From: Cavenderia fasciculata
Taxonomy: Eukaryota > Evosea > Eumycetozoa > Acytosteliales > Cavenderiaceae
Assembly: GCF_000203815.1 (NCBI RefSeq)
Contig: NW_004457723.1
Span: forward strand, 682,001 to 746,000
Length of the DNA: 64,000 nucleotides
Direction: 5' to 3'
The position numbers and the translations under genes are program-made. Shown piece after piece: positions 1 to 64,000 of this stretch. Position 1 is the stretch's first letter; every line of letters begins with the position of its first letter. The notes below the pieces were generated by a model. That model ran no database searches and was not told where the DNA came from. It saw nothing but the letters and a program-made list of their open reading frames with translations.

Positions 1-1693
1 ACTGGTACCCAACCTGATATCCAATGGTCTCAAGTTGGTAAAAGTGATCGTATTGTTTTGGAAAACTTTTTAATAGTTGGTAAACAATTCATCTCCTCAA
101 TCCCAAATTTAAATAATGTAGAATTAAATTTTAATCATGATAATGAAGATGAAAATCAAAATCTACCAATTGAATCATCATCATCATCATCAAATCCAAC
201 TACTACTAGTACTACAACAACAAACATTTCTTCATCTTCCTCATCTTCAACAACTACAACTACAATTGATAAAATAATTAATAATAATGATTTAAATTTA
301 GAAAAAGGTAAATAAAAAAAATATATTATCCTTTTTTTATATTATATAATATGTTTGTTTTTGTGTTATTAATCATTTTCTTTTTAATATTAAGGATTAC
401 CTGAAATTTATTTAAAAAAAGGGATTGATTTTATAAATGAAGGAATATTTGGAAAGGATTTAATTTCTTTAAATGATAAAACCAAGGAAAGAATTGTACA
501 ATATAGTTTGGATAGATTGACAAGTTTTAATCTACTTCCAACAAATATCGATATTTTAAATAATCCACTTTCCAATCCATACCATAGTTCTATCATTGAA
601 TTGGATGAAAAGGCACCAACTCTTGCCATCATTGTTGGAAAGTTTAAATTAATGCATAATCATTTCTATCCATTCATGTCTGTTCGTTGTCAAGAAAATA
701 GACAACTAAACATAATTGGTATACATCATAGTTGGATTTAAAATTGAAAATAAGAAACCTCATGTTAACCGATGTATCACCATGTCAAAGGATGGAAACG
801 AGTTGATTGAATTTTCATCACTACGACCAATCCCATTTGACGCTTGTTATCTCGTGGAACTACCAAATAATATTGCAGGTGAAGAAGTAATGTTTCACAA
901 GAAACTAGATAACATGTTGGGAAGAGAATGTGGAATCCAAGTACTCAACCCAAGTGACACTAGTAATGAAACATGTGATGATAAATATTGGATGAAATCA
1001 AAGTTTACAAATCTCTTACCAGTCGCCACACTTGAAAGAGATAAATGTTTGACTGATTCTCATATCATCAAATTATTACCAGATTCAACAACTGGTTATA
1101 TTGTTCAAGCTAGAAGAGGTACTACAGAATCTGAAAGTGTTCAATTTATTGGTGAAACGGATAAAGAATCGGTAGCAAATCAAATAATGGATAGATTCGA
1201 TGGAAATGATCAAATATTGTCAGACGTGGAAGATGATGAATTATTAGTATCACCATTTGTAAAATCAATAGGATCAACTCCATTTGTTTTAAGACTAAAT
1301 GCTTGTATTGGTGGATTAACCACATGTGCTGTGGTTCAAGCTGGTAGTAATCGAGAAACTATCATATCTCCTCATATTAGAGGTTCAAAATGGATTAGAT
1401 TCTCATCCATCAAAGATATTCTTCAAGATCACAATGGTAAAAAGTTTAATTCTCAACATTGGCAAAGATGGTGTGACTTGGCTCAATCCATTCGATCACA
1501 AACCAATCTACCAATTGTTGGAATTGATTTTATTGTGATTGAAAATCAACTATCAATCATCCCACTGGAAGTTAATGCAAGACCTGGTAGTCTTGTAATG
1601 TCTGAACAACCAGAGTTTGATCAAAATGGTGATTTTATAGATTCTAAAATGATCTCTCCTATTTCAATTTCTTTCTTTTCATCTATAAATAAT

Positions 1694-1774
<81 letters not shown>

Positions 1775-3693
1775 GATTCAAACACCAACATTACAATTCA
1801 ACAACTACTTTTAAATCAATTATCAAATTTAGAAGAATTTAAAAGATTAGAGATTATTAATAATAGATATAGTTGTAATGAAAAGGAAAAGGAAAAAGAA
1901 GATGAAAGATATTTGGATAGATTTGAAATATTTAAACAATTGTGTCATGGAGCAATTGAAAATGGATTTGATCAAACTGTGAAATGTGTATTAATAGCTT
2001 CAAATGGTAGAGATCGAGTATTTATGGGTCATTCAGATCTAAAAGGTTTGGGTGGCTATACAATTGATGCAACCACTCCAAATGAAATTATATGTATTGC
2101 TCAAATTATCCAACGAACATCAGGAATGGGTCAAGGAGGAAACATTATATTAAATAATCAAGACCCTAATTATCCTTCACATCAATTCACAGTGCAATCA
2201 ATCATTGAACTTGTACAAAATGACAAAGAGTATTTTTCAACTCACAAAATCCTACCAAAATTATTTGATAAAAATAATTGGTACAATTATATCAAGTCTT
2301 GTTTATCTTTTATTCTATCACCATTGTATGTATAGAAAACAAAAAAAAAAAAAAATTATATAATACCACCAACTAACCTTTTATACTTTTTTCTAGAAAT
2401 AATTATAATTTAAATGATAAATTTAATTTAGATTTAATATTTAGATTTTCAGCAATGGGTAAATTAGGATTATCAACAAATGGTGGAGTTAGTTCAAGTT
2501 CAGCATTGACAGGTGCATTTAGTTTGGCCCTGAATAGTTTATTACAATTGAATCTTGGTATTGATGAATTGTGTAGAATGGATTATGGGGAATACTATTT
2601 GGGCAATAATGCTGGTGCTGCAGACAAGACATCACAGCTGTATGCAAAAAAGGGTGGTATATCAGTGATTGGATCGAATCCTGAAAGATTTATTAGAGCA
2701 TTACCTTTGGCCCCTTGTATCGATGTTTTCATGGCAACTAGTCCAACACCTAGACTATCAACTGTTAGTGGTAGAAAATGGTTACAACTTCAATTGGAAA
2801 ATGGGTCTCTCAAACCCAATAATGGACAAAGTACTGATGAATATTTAGAATCAATAGTAGAATGGGCCAATGGAATAATGAAATCTTTTGGATCAGATGT
2901 ATTTATTACTGCTGTCAATATTTTAAAAGAGAGTACATCATCAAGTCAGATTGACCATAGTATAGTAACGAGTGGAATAGATAAAAATACATTGGAAATG
3001 ATTCATACAATTCTCAATCGTTCACCATTATTGAGAGAATTGGGAAATAGAGGAGAATTGGAGAATTTAGATCCATCATACAAAGATAATCCAATCAAAC
3101 GTTATAAATTAATTTATAGATTAATGAAATTATTACCAATACGTTTGGAAAGAGATCATAACAATACACCATTATATGTTAGACAATCAGCATTGTATGG
3201 ATTATCAGAATTGGAAAGAGGTGATTTATATCAACAATTGATGAATCAATTAAATCAAAATAGTCAAGATCAAACATATGTTTATAAATTAATTAATATT
3301 ATAAAATTAGCACATGATGGTGACAGACAAATATTGGATTACAGAAATTCATTCAGACCAACGCCCAATCAATGGTCAATTAAAGTAGATAATGACAGTA
3401 TTGACGAATGGATAAAAGGATTGGATGAAAAGGACCAAGAGGATAGCAATGGACTAGCATATCGTGTTGGAGGATTCCAAAGATCACTGGTAGAGATTGA
3501 TGAATTGGCAGATAAAATGCAAACACAATTTGGTGGGTTGGCAGCCCTAAGAATTGCAGCTGCAGGACTAGGTGGTAGTGTTTGTGTACACTGTCATAAA
3601 TCAATTACCAATCAAGTTGTTCAATTCCTCGTTCAACACAATTATCAAATTCGTAAAGTTGATCCAAGTTGTTCATCCAATCAATTATTTTAA
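1..3693 (+). CDS. ATP-grasp / GHMP-kinase fusion protein (5' partial, with a frame break)
   Basis: The coding sequence enters from the left edge. Exons read 1-307, 395 to about 2325 and 2397-3693; introns have GT-AG ends. The middle part looks like an ATP-grasp ligase: the stretch around 1500-1620 ends in the metal-binding type motif EVNARPGSL. A poly-Asn insert (about 1687-1772) interrupts it. The last exon is a GHMP-family small-molecule kinase: ATP loop GGVSSSSALTGA at about 2479-2515, an AGAADK segment, and a C-terminal glycine-rich motif AAAGLGGSVCV at about 3560-3590. GHMP kinases phosphorylate sugars, mevalonate or homoserine; the substrate here is unknown. Between 716 and 741 the frame changes by one base, so the model is broken there as sequenced. 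Either there is an extra base in the TTT run near 738, or an unusually short intron with a non-standard donor. The domain calls are good; the joint function is inference. Confidence 0.75.
1687..1772 (+). repeat. AAT triplet run coding poly-Asn
   Basis: A nearly pure AAT run inside the ATP-grasp/GHMP-kinase gene that translates as about 26 consecutive Asn. In-frame trinucleotide runs of this kind are typical of dictyostelid coding sequence. Confidence 0.95.
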
Positions 3694-3804
3694 AATAAAA
3701 TGTTTATTTATATTTCTTCTTATAAAAATATAAAGGTCTTTTGGTCGTTTTTTTTTACAAAAAGGTTTCTTTCTTCTTTCTTTTCTTTTCCTATTTCTTA
3801 TTTC

Positions 3805-5751
3805 TTATTCATCAGTTCCTTGGAAAAGAGTTTCAATTAATTTAATAGAAAATGCAGATGATGCATATGGATGGAAATCAATAATAGTCGATAATGCTTC
3901 ATCAACCTTTGGAATACCATTATATTGAATTGGAGTAAATGAAACTTCTTCCTCACTCTTTAATACTAATTCACCAATAATTGCTTAAAGATTAAAAAAT
4001 AATTTTAATTAATATATTAATCCTTTTTTCTTTTTTACTTTTTTTTTTCTTACTATACATACATCTATCTGAATATTTTGGATTTGGATGTTTAAGAGAA
4101 ATCTCAAATTTAGAATCTTTAATATGAGATGCTTCAATACAAGTCAAAACACGATAAAGATCAATTTCCTTTGAATCTGAATGAACTAAAAATAATATAG
4201 ATAAATTTGGTTAATTATATATATATTCTATTTCTTAAATATTTTCTTTTTTTCTTTTACCTTTTTTAGAGAAATTATCATTTTCTGATTTTAATTTTTG
4301 TAATTTATCATTTAGAATCTTTTGAGTTTTAATTGCTTCTTGATTTTCTTTGATTCTCTTTTCCTCTACTTCATCCAATTGATCATTTAATTTCTTTTCA
4401 ATGTCTGATATTTCAGCATTCTTTCTATCGATTAGATCGTCGCCAATAGACTTTGCCTTTCTCTCTACCAATTCAAACTCTTCTTGGTATTTACGTTTGC
4501 TTTCCTCAAACATGTGAGAGACTTGTTTTTCATAGGTAGCCTTCATCTCGCCAACCTTTCTTTCAAATTCCTGTTCTTTGAGTTTCTCTGATGCCAACCA
4601 ATCATCGACCAATTTTCTTTTCAACACTTCAAATCCATTCTCTCTGTCGTGGTTTTCTCTAATCGACTCTTGAATACGTTGTGACAAGAGACCATTGTCC
4701 TCTTGCAACTTGGCAATGATGTTTTGAGACTCTACCAATCTATTTTGAGCCTCTGATGTGTTGGAATGAGCCACCAATTCAAACTCTGAACGTTGTTTCT
4801 CCATTTCACCTGCCAACACACTGTATTGTTTATTGGCTTCAGACAATACATCGGCTTCGTGTTGTTTGACCTCTTTGACTTGGCCCTCCAACTGCTTGAC
4901 ACGTTCAATGAGACCATCACGCTCCTTTTTAGTCTCTTCAATCACCTTGTCCAACTCTACGACCTTGGCACCCCATACCTCCTTTACTTGTTCAATCTTA
5001 AAGTTGGCTTCCATCTCTTTGTCCTTGGTAATCTTGGTTTGGTACTCTTCATAGTCACAATTGAATTTTTGTTGGAATGCCTCTCCCAATAATTTATTCT
5101 TTCCTTGCAGCACATCAACTTGTAATTTTAATTGTGTTATATATTTCTTTGAATCTAAAACAAAAAGATAGTAAGTATATTAACATAAAGTATAGAGAGT
5201 TTCTTTTCATTTGACTATAGTTACCAGTATCTCTTTTTTCAGCAGCAATTTTAAAATCTTCAAATAGATTCTCTGTATCTGTAAATCTCATCTTTTTAAT
5301 TTGATTTAATTTTTCTTTTGTTTCAAGATACTAGTATGATACAAACAAGTAAGTAAATGTGAATATCATATTCAAATGTATTGTCTTCTTTTTTTTTCTT
5401 TACCTTTTTTTTATAATCTGTATTTGATGATAAAGATGGATTGTATGATAAAGATGATGATGAAGATGAAGAAGATTGAGATGATGAACCTCCATTTAAT
5501 GCATGTAATAGATTTCGGAGTATATTTTCTTTGTTGTTTTGTTGATTTTCTTTAGCATTTTGATCGGCATTCTTGTGTAGAATGTGATCAAATTTAGATT
5601 GTAATGATGTTACTACGATCGTTCCATCGCCGTCTTGTTCCATTTCATCATTTTCATGATCTTCGATATGACTAGGTTCCTCGACCTGTTGTTGTGGTGA
5701 TGGTGGTGGAATAGGTGCTTGTGTCCTTTTAGCTGTTGTCTTTCTAACCAT
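3805..5751 (-). CDS. Coiled-coil protein with Csm1/Pcs1-like C-terminal domain
   Basis: Five exons (5404-5751, 5225-5330, 4261-5154, 4063-4185, 3805-3983) give 549 residues. The N-terminus starts MVRKTTAKRTQAP and is basic, then acidic and Ser-rich. Residues of about 120-450 are a long, highly charged Glu/Lys coiled coil. The last 100 residues form a small globular domain with KFEISLKHP, then a VSFTPIQYNG strand and a final segment IDFHPYASSAFSIKLIETLF. A long coiled coil capped by a small domain with a 'tP..y.g...l...l...I.F....a..F..Kl...L' pattern resembles the monopolin subunit Csm1/Pcs1, which crosslinks kinetochores and rDNA proteins; Spc24/Spc25-type RWD proteins are the main alternative. 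The fold match is from memory of the family pattern, so this is a moderate call. The gene is transcribed away from the LIM gene across a 1.6 kb spacer. Confidence 0.5.
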
Positions 5752-7373
5752 TCCTTTCTATATTACTATAATACTATATGTATATTATATCTCCTGGAGA
5801 TTAAAATGAACAAATATACACAAGCAAGAGTTGAAAACTCATTTAAAAATTTTAAAAAAGGAGGGAAAATATTCAAAAAAAAAAAAAAAAAAAAAAAGGA
5901 GCCAAAAATTGGATGATAATAACTTATTTGATTACTAATAACTAATATTAAGTATATAAATATATATCTATAAATATAAATACTTTAAATATAATTATTA
6001 TTATTCATGTAAAATATTACTAACTATTAATCATTTTATGTCACACATAAAATCAATCAATGAATGATGGACTATACTATTATTATTATTATTTTTATTA
6101 ATATGTCCTCCAAAGTCAAAAAGAGGGTGTTGATGGATTATATTACATTCAAGTGATAATGATCGATGGATGGTTTTGGTTTGCTCCATCGCAATCAAAA
6201 TTATTAATAATACAACTCTACTCTAGCGAGTTGTGGTTTTGAATAGATAAAGAAGCCAGCCAACAACCCGCATCGAGATTTTTTGCCAAAGTAATTTTGG
6301 CTTTTGTTTTGTTTTTTTTTTTTTTTTTGATCGAACGCCAACAAAAGGGATCAAGATTTTTTGCAAAGTTATTTTAGCGCATTTATTTGTATCATTATCA
6401 TCCATCTACTATCTTTTTATATAATAGAAATAATATTTTTGTTATATATTAATATATCAACTCTCGATTGTACCATTACCCCTACCAGATTAAAACTCTA
6501 GTTTTTTTTTTTTTCCTCCCACCCCAACAACAAAATATTATTAAAATGTCAAAGGTATTGTATAAGTATACTTAGAGTTATCAAGAACACAAAGAACACA
6601 ATCAATCATCAAATTCCAAACAAATAAGAAAGGAGGAAGAAGAAGAAGAAGAGGAGGAGGAAGAAATGAATAAGTCTATTTTTGACATCCCAACCGATTC
6701 CAACACACAACAAACACATAAAGAATCTCAAACCAAACAAACAAACAAACGTTCTCCAACAACACACAAACTAATAATTTAGAGGTTAGAATCAATCAAT
6801 CAATCAAATCAATCGATCAATGTTTTTCAAACACACAAAGACAGGCAACGCAAAAGTTTTGGATCTAATCGTCGTGCGATACTACTCAACTCTTACTCGC
6901 TCGTCAATTTTTTGTTTTTTTTTTTTTTTCTAATACCACCAACCCCAATTTTCCAATCCAACCCATCTGAAACTACCCCGATCCATTCGATTTCAAATCA
7001 AACCACTCAGTGTTTCCAACACACACAATCTGTCATTTCATTTGAAAATACAAATAATTGCCCATCCTCCACAATAATCCTATGGAATCGAATTGGTAGT
7101 CCAACCCAACCAACCAAACCACCCACACACTCGCATACACAAATGTGTAGTACACACACACAAAGACAAGTTTGTCGACTGTCTCTTACATTGTTTTAAA
7201 TTGTAATCCGAAATTAGATTCTCACATTTATTTGTTTATTCTTTTTCCTCTTCCTCTCTTATTATTTTCATTTTTTTTTTTTTTCTATAAATACAAAATA
7301 TATTATTTATTTTTTTTGATCAAAATATTTATATTAATACTCTCGAACCCTTTTTTTAAATTATATTTATAAT
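5752..7373. promoter_or_regulatory. Long divergent intergenic region
   Basis: About 1.6 kb between the minus-strand coiled-coil gene and the plus-strand LIM gene. No ORF here looks coding. The half nearest the LIM gene (about 6590-7200) is CA- and CAAA-rich and less AT-rich than normal spacer, as expected of a long transcribed leader or promoter. Homopolymer T runs lie just before 7374. A short imperfect direct repeat sharing GATTTTTTGC occurs near 6277 and 6354. A lone ATG at about 6546 is followed after three codons by GTATTG, a possible but unproven upstream exon. Confidence 0.5.
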
Positions 7374-8117
7374 ATGGTGGAAATTAAAAAGTCATTTGGA
7401 TCACAAGAAAAATGCGTTGCATGCTCAAAGACTGTATACCCAACCGAACGTTTAGCATCTGATGAACGTGTTTACCACAAGGCATGTTTCCGTTGCACTC
7501 TTTGTAACAGTACCTTGAAGCTTGGTAACTATGCCAGTATGGAGTCCAAGGGATACTGCAAACCATGTTTCAAGAAACTCTTTTTCACCAAGGGTAACTA
7601 CAGTGAAGGTTTCGGTAAATTGAAGCCACAACACGAACACGATCTCAAAAAGGGTACTCCAACCGTCACTGAAGTCACTCCAGTCCCACCACCAGTCAAC
7701 TCTACCAAGACTGTTGTCGAACCAGTTCGTGCTTCACCAGATGTTGTTACCAAGACCGCTCCAGCTCCAGCTGCTGCTGCCTCTACCCCAGCTGCCTCCT
7801 CTGCTGCCACCACCGCTCCAGCCAAAAAATACGTACCAAACACTTTCCAAGGTTTCACTCCAGCTCCATCCAAGCCGGTTGCCAAGGTTGCTGCTCCCAA
7901 GCCAGCTGCTGCCACCCCATCCAAACCAGTCGAAGAAAAATTATCCGAATTGGCTGTTCAAGAAGATGCTCCAATCGAACCAGAACAAGTTCAAGAAGAT
8001 GCTCCAGTTGAACCAGAACAAGAACCAGAGCAAGAACAAGAACAAGAACAAGAAGAAGAAATTGTCGAACCATCAGTTGTTACTCCAGCTGAACCAGAGC
8101 CAGTCCCAACTGCTTAA
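7374..8117 (+). CDS. Single-LIM-domain cytoskeletal protein (LimC/LimE type)
   Basis: Intronless, 247 residues. One LIM zinc finger fills residues of about 14-64: CVAC, then an H-x2-C-x2-C-x2-C block (HKACFRCTLC) and a final YCKPC; this is the double zinc knuckle. The segment just after it (TKGNYSEGFG) is characteristic of the small Dictyostelium Lim proteins. The rest is a Pro/Ala-rich linker and an acidic Glu/Gln/Pro tail with two near-identical DAPxEPEQ units. Dictyostelium LimC, LimD and LimE are F-actin-associated proteins of the cell cortex with this layout, so binding to cortical actin is expected. Codon use is biased to C-ending codons, which suggests high expression. Which Lim paralog it matches cannot be settled here. 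Confidence 0.85.
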   Translation: MVEIKKSFGSQEKCVACSKTVYPTERLASDERVYHKACFRCTLCNSTLKLGNYASMESKGYCKPCFKKLFFTKGNYSEGFGKLKPQHEHDLKKGTPTVTEVTPVPPPVNSTKTVVEPVRASPDVVTKTAPAPAAAASTPAASSAATTAPAKKYVPNTFQGFTPAPSKPVAKVAAPKPAAATPSKPVEEKLSELAVQEDAPIEPEQVQEDAPVEPEQEPEQEQEQEQEEEIVEPSVVTPAEPEPVPTA

Positions 8118-8392
8118 ATATCAAAAATTATAATATATATATATATAATATTTACATATGCTCCATAACAATATAATATAATAAATAAAATCAATTTGTA
8201 TTTTTAATAATAATAATCGTAATAGTAATCATCATTAGTAGTTTGTGTATTTTTCCAAGTTCCTCCTCCTTGAAAAGTGGATTTTTTGTGTTTGAAAAAA
8301 AGGGATGTTCAAGAAAGAGAGACGAGGTACAGACACATGAATTATAATTCATTGATTTTGATATATTATAGATAGATAGAGATACGGAGAGA

Positions 8393-10109
8393 ATGGGAGA
8401 TCCTTTAACATTATTAAGAGATTATATCTCTACTAGTCAACAAATAGTACAAGAAGGAGATGATTATGTATTTGGAAAGACTAAATTCAACAAGAATACA
8501 CCTACAGCCTTTAAATCGAGTACTGGTGGTAACTATACTCTACAAGCTGTTCATTTCTTTTATGTAAACCGTGATGTAAGTCGTGGTGTTTATGTTCTTC
8601 AAACTACTAGAGTTGGTACAAATGCTGTTGCTGTGTATGTATTAGATAGAGAGAGAAATAGATAGATAGATAGATAGATATAGATGATAGATGATCATTA
8701 ACATCATATTCTTGTTCTTCTTCATCTTCTAATAGAAATGATAGAAAGAAATTATTAGCATATCTAGAGGGATCTAGTTTAGATATAGGTGAAGATATGT
8801 TTCAAGCACCACCTATTACTCAATCTATACCATCCTATACCTCTGATGCAATGGATATTGAAGATGTAGATATGAATAAACGTATTGGTGGAGAGATTCA
8901 AGAAATTGAATTAACATTGGATTTACAAACTGAAAAGGATTCACTTGCACTTAGAATTGATACTGTTAAATCAATCTTACCCGAAGGATAGTAAGAAGAA
9001 CAAAACAAAACAAAAAAAAGAAAAAGATTACTAATAACCTTTTGTTTTGTTGTAGTAATGAAAATGAAAGTGATTTTATTGAATCTATAAAGAATAAGAG
9101 AAAACTTGGAAACTTGGAAAAGAATGGATTTGTTTTGGCCGATGAAAATGTAACAAAGAATATTGTACAAAGAGAAAAATTGGGTTCAGATAGAAGTTCT
9201 ATATTATCAATTACAACTGTATGTTACAACACAACAGAATATTATAATAATATAATAATAATAATAATAATATAATAATAATAATAATAATATTTGTTAT
9301 TTTCTAGAATATTGGGGATAGTATATTGGAAAGTTATAAAAAGTTTAAAAAAGAAGAAGAAGAAGAGAAAAAGAGAAAATCTCATGGTAAATCAGATCAT
9401 CATCATCATGGTAAACCATCATCTTCATCACAATCATCCTCACAACAATCTTCATCTTCATCTTTGACTTCATCATCATCATCATCATCATCAACAAATA
9501 TAAAGAATAGAACACCAATTATCATTGTACCATCATCAATGACATCACCAATTTCAATTTACAATGTAAAAGATTTACTTCAAAGCTCAAAATACATTTC
9601 ATCGTTGGAGAAAAAAGAGGAAATGTCTGCACAAAATATTTCAAAACCATCCATGTCGTCGTTTGATCGTTTGGTTGGTACACAAAAGGTTGCCTACGAG
9701 GTATTTGATAATACCAGACTGCTGAAACCAGAGGATTGGATGAGAGTGGCAGCTGTCTTTGTTCAAGGTGAGGCTTGGCAATTCAAAGATTGGAAGTGGA
9801 GTAACCCAGTCGATCTACTTTCAAATGTAAAGGGTTATTATCTAAAGTATGATGATCATGCCACTCCAGATGTTGTTAAATCTTGGGATGTAAAAATTTT
9901 AAATGTAAATTATAATCACAAAAAAATAATATAATGATTAGATGATGATGATTCAAAAAATGATTATTAATAATCATTCCCTTCTTTCGTTTATTCAAAA
10001 TTAATAGATTAGTAAACAAAAAAGACATTTGGATCAAACTGCTCAAATTGAATTTTGGAATTCATTTGATGAATATATTTTGACAAAGAAACCTTATTTA
10101 AATCATTAA
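8393..10109 (+). CDS. cdc73: Cdc73 / parafibromin, Paf1 complex subunit
   Basis: Five exons (8393-8634, 8736-8990, 9056-9218, 9308-9904, 10008-10109) give 452 residues. The N-terminus MGDPLTLLRDY and the following ~80 residues match the start of Cdc73/parafibromin. The C-terminal Ras-like Cdc73 domain covers residues of about 290-450: it opens with TPIIIVPSSMTSPISIYNVK, contains the hallmark EAWQFKDWKW (GPEWQFKGW in most homologues) and ends with LDQTAQIEFWNSFDEYI. A Ser/His-rich low-complexity linker lies between. Cdc73 belongs to the Paf1 complex on elongating RNA polymerase II and is needed for histone H2B ubiquitination and H3 methylation. At 452 residues it is nearer to yeast Cdc73 than to human parafibromin. 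Confidence 0.95.
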
Positions 10110-10366
10110 AACAAAAAACAAAAAAGTATAAAGTAAAAAGTAAAAATAAATCATAAATCTTGATGATAAAAATAAGTAACAAACATATTTATAACAAATA
10201 TTTGGAGAAAAGTAAAACGAAATAATTTTAATTTCTTTTTTAAAATTTCATTATTAATTTATTGAATTTGATTTAATACAATTTTTACAATTTTTAAATA
10301 TTTTTACATTTTGCTTTACTGCAGTGTGCACAAATAGATTTATTTATATATATATATATAATAATA

Positions 10367-13300
10367 ATGGATACAAATAATCATATCGGTATTACCAAGT
10401 CACTGGTGTTTGATGGTAAAACACTGTCTATCGGAGAATTACCATCATTACAATCATTAAAGTTTAGTGAGGAATATAATCAACCTCTTTCAGTTGGAGT
10501 GTTGCCATCATTATTACAATCATTGGAGTTTGGCGATGACTTTAATCAACCAATATCAGTTGGAGTGTTACCATCATCATTACAATCATTGACATTTGGT
10601 TATGATTATAACCAACCTCTATCAGTTGGAGTATTACCTTTATCATTACAATCATTAAAGTTTGGTGGTGGATATAATCAACCTCTATCAGTTGGAGTAT
10701 TACCTTTATCATTACAATCATTGGTGTTTGGTTGTTGCTATGATCAACCTCTATCGGTTGGAGTATTACCAACATCATTACAAGCATTGAAGTTTGATAA
10801 TGAATATAATCAACCACTATCAGTTGGAGTATTACCATCATCATTACAATCGTTGGTGTTTCATTGGAAATTTAATCAACCTCTGTCCCCTGGAGTATTA
10901 CCATTATCATTACAATCATTATCATTTGGTGATGACTTTAATCAACCAATATCAGTTGGAGTATTATCAACATTATTACAATCATTAAAGTTTGGTGATG
11001 CATATAATCAGGCAATCCCAGTAGGAGTATTACCATTTTCGTTACAATCATTGGTGTTTGGTAATGGATATAACCAACCTCTATCGGTAAGAGTACTACC
11101 AACATCATTACAATCATTAAAGTTTGGTCTCGGATTTAATCTACCCCTATCAGTTGAAGTATTACCATCATCAATACGATCATTGACATTTGGAGGTAGA
11201 TATGATCAACCACTATCAGTTGGAGTATTACCATCATCATTACAATTATTAGAGTTTGGTGGTAGATATAATCAACCTCTATCAGTTGGAGTATTACCAT
11301 CATCACTACAATCATTAAAGTTTGGTCCAATGTATGCCCAACCACTATCAGCTCGGGTATTACCCTCATCATTACTATCACTAGAGTTTGGTGATGACTT
11401 TAATCAATCACTGTCAGTTGGGATATTACCAACATCATTACAATCGTTGAAATTTGGAGGTAGATATGATCAACCTCTATCAGTTGGAGTATTACCATCA
11501 TCATTACAATCGTTGAAATTTGGTGATAGATATAATCAACCTCTGTCAGTTGGAGTATTACCTTTATCATTACAATTATTAGAGTTTGGTCGAGATTATA
11601 ATCAACCACTGTCTCATGGAGTATTACCACCATCATTACTATCATTGGTGTTTGGTTGTTGTTTTAATCAACCAATATTAGTTGGGGTATTACCATCATC
11701 GTTACAATCATTGACATTAAGCAGAGACTATGATCAACCATTATCGATTAGAGTATTTCCGCGATCAATAAGGTCGGTCATATTTCATTGGTTTCTTGTA
11801 AAAAACCCCTATCTAAAAAAACAACAAAGACCATTAACCATCCAATCCGATTTCAAGAAATCAATTAAAGTTGGAAGATACTATCTTGAAATAGGACCTT
11901 ATCAATTATTAAAGCTTCCATCAAAAAAGGATTCAATCATCTTTACATATACTGGATCACCGAGTGATATCGATATTACCAATTGTTTTAATCAACCATT
12001 GCCACTTTTGAATGTGTTATCTAATCCCAACTCTATCAACTACGATCCAAAATATGTAGTGCCTTACCCATTTAAAAAGTGTAATTTTGTTACTGTCAAC
12101 AACCACAAATATTTCAAACTATACTCATTTCCATGTACATTAAACAAAGTATTTTTAGTAATATCTGCTTCTTCTAGTGAGTTGGTATGTTTTTGATTTA
12201 AAACTCGAGTTGAAAGATCAACCTCCTAACCCAATTTTCATTCCAACCAAACAATAGTGCGTTTACAAAGAAATAGATTACTCTCAATGTCCCAAAATAT
12301 ATTCTCGAGCATTGTTGGAAGTAGAGTGTATGAAACTATTCATCGGTGATGATTTGTTTGTCCAATACAAAGACCATCAGGATTGTACAGATAAACATAT
12401 ATTTTGTTTGGTGACTCTTTATTGTCAAGGCGGTGATCTTGAACAATTATGTCAATCTAAAACATTATGGTAAGCTACATCATTCCAATTTAAATTATAG
12501 CATTATAGATTAAATTATTTGTTCTTTTCTAATTCTGGATGATACTTAAGGAACAACACGCAGATCCAAAATAATAATCAAGATCTTGGGTTTAAATATA
12601 AACATATTAAAGAAAGAGTCATATGGAGTTACATTGATCGATTATTCCTCATACTTGAAAAACTAGCTCAACACAATCTTGCACATCTTGATATCAAACC
12701 ACTCAATCTATTTATTGGAAACAATGGTGAAATAGTTCTTGGCGATTTTGGTTGTTGCCGATACGTCATGGAACGAAATCAAACCTTACCAACAATTATT
12801 GTTGAAAATAATCCTTTGACAAATCCAACAAATCGTATAATCAAACAAGAATCAATTAGCGTTACCCCGCTTACTGATTTAACTCGTGGGACACAAGGGT
12901 ATTACCCACCAGTAAGTATTATCATGTTTAAAAACTATCATTGCCAATTTACTAAATTAATTTTTTTAGGAATCAAAATTTAAGGAATATCACTCTAAAA
13001 GTGATGCCTATTCGGTTGGAAGTACCCTCCTCAAGCTGCTTTCGTGGTAAACAAAAAAAATAGTATTATTATTTTGATTATTTTTAACACTCTCAATATT
13101 ATTAAATAGTCATCCAGATGATGCTTCCAACAGGGATGAATTTGTAGAGAATCATAGAAATAGCAAGTATAATCCAGATCTTGTTAAAATATCCCCAATC
13201 AGATACTCTTTAGCTTTGATTCAATTTGTCAAGAAACTATTAACTGTCACACCTCAAGATCGACTTTCATCAGATGATTTAACAGTTGAGTCACTAGAAC

Positions 13301-14178
13301 CAGGCACACAGATAATCACATCGCCATTTTTAGTTGACAAAAGTAAATTTCTTCCAAATACCACCAAATTGATATTTGATGGAGACTACAACTGCCCTCT
13401 CAATGGGCTACTTTCACCTACACTTGTAAAAATATTATTACTTGGAAAATTTAATCAACCAATCAAACAAGGTGATATTCCTCGACTAGCTGAAACATTG
13501 ATATTTGGACCATCATTTAATAGTGAAATTGAACCCAGGTGTTTACAAAATAATTCCCTAAAAGTAGTTGTTTTTGGTAGATCATTTAATCACCAAATAT
13601 CTGTTGGGCATGGTACATATTGGTCAGGTGGCCCTTTCAACAAGTCCAGATATTTTCCTTCCAGGCCTACCATTAATATAACCACTGATATTTGGAATCA
13701 AGAAAAAGAGTCAAATATCTTTTCAAAGAATTCAAAAGAGGAGTATAAACGAATTAATATTTACCATACTGGGAGATTAAATGTACATTACATAGACACT
13801 ATCAATTCATTTACAAAAGTTTATTTGGAATCTAAAATCATTTTGACAATTGGTGAAAAATGTTATGGAATTGGAGAAATTAAAAGAGAAATCAATTTAT
13901 TATCATGGAAGAATAATGATATTGAATTCAAGATGGATTTAAAAGATGTTAGTGTCATATCATTTGTAGAGTCTTCAATTTATCAACATTTATTTTATCA
14001 AATTGAAAAGAAAATATTTAAAGAAATGAATCAAGTGGATTTGGATGGACATGTCGTTGATGGATATCCATTAAAAGATATGGAGCAATTATTTGAATTG
14101 GACAATGATAATATTCATCAAATATTTCAGCATAATAATCAATATTTAAATATTAGATTTATTCCATTTCCAAATTAA
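10367..14178 (+). CDS. FNIP-repeat-containing protein kinase (Fnk family)
   Basis: Five exons (10367-12184, 12258-12469, 12551-12911, 12970-13046, 13110-14178) give 1,178 residues. Residues of about 25-465 hold some 20 FNIP/IP22 repeats with the core GVLPSSLQSLxFGxxYNQPL. A kinase-like domain follows (about 560-850): a VYKEI lysine strand, an alpha-C segment ALLEVECMKLF, the catalytic loop HLDIKPLNLFI, DFG, and the activation/APE-like segment TRGTQGYYPP. A second short FNIP block (LIFDGDYNCPL, LLLGKFNQPI) and a unique C-terminal tail finish the protein. The catalytic Asp, Asn and DFG are kept; the Arg of HRD is Leu and I see no glycine-rich loop, so activity is uncertain. FNIP-kinases are a dictyostelid speciality; partners are unknown. 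Confidence 0.9.
10434..11770 (+). repeat. Tandem 66-bp array encoding FNIP repeats
   Basis: About 20 in-frame copies of a 66-base unit. Each codes a 22-residue FNIP repeat, with GGAGTATTACCATCATCATT as the most conserved block. Copies diverge in the two or three codons after TTTGG, which give the variable pair before YNQP. There are no indels between units, so selection has kept the 22-residue period. Confidence 0.95.
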
Positions 14179-14681
14179 TGGAAATACAAAAATAAAAAAC
14201 ATCTTTTTTCCTTGAAGAATTTTCAAGCTATTTTTTTTAAAAAACAACAATGTTATTATTACTTGTTTCGAAATTAATAAACATAGATCATAAACTAGAA
14301 TCTAGTAGTATATATAACCAATCTTGGGAAAAGATTCAAAAGAAAGAGGTCTGAAAACCCCCAAACGGATTTTTTAAACTCTGAATTATTTTTGATCAGG
14401 TTTTGTTGGATATCGATCAAACCTAGTCCACTCTTTAGCCAACTACGAGTAAAACCAGAATACAGCAAAAAGAATGAAATCCATCCGAAACACGGCAAAA
14501 AGTGTGGACCAGGTGAACTGGAAAAAAAAAAAAAAAACTGGAACAGATTTTTTAAAATTATTGTTTTGGTGATCCAGTTTTCTTGGAAATCAACCAAACC
14601 TAGTTCTTTCGATAGCCAACTACGAGTAAAACCAGAATACAGCAAAAAGAATGAAATCCATCCGAAACACGGCAAAAAGTG
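14179..14681. other. Gene-free stretch between the kinase gene and the tRNA
   Basis: No convincing gene. The region carries the duplicated 73-base block described separately. Short open frames on both strands are produced by the duplication and share no recognisable domain. Confidence 0.5.
14437..14509. repeat. Copy 1 of a 73-bp perfect direct repeat
   Basis: Positions 14437-14509 are identical to 14614-14686 (period 177). Sequence to the left of both copies is also related but diverged, so the original duplicated unit was about 140 bases. Confidence 0.95.
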
Positions 14682-14686
14682 TGGAC
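14614..14686. repeat. Copy 2 of the 73-bp repeat, running into the tRNA 3' end
   Basis: Second copy of the 14437-14509 block. Its right end overlaps the last five positions of the minus-strand tRNA-Ala gene, so the duplication endpoint lies within the tRNA acceptor stem. Copy 1 carries a decayed version of the same end (TGGACCAG versus TGGACTAG). Confidence 0.9.
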
Positions 14687-14754
14687 TAGAAGGGTATCGA
14701 TCCCTTTACCTCTCGCATGCTAAGCGAGCGCTCTACCATCTGAGCTACAAGCCC
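14682..14754 (-). tRNA. tRNA-Ala (anticodon AGC)
   Basis: 73 bases on the minus strand fold as a complete cloverleaf. The acceptor GGGCTTG pairs with CTAGTCC and includes the G3-U70 wobble pair that is the identity mark of alanine tRNAs; there is one T-T mismatch at pair 6. The D-arm is TAGCTCAGATGGTAGAGCG. The anticodon stem CTCGC/GCGAG encloses TTAGCAT, anticodon AGC. The T-arm AAGGG/CCCTT has loop ATCGATA, a variant also known in other eukaryotic tRNA-Ala genes. The discriminator is A. No intron, and CCA is not encoded. Boxes A and B are intact, so it should be transcribed by RNA polymerase III. Confidence 0.95.
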
Positions 14755-14784
14755 AATTTTTTGGATGAGATCAAAAACAGTTTC

Positions 14785-14800
14785 GCGGTATTTATACCGC
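14785..14800. other. Perfect hairpin just upstream of the tRNA gene
   Basis: GCGGTA-TTTA-TACCGC, a 6-bp perfect stem with a 4-base loop, 31-46 bases upstream of the tRNA 5' end. It is GC-rich against an AT-rich background. Confidence 0.6.
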
Positions 14801-14831
14801 CAACAAAAATACATATTGTCCCAGTTTACAA

Positions 14832-15011
14832 ATGGAATATATATGTCGCATATCATTTAGCAATCTAGCTCGGAGATATTGTTCGTTGAATGATTCATCT
14901 CTTTGGTCAGGTAGATTAGAACCAGTGTTGCAGGATCAAGTTGAATTAATAATTATTTATGATGGCAAGTCAAACAACAATCCCTTTCCTCTGGCACGCC
15001 ATTTTTTTTAA
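14832..15011 (+). pseudogene. Possible F-box gene remnant
   Basis: A 59-codon open frame whose middle reads ICRISFSNLARRYCSLNDS followed by SLW. That resembles the second half of an F-box (C-x-S-x2-C/S...D-x-SLW). It has no proper first F-box helix, and the frame ends soon after with no larger protein following. I read it as a decayed fragment of a dictyostelid F-box gene; it could also be chance. Confidence 0.3.
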
Positions 15012-15945
15012 GGGAGTGTTGCATTTACAGCCAGTAAAATAAACCGATCTTTTTAAACTGATATTTTCTGAAGAATTAATTTGTCAGACTTACAATAACA
15101 ATCATGCAAGGCGATAATGAAATGAAGGAAATTCATAACAATAGTTCAAAGAGTAGTTTTTGCAGGGACGAAAAGAATCAAGTATTACATCATGTCGAAT
15201 CTATCTGTTTAATTGCTCCTTGGAAAAGGGCGAGCATGTTGACAACGCTAATAGTAATTCTATTCAAGACAAAAGAGATCATGAATTTTTTGAAGTAATA
15301 GCAACAACAATGACAAGGGTATTGGTCGGAAAGAAAGTCAACTAAAAATGGTATTGACAGGTTTAATCGTTTGTATTCAATCTGTCTGGTGCATATAATA
15401 TCTTTGATGGATGCAGTCAGAAAGTCTTGGAAAGGATTTTGAATTGGTTTTTTTTTCCCAATACTGAATTATTATTTTTTTAACCAAAAAATAAATGAAC
15501 AAAAATCCTAGGAGAGACAACCAATAAATCTATTATTGAATTGGCAAAAGATTCCAACAATTTGAATTAATGACTCTATAGGTTCAATAGTGGAAAAAGA
15601 AAAAAAAGGAAAGAAAAAGAAAAATATTACTTGTACTTCAATGGAACTTTTTCTGACCATCTCTGAGACATTCCTGATAAGTGTAATCATTAACCAAAGG
15701 GGGATGAACATCTAAAAGATTTATAGTGCCTTGGGCAAAAAATAGTTGTATAATCATTCAATAATAAATCGATCAATGAATTTTGGTAGATTAGAACATT
15801 TAATATAAAAATAAAAAAAGCATTTTCCACCCCTTTTTAATTTCATTGATACTTTTCGTACTTTGGCTTGAAAGTTCATTTTATTTGTTATAAACAGAGA
15901 ACCAACATGAACAGCAAACCAACAACAAAATAAAAGAAAAGAGAT
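15012..15945. other. Gene-poor stretch with decayed coding-like sequence
   Basis: Roughly 930 bases without a supportable gene. Composition near 15060-15430 is less AT-rich than ordinary spacer. Two overlapping plus-strand frames (15104-15298 and 15160-15345) are open but match nothing I know. The last 150 bases are AT-rich and act as the upstream region of the RFWD3-like gene. The state fits old, decayed gene sequence next to a tRNA gene. Confidence 0.35.
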
Positions 15946-16266
15946 ATGCTAACTAATAATGATACTATGACGTCGATTAGCAACAATAGTAGTAGTAGTA
16001 CTAGTAGCAACACTAGCACAAATAACCAACAGAATCTGAATCATCATACTCCAAGTCGAACCAACAATCCAACCGTTCAATTAAGGATATCAAAGAAACC
16101 GACCATATCTCTATCAATTGCAAATACATTGTCGTCTTCTTCTTCATTGTCCAACAACAACAACAACAACAACAACACTATAGTTACAAGCAGATCGTCT
16201 ATCAATGATAAACCAACTACAAAGATTTCATTGTTGAATAATAATAATCATAACAACAATAATACC

Positions 16267-16321
<55 letters not shown>

Positions 16322-19116
16322 TTAGTAGTAGTAGGATACCCGCAAAGACATTTACATCTACACCAAAGCTATCACTCAACAACAACTTACAAACAAACAT
16401 AGCTAGTAATAGTACTACTAGTAGTAATAAGGTTACACCACCTACTGTGAATAGTCCACTTTCGACCAATTCTCCACAACCTCTGATTCAACCTACTACT
16501 ACTTCTACTCCTCCACTTAAACAAACACCCGGAACGACTCGACTTTCACTCAAAGGTACATCTACGCAGACAAAGCAGTGGAATAATACACCTAATAATA
16601 ACAATAACAACAACAATGTTGTTTCTAGTAATGGTATTAAAGGTAATACTATACCCACACCTATACTTATACCTCAACCTACGACAATGGCTCCAACGAT
16701 GACATCAGCTGCTTTGATACTCGAAACCACAACACCTCTTAATAACAGCGATGAAGATGAATTTGAATGGGATCTCACAGATTTATCTCAACAATCAACA
16801 GCAACGATAGCTAGTACATGTTCGACAGTTATACCTAATAGTTTTGACGAAACACTATTACAACAAGAACAAAATCAACCAACTACATCCACTACATCAA
16901 CTACGACATCTACTACGACAACACCTGCTGCTACTACATCCACTACATCAACTACTACCACAACATCATCATCAACAACATCTAGGCATACCGATTTTCA
17001 AAATACCAATTCAAACAATTCCAATATAAATAATAATCAAATAGCGCATCAACCAATAATACAACCGATACAACAACAACAACAACAACAACAACCAATT
17101 CAAATACAAAATAATAATATTAATAATGGTCAATCTGAAATTATAAACTCTGCCATCACAACAACAACAACAACAACAACATTACCTAATCCACCTCAAT
17201 CATTAAAATCCATTTTAAATAATCATTTTCAGCAACCATCACCTCCACCATCACCTCAAAAGCCCAAACCACCACCACAACAACCCAAACTATTATTTCA
17301 AGCTAGTACAATAGCTGCACCAACAACGACATTAGAAGTTAAAAAAAGAAAACAAGAAATAGTTCAAGAAGAAGATGATGGAGATTGTTCAATTTGTTTG
17401 GAATTATTTTATTCATCATCAAATCCCAAGGAAGATCATGGAGCTGTTGCATTAAAGTGTGGACACGTTTTTGGTAAAAAGTGTATCAATATATGGATCA
17501 GTGATAAAAAGACTTGTCCAATATGCAAGAGAAAATCACTTTCCAAAGATGTTTTGACACTTTTTTTGCAACCTGGTACACGACAGATTTCACTAAACGA
17601 AGAGACTATCAAATTGAGAAACCAACTAGCACTATTGGAAAAGGAGAAAATGTCACTCAAGAAAAAGAATACAGCATTAAAATCAATTATTGAACAAAAG
17701 AATATTCCTCAACTATTTTCAAACAATCGTAATCCAAATGAAGCCATTGTAAGACCATACCAAATGTCTGCGCAGTCATCGGCTCATAGAGTATCTAAAC
17801 AATTGGCAGCTGTATTGCCACCTTTAAAAACAACTCCATTATCCTTTTCATCCTCGTCCACGTCCAGCTCCAACTCACCACTTGCCATTACACCTATAAA
17901 TAATAATCAATCATTTAGTGTCGATGGTAGTCTAAATGGAGACCATACAATCAAATTTGAACCACTCTCCTATGTCAAACTCAAAGGAGCCAATGTATTT
18001 GATTACTCTAAAGGTTTTGGTATCATTGTAACTAGTTATTCAAAAAGTTATGATGAATTTTGTCTTGTAACCATCTCTTCCTTGGATTCAAATACTTCAG
18101 ATTTTATTCCAAGAGTTCATAAAGAGTAAATAAGAAAAAAAACAAAAAACAAATAATAATGTTTTATTAATTTATTTATTCTTTATTTTTTATTTAGTAT
18201 TATAAGAGATGTTAAAGTTAATTATCATAATCAAGCAATAGTATGTTCAGTATCACAAGACAAGACAGTTAAACTTTTCAACATTCATACAAAGAGTTTG
18301 GTTTGTAACTATACTCTTGATGTTGCGGGTAGATCATGTGAATTTGATCGTACAGATCCAAATATTTTCTATGCATCTGGTGATAAAACAACCTTTGTTT
18401 TTGATATTAGAAATACCTTTAAACCAACAGGATCATTTGATTCACCAACAACGCTGGGATTAACAACATATAGATTATTATGTCAACCAAATGCTGAAAG
18501 TCAACCAACACCACCACTTTCAGCTGGTTCACAAACTGGAGAAACTGGTCTTTTTGTTGCAAACAATGATTTAACCTATTGGAATATTGGTATTCAAAAT
18601 AATATAAATGAAATGACAGACAATGATAATAATAATAATAATAATAATGTAATTACAAGACCTTATCCACTTGGATTTAAAGGTCAATGTATAGATGTTG
18701 GCTATGACCCAATATCAACCAATTATTTTGCAACCTTTAGAAGTACACCTGGATACCCTAAAAATAGTCATTTTATTTTTAAACATTTGGGCAAGGGATA
18801 TACTCAACCCATCAAAACCATCTATACCGACTCTGTGCAATCATCATTGTCACGGTCCATCATTTTCACCTCTTCGAATCGAAATCACAACAATCACAAT
18901 GACCCATCGGAAAAGATGTGTTACACGGCATCGAGCAACGAGTTGATCAAAGGTGTCAATATTTGGAATGTACATACTGGACGATTGACACAATCCATCA
19001 AAACAGGTGACACTCCATGTGACCTTTTATTTTTTAATCATCATCAACAAGAAGAATTCCTCTTGACATTATCACCTCAAATGCTTCATGTATTTAAAAA
19101 TAATCCACAATCATAA
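15946..19116 (+). CDS. rfwd3: RFWD3-like RING/WD40 E3 ubiquitin ligase
   Basis: Two exons (15946-18125, 18198-19116) give 1,032 residues. The first ~470 residues are low-complexity Ser/Thr/Asn/Gln/Pro with an acidic DEDEFEWDL patch. A C3HC4-type RING follows at residues of about 481-527: CSICLELF, then KCGHVFGKKCI and CPICKRK. A predicted coiled coil lies at about 545-590. The rest is a divergent WD40 propeller, including SVSQDKTVKLFNIHTK and YASGDKTTFVFDIRNT. The order RING, coiled coil, WD40 and the local sequence (CGHxFGxxCIxxW; the YxG/SG...VxDxRNT blade; the LATLTEKMVHIYKW-like last blade) match RFWD3. That ligase ubiquitinates RPA at stalled forks and acts in interstrand crosslink repair. 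The amoeban N-terminus is much expanded. Confidence 0.88.
16257..16322 (+). repeat. AAT run coding poly-Asn in the RFWD3-like gene
   Basis: An AAT triplet run, translated as a poly-Asn tract of about 20 residues in the low-complexity N-terminal region. Confidence 0.95.
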
Positions 19117-19424
19117 TTATATAATAAAGATAAAGAGATTAGTTGAATTTAATTATTTATAACTAATCCAATAAATCAATCCAAACCAAGTCAATCAAAT
19201 CAATCATAATTATTTCCTTTTTTTTTTTTGAGCGTCAAAAAAAAAACATCGTCGATTGCCCTATTTTGTGAATCATTCTGATAACAAGTTAGATATCTAG
19301 TTTTAAAATATCTTACTCTCATACTTGTATTACTACGTCCTTTCTTTATATTTGTTGTAGCAAAGTTTGTAGTTTTATAAAGTAAAAGAGAGAGAGAGAA
19401 GAGAGAGATAGATTGTTTCAAAAA
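19117..19424. promoter_or_regulatory. Spacer between the RFWD3-like and TOG genes
   Basis: About 300 bases, head-to-tail. It is AT-rich with T and A runs and ends in a (GA)n purine run (19390-19410) directly before the TOG gene start. No gene seen. Confidence 0.5.
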
Positions 19425-22400
19425 ATGACAGTAGGAGGAGTTGGTAGTTATAATTGGACTGTTCAAAGTGCAAATGCAGCAGCAACATCAACTATAGCAA
19501 AGATAAAGTCAAAAGACTTTAAAGATAGAATGACGGGTTATGAAGAGATGTTGCACATGTTTATGACGTTGCCCGATACCAACGCTCCCGAGTTTTCTCG
19601 TCTATCACCTGCCTTTGAAAAGATCCTCTTGCCCGATCCGATGGCAACCAACAAGGAAAAAGGACTTCAAGTGTTATTAGTATTCCTAGATAGAGCTTCA
19701 TTCCTTCAAAATCCTTCAACTCCTCAACAGTATGTACTAAAAGGAAAAGAAAACAAAAAGACATTGACTCTACATACATTTGCTCATTCTTATTTCTCTT
19801 TTTAGATACTTTATTGATTTATGTAATGGTATAATTGAAAATGGATTATCAGGTAGAGATACTATAAAAGCAAAGGCTATAGATTGTATATTAATGATTG
19901 TTGAAATCATAGGTCCCGATATTATTTTGGTATGTTGGCAACAACAAAAAAAAAAGATAGAGAGAGAGGTCAATCAGCTGATATTAACTTGTTTTAAATT
20001 TGTTTAGCCTGTAATATTATCAAGTTGTTCACATAAAGTATACAAGATTGCAACGTATTCAGTGTTTACAATCAAAGAGATTGTTAGACAATTTGGAACG
20101 TCGATATTGAGTAGTGCACAAATCGATGCCATCCAGGTGCAACTGTCATTGGCATTTGAGTATCAAATCAAAGAGGTTAGGGCTGAAGCGTTGACTTTGG
20201 CAACCGAGTTGTATGCATGGCTTGGTGATACAGTACTCAGTCACCTCAAATCATTGCGTCCAGCTCAACTTAAAGAACTAGAGACTGCAATTCAACAAAT
20301 CAACAAAAATGTAGCTCCAACACCTTTGAGAACTATTAGAAATAATAGACCTAAATCTGGATCCAATGGTACTAGTACGAATACTGGATCACCTGCAGTA
20401 CCAACAATGAGTTTTTCACCTCAATCTCCAAATTCACCAACTCTTGCTTCTCAAACCAACACTACAACTGTATCACCACCACCACCATCTCAACCATTAC
20501 AACCATCACAACCATCACCAAATGGAAAGAAATCATCTGGTATACCATTACCACCATCTGGATTAAATCCAAATCAACAAATACAATCAAACATTGCAAC
20601 AACCATGTCATCATCTCCAACTTCATCGACATCATCCAATTCCTCATTGTCATCACTCAATGATAGTATGCAAATTAAATTGAGTGATTTCTATAAAATG
20701 TCAGAGGAATCGAGTTGGAGTGCCAGAAAACATGCAATTACCGATGTATTTATACCATTAATATCACACGACAAGATGTCATTGTTGGGAGACAAAGACT
20801 ATGCCAAAATATCATCCACCTTGGCCAAACTCCTAGGTGATAACAACTTGTTTGTAGTCCTAACTTGTATCAATGCTCTCGAACTTTTGGTTAAAAAATT
20901 ATCAAAAGATATTTTCTTTAATCATATTATTGTATTAGTACCAATTATGGTAAGAAAACAAAAGAATATATATACAAAAGAGGAGAAGTATATAATTAAT
21001 CAATTTTTATTTTTATTAGTTGGATAGTTTTAAAGAAAAAAGACCACAATTATGTGATTCAATTCATGCCTGCTTAAATACTATAATGGATAAACAATTA
21101 CAAATCAATGATGTCATGGACTTTATATTAGAGATTTTACTAAATAGTAAAGTGTCCAAACTAAGATATGAAATTTTGTTTTGGTTTAAAAGATTGATTT
21201 TAAATTCTAATCAAATGTTGTATAAAAATGAATTACCAATTATTATTAATGCTTTATTTATGGTAAGAAAGAAAAAGAAAAAAAAGTTAAATTATACTAT
21301 ATTAATTAATTTATTTATTTTTTAGATTTTAATTGATGAACCACCAAAAGAAAATAGAGATATCTGTCTTGTAAATATATGTACAATTTATTTAATTTTT
21401 GGAGAACAAGAGGTTATACCATTATTGGAACAATCAGGTTGTGATGAAGCAACATTAAACATTATCAAGGAAGGGACAAAAGATATAGTTTTCCCTTCTC
21501 ATTGGTCAAGATCTAAAAAGGAAGGTTCACCACTTCAATTTTCTCCAAATTCAACATTTAAATCTAAAATACCAAGTCCTATTACTCCAAATAACAACAA
21601 CAATAACAACAATAACAATAACAACAATAACAACAAAACAAATGGGATTTCTCCTACTACATCTGACAAGACCTATTTAAATATTTCACAATATAGAAAT
21701 GCAAGAGCATCTTCTATAGTATCAAATAATAATAATAATAATTTGAATTTGGTAACAGGAGATTCAAACAAATTATTAAAAGATTTACAATCAGAGATTG
21801 ATCTATTTACACAAAAGATGAATATAAAGATAAAAACACTTACCAAGACTGTTCAAGAGGAAAATGAAAAGGAACAGGCAAAGGTAAAGGCCAACAACAA
21901 TAATAATAATAATAATAACGCACCAAATCAAATTGCCATCCCACAACAACAGGATAATAATCAACACAATACAACTCAAGATACCAAGTTTTTTGAAACC
22001 TTGAATATGGAACTTTCCAAAGAATTACAAATGGAAAAATCTAAAAACAAGGACCTATTACAAAAATTAAATGAAATGGAATCAATCATATTTGGTAAAG
22101 AAAAAGACAAAAGAAAAAGAACAAAAAGAATAACTTTGCTAATTATTCTTTTTTTATTTATTTATTAGATATTCAAACAGAGAATAATGAATTTAAAGAA
22201 CAATCAAAATCAAATGTAGAGAAATTGGAATTTCAAAAAGAAGAGATTGAAGAATTGAATGAAATGTTGTTTAGTGAGGAACAAATGAGAGAAGAGCTGA
22301 TGGATGAAATTGATAGACTTAAAGGCAGCACTATTACAGTGGGTTCCATCTCTGACCCCAATCGATTCCTTGTTGAAGTGCCAAAGCACCTCATTGAAAC

Positions 22401-22488
22401 TTTACCACTTGATGAATTGGAATTATTCGAAGAAGTATATATGGAGAATCTTCGTATCATTCGAGAAGCAAAGAAACTTCATCAATAA
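19425..22488 (+). CDS. Two-TOG microtubule-associated protein (XMAP215/Stu2 type)
   Basis: Six exons (19425-19729, 19806-19929, 20008-20949, 21020-21262, 21326-22094, 22169-22488) give 900 residues. The first TOG domain (about residues 25-290) has the opening KDRMTGYEEMLHMF and the typical EVRAEALTLATELYAWLG and LRPAQLKELE helices of XMAP215 TOGs. A Ser/Pro linker leads to a second TOG-like helical array (about 430-660) starting LSDFYKMSEESSWSARKHAI. A coiled coil with poly-Asn inserts covers about 690-870. Such proteins bind tubulin dimers and speed up microtubule growth. The layout of two TOGs plus a coiled coil is that of yeast Stu2/Alp14, unlike the five-TOG DdCP224 of D. discoideum, so this is probably a second, shorter TOG protein. 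Confidence 0.85.
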
Positions 22489-22558
22489 ACCGCGTAAACC
22501 GTAAACTTCAAACTACAATAATTATTTATTGTTTTATTTATTTTTTTGTAAAGTTTGA

Positions 22559-23185
22559 TTAATCACTACTACTTGAACCATCAACAATAAATGGACCATT
22601 CTTACCAGGAGTATTACAACCCATTCTTTGATTGGCACTCCATGCACCGCAGTAAGTGTTGTATTGGAAGTTCTTGCCGCCAGTGGGTGAGCCACTGCAG
22701 GAAGCGTCGTTGCCAAATTGTTGAGCCTCGGCCATATTTTGGTTCTTGGCGCATGAAAAGATGGCGTAGCCGTCTTGTGGTCTATCGGCGTCATAGACGA
22801 TGCATTTGCCAGTCGTGTAGAATCCAGTATAGTAGATGGTCTGGTTACACTTTCCCCATGCATTGTCATAGCTGACCCACCAGTAACTGTTTGTTGGGAA
22901 CACAACATCATCGATATTGGCCATCGAGTAGGTTGTACCATTATAGTCTTGACCAATCTTGTAATTGTCAGAGTGCAAGTAGACACCACAGTCACTAAAG
23001 TCATAGACTCTCTTCTCTGCCACATTATTTCTAACAACCCATTTCTCCATACCAAAACAATAGTCTGGTAGAATAAACTCTTCAACTCCTTGTGATGATA
23101 TTGATAAATATAATTGTCCTTCTGTAACTGATAATGTCATCATCATGATAACCATCATAGTTGCCAATACTAAATAGTTATACAT
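22559..23185 (-). CDS. Secreted cysteine-containing protein of unknown family
   Basis: Intronless, 208 residues. A clear signal peptide (MYNYLVLATMMVIMMMTLSV, likely cleaved near TEG) is followed by a compact domain with nine Cys, many Trp/Tyr, and several N-glycosylation sequons (NGT, NQT). There is no TM segment, and the tail SSSSD does not look like a GPI signal. I do not recognise the family; the domain reads like the small secreted, disulphide-bonded proteins common in dictyostelids. The gene sits tail-to-tail with the TOG gene (70 bases apart) and is divergent from the casein kinase gene. Confidence 0.75.
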   Translation of the reverse strand: MYNYLVLATMMVIMMMTLSVTEGQLYLSISSQGVEEFILPDYCFGMEKWVVRNNVAEKRVYDFSDCGVYLHSDNYKIGQDYNGTTYSMANIDDVVFPTNSYWWVSYDNAWGKCNQTIYYTGFYTTGKCIVYDADRPQDGYAIFSCAKNQNMAEAQQFGNDASCSGSPTGGKNFQYNTYCGAWSANQRMGCNTPGKNGPFIVDGSSSSD

Positions 23186-23997
23186 TTTTAATTATCTGTT
23201 TGTTTGTTTGCTAGGTGATTAAAAAGAAAGAGGAATAAGAAAAATAACAACATCATCTCTCTCTCGCGACCTCTCTCTCTCACTCACTCGGAAGTAGTTA
23301 CGAATAGCGCGGATCTCTCACTCTATTCATAAGGATTCATCGAGGTGATTAAGTTATTTTGAGTGATCCACCAAAATATCTGGATTGCTTTAAAAATTTT
23401 ATAATAATCATAATATCCTCTCTACAATGAATAAAATTCGTTGTGTACAAACCTTAAAGTTTACATGTATCCTTTAACAATCTTGTTATTCATAACTGAT
23501 TTGGTTGATGTAGGTAGTATGTAGATCTGTTTTACAAGATATATAATATATCTCTGCTGACAAAACCTTATCGATGAGCTTGGAAAACTTGGAGGGGGAA
23601 AGACCTTTTTGGTTTTTTTTTTTTTTTTTTTTCTATTTTTTTTTGAATAACGACAAACTTTTGAAAACATTGAAGGAGAAAATTTAAAGGGATAATAGTA
23701 TTAGTAGTAGTAAGAATAGGATAGAGTTTTGATAGATAGAGTATACAAGTACACAGACAGATATAGTTTTAAAAAGAATATATAGACCATTTCTTTTTTT
23801 TAAACTTTTTGTAGTCATATCATCAATTTTCGATTTAGGCGCCAACATTATCATCACATCATCTCCTTCCTTCTTCATCTTCTTCTTCTTCTCCTCTTCT
23901 TTTTGTCAAATTGCGATAAGATTGATCGACAAGTTATAATAACCTTGGAGTAATCGAATCGAATCGAATCGAATAGACAAATCAACCAATCATCATC
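23186..23997. promoter_or_regulatory. Divergent promoter region, secreted protein / CK2 alpha
   Basis: About 810 bases. It contains a CT-rich block (23250-23300), a 19-base poly-T near 23618, TC/CTT runs, and just before the CK2 start codon four copies of AATCG (about 23952-23974). No ORF looks coding. Confidence 0.5.
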
Positions 23998-25298
23998 ATG
24001 TCTAGTCACTCAAAGAAAAACAAGAATCGTATCTTGAGAAACAAAGCAAGAATATACTGCGATGCAAACTATAACAAACCAAAAGACTATTGGAACTATG
24101 AAGCTTTAGTAGTTGAATGGGGGTAAATATACATACAACAACTAAACTACGATGAAATATTTCATATGATACGTATATATTAATCATTTATTATTATTTA
24201 TTATTAAATCTTTTCTTTTAGTCAACAAGATGATTATGAAATTGTTAGAAAGATTGGTAGAGGAAAATACTCTGAAGTATTTGAAGGATTCAATCTAAAG
24301 ACCAACGATAAATGTGTCATTAAAGTACTCAAGCCAGTCAAGAAAAAGAAGATCAAGAGAGAGATCAAGATTCTTCAAAACCTTAGTGGAGGACCAAACA
24401 TTATCAAGTTGTTGGATGTTGTACGTGACCCACAATCAAAAACACCAAGTCTTATCTGCGAATATATCAACAACACCGACTTTAAACATCTTGCACCAAC
24501 CCTTACAGATTTTGATGTCAGATATTATATATTGGAATTGTTGCATGCTCTCGATTACTGTCACTCTAATGGTATCATGCATCGTGACGTCAAGCCAAGC
24601 AACGTCATGATTGATCATCAAAAGAGAAAATTGTATCTTATCGATTGGGGTCTTGCCGAATTCTATCATCCAAATCAAGATTATAACGTTAGAGTAGCTT
24701 CAAGACCATACAAGGGTCCAGAACTTCTCGTCGATATGGAAGATTATGATTATAGTTTGGATATGTGGAGTCTTGGTTGTATGTTTGCTGGAATGGTAAG
24801 AAAAAAGAAAAAGAAAAAACAAGAAAAGAAAAGAAAAGAAAGGCAAATAATTAATTAAATTGATTGTTGTTTCTATTTATTTTATTTAGTTATTCCAAAA
24901 GGATCCATTCTTCCACGGACACGATAATATTGATCAATTAGTTAAAATAGTCAAAGTTTTGGGAACTGAAGATTTCTATGCCTATTTACAGAAATATGGA
25001 ATCGTCATTGATAATACTTTACAAAATATTTTAGGAAAGTAAGTAAATCATATCAATGAATAATTATTATTAGATAGACAGATAAATTAATTTATTCTTT
25101 TTTTTGTTTTTTTATAGACATCCAAAGAAACCATGGGCTAAATTTATTACCCACGAAAACAAGAACCTTGCTGTTCCAGAGGCCATTGACTTTTTGGATA
25201 AATTATTGAGATATGATCCAGCTGAAAGATTAACAACCAAGGAAGCTATGGAACACCCATACTTTAAGTTATTAGTACACCCACACAACAATATTTAA
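23998..25298 (+). CDS. casK: Casein kinase II, catalytic subunit alpha
   Basis: Four exons (23998-24122, 24222-24795, 24890-25038, 25118-25298) give 342 residues, the usual size. CK2-specific marks are all present: [14 protein letters not shown] as the ATP loop, [17 protein letters not shown] with the basic cluster, [15 protein letters not shown] instead of DFG, and [11 protein letters not shown] in place of the normal APE region. The lysine of VIK, the HRD Asp and the DWG Asp are intact. CK2 is a constitutive acidophilic Ser/Thr kinase of nucleus and cytoplasm. The ATG at 23998 gives the normal start before [16 protein letters not shown]. Confidence 0.98.
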
Positions 25299-25667
25299 AC
25301 AACAAATACAACAAGTAGCAACAACAACAACCAAGCAATATTAGTAGTAACACCACACCATACACAAAAGACAACTAGAACCATGAACAACAATATAACA
25401 ACTAGAATTAAAATTATACCAATAACTTTTTCATTATCAATTAACTTTTCCATAAAAAAAAAAAAAGCAAGTCCCTCTTAAATTTGAAAATAATAAATCA
25501 AAATATTTTAAAAACATTAAATATTATTATTATTATTATTAAACATCCCTTTCCAAAAGGATGATCTTTTTACCAAGTTTTATTTCCCCACAAAGTATTT
25601 ATATATTATATGATCCCACAAAATTATTTCCATTTATATATCTATCTATCTATTTCCAATTCATTTT
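25299..25667. other. Convergent 3' spacer, CK2 / four-TM gene
   Basis: About 370 bases between two 3' ends. CA-rich just after the CK2 stop codon, then AT-rich with an ATT run (25520-25540) and GATA/CTAT runs near 25640. No gene seen. Confidence 0.5.
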
Positions 25668-26379
25668 TTACAATTCCATTGATTCATTATCAGCAGAGAG
25701 TGGTACAGTTGCATAACTGTCTACTGGTCCATTATTATCCTTGTATGCTTGATATTTGACAATTAACAAACCCCAAATCTTTAATATTAAAGAGAGAGAA
25801 GAGATTAGTATTATTATGTTGGATTATTATTATTTTTAAAATTACCAATGCAAAACCCATTGTTGTAAGAGACCAAGCAATATATTTGTATTGAGTGAAA
25901 TCAATGTACCACATTAAAGAGATACCACTAATTATAATCAATGAAATACAAATAAACAACTTCATATTGATATATAATCTAAATCTTGATGGATGTGCTG
26001 TCAATGCATCATATCCAGGGTTGGTTCTAAAATAATGCTGTGAATGATGATTATGATGATTAGTAACCATACTACCTCTGCTATCCTGTTGTTGTTGTTG
26101 TTGTTCATACCCAAATATCATATGTTAAAACCAATGAGGCTATAGAAGCCATCAAAGGTAAATATAGAACTCCTGTATTCCCTGTTACTGCATAATACAA
26201 GAATGAAATAAAACATGATATCTATATAGAAAGAAAAGGAAAAGAAAAAGAGATTGAATGTTTAGACCAACAAGCTTGTTTCATATTGATTTTTTAAAGT
26301 AAAGAGTACTTACACCCCATGCCAAAGGTATACCCAACTTGATTAGATCAAGTTTCGTTAAGTTGTATGGTAATTGCAT
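25668..26379 (-). CDS. Small four-TM membrane protein, possibly HRG1-type haem transporter
   Basis: Four exons (26314-26379, 26111-26221, 25846-26037, 25668-25778) give 159 residues. Splicing is supported by a phase-0 fit at every junction. The protein has four hydrophobic segments: IPLAWGISCFISFLYYAV, VLYLPLMASIASLVLTY, MKLFICISLIIISGISLMW and ALIWGLLIVKYQAY. Between TM2 and TM3 is a WHYFRTNP loop, and after TM4 a KYQAYKDN tail. HRG1 haem permeases have four TMs, a YWRTW-type loop in the same place and a [F/Y]ARKY-type tail, so this protein could be a distant HRG1; the similarity is weak and from memory. An alternative start at 26121 would read a CAA run as poly-Gln, but that stretch is better explained as the second intron. 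Confidence 0.6.
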
Positions 26380-27044
26380 TATATATTGTCTATATTATCT
26401 AATCTAATCTATCTGTATGTTAGTATCTATCTGTTTAGTAAAGTAAATTAAAATGAAATTATTAAAATTTTAATTAAAGTTTTTGAACTTTGCATGGCAA
26501 AATTCCTCGCTTGGTGCCCAGAGAAACAGATGACTCAGGTCAAATGGCCTACCTTATAAAGTTTAATAATTAATTAATTATTTCTATATACTCTCAACTC
26601 AAAGGAAATAACCGAGTGGTCAGAGTGAGTAGAGGTGGAACAGGGGAAAAAGGGGAAACGTAATTGTTTATCAACCAACCAAAGTTTAAAACATTTCTAC
26701 CAGAATAATTATTTTTTTAATTAAAAAAGATGGATTGATAAACTATTTAACAGAGAGAGTTTTTAAACAAATGAAATAATATCACAAAGGTAAAATCTAA
26801 AACCTGTTACTCAACTCTCAATATAAGCAACAATCTCAAGATCTTTAAGATTCGTGACTTAATGCAAACAGTTCGCGTCCGAAGCACATTATTTTTAAAC
26901 GAATAACAATTGCATTATTATTTTTATTGTTGTTCAAAACGACTAATTATTAAAACTTTAATTTGTTTGTTCTCTTTATCTATCTATTTATTAGTATTAG
27001 TAGTTGAAGTATAGTAAACGACAACATATAAAGATAAATATATA
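26380..27044. promoter_or_regulatory. Divergent promoter region, four-TM gene / mitochondrial carrier
   Basis: About 665 bases. It includes a less AT-rich patch (26495-26570) and a G-rich patch (26610-26660) that stand out against the AT-rich background. I could not fold either into a recognisable RNA gene. No ORF looks coding. Confidence 0.45.
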
Positions 27045-28116
27045 ATGTCGAGTAATAATAATTCATCAAATGCAGCGATTCAAGGCGCAAAGGATAGTAT
27101 AGCAGGTACTATAGCAGGTGCTGCTTGCTTGTTCACAGGGTATGATTAAACACACTACTCATAGAATCTTTCTTTCTCTCACTTATTAATAATAAAATGA
27201 TCCTCATCGATCACGAACTGATTATTCAATTCTTTCTAGTCATCCATTTGATACGATCAGAGTTAGATTACAAACATCTAGAGCACCACTTGGTATTATG
27301 GAATGTTTAAGAAATACAGTTCAAAAAGAAGGTGCCATGGCATTATACAAGGGTGTAACATCACCATTGGTAGGCATGATGTTTGAGACGGCTGTACTAT
27401 TTGTTGGTTATGGACAGATGAAAAATTTACTTCAAAAAGACCCAAACATTCCACTTACACTGCCACAATGCAGTCTTGCTGGTGCTGGTGCTGGTATATG
27501 CGCATCGTTTGTATTGACACCAGTCGAATTGATTAAATGTAGATTACAAATCCAAACTACTGGACCTCAAAAATACAAGGGTTCATTTGATTGTTTGGTT
27601 CAGGTCATGAAAGAGTCTGGACTACGTGGACTCTACCGTGGTTTGGGTCCAACTCTCGCTAGAGAAATCCCAGGTAATATGGCTTTCTTTGGTGTATACG
27701 AAGGTTTAAAGAGACACTTTAGAAAAACTACTGGTCAAGAAGATTTACCATTACGTTATTTAATTGTCTCTGGTGGTATTGGTGGTATTGCTTATTGTAT
27801 GTAAAATTTAAGAAAGAAAGAGAAAGAGAATAGTCGTGATGAATCAATTAATTAATTTATTTATTTTATTATTTTTTTTGTAGGGAGTATTTTTTATCCA
27901 GCAGATGTCGCAAAGTCTAGCATTCAAGTGTCAGAAGGAGCTGTATCACCAACTTTATTATCAACACTTAAAAATATTTATCGTGCTGATGGTATCAAAG
28001 GTTTATATCGAGGTTATATCCCAACAGTACTTAGAGCTTTCCCTGCCAACGCTGCCATGTTTTCAGTTTACGAGATTGTATATAAATTTTTAGATCAACA
28101 ATATCCTCATAAATAA
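27045..28116 (+). CDS. Mitochondrial carrier, ornithine/basic amino acid type
   Basis: Three exons (27045-27139, 27240-27796, 27884-28116) give 294 residues, normal for SLC25 carriers. The three signature repeats are clear: HPFDTIRVRLQTS, TPVELIKCRLQIQ and YPADVAKSSIQ (a degenerate third copy). GLYRG-type segments follow each. The carrier sits in the inner mitochondrial membrane. The segment LAREIPGNMAFFGVYE, with Arg-Glu at contact point II, and the MFETAVLFVGYGQ helix resemble ornithine/citrulline carriers (ORC, SLC25A15) more than the carnitine carrier, which has RD at that place. The substrate call is an inference from these residues. Confidence 0.85.
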
Positions 28117-28248
28117 TAACAAAAAAACAACCGAGACCCTTCCAAATGTAATAAATCGATCGAAAATATATCGCAATATTGATTTTATTATTATATGGTT
28201 AGTAATTATGAATTATTATTATTATTAATTATTATTTTTAATTTGTAT

Positions 28249-31200
28249 TTACAAACCTCCAACTTCATCAGCTGATGCAAGCATAGCTTGAAGTCTGAGG
28301 AAATGGGAACGTATCCAATTTGGATCATCTAAAAAGTGATTGACAATGTCGACGGGTTCAGAGTCTTGATTGTCTTGCATGAATCTCTTGACTTGGCCAC
28401 GAATATTTATGTACATGGTGTAGGGATAATGATGTAGTTGATGAAAGATTTCCGAACGCTTTAGACAAAATGATCCAACTTCGTAGCGAGTATGATCAGT
28501 CTCTGCATCATCATCATAAGACTTGGGTTTGGTAAAATCACCCTTCCAATATTGTGATACTTCGTAAGAGGGGCCTGCCAATGTAGCAGTAAAGGTTACA
28601 GAGTGAGTAGCACGTTTGCAAGATTGACATCTATTAGTGGTTGCCTCATAAGATGCAGCCTGGTAAATGGGTCTATACAATAAATCATCTACAAAATTTT
28701 GTTGCCAAACACTACTTCTAACTAAAATATCCTTTTTTCCAACTACTACATCTTCTATTCTTTGTAATGATTCTTTAAAATAATTGAAATCCTCTAGAGA
28801 AAAAAGAAAAAGAAAAATATTAATATATTTTTATTTAATCAATGACTTTTTTTCTAGATTACATACCCTTATTACTTTTAACTGATCGAATAAAATCTTT
28901 ATCAACAATACAACTGACAATATATTGTAAAAATACTTCAAATGATTCTTTGATTGTTAATTTCTTTGTAAATAAATAATCAACTAATAGAAAGAAAAAT
29001 AATAAAATTAATATTAATTCCGAATATATCTTGTAAATATTATACTACTAACCTTCTTTTTTAATAGATAATGGATCTTGACCTCTCCATTTTTCTTTTG
29101 ATCTTTGTTTCTTTTTCTTTTTCTTTTTTTCCTCTTGATCCGATTCCTCTTCTTCCACTTGTTCTTCTTCTTTACCATTAACAATAAAATCATCCAAATC
29201 CAAATCATCATTATCATTTTCTTGATCATCATCAAATTCTGATACTGGCTTTTGTTTTCTAAGACTTTTCTTTCTTCTTTTTGGTTTTTCTCCTTCTTTC
29301 TCGTGTTCAGAGTCATCTTGTTCTTCATTTTCTTCTTGACTTGATAAATCAATGTCTGATTTTGTTTCTGGTGATTTCTTTTTTGGTGGAGCTTTTGGTT
29401 TTACAATTTCATCAAGATATCCATCATCGTCGTCGTCGTCATCATCTTCATTTCTTCTATTTCTTCTTGGTGATACTTTTTTTGTCTTTTTTACATTCTT
29501 TCTTTTCTTTTGTACAATTTCTTCTTCTTGGCTAGTATCAGAATTTGAAGCATCTTGAACAACAAAATCATCCAATAGATAATTTTCATTGTCATCCTCA
29601 TCATCACTTTTGGCATCATCAAAAAAGTATGCCCTTCTTTTGAGAGGAGAAGTTCGACTAGTAGGTTCTTGAGTATAAATCATATCATCGTCATTATCCT
29701 TTTTCGATTTATAATTTCTTTTGGTTGGTGTCTCTTGTTGTTGTGGTTCTTTTTCTTCTTGTGAATCCAAATCGATATTATAAATATCTACAATTGGTTG
29801 TTTATCCATTGTAGAAGTAGACTTGCCAGACGATCTTTTTCTTTGTTGTTGACTAGCCTTTTTCCTTGCTTCTTTGTTTTGTTGTTTGTTGTAAGCATCT
29901 TGTTGCATTCTTTCCCTTTCTCTCTCTTGTTCAATCTCTAATTGTTCTTCATCAATATCACTAGACGATGAAGATCTTCTTATCGACGACAAAGGAGGGG
30001 GGTCGGGTTGCTTTTTTTGTTGTTGGTACAAGAATCTCATTGCTGAAGATACTGTTGGTGATGGTAAAATGATGTTGCTTGAATCGATAGAAGATGGAAT
30101 AGGATCTACAAATACCAACTTTTTCTTTGGGCTTTTAAATGGATTGGTGACCTGTTGTTGTTGATCTGCAAATCCACTATTCATCCATTTCATCTTTGAA
30201 TCTTCAATATTCCATTTATCCTCTTCTGTCAACACAAATGTCACTACATCTTTTTTGGGTGGTGGTGTCAAACTTTGTGATGGTCGGAATATCTTTTGGT
30301 TTGCTCTTTTTTGTTGTGTTGCTGCTTGACTTGACAAATTATCATTTAAAAAGTTGTCCATATGGAATAAATCATTATAATGATTTGTATCGGTTGATGA
30401 CTTTGTGGTATTTGTAGAAGTTGGTTGACTTGTTGGTGGAGAATCAACATTAAAGTAATCGTGTGCTGGTGGTGGTCCTTTTTGACCGTCATCATATTGT
30501 AATATTCCAACTCCTTCATCTTCATCCAATTCAATAGGTGTTGATTTTTGACCAAGATCTTGAGATGGTTTTTCTTGTGATTGTGGTCTTTGTAAATGTT
30601 CCTCTTTTTCTTCTTGTTGTTCTTCTTGTTGTTCCTCTTCTTTTTCTTGTTCCATTTCCTCCATCTCCTCTTCTTCTTCTTTTTCTTCAATAATCATCTT
30701 TTTTTTAGGTGATTTAATTTCAATTTTTTCATCATCACTTGAAGAATCCAAAACTAAAATTTCGTTATCATCACTATCGTCACTATTATGTTGTTTCATC
30801 AACTCCATATCTTCTTGATCACCTTGCTTTTTTAATCTCTTTTTAGATCTCTTTTCCTTTAATTGATCGAGTGCTTCTTTTTTCTTTGATTTTTGTCTTC
30901 TTGATGATTCCAAAACACGATCCAATCCTTCAATATCCATTATAGCATTTTCTTTTTCTTCCTCGTCTAGATTTTGAATCTTTTTAAGTCCATTGAATGC
31001 ATCCATTTTTTCATTTTCTTGTTTATCAAATGATTTCATTATATCATCATCATCATCGTCGGTTTGATCCATAGTTGTAAAATCTAGAGAAAGAGAATCC
31101 CTTGTTGTTGTTGAGGATGATTGTTTCTTTTCAACATTCTTTCTCTTTTTTCCAATTGGTAGACTGATACCTTCAGAAGAATTGAAAGATTCCAAACTTG

Positions 31201-32346
31201 AACTGACATTTGGTGGTGCTGGTGGTGTAGTAATATATGGGTTTTCATTTAGAGGTTGAAGAGGAATGGTAAAAACACCATCATACTCTAGTCTTTTGAA
31301 CCCTTTAGTCATCATGATTTCATAGTCTTTGTCTTGACAATAAAAGGAGTTTGGTGGATAACTAGTTCTACTCATCCATTGCGTGTATTTCTCTACTGTA
31401 CAAAACATCATCTTTCTAATAGTCGATATCTTTTTAATGACACATTCTATCGATGGCAAGAGTTGTTTCTCGCCATGATACGCCTTTCTTCCAAGTGGTG
31501 TCTCTTCTGGTCTCTGTATAGGTATTAATTCTATAAAACATTGTGATGATTTATCTTTTGTCTCCCAAAAACTTGATATTTTATAAACTCTATCTTGACC
31601 CCTAAAGATAAATAAACAATCGAAACAAGTTAGATATATATATTTATATATAAATACTTATGATTTTGATTTACTATTACTTACGGATATTGAGTATCTT
31701 GAATCATTACAATTGAATCAGTGTAATAATCAACTCCATTAAATTTCATGATTGAATAGAATATCATTGATTTTACAGATGCTACAGGTGGTCCAACCCA
31801 AAGAGTATTACTACCACGACTCTTTAATACTTGTACACCTTTTTGTTGTTGTTGTTGTTGTTTATGTTGTTGATGTTGTTGTAAAGATTGTGTACTTCCA
31901 AAATCAATATCAATGATATCAGTTGTATCGAAATCCAATGGTTGTGTAGGTACTAATTCCTCATTTGTCGTATTTGTTGTAGTTGTAGTTGTATTAATCA
32001 TTGGTTGGGTTGTTACCAATTCTTCTTCTTCTTGTTGTTGTTGTATTATTGATGCAGGTAATCGTATTGGTTGTGAAAATGATTGATCGTTAAGAGTAAC
32101 AGCACCAACAGTTTGACTACTTGTTGGTGTAGTAATCAATCCATCGTCCATATCAATAGGTGGGCCTGTAGGTTGACCTATATCACTAATATTCTTTGCT
32201 GTGGTTGTTGTAGTTGTCATTATTGGTGTTGTTGATTCTAATAGTACATCTTGTTGTTTCCTACTGTCGCCAATGTCATCATCTTTAAAACTATATAAAT
32301 CTATATCATTTGTCTTTGTATCACCCAACTTTCTTAATCTTCCCAT
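28249..32346 (-). CDS. BAH and DUF4211 domain chromatin protein
   Basis: Four exons (31685-32346, 29053-31601, 28867-28983, 28249-28793) give 1,290 residues. A BAH domain crosses the first intron (residues of about 190-310): GVDYYTDSIVMIQD, VYKISSFWETKDKSSQCF, IQRPEETPLGRKA, then a Cys-containing strand MMFCTVEKYTQWM. A very long charged, low-complexity middle (Glu/Lys/Gln/Ser/Asp) follows. The C-terminus matches DUF4211: a helix-rich start, LVRSSVWQQNFVDDLL, a CQSC zinc-like pair, LAGPSYEVSQYW, then VGSFCLKRSEIFHQLHHYPY. DUF4211 occurs in vertebrate QSER1 and PRR12; BAH domains bind nucleosomes or modified histone tails. A nuclear chromatin regulator is likely; the precise role is unknown. 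Confidence 0.85.
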
Positions 32347-32570
32347 TATTATTATGTGATACTATATATATATGAGATAATCTTTCTTTTCTATCCGTAC
32401 ATGAAAAATACGATATACTATATTAATTAAAATATCGACAGAATCATTATAAAATGCCAAATTCGAAGAAATTAATATGGTGGCGCCAATCATCTTGGCA
32501 CTTTGGTTTGTTTTTTTTTTTGGATTGATTTTTGAATTTTATTTTATTTATTTATTGATTTAGTATTGTG

Positions 32571-32610
<40 letters not shown>

Positions 32611-32816
32611 TAATATATGTTTTATGTATTTTGGTTAAAAAAAAAAAAAAAAAAAAGTGTTTGTTTAAAAAAAAAAAAAATAGTATTAAAATGTATAGAT
32701 TGAAATAAATAATAGATCAGTTTGATGAATTATTATTATTATTATTATACAATCTATGGATTAATACAAAAATAAAAAAAAAGGATTCACTAAAAAAAAA
32801 TTAAGATAGGTATTTT
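32347..32816. other. Intergenic spacer with ATT and poly-A runs
   Basis: About 470 bases. It contains an ATT triplet run at about 32572-32608, two A-tracts around 32638-32682, and a second ATT run at about 32730-32747. No gene seen; it serves as 3' region of the triple-repeat gene and upstream region of the BAH gene. Confidence 0.5.
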
Positions 32817-33896
32817 TTAGGCATCAGTTGGTGGAGTGGTTGGTTTGGTTGAACAATTGGTGTTTCTGGAATTCTTCCAATCGTCAAATGATAAGATTGG
32901 GGATGCATTGATTGACTCGGCGGTTTGCTTGGTGTTGTTCTTCTTGTTGACCTTTTCAACGTATCTTGAATAGTTTAGATTCAATTTGAGTGTCTTTTGT
33001 TCTTGACTGACTGGTGGTTTGGTAACAACAACAACAACATCATCGGATACTGGATAAAGTCTATTGTTATTCTTTCTTTCAAACTTTGCCAATTTTCTAT
33101 CTTCCTTTTGTTCAAGACGTGCCAATTGTTTGGATTGTTTGGTTTCCAACTTTTCTTGTTTTCTTTGTTCTTTGATCTTGATTCTTTCCTCTTTGGTCAA
33201 TCTATCCTTCTTCTTCTCCTTCTTCTTTTCAATACTTGGTTCTTCTTGTTCAGTAATCACCTCCAAAGTTTCATGGTTGTCTCTGTGATCCAATTTAACT
33301 CTCTTGATGACTGGTTGTTCTAGTTCTAGTTCTTGTTCAGATACAGATGGCTCGGTAATAGTAGATACGATAAGTTTGTTATTCTTTCTTTCAAACTTGG
33401 CCAATACCTTTTCCTCCTTTTGGCCAAGACCATTCAATTTTCTACACTTCTTGGTATCCAAATTAGTTTGTTTTCTTTGACCTCTGACCTTGACTCTATC
33501 TTGCTTGTTTAATCTCTTGCATTGATTAGAGATTGATTTGGTGATCAATTGGTCATTCTTTCTTTCAAATTTGGCCAATACCCTTTCCTCCTTTTGACCA
33601 AGACCCTTTAACTTTCTAGATTGCTTAGAGTCCAACTTTAATTGTTTTCTTTGGTTTCTAATCTTGGTTCTTTCTTCCTTGGAGACCAACGATGATCTCT
33701 TCTCAATCGAGTTTGTTGGTAGTTGTTGTTGTTGTTGTTGTTGTTCATTGTTAATTTGAATGGCACTCAATTGACTTTCAAGTTGATGAATTCTATTCAA
33801 AAGAATTGAACTATCTTGATCGTTATTGTTATTGTTGTTGTTGTTGTTATTATTATTGTTGTTGAAGTAGTTGATATGATTAATTGTCATTTTCAA
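32817..33896 (-). CDS. Lysine-rich protein with three internal repeats, unknown function
   Basis: Intronless, 359 residues (the start could also be the Met two codons in). After poly-Asn and poly-Gln tracts come three copies of a ~50-residue basic unit with the pattern KEERxKIRxQRKQxKL, then DxKQSRKLxxLxQKEExx, then LAKFERKNN. The copies lie at about 33530-33680, 33360-33515 and 33050-33200. The unit is almost all charged and predicts as continuous helix. I do not recognise a family. The basic, helical, repeated design suits binding to RNA, pre-ribosomes or chromatin, but that is only inference. It lies next to the ribosome assembly gene MRTO4 in the same direction. Confidence 0.75.
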   Translation of the reverse strand: MKMTINHINYFNNNNNNNNNNNNNNDQDSSILLNRIHQLESQLSAIQINNEQQQQQQQLPTNSIEKRSSLVSKEERTKIRNQRKQLKLDSKQSRKLKGLGQKEERVLAKFERKNDQLITKSISNQCKRLNKQDRVKVRGQRKQTNLDTKKCRKLNGLGQKEEKVLAKFERKNNKLIVSTITEPSVSEQELELEQPVIKRVKLDHRDNHETLEVITEQEEPSIEKKKEKKKDRLTKEERIKIKEQRKQEKLETKQSKQLARLEQKEDRKLAKFERKNNNRLYPVSDDVVVVVTKPPVSQEQKTLKLNLNYSRYVEKVNKKNNTKQTAESINASPILSFDDWKNSRNTNCSTKPTTPPTDA

Positions 33897-34256
33897 TGGT
33901 TGGTTTGATTGTTGTTGTTAATTAAAATTGATGTTATTATTAATATTTATTTGATTGATTGTTTGTTTGTTTGTTAATGGAAATGTTGTAATGAAAATAG
34001 ATTGATTGATTGTCATCCTTTTAATAGACACCATTCCTTAGTTTGTGAGTTATACAATAACTTTGATTTTGAAGAGTAGTGGTAGTCTTTGCAAATAATA
34101 ATGGGCAAACTTTGAAGTTCTCTCAAGTCTCAAAAATGGAAGAAAATTAAATTATTTTAATTTAAATTTAATTTTCTTTTCGATAGAGGTAGTAGTAGTA
34201 GTATATGTTATGTTATGTGATGTATACATATGTTTATAAAGTTAATTTTTAGTTAT
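33897..34256. other. Spacer between the triple-repeat and MRTO4 genes
   Basis: About 360 bases, head-to-tail on the minus strand. Repeats of TTGATTG/TTTG near 33950-34010 and GTA runs near 34185. No gene seen. Confidence 0.5.
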
Positions 34257-35255
34257 TTATTCATCATCTTCCATATCACCATCTTGAGATGGTTCAGCGA
34301 AAGCTTCAAAAGCATCATCACTCCAAACTCCGACAACTCTGAAACTAAACTCTGAAATTTTCTTGTCAAACAATTGCTATAAAATATTAAAAGAAATGAA
34401 TGAATGAATGAATGAATGAATTAGAAATGATATGGTTCATTCATATATTATATATAAATCGATCGATAGCTATCAATCTATCAATTAGTTGTAATATAGT
34501 TTCATACCATTAACTTGGCTTGGTCTGGTGTAACTGGGATACCTTCTTCACAAAGGTTAAAATCTGACTCGAGAGAGATGATACCAGCCTTTAATAAGGT
34601 TGGCATACCGAGTTTACGTAAATATGGTTCTTGTGAGTGAAGCATGTCGATAGTGCCAGCTGGAATGACAACAGTCTCCTTTGGAACAAAACCAGCACGA
34701 GCATGGTCCTCTTCTTTGAAATTTTCAAAATATGTCATAACAGTATCCTTTGAATCATTGGTAAAGAACAATGCACATTCTCCACTTAAATACTAATAAT
34801 AATATTATAGGAATCGCAGATAGATATCGATATCGATTGGATTGATTAACCATTCATTATAGGATAGATATTGTGTGTTGTTAATGTAACAATTATTATT
34901 GAAAGAGAGGAGGAGTAATAATTGTTAATATCATTCGATGAGTTTGTTTTGTTTCTATCTATCTCTTATTTACCTTTGTAACCTTTGAAAGATTTGGTCT
35001 TAATTCTTCTTCGAGGGTTCTACCGAGACCGACGGCCAAGACCTGCTTCTTGCCATAGAGGAACTTGCTTGCTGGCCAATCGGTACGAGCTTGCTTTAAG
35101 TGACTATTTCTGGCATTGTCAAAAGAGACAACATAGATACTCTTGTATTCGTCTATCAATTCTCTGACGTTTGCTACTAAACGCTTCTTCTTTTCTCCTG
35201 GGTTCTTTACGACGGTTGTGAGTGATACAACTTTACTTCTCTTTGATCTGGCCAT
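34257..35255 (-). CDS. mrto4: Ribosome assembly factor MRTO4 (mRNA turnover protein 4)
   Basis: Three exons (34974-35255, 34508-34792, 34257-34376) give 228 residues. The N-terminus MARSKRSKVVSLTTV and the whole reading match Mrt4/MRTO4: VRELIDEYKSIYVVSFDNAR, KFLYGKKQVLAVGLGR, LSGECALFFTND, then a segment with ARAGFVPKETVVIPAG. It is related to ribosomal stalk protein P0 but lacks the acidic stalk-binding tail, ending instead in a short DMEDDE tail. Mrt4 holds the P0 site on nuclear pre-60S particles until P0 replaces it in the cytoplasm. Length fits the family. Confidence 0.96.
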
Positions 35256-36187
35256 CTCTTAATATATATATATATGAATTATTATTATTTATGTGTGTAA
35301 GTAATAATAAACAACAAAACTCGATCAAAAGAGCACAACGAGGTTTGAAAAAAACGAACGAAGAAAACGTTATAAAAATTTTTTCAAAATGACAAGAGAG
35401 AGAATTGCCCAAATCTTATAAGAGTGAGAGAGAGCATGTTGGAGATACATTGTTCATTCTGTCTTGTGTGTATTATTTATATATATATATATATATCCGA
35501 TCAGACAACATGATGTGTCATTCATTAATTCAATTTCTCTCACTCTATTCCATCTTCAAAGATACATTTGTTTGTCACTGATCCGCGGATGCAGCTGATA
35601 AAGTGATATATCAAGACAGTCATCATATATTTGCACAGTCAATGTGATAGATACATCTTGACGTACAGAGAATCGAGCTAGTTTTCAAAGTAGATGACGT
35701 GGGTTTATTCGAAAAAAATGATATCTTCTTTCATTCCGCCTTTTTGAGTGTTTGTCTCACAAAAAATAAATAAAAAAAATTAAAAAAAACAACCTCTCCC
35801 TTTCTCACTTGAACAATTTAAGAAAAAAAATTTTGAGTTTTATTTTTATTGTAACACAATATAACTGTAAGTCAGAGAGAGATAGATAAATAATTAATCT
35901 ATAGCAACAACCTTTTTCCTCCATCTTCTTTCTCCTCTTCTGCGAATCAACTCAATCTAGGCTTAGCTCATCGTTTAAAGGGGTTAAATATAATATAATC
36001 TACTGCTATAGAAAGCTAAAAACCTCTTCCTTCATCCTTTTTTCCTCTCTCTCTTTCAACTTCACCAATTTAACAATATAATATAATCACACAAAGCTTT
36101 CTTTTCATTTATTCATTCACTAACTAATATTGTATACATATTCATCTTTATATTCATATATATAACAACAGACAAATATAATATAGA
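35256..36187. promoter_or_regulatory. Divergent promoter region, MRTO4 / Skp1
   Basis: About 930 bases. It contains (GA)n and (TA)n runs, a TATATATA block near 35478, T/CT-rich stretches (35900-36080) close to the Skp1 start, and a moderately GC patch around 35580-35710. No ORF looks coding. Confidence 0.5.
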
Positions 36188-37145
36188 ATGTCAACCATTA
36201 AACTTGAATCTGCCGATGAGAAGGTTTTCGAAGTCGAACGTGATATCGCCTGTATGGCCGTCACCATCAAAAACATGTTAGAAGGTATGTGTCTCAAAAC
36301 AAAGCAGTAGAGTTTTATTCTACAGCCAATCAATTCTCCTCTTTACAAGTCAACAACATTCAAGTTCCTCAATCTTCTTATTCTTTCCCTCCAAAAAAAA
36401 AAAACAATTTAACTTGGTGTGGTGGTATTCGTAGTGGTAGTGGTAGAGAACCACTAAAAAGACAGTTTTATTTTATACACGTAAACCCACACCTCTTCTC
36501 TATCTAGATAGATTGATCATAGTCACTACTATCACACATTCATCTCTCCTTTCTTCCTATTGTCGATCTTTCACACGTTGTTGGACAGTCTCTAGAGTGG
36601 TGAGGACGGCGAGGTTTTAGTTTGCAAAAAGATTTTTAGGAGAAAAAAAAAAAAACAAAAAAAAGATATTTTTGTGTGGACATCAATGCTGATCTCAATT
36701 ACCATGTTTTATCTCTCTCTAATCCTTTTCATTTCTTTTTCTTTTTATTTTTTTAGATATTGGTGAAACCGATACTGCTATCCCACTCCCAAATGTTACT
36801 TCTAACATTTTGGAAAAGGTTCTCGAATACTGCAAGCACCACAAGGAGCACCCAACCCCACAACAAGACGAAAAGAAGGACGAGAAGCGTTTGGATGACA
36901 TTCCACCATGGGATCGTGAATTCTGCAAGGTTGACCAACCAACCCTCTTTGAATTGATTTTGGCTGCCAACTATTTGGACATCAAGCCACTCTTGGACGT
37001 TACATGCAAGACCGTTGCCAACATGATCCGTGGCAAGACCCCAGAGGAAATCAGAAAGATTTTCAATATCAAGAACGACTTTACCCCAGAAGAAGAAGAA
37101 CAAATTAGAAAGGAAAACGAATGGTGTGAAGACAAGGGTAACTAA
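36188..37145 (+). CDS. skp1: Skp1, SCF ubiquitin ligase adaptor
   Basis: Two exons (36188-36284, 36757-37145) give 161 residues. The protein is nearly identical in character to Dictyostelium Skp1 (FpaA/FpaB), including [20 protein letters not shown], the [20 protein letters not shown]-box-binding helices and the end ENEWCEDKG. Pro143, in NDFTPEEE, is present; in Dictyostelium this proline is hydroxylated by PhyA and then glycosylated as part of oxygen sensing. Skp1 links F-box proteins to cullin-1. The intron of 472 bases is several times longer than any other in the window. Codon use is biased, which suggests strong expression. Confidence 0.98.
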
Positions 37146-37386
37146 ACTAATAGTAGTTTAATCAAACAAACCTACAAACCTACCAACAAAACACAGATAG
37201 ACTTATATGGGACGATATATTATTAGTAGTAGTAGTTGTGCAAAAAAAATATTGTTATCTTATCTTTACTTCAAAATAAAAACTTGATGTTGATCAAGTT
37301 CTTGTATTTAATATAAATAATCGTATTGTTTTAAGAATATTTTGAAACATTTCTTATTATTATTACTATTTATTTAGTTATTTAGT

Positions 37387-39827
37387 TTATTTTTGAGCTT
37401 TTTTATAACTAATAAATCTTGTTAGATTGATTCTTGATTCATCTAGACGATCTAATAGGTGACGATCAAGAGTCTTTTTCTCGGTTTTGATTTTGTTTCT
37501 GAGGATTGGAACAAATTGTTCGAGTACTTGGAGCATACCCAATTGCTTAAAGATGGCATTGACAGGTGGTTCGGCGTAAATGTCAAAGATAGAGTTGAGC
37601 GTTTCACCAACTACTTGTGCGTTGCTATCTTTGAGACATTGAATCAATAATTGTCCAATATCAGACAACATTGGTTGACAAATTGGTCTTTGACCTAAAA
37701 TACCAACCATTCCAATTAAATTGGTCTTGATTGAAACTGGTGCACTCAGAGTTAAAAGGAATAAATTCTTAATTTCTTCAATATTATTCTAAGAGTGGAA
37801 AATAAAGGTTAGTATATATATATTACCTATTGTTAAATGTTATTTGTTTGTTATTTAGTTTACATACAAAACCAATTTGATTATTAATTCTTAATAATGA
37901 CCAAAGAGATGCGGTAGCAGTTTCAAATTGATCCAAATCGACCTTGGCTTGTGAAAGTTGACCATTCTTGATTGAATGGGAGGCAATCTTGATTAATAGA
38001 TTCCAAATGGTTTCTTGGTGTGGTTGTACCATTGCTGGTTTATAAGAGATTAAAAGATTAGAAAGACAGGTAAGTGATCTTTTATGACAATTCTTGAGTG
38101 CAACAACCAATGATACCAATTCACTATATTTCTTTGCATATTCATTTCCATCAAATTCATCAATCACTTTAATAATTTCGATCAACTAAAATAGAAAAAG
38201 AAAGTAGGTTAATAAATAAATAAAATAAGTTCATTTCCATTATTTTATCTTTCTATCTATCATTTTACTTACATTTTGTAATAAAGTAGTAGAAGCCAAA
38301 TATTTAATTAATGATGATTCAGATTCTTCAACCATGGTAGTATTACCATCCTCAACATCTAAAAACTTATCATCATCATCATAGGTATTATCCATTTCAT
38401 CATTATTTGATTCTTCACCATCTTGTGAAACAATATTTGTAAATAATTCAACGGTCGATTGAATGGCTGCTACAACATCTTTCCATTGTTCTTCAACCGT
38501 TTCAAGTTGTTTTTCCAATACTTGAATCTCCTTTAATATGTTATTTTTACCAGTCAATTTGTTGTTGTTATTACCATTCTTTTCTCCACCACCCATTTCT
38601 TCATCTTCATCTTCATCATCGTCATCGTCATCATCTCGTTCATCGATTTGTTCTTGTTCTTGATCTTCAATTGGTTTCATCTTCATGATGATTTCATCTT
38701 TATCTTCTTTTTTAATGTCTGCCATTTCCTTTAGTTTCACCATGTTGTCAACGATTTGACTGATTTCAATGAGACCTTGAACAGGGTTGGTTGAAAAGGA
38801 GGTCAAAAGGATGGGAGTCAATGTTTCAATAACCTTGTCACGCGATTGATAGTGAGCACCAATATTTAACAACGATGAAGATGCCAATGATTTGATACGG
38901 ATTGACATGGTGGTCGATTGTGATACACTTTGATACAATCCAATCAACACATCTTGACCAATCGACAATGCCAATGGTGGATTGTTTTCAGTAATCACTG
39001 CCAAGAATTCAGCAACATGATATGAAAGGTTTTCAATCAAACCACCATCTCTACCCAACACCTTGAATAATAATGGGAATTGTGCCAACAATGATTTTGA
39101 TACAAATTCAAATGCTTTATCTGATTCTTCACTATAAAATAGAAATAAGGAAATTAGAAACTATTACAAAGCATATATCTTTCTTCAAGCATACCAAATA
39201 TTTGTTAAAAGTGAAATAGATTGTAAAAGAATATGTTGAGCACCAATAATGTTATTATTAGCCCTAAGTTCAATTGATTTTGAAATGGTATCAATTGAAA
39301 TGGTAATATTTGATAGTGTTGGTGTAAGAATATCAAGTTGTAATAATGTTTCAATTGATTTTGGTTCAATGATTGTTAAGTTTCTAGAAAATATTTCATA
39401 AATTGTAAATATTAGTATCATATATATTTGTGACAATTTAGTATCTTCTCTCTCTATTCTCTATTTACCTAAGTGCACCAATAGCAGATACTCTAACTTG
39501 AACATCAGAATCTACAAAATGTTGAATAACCTTTGTAAGGTTCTGTGCGGTGATTGATTTCAAGAATTGAGGGTTTTCGAGGATAAGTTCACAGAGTGTA
39601 CGGAATGCAACATCTCTTTCATTTGAACTTGGGTCATCCATCAACTCGAATACTTGTTGTGGATTAGCAGTTGAACAATTGTAGAGAGCTTGAGCAATAT
39701 CATCGTTTCTAATGGCATCAACCAATGATGAATCTTGTTGTTGTTGTTGATTGTTGTTGTTGGTTGCTCCTCCCAATGATGTTGGATCTACTCTATATAC
39801 CTTTTTATTTGTTGGAATTTTACCCAT
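37387..39827 (-). CDS. heatr3: HEATR3/Syo1-like importer and chaperone for 5S RNP proteins
   Basis: Five exons (39469-39827, 39195-39383, 38273-39131, 37868-38185, 37387-37788) give 708 residues. It starts MGKIPTNKK. ARM/HEAT repeats fill the protein: SDVQVRVSAIGALRNLTII, DILTPTLSNI, then many two-helix units. A long acidic loop with an Asp/Glu run (DDDDDDDEDEDEE) lies mid-protein (about 38590-38640). The end is INLTRFISYKKAQK. This layout is that of symportin Syo1/HEATR3: conserved N-terminus, ARM/HEAT solenoid, acidic loop, and a basic C-terminal end. Syo1 brings Rpl5 and Rpl11 into the nucleus together for 5S RNP assembly. The call rests on layout and the conserved start and end; other ARM proteins are not excluded. 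Confidence 0.75.
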
Positions 39828-40203
39828 TCTCTCTCTCTATCTCTCTATCTCTGATTCTTTGTATGTAAAAAGATACTAAACAATAAAACAAAAAGCAATT
39901 AATCGATAAGAGACAAAAAACGAATGCGACGACCGAAACAGGTAGTTTTTTTTTTTTTTTTTTTCATAGATTATTAGTTTGGCTATTATTACATTTCATT
40001 CATTCCTTTATTGTTATTATTATTATTATTCAATCAAATTCGATTGAATTTAATATATCTATCTATCTATTATTATTATTACTTTTTTTAAAAGTTACAA
40101 TTCATTCATTATTATTATTACTGTTATTATAATTGGATTCCCCAACATGTTGTGTTTTTGATTATTATTATTACTATTATAAAAGATGATTCGTTTTCTT
40201 CTT
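39828..40203. other. Spacer between the HEATR3-like and large helical genes
   Basis: About 375 bases, head-to-tail on the minus strand. It includes an 18-base poly-T at about 39947-39964 and several ATT runs. No gene seen. Confidence 0.5.
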
Positions 40204-43200
40204 TTAGGAAGCTTTATGAGTCATTTCTATGATTCCTTGTACTTGGAAGAATGGATTTGAAATGAGATTTTCATCATTGTTTTCACGAGCCTTTGAAAGT
40301 AAACGAGTTAAAATGCTTCTATATTGTTCTGGACTTTCAGATTCCAATTGAGTTAATAAAAAGTAACTGGAATGACTATTATTAAAAATATCGAGGTTAG
40401 TTATATTTATATTTCCATGAATTAATTATGTTATACATACTAGGCAATTTGAGTACAAGAATCATTTAATAAACTCTTGAAAAATCCAATACCTCCAACA
40501 CGAGCCAAATCTTCTGGATCATGACAACGAAGAATCAAAAGATGAACCAATACCAATCTTTGTTCGCTGAATCTTTCAATTGGACTAATATTATTAAAAA
40601 GATATTGAAGAATACTAATGTTGATCGATTTTAATAATGGCGCTGATATTATAAATTGATTCTTTAAAAATAATGAAAAATTGGTATCTGGTGCCCATGA
40701 TTCTCTTATATATAATTGTTTTGTTCCTATAAAAAAAAAGAAAAAAAGAGAGATTAATAAAATATATTATAATGTTTTTAATTTTCTCTTTCTTTCTATT
40801 TACCATTGCGACTATAAATCATATCAAAAATGATATCATTTATAGTTAATAGATTATTTTCATCCTTTTCACCAGAGGCAGTGATTCTAAGTATACATTC
40901 GTTTAACATGTCAAAGACTTCTTGACTCTTTGTTTCGCCAGTCTTTAGTTTGTACTTTGACATTAAAATCAATCTTTCAGTCAGCGATATATAAACCTTT
41001 CTAACCTTTGGATTTGGATGACTGGCCAATTGTACAAATAGATTGACTGAAAAATTAATATTTGCATTATTATCCTTATCAATTAATACTCTTTTTAATA
41101 AATTAAATAACCAATTCTAAAATAGATAGATAGAAAGTTTAGTTTGTTAGTTAAAAATTCTTATGATTGTTTTTCTGATCTATTTATCTTACTTCAGCAT
41201 TAAATCTTAAATATTCATCAGCATCATTTGTTATCCAATCATAAAGAAGAGAGGTTGTTTTTTCTATACTATCTTGTTGTTCAAGTACGAGATACTTTTC
41301 GCATTGTTGATCTACCATTTGATGTCTGATGGCATGTTCGCGAATCTTCATTGTGAATTTAATAATTAGATCTTCATAGGAATAGGATGCATCGTGTTTG
41401 GCACTATCATTGGAAGTGAAAAGGAAGAAATCCGATACAAAGTCCTTTTCTGGTATACATTTAAATATTTGAACAAAGTAATGTGGTGCATCTGCTCTTT
41501 TAAATAATTCTAATAATAATGGTGATTCCTAAGAGAGTAGAAATGGAAAAGGAAGGAAGGATTAATAAACTGCTATATAATATTGTTAATTATATTACTT
41601 ACTTGAGTTAATTGAGTATCTACAATAGTTTGAGATTTAAGAGCAGTTTGTAATACATAATCAAATATTACAACAAATAAATTATTTTTAGCTTCGTTTG
41701 ATCTGATACTAGTATAGAGATTTAGAATAAAATCAATTCCACCAATCTTGTTTAATTCCTCTTCATTTAAAAACATATTTGATGTTGATGATGAATTTGT
41801 ATTTGATTCTTTGTATCTAAAAAAATAAATAAAAAAAAGATATATTAGTTTTTTAATATTTGTATTATTTGTTTTTTTTACGTACAAGAAATTACATAAC
41901 ATTCTAACCAACATTCTTTTAGTTTGATCACTTGAATCTTGAATAAATTTAAGAAAACAACCAATGATTTGAGAATTTAATTGGAGTAGTCTGTGACGAA
42001 TGACATTTCCTTGTTCGACGATAAAAACTAGTACGCAGTTGAGAGCCTCTGCCCAAACGTCATTATCTTTTTCTCCAACTTGGGTCATTTGATTGAGACA
42101 GTCTCGAAGTAGAGAGAATACAGAATCTTGTAATTCTCCAATAGTTCCTTGTGTTCCATCCTCTAATCTTAATTCGCTATAAATATTAACATGTACTGAA
42201 AGATTAAATATAATATTAAAGAGATGGATTCTTGTATCACGATTTGGACTCTCTAATATTTGTTTTAAATAACCAAAAATGATCTTTTCTCCATCTACTC
42301 CATTTTTACAATAAATATCAGATATTATCTAATATAAACAAAAATAAGAATATTGAGTAAGTATTAATCATATTCATTTCAATATATTCTCTTTTATCTT
42401 TTACATACTTTAATAAATATTTTAGTTGCAATTGATCTATCTTGTGGTGTTGCAGGATTAAGTATAACTTTTAAAACTTGTTGTTTTTCAGTATCTTTAA
42501 TCTTTAGAGGTTCTTGTTCACTATAATACTTGTATTGGAACAATGCTGGTGCTTTTCTTCTTCTCAATGTGAATTGTAAAGTTAAATCTTTTTGTTCCGC
42601 TCTAAAAAGTTGAAAGTGTATATAAGTATTTCATCAATTATATTATATATATTATATATATTTTGAGCTTACTTCTTTTTTGCTTGTTGTACAATATTAA
42701 TTGATTGAGAATTGACTGAATCATCAGGACATTTAAACAATTCTTTTCCTTTTAATTCACTTGATTTCATACCTCCAAATGGAGAATGAGTTAATAAGCT
42801 TTGGATTTCTAAATAGAAATAAATAAATAAATAAATATGGAATGGTTAATATTATATTATATTATATTGATCTAATCATTTAATCTAATCTATATTTCTA
42901 CATACTTGGAGATTGTTTTGAAGAGGAAGAAGAAGATGAAGCAGAAGATTGATTGATATTGATGTTGTTTGTTTTCATTGACATTAGATCACAAATATAA
43001 CCATCTTCATTGAATGCTCTTCGTAAGAGGGTTGGGGAGGTGGAGAAACCATTGCTACTTGAAAATACAGTGTTGCTACTCGACGCTATCGATGCGTTGC
43101 TATCTCTAAGAGTACCGGCTAGATTCGAGACACCCAGCAACTGTGGATGATGGAGTGTGTGGTGAACCGATCCAATACCAGCCGGCGCAGATGCAGTCGA

Positions 43201-44257
43201 CGTGGTGAGTTGAGGTGCTTGTTGAAGATCGTGCAAGATTGAGATGGGGTTGTTGGGTGCTGATGATGCCAAGTTGGGAGATGTTAAATTGTTGTTGATG
43301 TTGTGACCACTGCTACCGCCACCACCACCACCTCCAACACCACCATTACTATGATTCAATAAAGTCGTACGTATAGGTGAATCATTGGCAGATTGTGGTG
43401 AAGAGGATGCAGAGGATGAAATCGAATTGGTAGTTGTAGTTGTCGTGACAGCAGGTTGTTGTAGCATATTAGTGAGGTCTAGTGATGTACGTGGTTGAAG
43501 GGAATTTGCTATGTCTTGGTCTCGAGGACTGCCAATCGTCGTCGATGCCGATTGACTACGTGTACGCAACAGCCCTACATTGTTGGCCCGTCTCGTACTC
43601 GGGTCTGTCATTGATCCCGTACTCGACCCAATCCCAGTCGACCCCGCATTCTTACCTCCCATTCCCATATCATTTACATAGTTTGGATGTTGTTTAACTT
43701 GATTTGCAATCAATGCTCTAATATATGTTATTGACTAAGAGTGCGAGAAAAAGAGAGAAAGAGGGTAGAAAAAAGGTTGTTAACAACTTTTGAACTGTAC
43801 TACTACTACTACTACTACTACTACCAACTATGTGTCATTACCTTTTGTAACAATATACTAGAGGATGTAATACCAAGACAAAAAGTATCGAGATCCAACA
43901 GTATTTGAAGAGATGGTGGATGCAGTGCTATATTATTCTTTACAAGTTTCAATATTCTTGATAGTACCTGTTCATAGTGTGATTTCTCATTTCTAACTCT
44001 TTCCATCATATTTAAATAAACTATAAAGGAGAAGGGAAGGGAAGGGAATAGACATACATATTGTATGTATGTTAGGGATGATGATTCTTTTGTCTCGATT
44101 GATTGAACATACCTAAATCAACAGTATTTGGATCATCAAAGTATTTGTTGAGATTGAATTGGGCATCGGCGGATGGCATAGTACCATCAGGTATACTATT
44201 CTGTTGAACTACATTTCTAATGATATGATTCACAAACTTTCTATTGGTTGTACTCAT
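40204..44257 (-). CDS. Large alpha-helical (ARM-like) protein of unknown family
   Basis: Eleven exons (44113-44257, 43842-44020, 42906-43734, 42673-42808, 42409-42601, 41886-42328, 41603-41816, 41193-41528, 40804-41116, 40441-40726, 40204-40375) sum to exactly 1,081 codons. Residues 1-110 form helices (MMERVRNEKSHYEQVLSRIL). Residues of about 110-385 are a low-complexity Ser/Gly/Asn/Thr region. The rest is all helical: SPFGGMKSSELKGKELF, then RRRKAPALFQYKYYSEQEPL, followed by paired helices that look like an ARM/HEAT solenoid. No TM, signal peptide or catalytic motif is visible. I do not recognise the family. The conserved-looking motifs on either side of the solenoid start, and the precise exon fit, say it is a real, expressed protein. 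Confidence 0.8.
43801..43823. repeat. ACT triplet run inside an intron
   Basis: A short run of about seven ACT units within the second intron (43735-43841) of the large helical gene. It is not translated in this model. Confidence 0.85.
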
Positions 44258-44847
44258 TTTTGATCGTGTCTAGTCTATCGTGTAGTGTAAAGAAAGAAGA
44301 AGTGTAGTGTAGTGTAGTGTAGTGTAGTCTAGTAGTTAACTACTACTTTGTCTATAGTGGTGTTTATCGTCGCGGTTGTTGTCGTAGTATTATCAGTCGT
44401 CGATCTATCCTATCCTATCCTATCTAATCTATTATGACCCTCCTCAAAAGGAAGGATTGTTGTAATGGTTATATATGTAAATAATATGAATGACTGTGAC
44501 GATGATGATGATGACGACGAGATGTGATTTATATCTGTCTACTATAGAATAATAAATAAAGATGATAAAGATGATATTTTCGCTTGTATATGTATGTGTA
44601 TATGTATAGGTTATTCTACTGAAAGTCTAAAGAGAGAACAGAAACAGAGGAAAGCCAATAAATTGGTTGGTTGTCCCTTTAAAAAAAAATATTTGGATTG
44701 TCACCAAAGGTTTGCATATTTTCCTCTTTATGTAATCCTTGCTTGATTATAATATATTTATAGTATATTTAATCATATGTAACATAGCTTATAAATATAA
44801 ATCAAAGAGAAGAGAAGAGAAGAGAAGAGAGAAGAGAAAAGAGAGAG
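44258..44847. promoter_or_regulatory. Divergent promoter region, large helical gene / HPS1
   Basis: About 590 bases. It holds five tandem GTGTA units (44301-44325), a TATCC run near 44406, a GATGAC-rich block near 44500, and an AGAGA purine run (44804-44845) directly before the HPS1 start. No ORF looks coding. Confidence 0.55.
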
Positions 44848-47584
44848 ATGAAATGTTTAATTATTCTAGATCCTAGTACAACTAGTGCACTCTATATCGA
44901 ACACATCTTTGAAGGTGTATTGGCACCACAACTACAAACAATCATCAACTTTATATCAGGTACGATTGGACAGAGACCTCAATTTATTAAAGCTGGAAAG
45001 TTGAAGTTTGTATTTCAATATGTATGTATAGAGAGAGAGACATAGAGAGTAGAAGAGAGAGAACACTCAAATATGCGTTTCAGATCTCTGAGATGTTCAG
45101 ATTGAAATTTTAATCTTATCATCTCCACAACTTACACTTTATTCTTCTTCTCCTTTTGTGTTGTGTTATATATATATATCATTAATACAAATATTCTAGA
45201 ATGATTACATTAATAATAATCAAAAGAATTCAGATTTATTATGGTTTGTTTTGGTATCAGACGATGATGATTCAGAAACGTTGCTTCGTAATAGATTGAC
45301 ACTTCTCAATCATCTCTATTCAATGGTGTTGGGAAACCAACTGATCGACAGAAAGAATGGAGTCAAGATCAATATGAGAGTACTCAAACAAAAGATGTCT
45401 ACCATTTCAGCAACTGTCAATGCACTCTTTGACGAATCTCAAAGTGTCCTATGTCAAGCTTTCGAGTACTTAGAATTAAATGAAAGAATTCGTACTCGTG
45501 TATCACATGCTCTAACTGATCTATTAAATGAATATCCTCAAGTATGTTGTTATAATATAATCATATGGAATATGATGGTGGAAACCAATGGATGAATGAA
45601 TGGAAAAGTTTAAGGAAATATTATTTATTGACACCCCTTTATTTTTCTTTTTTTTTTCTTTTCCATTTTCACCAACAAAGACATCTTATGCAGCCATTTA
45701 TATTGGTCAAAAATTAATCACCTTTCATTGTAAACAAAAACCTCATCTTCAAAACTTTGATTTATTCCTTTTATCTATTTATTGTCAAATTCAACTTAAA
45801 CCAAGAGGTTTGTATAATAATAATAATAATAATAATAATTATTTAATTTATTAATATATTTTTTATTATTTATTTATTTATTTTTTAGAAAGATTTACTT
45901 ATAAAAGAGAAGAAGATGAAATTTTGGAAGAACAAACAACACCAGCATCGATTGCACAGGAAATATCATCATTTGAAAATGTATCACCAAGAAATTTAGA
46001 TGAAGGAAATCAAAGTTTTAATTCACCACCAACAGGTGGTCTTGGTGACGATCGGTCAAGTGGAGAAGATGATATGTTTGAAACGGCACCAGAGGATTTT
46101 GAAGAGCCAATATCATTTTTAGCTTCTCCATTCCTTAGTCAATTAATAGATGATACCAATAACCAAAATTCAGATAATATCCCTACATTATCAAAATCAA
46201 AGGTAAAAAAAAAAAGACAAACTAATCATTTATTCATATCTCTTTAATATTAATAATGTGATGATTTTATTTATTTATAGAGACATAAATTATCAATATT
46301 GATGGATTCATTAAAAGAAGGAGTTAAATCATCATCACCACCAGAAGCCATATCAGTTTTAAATTACTCACTTTTATTTATTGGGTATATGGAAGATACT
46401 TTATCAAAGGAAATGTACACTTCAAATACAGAGTTTGCCATTAAAAAGTTCCAACTTGACAATGGGTTCCCTGAAACTGGTATTGCAGATTTCCCAACAA
46501 TGAAATCAATACTTTATAAAGTTAAAAATTCACCTGTAAATATCTTAAAAAAGAAAGAAAGAAATTGATAACAAAAACTTTTATTAATAATCAAATCATT
46601 ATTTTTCTCTTTGTCTCTTAGACATTATTAACAAGAAAAAAATTAATGTCAGCATCATATGAAGATAACCTAAGTAGTTTAAAGGATATTAGTTTAGGAA
46701 GTAAAAAGAGTGATAGCTCACTTGATGATAATACATCAACAACTTCTACCAATACCAATAACAATAACAATAACAATACTACTTCTACTTCTACTACTTC
46801 TACAGCTACACCAACAACACCATCAAAACCAAATCCATTAATGGCAATGTCATTTGATGAGAATTGGGTATCGGCAGCATCAACATTGGAAATGATTTAT
46901 TTTAGAAATGCAAATGCAACTCCAACACCAATTTGGGCCTATTGTGCCGAGATTCAAGAAAACACATTCCTTTTACTACTCAACAAGGAAAAGATACAAA
47001 AAGACACAAAGCAAGAGATTGAGCGTCTAGAAGCATCCAAGCGTATCCTATACGATCGTATTTGCAAGCAATATGGAAAGTTTTTGCTCGTCAAGGAAAA
47101 GACCAATATTGCCATCTCGAGATTCTCACATATCCCAGGTCTCGTCCATTTCATCTTGATCGATCGTACCAACCATCGAATCAAGGCACCCACGATATCT
47201 CAGTTGAACGGTCCACGAAACACACTCAATGTACAGCCAGAGGACATGGTCCAGTTTATCAAGAAACGTGTTTGGAATATGTACAGTCACTGTTGTCATC
47301 AACTCAAAAAGGGATACAGCTACCAAGTCATCAAAGACAAGGATTTCCAATACAGTTATCGTCTCTGGGTAGAAGACGATGAGAGCAAAGAACAAATTGT
47401 TGAACGTGACACTCGTATCTACAACTCTCGTTCAATCTACTCTGAATTGGTCAAACGTTATTATCCACAACCCGTCAAATGTCTAGAGCTTCTCACTCTC
47501 TATATTGGTGCTCTTCCAGTTTCTTTAATCTATAAAAATGATCGTGTTTTATGTTCATTATTATTTGATAAAGAACAAGAATAA
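44848..47584 (+). CDS. hps1: HPS1 homologue, BLOC-3 subunit (Rab32/38 GEF)
   Basis: Six exons (44848-45021, 45200-45541, 45681-45807, 45889-46202, 46281-46535, 46622-47584) give 724 residues, close to human HPS1 (700). The longin-like N-terminus begins MKCLIILDPS, followed by LLWFVLVSDDDDSE and the VLGNQLIDRK region. A variable acidic middle follows. The C-terminal third is the most conserved: GKFLLVKEKTNIAIS, PGLVHFILIDRTNHRIKAP, KKRVWNMYSHCCHQLKKGY, FQYSYRLWVEDDE and CLELLTLYIGALP. These are the blocks shared with human HPS1. With HPS4, HPS1 forms BLOC-3, the exchange factor for Rab32/Rab38 in lysosome-related organelle formation. In an amoeba it probably works in endolysosome or phagosome traffic (inference). 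Confidence 0.93.
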
Positions 47585-47705
47585 GACAAAAGTAATAGTA
47601 ATAGTAATAGTAGTAGTCGTAGTAGTAGCTATAGTTTTATATTAATAATAATAATAAATATAAAGAGAGAGGGTTATTTATTTATTTATTTTTTAAATTG
47701 TTTAT

Positions 47706-48703
47706 TTACAATTCCCCTTTATTTATATACCTTATTAATTCTCCTGCTGTTGTATCTAAACTATAAATATTATATATTAAATTAAATTAGTAAATATATT
47801 TTTATATTCTATATATTCTATATATTTTATACCTTTTAATATCACCACTAATTAAAAGATCTTTTAATAATAATGATATGGACATGTTTGAATACCTTAA
47901 TTTCTTTTTATTCAAATCCTTTAATAATATTTCCTTGTATTTTAGTTTTGATATCATTCCAAGTAATTCCTTTCTACCTTTTGATAGATTTGTTATGTAT
48001 CCACCCGATCCAGGTACATTTAATAAATAATTTCCATCATCATTTAATAATAATAAATTAGATTGTACTAATATCCTATATAATGAATAATAAATTAAAA
48101 GATTAGAACAATACGTATTGTATACAAAATACTTGTATATATCTCCATACGTTATAGCATTTTCAATATGTTGAGGAGATAATTGTAAAATTTGTTGTAA
48201 TTTTGATCTGAATATACTAACATCTGTAAAGGATGGTATTAACAAATTGATGAATTGATCCAATACTTGGTTATGAAAAGGTTGTTGGTGGTGGTCTTGT
48301 GTAGCTGTAGAAGTGGCAGTGTTGGTGGTGTTTAGTTTAAGTGATTCAATCTTCTTTATATAATCACTTGTCATCAATATTCCATAATCATTTTGTCCTG
48401 TCAATAATTTCATTACTCTTATTTTTCCTTGTTTCTTTAAATTAAACTATCAATATTGAGAGTGAGAAGTTAGTTATATAAATAGAGGTTTCTATTATGA
48501 TGATACAAATTATTTTACATACTAGATTCTTATCAACTTTTGATTTATTTTTCTCTACATAGTATAGATGTGATTGTAATATAAAAGGAGGACATTGTTT
48601 ATAGAGTGTCTTGTCAAACTCGATTTCAACAAGTGATTGTATAGAAGCCAATATCGATTCTTCTTCAGTTAATTGAATTTCTATTTCTCCAGTAAATGGT
48701 TCA

Positions 48704-48734
<31 letters not shown>

Positions 48735-48963
48735 CATTTAGATCATCATCATCATCATTATCTAAACTATTATTGCGAGTAGTTGTAGATGCTGTAGATG
48801 TTGTCGTAGTTGTAGTTGTTGTTGTTGATTTATATCTCTTTATATCTTGTACAGCAGTTGATTGTTCTTCATCTTCATCTTGTTCATCTATATCTTTTGG
48901 AGCTTGAGGTTTATCATCATCACCATCCAAATCATCTAAATCTGTATTTGTTCGTTTTGTCAT
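47706..48963 (-). CDS. stk19: STK19 winged-helix DNA-binding protein
   Basis: Three exons (48523-48963, 47833-48446, 47706-47760) give 369 residues. The first ~90 residues are an acidic, Thr- and Asn-rich extension (poly-Thr, poly-Asn). The rest matches STK19: a helix with CPPFILQSHLYYVEKNKSKV, the wing KKQGKIRVMKLLTGQNDYGI, then LNVPGSGGYITNLSKGRKEL, SKLKYKEILLKDLNKKKL and a DTTAGELIRY end. STK19 was first called a kinase, but has no kinase fold; it is three winged helices and acts in transcription-coupled nucleotide excision repair with CSA and stalled Pol II. The start codon is 150 bases from that of the divergent ankyrin gene, so the two share a short promoter. Confidence 0.93.
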
Positions 48964-49113
48964 TGTTAGAGGGGCAATTAAATTTACATACAAGCATAAA
49001 AACCCAAGGTTGTCTAGCTCTAGAATTTCTAATTTATTATTATTATTATGTAATTTTAATTCATTATGTTATACTAGTATAGTATATCTGTATAGACAAG
49101 AGATAAGAAAGGA

Positions 49114-51353
49114 ATGGAAGAGGATGATGACAATAATAATAATGATAACAATGTTGTATCTATGCCAATCTTTATAACATTTCAAAGTATATTTAGAATA
49201 AGTGTTATAAGAAACAAAGTGTTTGGTATGATGAAAGAATTACCACATGGTTGTAACAGAGTTGATGATAATAATAATAATAATCATAATGGCCAGTATA
49301 TTAAAGGAAAGGAGTTACTTAGACTATCACCAATGACATGGCTCGCAAAGTATGGTTTGTCATGGGACTATGTTAAACATTATCTACCGATAAAGACACT
49401 GGACAACATCGATTTGGAGTGTCGTAGTGCAATGATAAATGCTTATATATGTCACAAGAATGCAACCATTGACACTCTCAAACAACTATTGCAATGGTCA
49501 CCCGACTTTGCATTCAATGATTACGTTTGGCAAGAACAGTTGTTAAGGGGTAACGAGGCGATAACAAAGTTTCTCGTTCAAAACTACCCAGATCAAGTCA
49601 AGTTTGATCATGTTCAAGCAATACAAGCATGTGCATCTGGTAGTGTTCCATTGGTTTGTTGGTTACATGAATCTATGCATTTAAACGACGAATGGTTTTC
49701 ACTTGATTGTGCTTGTACTGGTAGTAGTACCAGTACCTCTTGTTCAACCACGTCGTTGGAGATGGTCAAATGGTTACACTTTAACATTAAACGAGCAATT
49801 TGTACAGTGCGGGCAATAGATGCAGCTGCCTATCATGGAATGTATGATGTTGTTTCTTTTCTTTTAGAAAATCGTACAGAGGGATATTCAACACGCTATC
49901 GATGGTGCAGCTGCAAATGGTCATATGAATATTATAAAGGTAAAGAAAACAATAGATACAGACAGATCTGTAGATATACACTCTTTCTTTCTTTATTAAA
50001 ACATTAATGTTTTTTTATTTAATAATGATGGATGTATCTAGTTAATTCATAATCATTTTCTCTCTAAAGGTAAAGATCTTAGTAAAAAGAATCTTTGGTC
50101 TCAAAAGGGATTGGATATGGCAGCATCAAATAACCATCTTGATATTTTAAGATATCTAGTAGTAAATAATAGTAGTGTAGATTGTACAACTGTTGCATTT
50201 CACAATGCTTCAAAAAATGGACATCTTTGTATGGTGGAATGGTTGCATGAGAATCAAAGTCATGTTTGTTGTGAACCTAAAAAATCTATTGACCAAGTGG
50301 CTAGAAATGGGCATTTAAACATGATAAAGGTTTATATATATATATCTGTAGAAAATCAAAACATTATTATTATTATTTATTTACCTAAATTTCTCTTTTA
50401 ACAAATTTTAGTATTTTTATGAAAAATTAAACTGTACAGGAGGACAACCTCTTCTAAGTGCTTCTGTTGGCGGACATTTACATATAGTATCGTATCTTTT
50501 AGAAAATAGTAAAACAAGTACGTGTTTGTTTAATTATTGATCAAATTGATTGACGTTCATTAATCCTTTTTTTTTTTTTTCTACCAAGATGAAAATAATT
50601 TAAAAATGGATGCTATAGCTGCTAACGGACATTTACATATTTTACATTATTTATTAGAGAATGGAATCAAGTTATATGCTTTAAACACTATTGTTCATGC
50701 TATTCGTGGTGGTCCACATTTAGATGTTATTCGATTTATAGTTTCCAATCATTTGCAATGGATTTGTCGTTTGGAAGAGGTAAAAGAAAAGAATAGAGCA
50801 AATCATGCATTTTGTTTGGCTATCATGAGTGGTCACCTTGGCATGGTCGAATTTATTCACTCTATAATCCAATCAACCGAATTATTATCATTGACCGAAC
50901 CTTTAGATATTGCTTGTGGTAGTGGTCATTTTGAAATTGTAAAGGTAGTTAAATCAAAACATCATCATCCATTGTATTATTATTATTAATATTATTAATA
51001 TTACTTAATTATTACTGATTTTATTTATTATTTATTATTTATTATTTCAGTATCTACACTCAAAAGGTTTCAAATGTACAACTAATGCAATGGACAATGC
51101 AGCTAGCATAGGTGCCACTGATATTGTCAAATTCCTTCATGAGAATAGGAGTGAAGGATGTACTATGAAAGCACTTGGATCTGTAACATTGGGACGTTGT
51201 TGGGATATTGAAATTGTGAAATTCTTGCATAGCAATAGGTCAGAAGGTTGTTTACCTGATGCTATGGACAGATCTTTACAACTCGGTTTCCTACATATAG
51301 CTCATTTCCTTTATAATAATAGACATCAAGTCAATCTACAAGTACACAAATAA
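49114..51353 (+). CDS. Dictyostelid ankyrin-repeat protein
   Basis: Five exons (49114-49939, 50070-50329, 50412-50517, 50589-50944, 51051-51353) give 616 residues. After an acidic/Asn N-terminus comes the family start FQSIFRISVIRNKVFG, then many degenerate ankyrin units of the dictyostelid type: GHLHIVSYLLENSKT, NGHLHILHYLLENG, GATDIVKFLHENRSEGCT. Introns often fall right after the IIK/IVK of a repeat, as is normal for the family. At about 49893-49939 the reading frame gives YRWCSCKWSYEYYK where the next frame gives a perfect repeat segment, HAIDGAAANGHMNIIK; the splice to exon 2 is nevertheless in phase with the frame used. Function and partners are unknown; these proteins are numerous and fast-evolving. 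Confidence 0.85.
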
Positions 51354-51572
51354 ATATATTTTTATTTCAACACCCATCCACCATTCCATTCCAAACATTG
51401 TCTGCATACCAAATCATATGATAATTTGTTCTTAATAGTAGTAATCTAATAATTTATATAAATAAAATTTAATTCAAAAATTTTCTAAAGAGTAACAAAC
51501 ATTTTTAAATGTTTATTTTTAATTTGATTTATTTAATTTTCTTCCAAGTTTAATTTAACAAATTGGAGGAAT

Positions 51573-51613
51573 TCAGATAAATAGATTTGGTTTATCTTGT
51601 TTTTCTTCTTTGT

Positions 51614-51667
<54 letters not shown>

Positions 51668-52803
51668 GTTGTTGATACATTGTATGGATGAATCCATTTG
51701 TAATGGTATTCTTATGAATGTTGTGATTATAGATATCATGAACAAACCTAACCAAATCCATATCATTTTTTATATATACCAGTCGTAGTATGGAAGGTGT
51801 TATTTCAATCTTGTTGCCTTGATACAAATAGTTGAACAAATCCTTGTTTGGACATTCCATCATTGCTACTATATCATTATCTGTTAAAATGTATGGTTTC
51901 CTATATATATATATATTTCTTTGTTGTTGTTGTTGTGGTAGTAATTATTTTCTTTTTTCCTCCTTTACTTTTTGTTGTTTGAAGCTTTTCAACTTTCTTT
52001 TGTTGTTTCTCTTGAAATGATTCTAAAACTTTATAGATTTCCAAATCACCAGTCTCTACAATTCTCTTGAAATCTACTTTTTCAAGCCAATCAACAACGT
52101 TGTTGTTGTTGTTATCGATTGCCAAACAATCTTGTAGTACTGCTTCCAACACTTTTGTGCCACGTGGAAGAGGAATGAGATGTCTGTCGACCACATATTC
52201 CTTTAGATGGTTGGGTGTTGTTGCCAAACGTATCAACAGTAATCCAAAGTCAGATTGGGGTGTTGGGAATTCAATGTGACCACAATCGCGCATATATTGG
52301 TAGAATTCAATGTTGTTTGATCTGACTGCTTCCATCCAAAATTCGTAGCATTGTGATACATCCACTTTCAAATCTTGTTTGAGTGTAACCAGTACTTGTC
52401 GTAACAGTGCAATGTCAACCCTTAGTATTGGATTCCGAGCCAAGTAATAATTGATTGGACGTCTTGTGAATGGCTCGACGCCCTTTACTGCAATCATTTG
52501 TTTAAAATGATTGATATTTAACAATGGACATGTTAAAAAGTCATACAATGCATTGTATCCGCCGTCAACGTCAGAAGGTGACATCCTATTTTTGAGCTTT
52601 GGTAAGGTTGCTAACAAGTGTTGTCTATATGGTACTGTCTCTTTGATCCAAGAGAAAATGGATGCTCTCAGTACTTTATTCCTCCATATACATTGAAATA
52701 ATCTTTCTTTTGTTATCTCTATTTCTTTTCTTTGTTCTTGTCTTTGTTGTCGTTGTTGTAGTTTCTCTTTCTTTTTTTTAACATTATTCTTTCGTCTTGC
52801 CAT
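51573..52803 (-). CDS. Dictyostelid ankyrin-like family protein
   Basis: Two exons (51969-52803, 51573-51880) sum to exactly 381 codons (380 residues). A very basic start with Arg/Lys/Gln repeats leads into LFQCIWRNKVLRASIFSWI, the same kind of N-terminal helix as the neighbouring ankyrin gene (FQSIFRISVIRNKVFG). Degenerate ankyrin-like helices follow: CYEFWMEAVRSNNIEFYQYM, FKRIVETGDLEIYKVLESF and LRLVYIKNDMDLVRFVHDI. A long poly-Gln tract is near the C-terminus, encoded by a CAA run at about 51613-51675. The intron junction was chosen because it alone keeps the frame (phase 1, acceptor TTTTAACAG). It is tail-to-tail with the ankyrin gene, so the two may be an inverted duplicate pair. Function unknown. 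Confidence 0.75.
51613..51675 (-). repeat. CAA run coding poly-Gln
   Basis: A CAA triplet run (read on the minus strand) broken by one CGA codon, translated as two Gln tracts near the C-terminus of the ankyrin-like protein. Confidence 0.9.
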
Positions 52804-53012
52804 CTAGAAATATAAATATAAAAATAGAAATCGATAACCTATAAGAATGATATCATATCACTGATCATCACATCATTGTTCTCTTTATGCAATGTGAACA
52901 AAATAAGAAATTAATCTTCACTGTTTTGTGCACCGAAAAAAAAGAGAACAAATAATATTATTCATTATTTAATTATTTATTTAATTATTTATTGAATTAT
53001 TTATTTAATATA

Positions 53013-56000
53013 TTATTGAGTAATATAAATAATCATATTTCTTTGATATGATGTTTGGGATGGTAAGATTGTGAATATTTGACTATTATTTGGTACGATT
53101 AACATGGGTGTTAGGGTGTCAATGTGGATAGAGTACTGACCAGGCGAAGAGACTGTAAAGTTGTAATGACCAGGATTATTTGGGTCAAATGAACCTGCAA
53201 TGATTAGTCCACTAGACAATTGCTTTAAACTAAACTGACACTCTGTAAATATCTTGTCGGATGGTGGATTAAAGAGATTGTTGTAATCTGATTCTCTCCA
53301 AAAGAATCCATAAATACTGATGGGAAGAGAGATGTTGTTTGATAGTTGACCACCAACTTGTACTTGAATATTTGTAATCGAGGTGAGGTCTGTCGAACTA
53401 TAATGGACACATTGGGTAGTAGTGTCATTAAAGTAATAGTTGTAGGGACAATTAATTGATGGTTTGTTGTTGTTGGAGTAGTGGACAATCGATGCCGAGC
53501 TAGGGTTTATCGAATACGGTGGATTCTCTGGTACAAGGTTGGTACCACGAATAATATAGGTTCCGCCGATAGCAACAGCATGTGAAATGGTTGGAGGAGC
53601 ATAGGAAAAGGTTATCTTTGATGGAAGAAGTATTTGACCATTGACAGATGCATTGATCACCATATTACCTCCTACTCCACGTGGAACTCTACACTCTACA
53701 AACGTCTCAAATGGACGACAGTTACCTAGTATGATTGGAGGTTCGCTGGTCAGAGGTTGCTGGATAGAGACAAAGTCAATGCCCAATGGAGAATTACCCC
53801 AACCATATCCACTAAATGCAATTATACCACCGGTATTGGTCGACAATAGTGAAGAGACGTTGGTGATAATTGGAGCAAGATACTTGAATTGATTAGATGC
53901 ACCTGCAGTCATACCACCAGCTACAACCCATACCTTTGGTGCGATTGGGAATGGTTTTCCAATTGGTACCTTTGCCATTACATAATTATTGGTGTAATTG
54001 ACAATATCCAATATAGTATCTTCCAGAGCTACGATTGGTGCTACTCCTTGACCACTATCAACAAAAGCATCACCATGAATAACAATATAATCTCTTGGGT
54101 CACCTTGTGAAGGGAGGACATCATCGATTCTTGGTGGTTCGTAGAATATCAATGGTGATCCGATTGATAGTTGAGTGTGTTGGTTGGCTACACCGACCGA
54201 TACAAGTGTAAACTTTGTAACCATTGGTGGTGATCGACAAAGAATAATGTATCGTGAGACAGACTGTGGCGTGCAAACATACGTGTTGTCAAACAATACT
54301 TTAACATCTGACAATGAGGTTCCAAAGTTATCTCCGGTTACTGTAATGAGTTGATTACCATTACTGTTGATCATATTGGATGGAGTCACTGACTCTATTT
54401 CAGGTGCATTTAGGTCAAATGTAAATGTTGATCTTTGTAGATTATAACCTCTAATCTTGACGAGATTGTTTGTTCCGACCACCGACAAGGGTAGTTTGAC
54501 GTGTGCACTGGTCGAATCAAACAGTTGGACGGATGGACTTGGCACACCTCCCACTTCAAACACATGCGATGTGTTGAACCCATTACCCATGATGGTCAGA
54601 GTAGTTGACGCGTCTCCAGAGGGCGGGTTAATCAACTCGATGACCGGGCCTGTGAATCGCGTGCAAATAGGGTAGGTTGGATAATTGTCAAATTGCGAAA
54701 AGTTGGCCATTTGAATATCACATAGTTTCGAGTTGAGTGTTGCAATAGCCAGTCCCTCATAATACTTTATGTAACCACTTCCACTGTCTTGGTACGATGA
54801 TGCTGGTTTGGGGATATAGTAAATCTCCAAGTCTCCAAACGATAATAGATCCCAACTGTGTTGATTAGATACCATCATTTGCTTGAGTAGTTGAGTGATG
54901 GTGTAGATGGACATTGGTGAGCATATTTGGATGGATCCAGGTGTTTGGTCATCCAACACACCATCTCGATAACACAATTCAATTGGATGGGTAGAGATAT
55001 GGTCACGATTCATCTCCTCGAGGAATTTGATCACCTGGTTACCAGACTGTGTCTTTGGTTCAACTAGTAATAGTTTGATCGCTTGATTGACTCCTGCAAT
55101 GGTTTGCCAATCATCAAGTGATCCAACAAGCTTCATAATATTACGTTGACTCTGATTTAAAATATCAGATTGTTTAATATAATCGGTTGGATCATTAAAC
55201 AATTGTACAAGTGCTGGTGTTACTAAATCTTCTTTTAACCAATCATACATTTGTATGTGTTCTTGATTATTTTTACCAAGGTGGAGTGAAGAAAACATTG
55301 TTGTAACCGTTGTAGTTGTAGTTGTAGTTGTAGTTGGTAGAGGTGGACGAATTTGAATATACCGATTATAAAGAATATTTTTGTTGGTTTCAGTATGAGT
55401 TGGTGCTGGAAGTGTTGGTAATAATAGAGTCATACTATTAATATTTTGAGCAGTGGTAAGAGTTGCAATGGAATTGAATAGATCAACCCATTGAACATTA
55501 ATATCACCAACTTGCTTGCCTACAGATGCTCCATGTTCATCGGCATAGTCATTATTTAACCAATCCCATGCTGCACTTGCACTTCTATAGAATAATTCCT
55601 CGTCACTTGGATTATTCATATTTGGTTGATTCTCTTCATAACCAAAAATATTTAAAATGTTGGTCGTAGGTGTTTTAAATTTATCAAAGTATGTAAAACA
55701 TACTTGGAAATCTGTTGTCCCAATAGTTCCTGTTAATTCCTTTAAAAAAAAAAAAGATAAATATCAGTTAGTAAAATAATAATCAATATGTTTTCTTTTA
55801 AAATACATTAAAAATGAATTTAGAAATAGCAAATATAATTCCATTTGCCCAATTTGGTTGGATTTCATCGGTTTTGAATATAGATTGAATAGCTTGTTGA
55901 GGGAATATAGAGGCAATTTTGAGGAGTGCTAAATAGGTCAATTCCTCTGGACAATAGGTACCAGTGTTTCTCATTAAAACCTTGTGTGAATGTTTATAAA

Positions 56001-59000
56001 ATGGCGAGTCAATGTCTGGCTTGACGATGGTTTGGAATTGAGTATTTGTCAAGTCAACAGATGCAATTAATAGAGGTTGGATGTGATCAACTAGTTTCTC
56101 TAAATAAACGATGGTGTGGTAGTCGGGGATGAGTGTCACGTCATAGTCACGGGTATATGTTTGTAGACGAAGATAGCTGTATTTGTCAACCCTTTGATTG
56201 GGTCTAGTGTTGGGAGGAAGAAGAGGGTAGTCTGGAATAGGGAGGGGGGTGGTCTCGGTGATTTGTGTAGTTCTTGCTTGTGATAATTGAACACATTCTG
56301 TTTGATCACCATCAATGTCAAAAATACCATCATAGTAATCACAAACAATGGCTCTACTATTCTTTGCTACAAAATCCAATGCCATGGTGTCGTGTGCGTG
56401 AAAGTCGACAATATCCCTGACAGCTGTTCCAACTGGCAAAGTTGATTCTTCTTGACCAATTTCATTTGGATCGAGGTGAGTACGAATAGCAAGTACTTTA
56501 ACTTCATGCACCGGTGTTGTAAACCCACTGTCAAAGTGTCTTGGAATCATCCTCGTACTCGGTCCATTGACAAGTACTTCTTTCACCTCGACTGTGATTT
56601 CTCCCTGGTCACCAACCGGACGGTTTAATTGAACCGGTTGACGAATCCAATTAGAGTAAAACAATCCGTTGTTTTTAGTATGAGGGGTACCCAGTATACC
56701 AGCAGAGTTTGGAACTCTAGTCGAGTAAATATGGACCATTCTATTGAGTTGGTATGACAACTCTGGATGTTGAATACATAGTGCACCACCACCTCTTCTA
56801 CCCTGATTATTATGACGATTCAAATCACCAAAACAAACCATGTTTTCATTTTCGTCATGCCAAAAAGCAGGGTCCATTTGTGGCCGCACTGGAAAAAGTA
56901 ATTTGACATGACTTCCTCCTTGATGAACATGTGGTTTATAACCAGAGGGAGCTGTTACATCTTCGGCAATATAGGGAGCATAACGAATGGTTGAAACATC
57001 GACCAAATACTCTGTTACAGGGGTCTGTTTACCAGCCAAATAATAATATGAAAACATTTTCCTCTGGAATTCACTAGCTACAATACTCCAAAGATCAATT
57101 CCATCATAAAACTAAATAAATATTGATAATAAATAAATATTAATATTTAAAACTATGGTCAATTATTATTATTAATTAACTTCAATTTTATCGTTTACAT
57201 ACCTGACCACGACGACTACCACGATTAACAGATAAATAATCTGAGAGAACTAGGCCAGCAGGTATATTATTTAGATCTAATCTAAAAGTTGAAGTAGTCT
57301 TTGAAATTAAACTAGTCTTGTAGAAAAGTTTGGCTCTCATTCCAGATATTCTAAATTCTGGTGATACCCAATAACAAATATCGAGAAGATTTTGTTGGAT
57401 GGGTAGTGCAGCTCTACAGAGATTGATTTGGTCTTGTCTGTTGGGAGCATACACCAGAGGTGGGCCAGCACTCAGAATACGTCTGTTCCAGCGCCCAGAT
57501 GGTTGCAAAAAGTCATATAAATAGGGATTGGCATCGATACGTTGTTGGTCCCATGACTCTAACCCATTTTGTACGAGGTGAGGGATATTTGGATACTTTG
57601 AGAATGGTAACATATAGACATCATTCTTGAAAAGATATTCACCCGCATTATTTAAATCATCTATTCCATAACAAAAGAAATGTTGATTATTTCTTGCTGT
57701 TCCAAGCCAATATATACCTTTATCTGGTGTTCTAAAAAAATTAAAATAATAAAAATTAAAATAATAAAAATAATTAATATTATTAATATGCATATATTTG
57801 ATATATATATTGTTTATATGACATACGCAAATTTTAATGGACCATTTGAATGAGATGAGGGGAAACCAGGGTTAGAGTGAATAATATGAATACCACGTAT
57901 ACCAGCACCATTTGGTAAATCCTCCCAAATAAATATTCCTTTTGAATGACCTATAAGCTTCTCTGGCCATTCATGAGCGAAATCACCATTGGCTGCTCTT
58001 TGTGCAGGTTGGTCATTGTAGAATATGTAATAGTAACCGTCGTCTGTCAGCTGATCAAAGGTTGCAGCTAGTAGATTGTATGGTCGATGGTCGCTAGTAC
58101 GTTCAGCTCCAAGGTTGTAGCCAACCGTCAGTTCTTTGGTCGAATCATCTATCCACATATACTTTTGTTCCGATGATGCCCAATTCATCTTGAGTACCAA
58201 GAACCAATCCCTTGAAGGATTAGATCCATCCGCTTCATCTTGACCCAGACAAGACAATGTTTGAGCGTTGAATGTCACGCTGTCTCCATCGGTTGCTACG
58301 ATATTGGTGGTAGGATGAGTGACGGTTACTTTAACGTCTAACGGTCCAATATCATCTCCTCCATCTCTTGTACATTTGACATTTGTATCGGGTATCGTGA
58401 TCACTGGATTAGTACAAACATGACCACCAATAGTAATTTGAATTAAATTATTAGCAGTTCCAAACCCTTGACCTACAATCTCAACCTTGACCTTTTTCCT
58501 TCTTGGCCATTGTCTTGGTGCGACAGAGTTAACGATCGGTCCCGCATACACAAGTGTTTGGGCTGCTGTAACTACAACTTGATTGTCTTGTAATTGTAAG
58601 GTAACTGGATAGTTACCTGGACGACTTGCAGGTCTCTTACATTTGAGTGTTGTAGTAGTTTGTAATGTGCAATCGGTTGCAATAGGGATTTGAATCGAAT
58701 TCACAACTACACCCAAAACTTGATCCAAACTTGTTCCAGTCATTGTAAAATAATCACCTCCTGATGGTGATTCCGAATCTGATACAATATTAGTTACAGT
58801 CACATCTAATTGGAATTAAAATAAAAAATGATTAATAAATTGAGTGATCCTCAAGTAGACCTTTTAATTTGTATCATACCATAATAAGTAAAATCGATAA
58901 AAGTGTTAAATGATTGACCAAACAAATCAAATGTGATTGGAAAGGTACCAACCTGACGGTATTGAACATCTGCCAATTTACATTTAAATTTGGTGTCTTC

Positions 59001-61182
59001 ACCGTCTGCGACGGGAGCCATTTCAATCTCTTGACATCCCTGTCCATTGATTTTAAATTGATAGTATTTTTGTAAAAGTTGACTATCAACAATAATAGTA
59101 GTAATGTCTGGAATAGGAATAAAGTTTGAAACTTGAATGACAATAGATTTAGATAGAGTATTGATAAAACTCTTGTCATTATCAATATTCAAGATTTTAG
59201 GTTCTAAATAAATAAATAAAAATATTTTTAATTCATTAATAAAAAAGGTAATAATATAATATAATATTATTCAATAATTATTGAATTCATACCTTTAAAT
59301 AATAAAGATAAAGTTGAAGTGGAAATTTGATCATCAACCTCACCAGTGATAAGGATTGGTTGATCTAGAATAGCATTTGTTTGTAATGAAGAATCTAGTT
59401 TAACGGTCAAGAATCCACCACTACCTTGATTTAAAAGATCATCATGATCCAAATCATCTCTTGTAAATTCTTGTTGACCAACTATTAGTTTTGTCAATTG
59501 ATCTAAATTCTCTCCACGTATTCTAATTGATGTAAATCCCTTATTCACCATAAACAAAGGTTCAATTTTACTAAAATGAGTTTCTTTAAAGATAGATAAA
59601 TATAAATATTATACTTTTTGTTTTTTTTTTGTTACTTTTCTATATTTTTACAACATACCAAAATAATTAAATCTAACTTGGTCTGATGATTGAATATCAA
59701 TACTATCAATAGTTGCTTGAATATTAAATTCTAATGAATAAATATCTGTTGGGAATGGTTGAGTGTAGGGACCAGTCGTACATAATACACTCGTTTCAGA
59801 TACAGATAGTGTATCAATATCGCAACCAACCCCACCAATATTGATAGATGAAACTAATTCCAAATGAGCTCCTTCAATTTGAATTTGTCTACCTTTGGTT
59901 TTTAATCCATTTGATGGATTGATTTGTGAAATAATTGGTACTATAATTCAATTAAATAATACTAACATTAGATTATAATTAGATGTTTGTTATGTTTCAA
60001 AAATTTACATACCAAATGATTTATAAAAAATATCACCAACAACTCTAATGGTTGGAAGAGGACTTGGTTGAGGTACAGATACAGCAATTTGATATAATTT
60101 TTGGTGACCGGCTTCGATACCAGTGATGATTGGAATTATGCATTCAATCTGATCAAAACGATGATTGACGATTGCACTTTCACAAGCTACCGTTTGGGTA
60201 CTATCCAAACTATCAATAAATGTTACTGTTATAGCATCAACTATACTAGTATCGGGAACAATAAAATGTTCTCCAAATATTGTAAGTGTATGACTATTTA
60301 AACAAATTCCATTTTTTGATACACCTTGAATAATTGGAACTAAATAAATAATAATTAATTAGTAAAATACTTTAAATTTAATAAAGAAGTTAAGATGTTG
60401 TTGTGGGTACTTACTGACATAAGAGAATGGATCATATGCAACAACAGTTTGACCGGTATAGACAGTCAAGATAATTGGGACATCTTCAACTTTTTGAGAG
60501 ACGGGTGCTTCTACCACAATCAAATTACTATGAGCTATTTGGACGGGTGCATCGTATCCTCCAATCGTAACGGTTGGATCATCATCAGTTGGATTAATCT
60601 TAAAGTCATCTCCTATAATAGTAACCAATCCACCAAATGGTTTTCCACCAACATAAGCTCTATCATTTTCAACTTCATCAATAAATGGTTCTTTTTTTTT
60701 TTAATAATAAATATAAATAAACAACTTTAAAAGTTAGTATATAATAATATTATTTTGTTTAAAATAGAGAATAAATGTGTCATACCAAGATAAATGAATT
60801 CTCTTTGATCGACAATAGCAGAATTGACAATGATTTCAAGTTTGAGTGTTGCTTTTGCCAAACCATTGAGTTTACGCTTTCTATTGATCGAAGTTGGATC
60901 TGCCCAAATACCTGGTGGAGCAGGTGGCGAGCTATAGACTAGCCAACCATCAACCGATGTTTCTACAAACGTACAGAGATATTCTAATTGTGCAAATGTG
61001 ATTCTAACCTTTTCAATGGTCGATTGATCAATACCTGATATTTTAATCAGTGATCCTCCATTGGTGTAGGCAGCTGCACTCTGTACAACGATTTGTGCAT
61101 GCACCAATACTAGTACTTGACTACTTGACAATAATCCTATTAGCAACAACCCTAACAGCCTGTGTGCCAATAAAGATATCAT
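53013..61182 (-). CDS. Giant secreted protein: IPT/TIG repeats - DNase II - IPT/TIG repeats
   Basis: Ten exons (60786-61182, 60415-60690, 60013-60339, 59659-59940, 59293-59583, 58880-59203, 57827-58805, 57203-57731, 55807-57111, 53013-55739) sum to exactly 2,479 codons. A signal peptide (LLGLLLIGLLSSSQVLVLV) starts it. Residues to about 815 are a chain of IPT/TIG Ig-like repeats, most with a boundary near an intron (VPIIQGVSKNGICLNSHTLT, PIVNSVAPRQWPR). A DNase II domain covers about 820-1255: WFLVLKMNWASSEQKYMWID, YNDQP, GHSKG with the first catalytic His, HSNPGFP, then GSHVK with the second catalytic His, and CFGDLNRHNNQGRRGGGALC. A unique ~670-residue region and four or so further IPT/TIG repeats follow. 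No TM or GPI signal is seen, so it should be secreted or lysosomal. Acid nuclease activity is likely. Confidence 0.88.
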
Positions 61183-62059
61183 CTTTATTCTCTCTATAAC
61201 TCTTTTCTAATGTAATGTAATTTACAATACAAGAAATATATTTTTGTTTGTTCTTCTACTGTACAACTAGAAATGATGTGATAGGAACCTAGGTCCTATC
61301 ACATCCACCTAACTGCCTACCAACCTACACCTAAGAAGATATGAGGTGATCCTTGTCGTTTGTACATCTTTTGCCAATCTCCCAACATGGCCACCAACGC
61401 TATGATGATGTTATTGGATGGGTATAATCTTTGCTCTGGTTTGTTAATCTACTTTAAGGAAACAAGATAGTAGAGTGCCAATCCGCATTTGGATGATTGA
61501 TTGGCCATTAGCACTAGCACTTCCTCTTTTGTCATCGTCCTTGTCGTCCATGGGGAGATATTTGCATCATTCATTGAATTTTTGTTTGGCCATCGTTTGG
61601 TTTGTTTGTTGATTGATGGAACATTCGTTGCTTGCATTTTCTAGTTGTGTCCCATTAAGTTGGTGTGGCACTTAACTCTTGCGTCTTTTGATTATCTCGT
61701 TGTATCTCGAGAGAATTATAAGGAAGCAGCTGACCACCAAATCTAATTTGATTTACTACTACTTTGGTGGCGCATGATAATGAATATGAATGCAATCACC
61801 ATCTACTCGCCGCATGATGGATGCTGCAGCTACTAATAGTAGGTAAGTTGTAGATTCGTTTCTACCCTTCTCTTTCCATCTTCCTTATTTGATAGTACTA
61901 TCTATCATAATTAATAATTAATAATAAACAAACAGACATACAGAGCAGAGATATATAATAATATAATATAATAATATAATAATATAATACAAAGAAGCAA
62001 TAAATAAATTAAAAAGGGTGAACTTCACAATAGAGTGCTTTTGAAAAGAATTGACAAAA
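61183..62059. promoter_or_regulatory. Divergent promoter region between the two DNase II-family genes
   Basis: About 880 bases with no convincing gene. It holds a 31-base near-perfect palindrome (61275-61305), a run of AATAT/ATAAT units (61949-61990) and a less AT-rich central part (61320-61850). The short minus-strand frame 61449-61637 shows no family features. Confidence 0.5.
61275..61305. promoter_or_regulatory. 31-base palindrome in the DNase II intergenic region
   Basis: The 12-base arm GATGTGATAGGA and its exact inverse are separated by ACCTAGG, itself almost a palindrome (CCTAGG). Only one base breaks the symmetry of the whole. It lies 93 bases upstream of the giant gene start codon and about 755 bases from the divergent gene; a binding site for a dimeric factor is possible. 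Confidence 0.6.
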
Positions 62060-64000
62060 ATGAGGTGGGGTACATTATGTTCACCGCCCTTTTCTTTTGC
62101 ACTATTATTGTTTAATATAGTTATATTATTATCAATAACAAATGTAAATGCACGTATGTAATCAAAGTCGGTTGAAGAATGTATTATTATTATTAACTTA
62201 CTCTGTTCTTATCATTTGAAGAAATCAAATGTATATCACCTGGTGGAGACAAGGTAACATGGTGGTTAGCAAGAAAACTACCGTTTACACAAAAGTATAT
62301 CTATTGGAGTAGTGCCAGCAATGATATTCAGGTGTACAACTCGATTAGTGATGATGACAGTTGTCTCGGACGTACACTCGACCAGCTGACAAACACTGTC
62401 ATTGCAAACACTTCGTCTACAGGGACCGCCTATTTGGCATTCAATAATGAACCATACTATGACGACGGCTCGGGTGACATTGCACCTGCAATGATGGGTG
62501 TTCTACCCTTAGATACACAACAATGGGGAAAGGGTCTACTCATCTACCGAAAGGAGCAAGGTGGAGGTGTCTTTATCAAACATTCTCTGCCATCGTTTCC
62601 CATCCCTATCAGAGGGTCTATCACATCTGTCAAGAAACCATCAGATAATCCTAATGGATTATGGTACCCTAAAGAGTATTTAGTCGGTACACCACCACTA
62701 GAGTTTGATCAACAAGATGATGTATCTCTTGGTCACTCGTTTATGTGTGCACCCAGTGCCCCGATTGCCGATATGGCCGATATCATCAAGTATGGGTATC
62801 CACATGTCTATGCCTCTAATCTCGGGCTGGCACCTACCGCCATTCCAGAACTAGACACTATTATTCGAAATGATCCAATCAACTCTTATTCAAGAGCAAC
62901 GTCGACTGTCCAATTCTATTATATTGGTGCACTTGGGTTCCCAGGATTCTATAGTACTGCTCCAAACTTTAATGTTACTATTCCAGTATGTTTAGGTTAT
63001 AAACTCCTCAAAATATAAATATACATATATGTTATAAATATACTTACCACTATCTATTATCTAACTAATTTAGAGCAGATATAATATTAAAAGTAGTATT
63101 AATGCAATCACTGAAATAAGATTACCAGAGGATTTTATCAAACAATACAATATATCAAGATCACTGGCTCATTGGAGTATGGATGTTGATATGTCACGTC
63201 TAATGTTTTCAAAGGATCAAATTTGTATTATGGATTATACAAATGAAGGTGTAAGTTAAGTTAATCATATAAACCAACAAGATCGATATTAATATTTCTA
63301 TTTTTATTTTTCTTTTAGAATGGAAATTATATGCTTTGTGTAATTGGGTTACCATTTAATGATAAAGGAAAACCTTGGTCACAGTTTATTCAACGATCAA
63401 CTGTCAGGTATATTACTGGTTGTGTGGGTACATCATGTTCAACCAATCAATTGCTAGTCAACTTTTTAACAACGTTTAGTGGAAAGGTATTGTTTGATAT
63501 TAGTGCATTCACCACCAACTCTGATGCCGAGCAAATTGGTGATATTAGATCATATGCAAGACTTGTAGAAACCACCTTTTTACCAAATACAACCATTACC
63601 ATTGGTAGTAGTGATGTGCAAGCATGTGACGAAACATGTTTGAGTAGATTCTCTGAAAGATATATCTACCAAACAGACTCTACCGGTTTATTGCATTTTG
63701 AAAAAGCAATGGAGAAATCAATACTCTTTTCATTACAATTGTCAAGTAGTAGTAATGGTGGTACTGGTAGTGTCAGTGTCTACTGGAATGATAATAGAGA
63801 ATCTCCACAACTCGTATCAATTCCAATCGATCGTTCAACAGGAGTTGCCATAGTTGGCAGTCAATCGTCGTTGACCTATGCCATATTTATTTACAAGGTA
63901 TTATGTATCTTTGAACCAATTCGTCAACAATGGTTAAGTACTAGTAGTGGTGTTGGTATTAATATATCAACTGTTCAAGTTCATCTTGACCGTATCAATC
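62060..64000 (+). CDS. Secreted DNase II-like protein, catalytic residues apparently lost (3' partial)
   Basis: Exons 62060-62153, 62222-62985, 63074-63250 and 63319 to beyond the window end. A signal peptide (FALLLFNIVILLSITNVNA) precedes a DNase II-like fold: CISPGGDKVTWWLARKLP, an FNNEP motif (YNDQP in active enzymes), VFIKHSLPSFP, WYPKEYLVGTP and GHSFMCAP. The place of the first catalytic His, GHTKG in DNase II, reads QWGKG. The second, normally HSK followed by CxGDxNR and RGGG-x-LC, reads DMSRLMF, then CIMDYTNEGNGNYMLC. Both catalytic histidines therefore look replaced, and it is probably a pseudoenzyme or has another role. At least 220 further residues of unknown type follow. It is divergent from the giant IPT/TIG-DNase II gene. 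Confidence 0.8.

What the first reader, a model, noticed from the sequence alone, without database searches (positions are those of the whole stretch)
53013..61182. A DNase II domain built into a 2,478-residue IPT/TIG-repeat secreted protein
The sequence shows ten exons that join in perfect phase into one protein: signal peptide, N-terminal IPT/TIG repeats, a full DNase II domain with both catalytic His motifs (GHSKG and GSHVK), a long unique region, then more IPT/TIG repeats. IPT/TIG repeats in amoebae are known from cell-surface adhesion and recognition proteins (Tgr type); DNase II is a stand-alone lysosomal acid nuclease in animals. A nuclease displayed in an adhesion-like scaffold suggests a secreted or phagosomal protein that binds and digests DNA of prey, dead cells or extracellular traps. 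The fusion as such is, to my knowledge, not a described architecture.
Basis: partly seen in the sequence, partly recalled or inferred. Interest (0 to 1): 0.78.

Follow-up and report, generated by a model that had tools for sequence, protein, structure and literature searches.

The report
Paired DNase II–adhesion giants in amoebae
A social amoeba encodes a giant, probably secreted protein with a DNA-cutting enzyme built into an adhesion-type scaffold, and most copies of this gene lie head-to-head with a second giant gene whose DNA-cutting site is lost, which hints at a two-part extracellular system.

Summary
In detail: ten exons splice in phase to 2,478 aa with a hydrophobic leader, eight IPT/TIG stretches (four before, four after the nuclease) and a DNase II domain with both HxK motifs. 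It is Cavenderia fasciculata DFA_07136. Eight further database proteins carry both Pfam domains; the named ones are from Heterostelium and Acytostelium. So the fusion is in databases, though my paper searches found no description.

The larger result lies outside the given coordinates. This gene (type A) faces, 877 bp away, a second giant DNase II-TIG gene (type B, from 62060) whose catalytic motifs are gone. My gene models give nine A/B pairs plus one extra A in this genome; eight of nine pairs are head-to-head. Both HxK motifs are kept in 8 of 10 A and 0 of 9 B. Separate A and B trees agree in their supported clades, so the pair seems to duplicate as a unit.

I read it as a secreted nuclease with a pseudonuclease partner. 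The layout resembles tgrB/tgrC recognition pairs, but the window protein shows no clear transmembrane segment. Activity, association and co-expression are inferred.

The parts
60786..61182 (-). A exon 1: start codon, hydrophobic leader
   Evidence: no TIG hit on its own
60415..60690 (-). A exon 2: TIG
   Evidence: 35.7 bits
60013..60339 (-). A exon 3: phase-1 exon of TIG size, no Pfam hit
59659..59940 (-). A exon 4: TIG
   Evidence: 43.5 bits
59293..59583 (-). A exon 5: phase-1 exon of TIG size, no Pfam hit
58880..59203 (-). A exon 6: phase-1 exon of TIG size, no Pfam hit
57827..58805 (-). A exon 7: two TIG, then first part of DNase II with HxK-1 (GHSKG, residue 918)
57203..57731 (-). A exon 8: middle of DNase II
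55807..57111 (-). A exon 9: end of DNase II with HxK-2 (GSHVK, residue 1201) and GDLNR..RGGG, then first part of region X
53013..55739 (-). A exon 10: second part of region X, four TIG, stop
61183..62059 (.). 877 bp between the two start codons
62060..62153 (+). B exon 1: start codon, hydrophobic leader
62222..62985 (+). B exon 2: first part of DNase II domain; HxK-1 position reads QWGKG
63074..63250 (+). B exon 3: later part of DNase II domain; HxK-2 position reads DMSR
63319..64000 (+). B exon 4, runs past the window; the model ends at G000:C7:751478

Best explanation
The gene is the catalytic (A) half of a duplicated, mostly head-to-head gene pair that encodes two giant exported proteins on one core: DNase II domain, region X, TIG array. 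Shown from sequence: both architectures, the arrangement, both HxK motifs kept in most A and lost in all nine B models, agreeing A and B trees. Inferred: A is exported to surface, matrix or phagosome and cuts DNA by the DNase II mechanism; B is a dead paralogue made together with A from the region between them; A and B associate through TIG arrays and/or the nuclease fold, and B binds, positions or restrains A. The substrate is probably extracellular or phagosomal DNA.
For: Domains and splicing. Ten A and nine B models; eight of nine pairs head-to-head; elsewhere 81 hand-copied TIG hits form 49 clusters with one head-to-head neighbour pair. HxK-1 kept in 8 of 10 A and 0 of 9 B; HxK-2 in 9 of 10 A and 0 of 9 B; GDxNR in 10 of 10 A and 0 of 9 B. 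In eight other database proteins HxK-1 is kept in 8 and HxK-2 in 7. B still matches DNase_II at 78.9 bits. Region X of A and B is homologous (hhalign 99.5%). A and B trees agree in supported clades.
Against: No activity, expression or binding data. C5 A has lost both HxK motifs and C17 A the first, and the C17 pair is not head-to-head. In the window protein the residue before HxK-2 is Ser, where the other A with the motif have Asp, Glu or Asn. A second A on C9 has no B found next to it. B was not found in other species, although that search also missed C. fasciculata's own B. No shared promoter motif beyond simple repeats and a few 8-9-mers. Several models have weak N-terminal leaders.
Confidence: 0.4

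Rival explanations
1. A works alone: an exported acid DNase held by its TIG scaffold on prey, matrix, corpses or traps. B has drifted to another job and is kept beside A by history.
For: Catalytic motifs in the window protein; A-type proteins in other species with no B found; an extra A without a near B on C9.
Against: B keeps domain order and open frames over about 2,000 residues, and pairs have stayed together through several duplications.
Confidence: 0.28
2. A recognition pair like TgrB1/TgrC1: A and B bind between cells or molecules, and nuclease activity is secondary.
For: Head-to-head TIG pairs in several copies, as for tgrB/tgrC (PMC12324515, passages; 523 bp shared promoter, PMC5288501, passage). 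Tandem copies differ most around the A DNase II in two of three A comparisons.
Against: No clear transmembrane segment in the window A or B. The divergent windows have raised dS and dN/dS about 0.4-0.6, which uneven gene conversion can explain. Catalytic motifs are conserved inside the divergent part.
Confidence: 0.14
3. B protects the cell that makes A: a decoy or inhibitor that keeps the nuclease silent until it reaches its target.
For: Paired active and dead paralogues made from one locus.
Against: No direct evidence; two A lack HxK motifs and still have a B.
Confidence: 0.08
4. Artefact: DNase II exons and TIG exons belong to separate mRNAs.
For: No transcript data were seen; the relatives are gene models too.
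Against: TIG and DNase II share exon 7, and DNase II and region X share exon 9, with open frame; the order recurs in other species.
Confidence: 0.03

Closest known systems
DNase II family (PF03265; solved structure 5i3e, also 5unb)
   Same: Two HxK motifs and the GDxNR..RGGG stretch; Pfam 87.9 bits
   Different: Inserted between TIG arrays in a 2,478-aa protein and followed by region X; animal DNase2 is described as two PLD halves with an HxK each and an active site between them (PMC9208542, passages)
TgrB1/TgrC1 and the tgr family of Dictyostelium
   Same: TIG repeats; paired diverging genes, several pairs per genome (PMC12324515, passages; PMC5288501, passage)
   Different: Tgr proteins are transmembrane; the window A and B show no clear transmembrane segment by hydropathy. 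No DNase II in tgr is known to me (recalled); I did not test it
DFA_07136 and eight database relatives (P0002-P0009)
   Same: Same two Pfam domains; A-type order over up to 2,462 columns
   Different: Automatic names only; P0009 begins with DNase II without N-terminal TIGs. Whether they have a B neighbour is unknown
DNase2b and Uox head-to-head pair of animals
   Same: A DNase II gene with a shared bidirectional promoter (PMC9208542, passage)
   Different: The partner is Uox, not a dead DNase II paralogue

Membership tests
DNase II (PF03265) | Profile match above the curated cut-off | tested here: met
   87.9 bits against 23
DNase II (PF03265) | Two HxK motifs | tested here: met
   Window A: GHSKG 918, GSHVK 1201. 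Not met in the window B: QWGKG, DMSR
DNase II (PF03265) | Acid, cofactor-free DNase activity | not testable with these tools
   Needs an enzyme assay
DNase II (PF03265) | Fold of two PLD halves | tested here: inconclusive
IPT/TIG domain proteins | TIG profile match | tested here: met
   8 stretches, E 1.6e-49; by exon
Tgr (tiger) family | Transmembrane protein with cytoplasmic tail | tested here: not met
   Hydropathy outside the leader peaks at 1.63 in A and 1.57 in B of the window; a simple scan, not a dedicated predictor
Tgr (tiger) family | Extracellular TIG repeats | tested here: met
tgrB/tgrC-like pair | Diverging gene pair with shared upstream region | tested here: met
   877 bp in the window; 8 of 9 pairs head-to-head
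tgrB/tgrC-like pair | Polymorphism among strains and role in allorecognition | not testable with these tools
   One genome only

The most novel reading that the evidence does not exclude
The Acytosteliales have their own recognition system, in the role that TgrB1/TgrC1 fills in Dictyostelium, made of head-to-head pairs of an active and a dead DNase II on TIG scaffolds, in which matching of A and B decides whether the nuclease is held silent or released on foreign cells or their DNA.
Probability: 0.08. Interest if true: 0.9.

Novelty: new variant of a known kind. Interest (0 to 1): 0.62.

Why it matters
IPT/TIG families are large in dictyostelids outside D. discoideum: one ortholog group has 43, 35 and 50 members in Acytostelium, P. 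pallidum and D. fasciculatum against 9 in D. discoideum (PMC4334915, table passage), and I saw no function given there. A repeated pair of an active and a dead nuclease on TIG scaffolds would give part of that expansion a testable function, and is a clear case of an enzyme and its dead paralogue staying linked as one duplicating unit.

Tried and rejected
Shared promoter motif: in six loci (C13 copies counted once) fifteen 8-mers and four 9-mers occur in at least four, mostly GA-, CAA- and ATG-type repeats, more than in shuffles (0.4 and 0.05), but no 10-mer; not used as evidence. Positive selection on the A DNase II: dN/dS about 0.4-0.7 in those windows, so not claimed. Fold of region X and of exon 9: mean pLDDT 46.1 and 34.5; Foldseek on the first gave no match at E <= 0.001. 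B relatives elsewhere: none; only P0010 (TIG and CUB; 23% identity over 37% of the query). Since C. fasciculata's own B proteins were not returned, and one search scored only the candidates sharing most words, this is no evidence of absence. Solved structures with P0005 gave only HGF receptor chains. B as membrane receptor: hydrophobic stretches in C13 and C9 B lie between TIG and SdrD_B-like sequence, so topology is unclear. One search, with a lower intron penalty, fused the window gene with the gene downstream, so the model was kept.

Full report
What was checked. The minus strand of 53013-61182 carries ten exons that join in phase to 2,478 residues; the nine introns are GT..AG, 67-95 nt and 8-23% GC, against 38% for the coding sequence; exons 2-6 start and end in phase 1 and are 276-327 nt long. 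The database protein DFA_07136 of Cavenderia fasciculata (P0001, 2,550 aa) contains the same 2,478 residues, with 72 more in front. The window lies in a genome of 31.0 Mb in 21 contigs.

Domains. Pfam finds eight TIG stretches and DNase II at 87.9 bits. By exon, TIG passes its cut-off in exons 2 and 4 and twice in exon 7; the end of exon 10 has four stretches; exons 1, 3, 5 and 6 give no TIG hit. HxK-1 (GHSKG) is at residue 918 and HxK-2 (GSHVK) at 1201. Against solved structures the only match up to E = 1 is 5i3e, a putative deoxyribonuclease-2, at E 5.9e-4; its GHTKG aligns with GHSKG, in a weak stretch of 1.4 bits. The aligner did not place GSHVK on that chain's HxK; the family alignment does, against DHSK/DHAK/EHAK. 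TIG and DNase II share exon 7 and DNase II and region X share exon 9, so the fusion does not hang on one splice junction.

The fusion elsewhere. A search with residues 815-1300 returned nine proteins, the window's own and eight others, all with both Pfam domains. Four are from Heterostelium album and one from Acytostelium subglobosum; three EukProt entries have no species name. The named species are all Acytosteliales; D. discoideum is in Dictyosteliales. The search needs shared words and did not return C. fasciculata's own other A genes, so absence from D. discoideum is not shown. Papers: searches found none, and among the titles and abstracts listed (10 of 254 listed) and 79 none was about this fusion. 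The library is open-access PMC only.

The partner gene. From 62060 on the plus strand, 877 bp from the A start codon, runs a second giant gene. Its model has 2,302 aa: hydrophobic leader, DNase II (78.9 bits), region X, five TIG stretches, a Thr/Gly-rich stalk and an SdrD_B-like end. The HxK-1 position reads QWGKG and HxK-2 DMSR.

Nine pairs. PF03265 gave 33 exon matches in the genome; PF01833 gave 150 scored of 449 candidates. My gene models give ten A (TIGs, DNase II, X, TIGs; C5 and C17 A are incomplete) and nine B (DNase II first). C5 A was not among the PF03265 matches and was found with the window domain. Pairs: C7 (the window), C2, C9, C14, C5, C17 and three tandem copies on C13; C9 has a second A. 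Eight of nine are head-to-head; C17 A and B lie on one strand, and 740000-747999 between them was not read. As a rough control, 81 of the 150 TIG hits, those away from these loci and copied by hand, form 49 clusters; three neighbouring pairs lie within 8 kb and one is head-to-head. The pairs are not independent: C13 is a triplication. N-terminal hydropathy is weak in C9 A1, C9 A2, C14 A, C17 A, C5 A and C2 B, so their starts and gap lengths are unsure; orientation does not depend on that.

Catalytic census. HxK-1 is kept in 8 of 10 A (lost in C5 and C17) and 0 of 9 B. HxK-2 is kept in 9 of 10 A (lost in C5) and 0 of 9 B; C2 B keeps the His as DHAR. GDxNR is kept in 10 of 10 A and 0 of 9 B; RGGG in 8 of 10 A (C5 reads KGGG, C14 RGSG) and 0 of 9 B. 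In the eight other database proteins HxK-1 is kept in 8 and HxK-2 in 7; P0006 lacks that stretch. The stand-alone gene at C7:1359580 keeps both. Three C12 genes keep HxK-1 as NHEKG; HxK-2 was seen in one of the three, the sequences having been cut at 400 residues. In the window protein the residue before HxK-2 is Ser; in the other A with the motif and in P0002-P0009 it is Asp, Glu or Asn.

Common descent. Region X of A (10 rows) and B (6 rows) matches by hhalign at 99.5% over 492 columns, so the 'long unique region' is shared, and Pfam gives it no family. Separate A and B trees agree in the supported clades (C9 with C17; C14 with the C13 copies); both put C5 on the longest branch, with a long-branch warning for C2 A with C5 A; C7 and C2 are unresolved. 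The simplest reading is an old pair that duplicates as a unit.

Divergence between recent copies. In C13b/c A, windows 751-1250, which hold the DNase II, are 65-68% identical; six other windows are 86-99%, but 1251-1500 is 75% and the tail after 2250 is 65-76%. In C9 A1/A2 the lowest window is 1001-1250 (67%), the others 78-99%. C13a/b A shows no such peak (63-68% over 1-1250). Synonymous change rises as well, so uneven gene conversion is enough to explain it. In the C13 B copies the DNase II windows are among the conserved ones (90-95%); dN/dS reaches 1.23 in one TIG window of one comparison.

How it most likely works. A is exported and cuts DNA; B, a dead paralogue that keeps the domain, is made from the same upstream region and acts on A as a partner. 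In animal DNase2 the active site lies between two PLD halves (PMC9208542, passages), and TgrC1 binds TgrB1 through TIG domains (title of a reference seen). Both offer a route for A-B contact; neither was tested. tgrB and tgrC are paired, diverging genes with one promoter and 1-9 pairs per genome (PMC12324515, passages), the closest known layout. The window proteins show no clear transmembrane segment, so I do not file them as Tgr proteins.

Verdict. The fusion is in databases but in no paper that I found. The active/dead head-to-head pair is the part that would surprise a specialist; its function is open.

Noticed in passing
window 61278-61302: A 25-nt near-perfect palindrome about 100 nt upstream of the A start codon; a genome-wide pattern search did not complete.
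   Followed up: partly
P0001 against window 61182: The database model of DFA_07136 has 72 residues before the start used here, which would place the hydrophobic leader inside the protein.
   Followed up: partly
L028 (G000:C12:1287000-1296999): Three neighbouring DNase II-like genes without TIG hits, with NHEKG at the HxK-1 position.
   Followed up: partly
G000:C13 B copies, residues about 1778-1806: A strongly hydrophobic stretch between the TIG part and SdrD_B-like sequence; it could be a transmembrane helix.
   Followed up: partly
G000:C2:1554048-1555424: Two diverging TIG hits away from the DNase II loci, a possible head-to-head pair of TIG genes without DNase II.
   Followed up: no
window 49096-52803: ORFs on both strands that look like ankyrin-type repeat proteins of dictyostelids (recalled resemblance; not tested).
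   Followed up: no
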